Source: Deltaproteobacteria bacterium RIFOXYA12_FULL_61_11 (GTDB lineage: Bacteria; Bdellovibrionota_F; JAHFAK01; YA12-FULL-61-11). From it: DNA of 9,419 nucleotides. The DNA lies in the NCBI GenBank assembly GCA_001799195.1, contig MGSU01000149.1, positions 1 to 9,419 of the forward strand, in the 5' to 3' direction. A program made the position numbers and the translations under genes. Shown piece by piece: positions 1 through 9,419 of the stretch (its first letter is position 1; each line of letters opens with the position of its first letter). Below the pieces are notes generated by a model. It saw nothing but the letters and a program-made list of their open reading frames with translations, was not told the DNA's origin and searched no databases.

Positions 1-266
1 GATCGTTGGCCGAACCGCTCAGCGTTGCAATTCGATTACCCGAAGTCCAACGTGGGGTTGGGGTTAGGGTTGGGGTTGTAGGTCCAGGCATGATCGTAAC
101 GGTCGGTGAAGCGGACCTGGCGGCCTTCCTCATCGAAGTCATATCGCTGGCCATTGCGCAGGAGTTGGGAATAGGTGCCATCCTGGTTCTTGACCACCTT
201 GGTGAAGGGGTTACGCTCGTTGACGAAGACCGTGTTGTCGTGGGTATGGGGCGAGAGGACTTCCAT
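1..266 (-). pseudogene. RHS/YD-repeat core fragment, frameshifted and cut by window edge
   Basis: From the ATG at 266 the minus strand reads 76 residues to a TAA at 36-38. The stretch DGTYSQLLRNGQRYDFDEEG followed by RQVRFTDRYDHAWTY is typical of the entry into an RHS YD-repeat region, where a 'DGTY...NG..Y.FD..GR' unit precedes the repeats. The frame then runs into an Asn-Pro repeat (NPNPNPNP) encoded by a telomere-like hexamer tract and stops. A neighbouring frame continues past that stop as GNRIATLSGSAND to the window edge and looks RHS-like, so an indel in or near the hexamer tract probably broke the frame. The ATG lies 2 nt after the stop of the membrane zinc-ribbon gene, with only a poorly spaced GGTGAG upstream. 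I read it as the remnant of a second RHS core behind a tip/immunity module, an arrangement known from rhs loci that swap C-terminal tips. Whether more of it lies beyond the window cannot be seen. Confidence 0.65.
54..77. repeat. Telomere-like G-rich hexamer tract, potential G-quadruplex
   Basis: The plus strand carries four G-runs (54-57, 60-63, 67-69, 72-75) separated by TT or TTA, giving a GGGGTT-type array with short loops, which fits the usual G-quadruplex pattern. Read on the minus strand it encodes alternating Asn-Pro in the RHS fragment. Six-base units keep frame when whole copies are gained or lost, but single-base slips in the G-runs would not, which may explain the frame change seen here. 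Confidence 0.75.
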
Positions 267-268
267 GG

Positions 269-550
269 CTACTGAGGCTCACCGCAGCGTGGACACTTCT
301 GAGGTACCCACGCGGTCCAAAAATAACATTCCCATCCGAATATTCGAACTGGATTTAGAAGTATCGGTTTTTTACAACGAGGACAAGCTAACCGAAGGCT
401 CCATATTCCGATAATGAAAAAAAGGAGAAATAATGGAATAAGAAATAAATGACTCACTACAGCGGTCGCCACCAATAACAAGAAGCCAACTAGAAACCAA
501 GTCGCAACAAGTCGATGAAAGGTCTTTCGCATAGACGCAATGCAACTCAT
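269..550 (-). CDS. Small membrane zinc-ribbon protein, candidate immunity partner of the RHS tip
   Basis: This 93-residue protein has a hydrophobic region from about residue 15 to 52 that fits two membrane helices in a tight hairpin. A cytosolic-looking tail follows with two CPRC knuckles (C56/C59 and C86/C89) spaced as a zinc ribbon. Its ATG (550-548) overlaps the RHS stop codon (549-547) as ATGA. I see no good Shine-Dalgarno, so translation is probably coupled to RHS translation. The gene shares the AT-rich composition of the RHS tip, unlike the GC-rich core. Small genes directly behind RHS tips usually encode the cognate immunity protein, and position, overlap and composition all point there. 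I do not recognise the family, and neutralising activity is inference. It could instead be an unrelated membrane protein. Confidence 0.7.
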   Translation of the reverse strand: MSCIASMRKTFHRLVATWFLVGFLLLVATAVVSHLFLIPLFLLFFIIGIWSLRLACPRCKKPILLNPVRIFGWECYFWTAWVPQKCPRCGEPQ

Positions 551-951
551 TGGCTACACGCGTTTTCTTGGGAAGTTGGAGTTCCGAATAAAAATGTTGT
601 TCCAGTTTCTGCAATCGCCGTCGACGCGCTGTATGTCGTTGCACTGGGACCGATACCAATAGTTCCGCCTACGAACTCCCCTGTTTGTGGATTGAAGAAA
701 GCACTAATGCTGATAGGACCAATGCTAATGTTCGTATTTACTGTGGAACCTTCAATATTCTCTGCATCGCCTAAAATCACACCGATAAAAACATCGCCAG
801 AAATGTTCAGCCCAGCACTTCCACCAACGCTTGCAAATCCTCCTGCGGCAGGTTTTTGTCCAAAAAGTCCCGGATTGACGAAAATACCACCGCTGGCTTC
901 ACCGCCAGTAATCCCTGTAACTGTTCCACCCGCACCCGCAATGACATTGAT
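547..951 (-). other. RHS C-terminal tip domain (variable, Gly/Ser-rich)
   Basis: These bases encode the last 134 residues of the RHS protein (584-717), directly after the DPSGL motif where RHS proteins typically switch from conserved core to variable tip. The tip is rich in Gly, Ser, Thr and Ile with alternating polar/apolar stretches (for example GGSAGLNISGDVFIGV and STVNTNISIGPISISAFF), suggesting a beta-rich fold. I see no catalytic motif of a known nuclease, deaminase or ADP-ribosyltransferase. Base composition drops to clearly AT-rich here. It may be a toxin of unknown mechanism, possibly membrane-acting, or a structural or adhesive tip. Confidence 0.65.
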
Positions 952-2700
952 GAGTCCACTTGGATCGGTTACGTTTGTCGGATTATTTTCTGTATATAAA
1001 TATATGTTTGTATTACTCACTTGGTCTTCGCCCAAAAACCTCCCCACACCCGCCTCATAATACCTCGCCCGGTAATAATACAGCCCACTCTCCGGATCGA
1101 ACTCCCTCCCCGTATACGTGAACGGCTGTATGATATTTGGATCAAGCATATTCTGAATGTTGCCAAACTCATCATACTCATACTGCTGGACCATGCTGCC
1201 CGAACTATCCGCCAGGTACGCGATGCTGCCGAGATGATCCTTGTGCATCGTGAGGCGTTCTAGCGATCCATCGTGATCGGTGTCGAGTTCCAGCGCAAGC
1301 TGATTGTCAATGCTCAACCCATTGGTAATCCGCTGAAGTACCACTCCCTGGGCGTCAACAATGGCGATGGCATTGTCCCCCTGATAGAGATAATACCCCA
1401 CCATCGCCCCATCAATCACCTTGGCAATCCGTCGATCCAGCGGGTCATAGACATACTCGATATCCTTGACCAAGGCATAATCCTCATACCTCTCGACCCC
1501 GGTCATGCGATTCGAGGCATCGTAGACGAAGACATCATAATCGCCAGCGTCACTCTGCGAGGTCCGGCGCACGGTGCGGCCACGGGCATCGTACTGATAG
1601 GCAAAGTCATCATCCTCGCTGAGGCGGTCGGCAACGGCGTAGCTGTAGCTCATCGTATCAGCCGAGCTGTCCTTCAAGAGCCGGTTCCCATTGCTGTCAT
1701 AGGAATAGCTCGTATCCTCTCCATCCCGGGTGGCCCGGGTCAACCAGTTCCTTCCATCATACCCATAGGTGTTGAGCTGACCGTCTTTGGTCCACGACAC
1801 GATGTTGCCGGCCTTGTCGTAGGTATAGGCATGGCTCATCGGGTCCGAGGCGCCGGTCGAGCTGATCGAGGTCACGCGGTCGATGGCATCATAGGTGTAC
1901 TGGGTCGCAACCCCGTTGGGGAAGGCAAGCCTAGTCATGCGGTTCAGAGCATCGTACTGGAAGGAGAAGTTCTCATTGTTATAGTTGGTCAGCGTGGTCA
2001 AGCGGTTGAGGTCGTCATAGGCATAGCGGGTCACGCCGCCGAGCGGATCCTGGACCTCGGTGAGCAAAGAATTCTTGTTGAAGGTGTACGCAATGGTCTG
2101 GTCCTGGAAGAAGCGATCCGAGGTGATAACCGCGGTGCGGCGATCGAGGGCGTCGTACTCGAAGGCCATGGTCGAGATGTGGTCGGCCAGGCCGACGAGA
2201 TTCCCCTCGGGATCCCAGGCATAGGAAAGCTCGCGATCGGCGAGGTGCTGGGCCACGGGCCTGCCCAGGTTGCAGCGCTGGTAGGTGTAGCTGGTGGTAT
2301 TGCCCTGGGCGTCGGTGCGGCAGGTCAGGCGGTTCATGGCGTCGAAGTCATAGGTCGTGACGTTGCCCAGAGGGTCCTCGGTGACCGTGATATTCCCAGC
2401 GACATCGTAAGAAAGCAAGGTCTCGTTGCCCAGAGGGTCGATTGCCCGGACCAGGTTGCCCAAACTGTCGTAGACGTAGCTCCACGTAAAACCGCGTTTG
2501 TCGGTCTTCGAGGAGAGTGAGCCATCCTCGTGGTAGGTGAAGAAGGTAAGGTACCTGGCCTCGGCTACTCTCACCGGTTCTGTGAGGATATCCCTTGTGC
2601 CTCCCGGCGGGATCGTGGTAGGGCTGACCGAGTGGCCATTGAGGAGGTCCGCCCATGCCGCTACGAGGCTTTCAGCGCAAATACTTGCGCGGATTAGCAC
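547..2700 (-). CDS. YD-repeat (RHS) protein with RHS-associated core, 5'-truncated
   Basis: The open frame gives 717 residues from a GTG at 2700. RHS similarity begins only near residue 51 (about position 2550, 'FFTYHEDGSLSSKTDKRG'). The part before it is antisense to the start of yhbY and its leader and is unlike any RHS sequence. From there run roughly sixteen YD repeats (YDSLGNLVRAIDPLGN, YDALNRMTRLAFPNG, YDPLDRRIAKVIDG and others). The RHS-associated core follows at residues 487-583 (KDHLGS, GLYYYRARYYEAGVGRF, NNPTNVTDPSGL), then the 134-residue tip. RHS proteins build a hollow beta-shell that encloses a C-terminal effector, often released by self-cleavage near the DPxGL motif. Full-length members are normally well over 1,000 residues with an N-terminal delivery or plug region. 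None is present here, and no convincing start or Shine-Dalgarno precedes the repeats. The gene is therefore either a silent, recombination-competent cassette or a decayed remnant, although the frame is intact through to the tip. Confidence 0.85.
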   Translation of the reverse strand: MLIRASICAESLVAAWADLLNGHSVSPTTIPPGGTRDILTEPVRVAEARYLTFFTYHEDGSLSSKTDKRGFTWSYVYDSLGNLVRAIDPLGNETLLSYDVAGNITVTEDPLGNVTTYDFDAMNRLTCRTDAQGNTTSYTYQRCNLGRPVAQHLADRELSYAWDPEGNLVGLADHISTMAFEYDALDRRTAVITSDRFFQDQTIAYTFNKNSLLTEVQDPLGGVTRYAYDDLNRLTTLTNYNNENFSFQYDALNRMTRLAFPNGVATQYTYDAIDRVTSISSTGASDPMSHAYTYDKAGNIVSWTKDGQLNTYGYDGRNWLTRATRDGEDTSYSYDSNGNRLLKDSSADTMSYSYAVADRLSEDDDFAYQYDARGRTVRRTSQSDAGDYDVFVYDASNRMTGVERYEDYALVKDIEYVYDPLDRRIAKVIDGAMVGYYLYQGDNAIAIVDAQGVVLQRITNGLSIDNQLALELDTDHDGSLERLTMHKDHLGSIAYLADSSGSMVQQYEYDEFGNIQNMLDPNIIQPFTYTGREFDPESGLYYYRARYYEAGVGRFLGEDQVSNTNIYLYTENNPTNVTDPSGLINVIAGAGGTVTGITGGEASGGIFVNPGLFGQKPAAGGFASVGGSAGLNISGDVFIGVILGDAENIEGSTVNTNISIGPISISAFFNPQTGEFVGGTIGIGPSATTYSASTAIAETGTTFLFGTPTSQENACSQ
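2641..2647 (+). promoter_or_regulatory. Shine-Dalgarno of yhbY
   Basis: GAGGAGG lies 7 nt before the ATG at 2655 and sets the yhbY start. Its strength implies real translation here, which argues that the antisense RHS extension over the same bases is not coding. Confidence 0.8.
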
Positions 2701-2969
2701 ACCACTTGAAACCCGTAGTCATGGTCGGTCATCAGGGCCTGACCGAGGGAGTGTTCGAGGCCATCGACACGGCGCTCGACGACCACGAGTTGATCAAGGT
2801 CCGCTTCCAGGATCACAAGGCCGAGAAGCACGAACTTGCCGGAACCATCGCTTCGACCGCCAAGGCGGAACTGGTCGGCCTCCTGGGGAATACGGCCATC
2901 CTCTACCGTTCCCACAGCGATCCCGACCGCCGCCGGATCGACCTACCCGACGAACGGACCGGCCTCTGA
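2655..2969 (+). CDS. yhbY: YhbY-family CRM-domain RNA-binding protein (ribosome assembly)
   Basis: This 104-residue protein matches the CRS1-YhbY (CRM) family in length and sequence. The N-terminal LRGLAHHLKPVVMVG leads into the GxxG loop (G25-H-Q-G28). Then come the helix with HELIKVRF (44-51), a central helix ending in LVGLLGNTAILYR (about 73-85), and a short charged tail. Bacterial YhbY binds pre-50S particles and takes part in large-subunit maturation in the cytoplasm. The ATG at 2655 is preceded by GAGGAGG at 2641-2647 with 7 nt spacing, which fixes the start. It is the first of three plus-strand genes and lies head-to-head with the truncated RHS gene, whose nominal 5' end overlaps it. 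Its promoter must lie within or beside RHS sequence, or upstream of the visible leader. I see no clear -35/-10. Confidence 0.92.
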   Translation: MPLRGFQRKYLRGLAHHLKPVVMVGHQGLTEGVFEAIDTALDDHELIKVRFQDHKAEKHELAGTIASTAKAELVGLLGNTAILYRSHSDPDRRRIDLPDERTGL

Positions 2970-3049
2970 GCGAGCGAGGAGGAATGGACAGCCCTCCCCA
3001 GCCGGCAGTATCTTCCTCGTTCCCACGTTCCGGATTAACGGGGGTTTCC

Positions 3050-4258
3050 ATGAAACGCATGCTCTTGATGGGCATTCTTGCAGTGTTTTCATGCGGTTGG
3101 ATGGTTGACCAGGTCGAGGGGCTCGCCGATAAACTCTCGAAGGAGAAGAAACCCCAGCTCGAGGAACAGGTCGCAGGAGACCTGCAGTGTCCCTTAGAGA
3201 GCATCACCGAAGGCCTCGACGAGTGCCAATTCCACTCCCTCGACGTGGTCGAGAAGGCCAGCCTGGGGCTCGCGAGCCTCCGCGACAAGATAGCCTCCCT
3301 GGAGTCCCTCGCGGGCAAGCTCCCGGAAGACAAGGCCACCAAGATACGGGAAGAACTGGCAACGCTCAAAGAGCGACTGGCCGAAGGCGAGAAGAATGTT
3401 CACGACCTCTACGAGTCCAATCTCCTGCGCAAGGCGACTCTCCAGGTACTCGCCCACCCCGATGCTCACCGCTTTGTGCTCTTGACCACCAACGCCGAGG
3501 GCGCCTTCGACGACCCTGCCGGCGAATCCACTTTAAAGGTCTTCCATCGCAATGCAAAGGGCGAGAAGACCCCGGCGACGGTGCGATCCCTCTCCCGGCT
3601 CGGTTCACAGAAGACCCCCGCCGGCACCGCACACCTGGCCCTGGTCCTGGACAACAGCACGAGCATGACCCGGTGCGACCTCGAGCGTCTCGCTTCGGCG
3701 AGCACGACCCTGCTGGAGGCGCTGCCCACGGCGGTGTCCCCGGCCATTCTCAAGTTCTCCGACGCTACCCACCTCACCTCGCCCTTCGGCTCCGATCCTT
3801 CCTGGCTGCGGCTCGACACCCGCATGGCCCTCTCCGACCGTTATGCCACGGCGCTGTGGGACGGCTCCATCGCCGGCGTCGACGCGGTCGTCGAGGCTCG
3901 CACCGGCGATACCCTGCTCGGCCTCGTGGTGGTGCTCTCCGACGGCGCGGAGAACGCTTCTTCCGCGACGCGCGAGCAACTCATCGCCCGGGTACGGGAG
4001 GAAAAGATCCCCGTGCTCATGGTCGGTCTCGGCCTGATCGATCTCGGAGACATGCTGGACCTCGTGATAGCCAGTCGGGGGTACCTGCTCTACACCCCCT
4101 TCTCCGACGATCTCTCCAAGGTCTTCGGCATGGTCGCCGAGTTGCTCTCCTCCCTGCTGGTGGTCGAGACCGAGGAACCCGGCGCTGGAGTGGAGTCGGT
4201 GGTCTTCTCCGCAACCCTGTCCGACAAGCTCGTCGAGGACACGGTCGAGGTGCGCTGA
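3050..4258 (+). CDS. von Willebrand factor A domain protein, putative lipoprotein
   Basis: The product is 402 residues. The N-terminus (MKRMLLMGILAVFSCG) looks like a lipoprotein signal with the lipid Cys at 15, although Phe before Ser-Cys is not an ideal lipobox. Residues about 25-125 are charged and helical with heptad-like stretches (LRDKIASLESLAGKL, ELATLKERLAEGEK) that could form a coiled coil. A vWA domain spans about 193-370 with a complete metal-ion-dependent adhesion site: DNSTS (D201, S203, S205), T267 in YATALWDG, and D298 in LSDGAEN. vWA domains bind protein partners through a divalent metal. The partner here is unknown. The start at 3050 is chosen because it begins the signal sequence and follows GGGGG by 5 nt. 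An in-frame ATG at 2984 has a strong GAGGAGG only 1 nt away and would bury the signal. The gene follows yhbY by 80 bp and precedes the GH5 gene by 14 bp, so co-transcription is likely. Confidence 0.85.
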   Translation: MKRMLLMGILAVFSCGWMVDQVEGLADKLSKEKKPQLEEQVAGDLQCPLESITEGLDECQFHSLDVVEKASLGLASLRDKIASLESLAGKLPEDKATKIREELATLKERLAEGEKNVHDLYESNLLRKATLQVLAHPDAHRFVLLTTNAEGAFDDPAGESTLKVFHRNAKGEKTPATVRSLSRLGSQKTPAGTAHLALVLDNSTSMTRCDLERLASASTTLLEALPTAVSPAILKFSDATHLTSPFGSDPSWLRLDTRMALSDRYATALWDGSIAGVDAVVEARTGDTLLGLVVVLSDGAENASSATREQLIARVREEKIPVLMVGLGLIDLGDMLDLVIASRGYLLYTPFSDDLSKVFGMVAELLSSLLVVETEEPGAGVESVVFSATLSDKLVEDTVEVR

Positions 4259-4259
4259 C

Positions 4260-4265
4260 GGGAGG
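4260..4265 (+). promoter_or_regulatory. Shine-Dalgarno selecting the GTG start of the GH5 gene
   Basis: GGGAGG sits 7 nt before GTG 4273 but 13 nt before the in-frame ATG at 4279, so the GTG is the better start. It begins one base after the vWA stop codon, which fits an operon with termination-reinitiation. Confidence 0.65.
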
Positions 4266-4272
4266 TGCTCGC

Positions 4273-5655
4273 GTGGACATGCTCAGGGTTCGTTCCGGCC
4301 ATATCGTCGATACCGCGGGTAGGCCGGTCCGGCTGCGCGGGGTCTGTCTCGGTGGGTGGTTGAACCAGGAGAACTTCATCACCGGGTATCCCGGGGCGGA
4401 GAGCGCCTGGCGCGACGCTCTTGCCTCCGCGTTGGGGCCCGAGCGCGCCGAAGGCTTCTTCAAAAACTTCCTCGATTGCTTCATCACCGACGCCGATCTG
4501 GCCTACCTCGCTTCGCTGGGAGCCAGCGTGGTACGCATCCCTTTCAATTACAGACACTTCGAGGACGACAAGCACCCTGGGAGTTTCAAGGACACCGGTT
4601 TCACGCGCCTCGACCATACTCTTGAGCTGTGCCGACGCCGCGGGCTCTATGCCATACTCGACCTGCATGCCGCCCCTGGTTGGCAGAACCCGGACTGGCA
4701 CAGCGACAATACCGGCACCGACGCCCTGCTCTGGGAGCATCCCGGGTTCCGCCAGCGCACGGTCGCCTTATGGGCAGCACTGGCCGAGCGCTATCGAAGC
4801 CGGGCTTGCGTGGCCGGATACAACCTCCTCAACGAACCGGTCGCCCCCGACCCAGAGGCGTTGAACCAGTTCTACCGCGAGGTCACCGCCGCGATCCGCT
4901 CAGTGGATAGCGAGCACCTGTTGTTCCTCGAGGGGAACCACTTCTCGGTCGACTTTTCCCAACTGGAAGCGCCCTTCGACGAGAATACCGTCTACAGCTT
5001 GCACTACTACGTGACCCCGGGTTTTGCCACGATGAGCTACCCCGGCGAGCACCTGGGCAAGCGCTATGACCTCGACAGCATGGCCGAGGACTACGCCGAA
5101 CGGCGTGCCTTCATGACCCGGCACCAGGTGCCCTGCTGGGTTGGGGAATACGGGGTGGTCTTCAAGAACGAACGCAGCCCCGAGGATCGGCTGCGCTGCC
5201 TCTCCGACCTGCTGGCGATCTTCGAGCGCTTCGGCGACCACCATACGTACTGGACATACAAAGACATCGGCGTGATGGGGCTGGTCACCGTCGCTCCCGA
5301 GAGTCCCTGGATGGTCGCCACCCGTCAGGGTCGCGACCACAAGCGCTTGCTCTCCACCGATTGTTTCGCCATGGATCGGGGAGACGTAAGGATCCAGGTC
5401 GATCATCTGCTCGAGACCGTGGGTTCGCTGGTGGGCAGGGACTGTCTGGACCTCGACCGCTTGCGTTCTCGGCTGTACCGGGCCGTGTTCGGGGTGGTCC
5501 TTTCCGAGGCGCTGTTGCCCTCCTACGCCGCGGCGTTCAAAGGGTTGGATCAGATCACGCTCGAGGGACTCGCAGATTCTTTCCGCTTCGAACGGTGTGT
5601 CCCGCGCCGTGAGGTGGCCAAGCTCCTGGCCAAGACCTTCCGCCTGCCCGCCTGA
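4273..5655 (+). CDS. Glycoside hydrolase family 5 (cellulase-like) enzyme
   Basis: The product is 460 residues from the GTG start. The opening RGVCLGGWLNQENFI is typical of GH5 enzymes of the endoglucanase/exo-1,3-glucanase type. The expected GH5 active-site set is visible: R88 (VVRIPFN), H132 (LHAAPGW), N187-E188 (NLLNEP, acid/base), H244 and a following Tyr (SLHYY), E292 (WVGEYG, nucleophile) and W327 (TYWTYKD). GH5 enzymes hydrolyse beta-linked glycans with retention of configuration. The exact substrate cannot be assigned from the sequence. No signal peptide or membrane segment precedes the domain, which is unusual for a polysaccharide hydrolase and suggests cytoplasmic work on imported oligosaccharides or glycosides, or a non-classical export route. 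A helical C-terminal extension (about 360-460) follows the barrel and has no function I recognise. It lies 14 bp behind the vWA gene and ends 12 bp from the convergent LamG gene, with no terminator visible between them. Confidence 0.9.
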   Translation: MDMLRVRSGHIVDTAGRPVRLRGVCLGGWLNQENFITGYPGAESAWRDALASALGPERAEGFFKNFLDCFITDADLAYLASLGASVVRIPFNYRHFEDDKHPGSFKDTGFTRLDHTLELCRRRGLYAILDLHAAPGWQNPDWHSDNTGTDALLWEHPGFRQRTVALWAALAERYRSRACVAGYNLLNEPVAPDPEALNQFYREVTAAIRSVDSEHLLFLEGNHFSVDFSQLEAPFDENTVYSLHYYVTPGFATMSYPGEHLGKRYDLDSMAEDYAERRAFMTRHQVPCWVGEYGVVFKNERSPEDRLRCLSDLLAIFERFGDHHTYWTYKDIGVMGLVTVAPESPWMVATRQGRDHKRLLSTDCFAMDRGDVRIQVDHLLETVGSLVGRDCLDLDRLRSRLYRAVFGVVLSEALLPSYAAAFKGLDQITLEGLADSFRFERCVPRREVAKLLAKTFRLPA

Positions 5656-5667
5656 ACCGCGGTCGAT

Positions 5668-7338
5668 TCATCCGCAGTCCGGTCTCCCTGCCTCGAGACA
5701 GAGCTGATGCGGGGAGACCACGCCGTGGAAGAGCTTGACCTCGTCCAGAGCACCGCGGAAGAAGCCTCCGCCCGCGAGATTCGCTCCCAGGAAGAGCGCA
5801 CCGCCGTTGCCGCGCGGGGGGGCACCGGTCGGATCGCAGTGTTCGTCGAGACAGCCGCTGCGGGCGAGCCGCCCATCCTGGTAGATCGCGGCCCGTCCGC
5901 CGACGAAATCGACGATCGCTGCGAGATGGGACCATTGGCCCGGCGGAACGATGCCTCCGGTGAGGTGAGCGGTGGTGCCGGCAACGCTGAAATCGCAGCG
6001 CGCGGTCAGGACGAGCGCACCTTCGGCGTCCCGCGTCTGGTGCAGCCACAGAGCTACCTCGGCCGAGGTGTGTTGCGATCCCCCGCTGGCCAGGATGACT
6101 TGATTGTCGCTGAGCACCTCCGGTTTGACCCAAGCGGTGACGGTGAGCTGCCCGGAGAGGTCGACGAGGGCATTGCCGACCGCTCCGAGGTGCTCTCCGG
6201 CGACGCCGAGGTAATCGTCGATCCCATCGAAGGCCAAACCTCCTCCGAAGCGACCCTCGGCGACCGGGGTTGCACCGACGAGATCGCCGTCGTGACCATT
6301 GCCGCTCTCATCCTTCGCCATCCCCTGTGCGACCTGCGAGAAGGCCCAGTGAGCGGCGGGAAGGACCGGCGCGTGGAGGACAGGGGTGGGATGGGTGAGC
6401 AGCACCGCGGGATCGTCGAAACGTCCTGGCGGCGCCAAGGGAGCCTGGAATTGCTGATGGACGAGCAACTCAAAGGCCCCGTCCTCGCGATAGGTCGCCA
6501 TGGACTGGAGGTAGAGGAACGAGGTCTGACGGTCCTGAAGGGGTCCGGCGACCGGGCGGAAACCATCGACCAAACCTCCGACTAGGAGGAACCGCTCACC
6601 CTCTTGTTTTCCGACAATGCCTTGCAGGGTCAGGGTCCTAAGTCGGCCCTTTTCCGCCCGATCGAGCGTGCCCAGGTGCACGGTGTCTTGGTCCTCGAGG
6701 GTCACGGAGAGATTGCCGAAGGTGCCGGCGCCGAGCTTGGCCCTGGTGGCCACGAGGGAGGTCGTGGTCGCCGCGGCCAGATTGAAGGCGCCGTGCTCGA
6801 CCTGTAGGGGTACCTCGTCGGCCGTGCCGTCGTCCGCCCGGCGCAACAGTTTGACCTGGTTCAAACGCAAGGAGGACGTCGGCTTGACCTGCCCGTCGAG
6901 CCGGGTGGCGTTGAGGACCACGATCACATCGGCCTCTCCCGCGGCGAACGAGGAACCGAGGTGGAAGCCGTCGGCGGGCGCCAAGAGAGCGCGGAAGAGC
7001 TCGCCGTTCTCGGGCACCACGATCGAGGACAAGGTCGAGAGGTCGGTGCGTGCGAAGGGATTACCGGTGTCGGTTCCACCCGAGAAGGGGTTGCCGGTAT
7101 CGGTCCCGCCGGAGAAGGGATTGCCGGTGTCGGTTCCGCCGGAGAAAGGATTGCCGATGTCCGAGCCTCCGGAAAAACTCAGGTCCGGGTTGAGGAACTG
7201 GAGGTTTTCTCGCACCACGACCAAGTTGGGGTCGACCTGCTCCTGTTCTTCATCATCTCCGGACAGGACGAACTCCGGGATGGCGCACCCCAAGAAAGCG
7301 AGGGAAGCGCAGAGGACGACCTCCAGGCGCTCGATCAT
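5668..7338 (-). CDS. LamG-domain putative lipoprotein with tandem-repeat linker
   Basis: The product is 556 residues. The N-terminus (VVLCASLAFLGC) resembles a lipoprotein signal with Cys at 18, although Phe at -3 is not a standard lipobox. An acidic stretch (GDDEEQEQ) follows, then four near-identical decapeptides (SGGTDTGNPF type, residues 56-95) that form a flexible linker. Residues about 100-325 form a beta-rich region I do not recognise. Residues about 329-549 match a LamG/concanavalin-type jelly roll (LamG_3-like): GNGHDG, GRFGGGLAFDGIDDYL, LTVTAWVKP, GQWSHLAAIVD, YQDGRL and FRGALDEVKLF are typical. Such domains bind carbohydrate or protein at the cell surface. Four Cys near the C-terminus (496, 501, 547, 555) could form disulfides. 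The ATG overlaps the upstream regulator stop as ATGA, and GGAGG lies 7 nt ahead at 7346-7350, so translation is probably coupled. TIGR02147 regulators are known to sit beside lipoprotein genes, which supports surface localisation. Confidence 0.82.
   Translation of the reverse strand: MIERLEVVLCASLAFLGCAIPEFVLSGDDEEQEQVDPNLVVVRENLQFLNPDLSFSGGSDIGNPFSGGTDTGNPFSGGTDTGNPFSGGTDTGNPFARTDLSTLSSIVVPENGELFRALLAPADGFHLGSSFAAGEADVIVVLNATRLDGQVKPTSSLRLNQVKLLRRADDGTADEVPLQVEHGAFNLAAATTTSLVATRAKLGAGTFGNLSVTLEDQDTVHLGTLDRAEKGRLRTLTLQGIVGKQEGERFLLVGGLVDGFRPVAGPLQDRQTSFLYLQSMATYREDGAFELLVHQQFQAPLAPPGRFDDPAVLLTHPTPVLHAPVLPAAHWAFSQVAQGMAKDESGNGHDGDLVGATPVAEGRFGGGLAFDGIDDYLGVAGEHLGAVGNALVDLSGQLTVTAWVKPEVLSDNQVILASGGSQHTSAEVALWLHQTRDAEGALVLTARCDFSVAGTTAHLTGGIVPPGQWSHLAAIVDFVGGRAAIYQDGRLARSGCLDEHCDPTGAPPRGNGGALFLGANLAGGGFFRGALDEVKLFHGVVSPHQLCLEAGRPDCG
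7051..7170 (-). repeat. Four tandem 30-bp repeats inside the LamG gene
   Basis: Four consecutive 30-bp units (about 7051-7080, 7081-7110, 7111-7140, 7141-7170) encode the decapeptides TDTGNPF plus SGG, with the unit nearest the N-terminus diverged to SDIGNPF. The period is a multiple of three, so copy-number change would alter linker length without breaking the frame. Differences between units are mostly at third codon positions, which suggests selection on the peptide. Confidence 0.9.
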
Positions 7339-8201
7339 TGAGGTTCCTCCGTCTTCTTGCGCCGATCCAGTCTGGTCACGGGGAAGAGCTGCATGTTGAA
7401 CTGGAAAATGTCGTCCGTGGCCAGATCGGTGGTGAAGGTCTCGAGCAACTCCTGGCGGAAGCGGAAGATGCGTTGCTTGAGTTCCGCGACCTGATCGCTG
7501 GTCAGGGACAAGGTCAAGCTGCCGATTTCGCGCTGGTCAGAGGCGTAGCGCTCGATGGCCTCGTAGCCGAGTTCGATCATCTTGAAGTGGAAGTTCTTGA
7601 CGAGGAGGTTGCGGATCTCGTGACCGGTGCTGAGCGATTTCTCGGTCTTGGCCAGGGTGCCGCCCTCTGCGGTGAGCATGCCGAGCATCTTCAGGGTCTC
7701 GAGCGCTTCTGACGCCTCGCGTTTGGTAATGGCCGGGCTGACATGCCGGGCGATCCAGTCAGGATCGGCGCGGAAGTCCTTGAGTTCTGCCATTTCCCGG
7801 ATGACGGGGATATACCAGTGGCTGTAATAGGCGTACTGGGCCGCCTCGAGCTGTTGGAACCCCCGCCGGGTAGCGATCTTGAGCAGTTCTTTGTAGTAAT
7901 AGTCGCGCTGGGTGAAATTCTGGGCCTGGTTCATCATGACGAGGCTCTCGAAATACTCGGCCTCGCGTTCGGGAAGATCGAGGGCCTCGGCGAACTTCTT
8001 GATCGTCTTGAGCGAGAGGTTGCGCTGGCCCTTCTTCACCAACAGGAAGTAGTTCCAGGACGAGAGCCCTGCCTTCTTGGCGAAGGCGCGGTACGAAAAC
8101 CCCTTGGTGGTGTTCTTGAGTTCCTCGTACTTGTCGTTGAGGTAGCGACGATAGTCGTCGTATTCGAAGATATTGACGCCTTGGGCCGCCTCTTTGTCCA
8201 C
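7335..8201 (-). CDS. TIGR02147 family regulator-like protein (DUF4423)
   Basis: The product is 288 residues with features I associate with TIGR02147. It opens with NIFEYDDYRRYLNDKYEELK (10-29). A helix-turn-helix-like segment follows (about 35-75: FSYRAFAKKAGLSSWNYFLL, then LSLKTIKKFAEALDL). The family signature YYSHWYIPVIREMAEL lies at 125-140, a second winged-helix-like part at about 155-190, and NMQLFPVT near the end (269-276). The family is found in Fibrobacter and several deltaproteobacterial groups, often next to a lipoprotein gene, and is thought to be regulatory; its ligand is unknown. The start is GTG at 8201. An in-frame TAA at 8211-8213 excludes any longer form, and AAGGGGG lies just upstream with short spacing. 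The gene overlaps the LamG gene by 4 nt (ATGA), so the two form one transcription unit, probably read from the AT-rich region upstream. Confidence 0.88.
   Translation of the reverse strand: MDKEAAQGVNIFEYDDYRRYLNDKYEELKNTTKGFSYRAFAKKAGLSSWNYFLLVKKGQRNLSLKTIKKFAEALDLPEREAEYFESLVMMNQAQNFTQRDYYYKELLKIATRRGFQQLEAAQYAYYSHWYIPVIREMAELKDFRADPDWIARHVSPAITKREASEALETLKMLGMLTAEGGTLAKTEKSLSTGHEIRNLLVKNFHFKMIELGYEAIERYASDQREIGSLTLSLTSDQVAELKQRIFRFRQELLETFTTDLATDDIFQFNMQLFPVTRLDRRKKTEEPQ
7346..7350 (-). promoter_or_regulatory. Shine-Dalgarno of the LamG lipoprotein gene
   Basis: On the minus strand GGAGG lies 7 nt before the ATG at 7338, inside the 3' end of the regulator gene. It confirms the start that overlaps the regulator stop (7335-7337). 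Confidence 0.75.
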
Positions 8202-8303
8202 GTCGCCCCCTTACTCCACGAGTCGATGCTCTGTGTACTTATTCATGCCACGTCAAAATATACAACATGCATATAGAAAAGAGCAAGTGGGCAATACAAA
8301 AAT

Positions 8304-8332
8304 ATTATAGAGTGTTATGACGTATTTGAATC
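8304..8332 (-). promoter_or_regulatory. Candidate promoter of the regulator/LamG operon
   Basis: On the minus strand a perfect TATAAT lies at 8309-8304, about 100 bases before the regulator GTG, within AT-rich DNA. The -35 is weak (GATTCA at 17 bp spacing, or ATTCAA at 16 bp), so an activator or a different sigma factor may be involved. No clear operator repeat is seen. Confidence 0.4.
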
Positions 8333-8389
8333 TTTATTGGACAAGTCATTGTGTACCATGATGGGCAAATCGAACCATGACAAAGGAAG

Positions 8390-8412
8390 AGCTCGGCGGC
8401 ATGGACCGAGCT
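8390..8412 (-). terminator. Hairpin downstream of the GNAT gene, possible terminator
   Basis: A perfect 7-bp inverted repeat (AGCTCGG / CCGAGCT) with a 9-nt loop lies about 90 bases past the GNAT stop. On the minus strand it is followed by CTTCCTTT, a broken T-tract. On the plus strand no T-run follows, so it suits minus-strand transcription from the GNAT gene. The interrupted T-tract keeps confidence modest. Confidence 0.4.
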
Positions 8413-8502
8413 GGTGATAGAGGCAACCACCTGAGGTTTTGTACACGGTCGGAGGTGCTGGAATGCGGAGGTCCTGCTTTGTCGCCGAGTCAGAACGGTC
8501 TC

Positions 8503-9189
8503 TCAGGCATTGCCGAATTCGCGGTCGAGCTTGCCTGCCCAATCCTCCCGGGTCAGGGCGAAGCGCTCGTGGTCCCGCCAGCGGCCGTTGATCTTGAGGT
8601 AATGGGGAGAGAAGCCCTCGTGGCGGAACGCGCAACGACGAACCAGGGCCAGCGAGGGGAGGTTGCCCGGCTGCACATTGGCCTCGAGCCGATGCAGCCG
8701 CAGGGTTCGGAAGCAATAGCGCAACACCAGGCGCAAACCCTCGGTCATATACCCCTTGCCGTTGAAGGGTACGAAACCGTAGAACCCCAGATAGGCGGAG
8801 TGGAACCCCCCACGCACGAGCTCGTTGAGGTTGATCACCCCGACCAAGGAGCGGTCTTCGAGGCGTCGCAGGAGGAAACCGAGGTGGCGACCGTCGGCGA
8901 GGCGCTGCAGGTACGCGGCGAAAGCGGCGTAGGTGCTGGGCGGGTAGACATAGGGATGATGCAGTTCAGCGCTGGCCGAGCAACGCAGGAGGAATTCGAC
9001 GGCGTCACCGAGTTCGGGGCGATAGAGCGCGATGATCGCCCCGGCGGAGACGAAGTTCCGCTCGCTCTCGCGGGGATCAGTGGCTTTCTTCTTGCCCTGG
9101 GTCTTTGCCGGCTCAGGTTGAGGGAGGGGCGGGCCGGGCTCCACCGTGGGGAGGTGGAACAACTCGCCCTGAGGTGGTAGCTCTGTCAT
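8503..9189 (-). CDS. GNAT family N-acetyltransferase, RimJ/RimL-like
   Basis: The product is 228 residues. After a Pro/Lys-rich N-terminal stretch of about 45 residues (PGPPLPQPEPAKTQGKKK) comes a GNAT fold. It has a region ending YRPELGDAVEFLL, a beta-strand pair LGFLLRRLEDRSLVGVINL (103-121), and the acetyl-CoA pyrophosphate loop FNGKGYMTEGL (142-152). The RimJ/RimL signature is LRLHRLEANVQPGNLPSLAL followed by VRRCAFRHEG. Such enzymes acetylate N-terminal amines of ribosomal proteins or other small amines with acetyl-CoA in the cytoplasm. The substrate here is unknown. The start at 9189 has AGGA 8 nt upstream (9201-9198), while the longer frame to 9252 adds 21 residues without a better site. 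The gene appears monocistronic, with a possible terminator hairpin about 90 bases downstream. Confidence 0.88.
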   Translation of the reverse strand: MTELPPQGELFHLPTVEPGPPLPQPEPAKTQGKKKATDPRESERNFVSAGAIIALYRPELGDAVEFLLRCSASAELHHPYVYPPSTYAAFAAYLQRLADGRHLGFLLRRLEDRSLVGVINLNELVRGGFHSAYLGFYGFVPFNGKGYMTEGLRLVLRYCFRTLRLHRLEANVQPGNLPSLALVRRCAFRHEGFSPHYLKINGRWRDHERFALTREDWAGKLDREFGNA

Positions 9190-9419
9190 CAGAGAAGTCC
9201 TGCTAGCTCCTTCGATGCACGTATCACGGACCGCACTCCCGTGCAATCGCATCCTACGAGGATCCGTATGCTTTCTGTCTTTTGATGGATTACAGGTTGT
9301 TCGTCACCACGTTGGGGTGGCGCCGACGGGGGACCCCCGCCACGCGCAAGCATGAGCATGGTGGGGGCGGCAGCAAGGATGCGGACCTCCAAGCGACGCG
9401 CAGGATGCCGCGGCGTCGG
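9190..9419. other. Non-coding or unassigned right edge
   Basis: No gene is supportable here. The GNAT promoter should lie in this stretch, but I cannot point to a convincing -35/-10 on the minus strand. A GC-rich imperfect dyad (GTGGCG 9317-9322 with CGCCAC 9338-9343, enclosing GGGG/CCCC) could fold in RNA or single-stranded DNA. A plus-strand ATG at 9352 or 9379 could begin a gene that runs off the edge, but too little is visible to call it. Confidence 0.45.

Follow-up and report, generated by a model that had tools for sequence, protein, structure and literature searches.

The C-terminal tip of an RHS open reading frame and the small gene that overlaps its stop codon are predicted to form an exchangeable RHS effector–immunity cassette, that is, an antibacterial toxin and its antidote (probability about 0.85). 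Conservation of the pair, its linkage, its sharp borders and its occurrence on unrelated cores argue for such a cassette and for a new family. The cassette is ordinary in kind, an RHS polymorphic toxin–immunity system; the family is new. It would extend the RHS arsenal by one toxin–immunity family, from phyla in which RHS effectors have hardly been studied, and the tip and small gene are small enough to be directly testable by co-expression.

The window, i.e., the whole stretch of DNA analyzed here, is the entire contig C149 (9,419 bases) of a 4.64 Mb genome assembled in 342 contigs. The RHS frame runs on the minus strand from position 2700 to 547 and encodes 717 amino acids. Its core domain is recognized by Pfam and NCBIfam profiles (PF05593, E 2e-49; TIGR01643; TIGR03696). 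The gene is 5'-truncated, a point absent from the sequence-only reading of this DNA, with an RHS-like part that is limited to residues ~55–583. No N-terminal export or delivery part (signal peptide, PAAR or plug) was found in the frame, which starts with non-RHS sequence overlapping yhbY, and the DNA homology of the core to a paralogous core fragment on contig C52 ends at 2540. The second core piece, located behind the small gene, matches the RHS cores of L079, L074, L121 and others in tblastn searches, with E values down to 4e-8. A short GGGGTTA/GGGGTTG repeat is found at positions 52–80, by the left contig end, where this second piece loses its frame, and is possibly an assembly edge.

Table 1. 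Features of the window and related loci (positions without a locus name refer to the window)
Feature	Position	Strand	Remarks
Second RHS core piece (upstream part of a core)	36–266	−	Begins directly behind the small gene; cut by the contig end
Small gene, predicted immunity gene	269–550	−	93 aa; two membrane helices, then zinc-ribbon-like C..C / C..C
Zinc-ribbon-like segment of the small protein	284–385	−	Cys 56, 59, 86 and 89 invariant in five copies (alignment A7)
Two-helix hydrophobic hairpin of the small protein	395–511	−	About residues 14–52; preceded by basic residues; hydropathy scan
Tip (effector candidate)	547–951	−	134 residues (584–717), INVIAGAGG to stop; follows DPSGL
DPSGL, end of core and start of tip	952–966	−	Equivalent DPMGL in L143 directly precedes the breakpoint
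Partial RHS core	952–2538	−	Residues ~55–583; nine YD/RHS repeats and RHS-associated core domain; lacks N-terminal half
Non-RHS 5' extension of the frame	2539–2700	−	Overlaps divergent yhbY (2655–2969, +)
Tip homologue	L047:735–1106		50%
Tip homologue	L137:1483–1860		40%
Tip homologue	L146:1492–1854		56%
Tail GGFVxYPNKPNxNxMxxVYAK	L143:1143–1217, 2137–2229, 5150–5242		
Tail GGFVxYPNKPNxNxMxxVYAK	L127, L130, L131, L133–L135		Genome G430
Tail GGFVxYPNKPNxNxMxxVYAK	NZ_CP023670.1:149557–149613		

The conserved unit of the tip corresponds to about its residues 1–118. The sequence-only reading had described the 134 residues after DPSGL as Gly/Ser/Thr-rich and devoid of known toxin motifs, and both statements hold. 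The coordinates are confirmed, the tip contains 20% Gly and 51% Gly, Ser, Thr and Ala combined, with one basic and eight acidic residues, and profile searches against Pfam, NCBIfam, PADLOC, PHROGs and PDB sequences returned no family match. Searches with the tip alone against genome contigs, plasmids and the PDB gave no significant match, nor did searches of phages with the L047 tip or searches of viral contigs. The four known members of the family had no relevant match in Pfam/NCBIfam at E values up to 1–10, pore-forming toxin families included, and the match to a non-toxic domain that had been named as evidence against an effector did not come up in the profile searches. Judged from these comparisons, the tip family is new and so far without a name. 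An alignment of the four tips has 34 invariant positions, 14 of which are glycine; E18 and D53 are invariant acidic residues. The hallmarks of a classical nuclease or another enzymatic tip were not found: across the four tips there is no invariant His, Cys, Lys or Arg (nor Tyr or Trp), and no family match. Structure models of the tip reached a mean pLDDT of 38 with one sequence and 35 with two; they display strands only and are too poor to trust. Composition, together with the strands in these low-confidence models, suggests that the tip is β-rich. By eye, the tip could plausibly be read as internally duplicated, with two hairpins and an FxNP turn, but profile–profile comparison of its halves returned nothing.

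The base composition of the tip had been read as AT-rich DNA fused to a GC-rich core. The contrast itself is real and is clearest at third codon positions, with a GC3 of 35% in the tip against 72% in the core. The tip has a GC content of 47.8%, the core 56.3% and the rest of the window 62.7%; it is low in GC only relative to its surroundings, and "AT-rich" is thus a relative term. Moreover, the drop does not coincide precisely with the tip border at 951 but starts at ~1050–1000, within the last codons of the core.

The same tip was found in three further genomes at 40–56% identity, namely a Desulfobacula MAG (L047) and two genomes of the Desulfobacula phylum, G491 and G1293, the latter from the class of G491. 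These relatives were reached with a query comprising the core end and the tip, and then with a profile. The query produced one locus with a match through the tip, L047, at 52% identity over query residues 3–177; the L047 tip alone is 50% identical to the window tip over 118 residues. The C-terminal tail of L047 was excluded from the profile because it matches unrelated RHS tips. The profile search then led to G491 and subsequently to G1293. Of the four known members of the family, three belong to a single phylum. Wide sampling of other phyla, covering a small fraction of known genomes, revealed no further tip, and on this basis the family looks rare. Conservation of the tip and its adjoining gene in three other genomes means that the original observation exceeds chance. 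The first wide genome search also gave 27 weak matches (E 0.01–0.1) that lack an RHS core motif and were attributed to chance. Three weak candidates (L138, L140 and L141) were left out, and L139, a Gly-rich RHS tip with mere resemblance (E 0.004), was not counted.

The G1293 tip lies on an open core–tip frame of 2119 residues. In G491 the core and the tip are in different frames (L137/L142, about L137:1812–2046), indicating that this copy is either broken or misassembled. A tail with the pattern GGFVxYPNKPNxNxMxxVYAK is common to quite different RHS tips of Desulfobacula, a Thiotrichaceae MAG and a Methylomonas plasmid (Table 1); it is absent from the window tip.

A homologue of the small gene lies directly behind the tip in all four tip loci. 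In the window, the small overlapping gene that had been noted directly after the tip is confirmed, and shares four bases with the RHS stop (ATGA, 547–550). In L047, an ORF at 1210–1536 overlaps the tip stop and is homologous to the window gene (30% identity, E 7e-15); in G491 the tip is followed by two tandem homologues, and in G1293 by one. A small-gene profile run on 80 genomes detected five copies, all of them beside the tip, so that the gene occurs in 4/4 tip carriers versus 0/76 other genomes (Fisher p 6e-7). A linked, conserved gene that is found, among these 80 genomes, only beside the tip fits an immunity gene. All five copies combine a hydrophobic hairpin with four invariant cysteines, as seen by hydropathy and alignment. 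The window gene has a GC content of 43.3% and a GC3 of 38%, and in both the window and L047 the tip and the small gene share a low GC3 relative to their own core. The profile also weakly matched L154, in the genome of the window itself, but without the cysteine pattern, and this match appears to be due to chance. Behind a different RHS tip, a gene at L113:593–886 (+) encodes two membrane helices and a CxxC..CxxC arrangement with weak likeness to the small gene (E 0.0015), and a similar gene is located at L084:7056–7385. By their sequences, these two genes perhaps point to a broader class of membrane immunity proteins with a zinc ribbon.

The borders of the exchanged unit are resolved on the Desulfobacula contig L143. 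Bases 1–735 and 4013–4748 of this contig are core copies with 90% identity; the tip starts at base 735, while the second core copy runs on into a different one. Core-end sequence restarts at 1538, two bases past the small-gene stop (1536), and is followed by a further displaced tip; the neighboring displaced tips carry their own small genes. From these breakpoints, the exchanged unit is therefore the tip plus the small gene, and nothing more. The cores themselves are of different types. The window and L047 have plain RHS (YD) cores, whereas those of G491 and G1293 contain TcdB-midN and FG-GAP regions in Pfam searches, with the tip ~100–200 residues behind DPxG. Window and G1293 tips are 56% identical, against 28% for the cores. 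A YD-repeat core with an RHS-associated core domain precedes the window tip, and the tip is swapped between cores after DPxGL, as in L143. The sequence-only reading had asked whether the same tip occurs on unrelated RHS cores and had regarded a tip tied to one core as contrary evidence; the former was found, with an exact core/tip border, and the latter is not the case. Its proposal of a possible new effector gains support from this exchange and from the linked immunity-like gene. The Desulfobacula array of RHS tips ends with a tyrosine-recombinase-like fragment (L143:5954–6241, −).

With respect to the mode of action, we narrowly favor, as the best overall explanation, a cassette that pairs a membrane-damaging, non-enzymatic, β-rich tip with a two-helix membrane immunity protein. 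The tip would be released at DPSGL, reach a neighboring bacterium, and insert into the cytoplasmic membrane as a β-rich, non-enzymatic toxin that dissipates the membrane potential. The small two-helix protein would bind the tip in the producer's own membrane, with its zinc ribbon on the cytoplasmic side. The lack of conserved residues of catalytic type and the Gly/Ser/Thr-rich make-up render a membrane-active β-toxin the most likely reading, and, once an effector–immunity cassette is granted, a membrane mechanism is rather probable. The earlier suggestion of a membrane-inserting tip likewise fits the predicted two-helix partner, the absence of catalytic-type residues and the composition. Against the β reading, the RHS and CDI ionophores known to us are helical. 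If the membrane mechanism is true, the pair would represent an RHS-delivered β-type ionophore whose membrane antidote contains a zinc ribbon. Tentatively, the tip may define a new RHS toxin class, in which insertion into the cytoplasmic membrane as a Gly-rich β structure is countered by an antidote joining a membrane hairpin to a cytoplasmic zinc ribbon.

The linkage and exchange described above are independent of mechanism, and the same cassette might carry an enzyme or a binder that acts elsewhere, on the envelope, on a lipid-linked precursor or in the cytoplasm. The membrane immunity protein could then block entry, tether the toxin or counter it elsewhere in the envelope; two-helix immunity proteins might indeed prevent uptake (Zhang et al., PMC3482391), and E18 and D53 would be available as invariant acidic residues. 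This alternative is nevertheless unlikely for an acidic, Gly-rich tip without conserved His, Cys, Lys or Arg that matches no enzyme family. Less probable by a wide margin is a non-toxic, structural or adhesive tip, with the small gene as a membrane accessory for its display or anchoring. Compositions rich in Gly, Ser and Thr are common in structural β segments, but the swap of a cassette at DPxGL with a single linked small gene is the pattern of toxin–immunity pairs, the small gene is tandemly duplicated in G491, and the displaced tips of L143 have small genes of their own.

A comparison with characterized systems reveals both likenesses and differences. Tse5-CT/Tsi5 of Pseudomonas aeruginosa likewise combines an RHS tip without an enzymatic motif and a small two-helix membrane immunity protein; two membrane regions are predicted for Tsi5, the partner of pore-forming Tse5, and a zinc ribbon is not described for it in the cited part of the source (PMC9637101). 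By contrast, the window tip is Gly-rich and β-like, and there is no family match between the two systems. The immunity proteins of CDI ionophores (CdiI) are very hydrophobic two-helix hairpins of 72–100 aa, hence of similar size to the small protein, and their pairs also have low identity (PMC11630599). Here, however, there is no Pfam match, the helical ionophore fold differs, and delivery is by CdiA rather than RHS. Ntox25, an ionophore family with a predicted β-barrel and the only one so reported, shows that a β-type ionophore may exist (PMC11630599). Zinc is not mentioned for the CDI ionophore systems in that source, whereas the small protein has a predicted zinc ribbon. Two membrane helices also make up the immunity proteins Imm-CdiI and Imm17 (Zhang et al. 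2012, PMC3482391). The defining features of Imm17 are WxW and an Arg between its helices; in the window protein, four invariant cysteines follow the helices. As read from the sequence, the zinc ribbon is an addition absent from the cited immunity proteins.

By analogy, the layout of the window is that of an orphan (displaced) Rhs-CT/immunity module. Orphan Rhs-CT/RhsI modules of Enterobacteriaceae are displaced fragments, expressed only after recombination with a full rhs gene (PMC3967940), and they share with the window a partial core, DPxGL, a variable tip, an immunity gene directly behind it and further core pieces. In the window, the core begins only at residue ~55 and the further piece lies at 36–266. 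The differences concern the tip and immunity families, the remote phylum and activation by recombination, which was not seen in the window. The cassette would thus be parked on a 5'-truncated core, and would have to recombine onto a complete RHS gene for export; with no export domain, the window copy may be silent. It is also conceivable, albeit with less than even odds, that the window pair is a decaying relic, a non-functional or unexpressed copy of a real family, which is compatible with the cassette reading. The core lacks its 5' half, the frame start overlaps yhbY, the second core fragment is broken at the contig end, and C52 carries a further fragment of this core. However, both the frame of 717 codons and the small gene are intact, the tip retains the conserved positions, and recombination is known to recruit orphan modules (PMC3967940).

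Elsewhere in the window, a lipoprotein-like ORF with a LamG domain (5668–7338, −) contains, close to its N-terminus, (SGGTDTGNPF)n encoded by a 30-base tandem repeat at 7054–7177.
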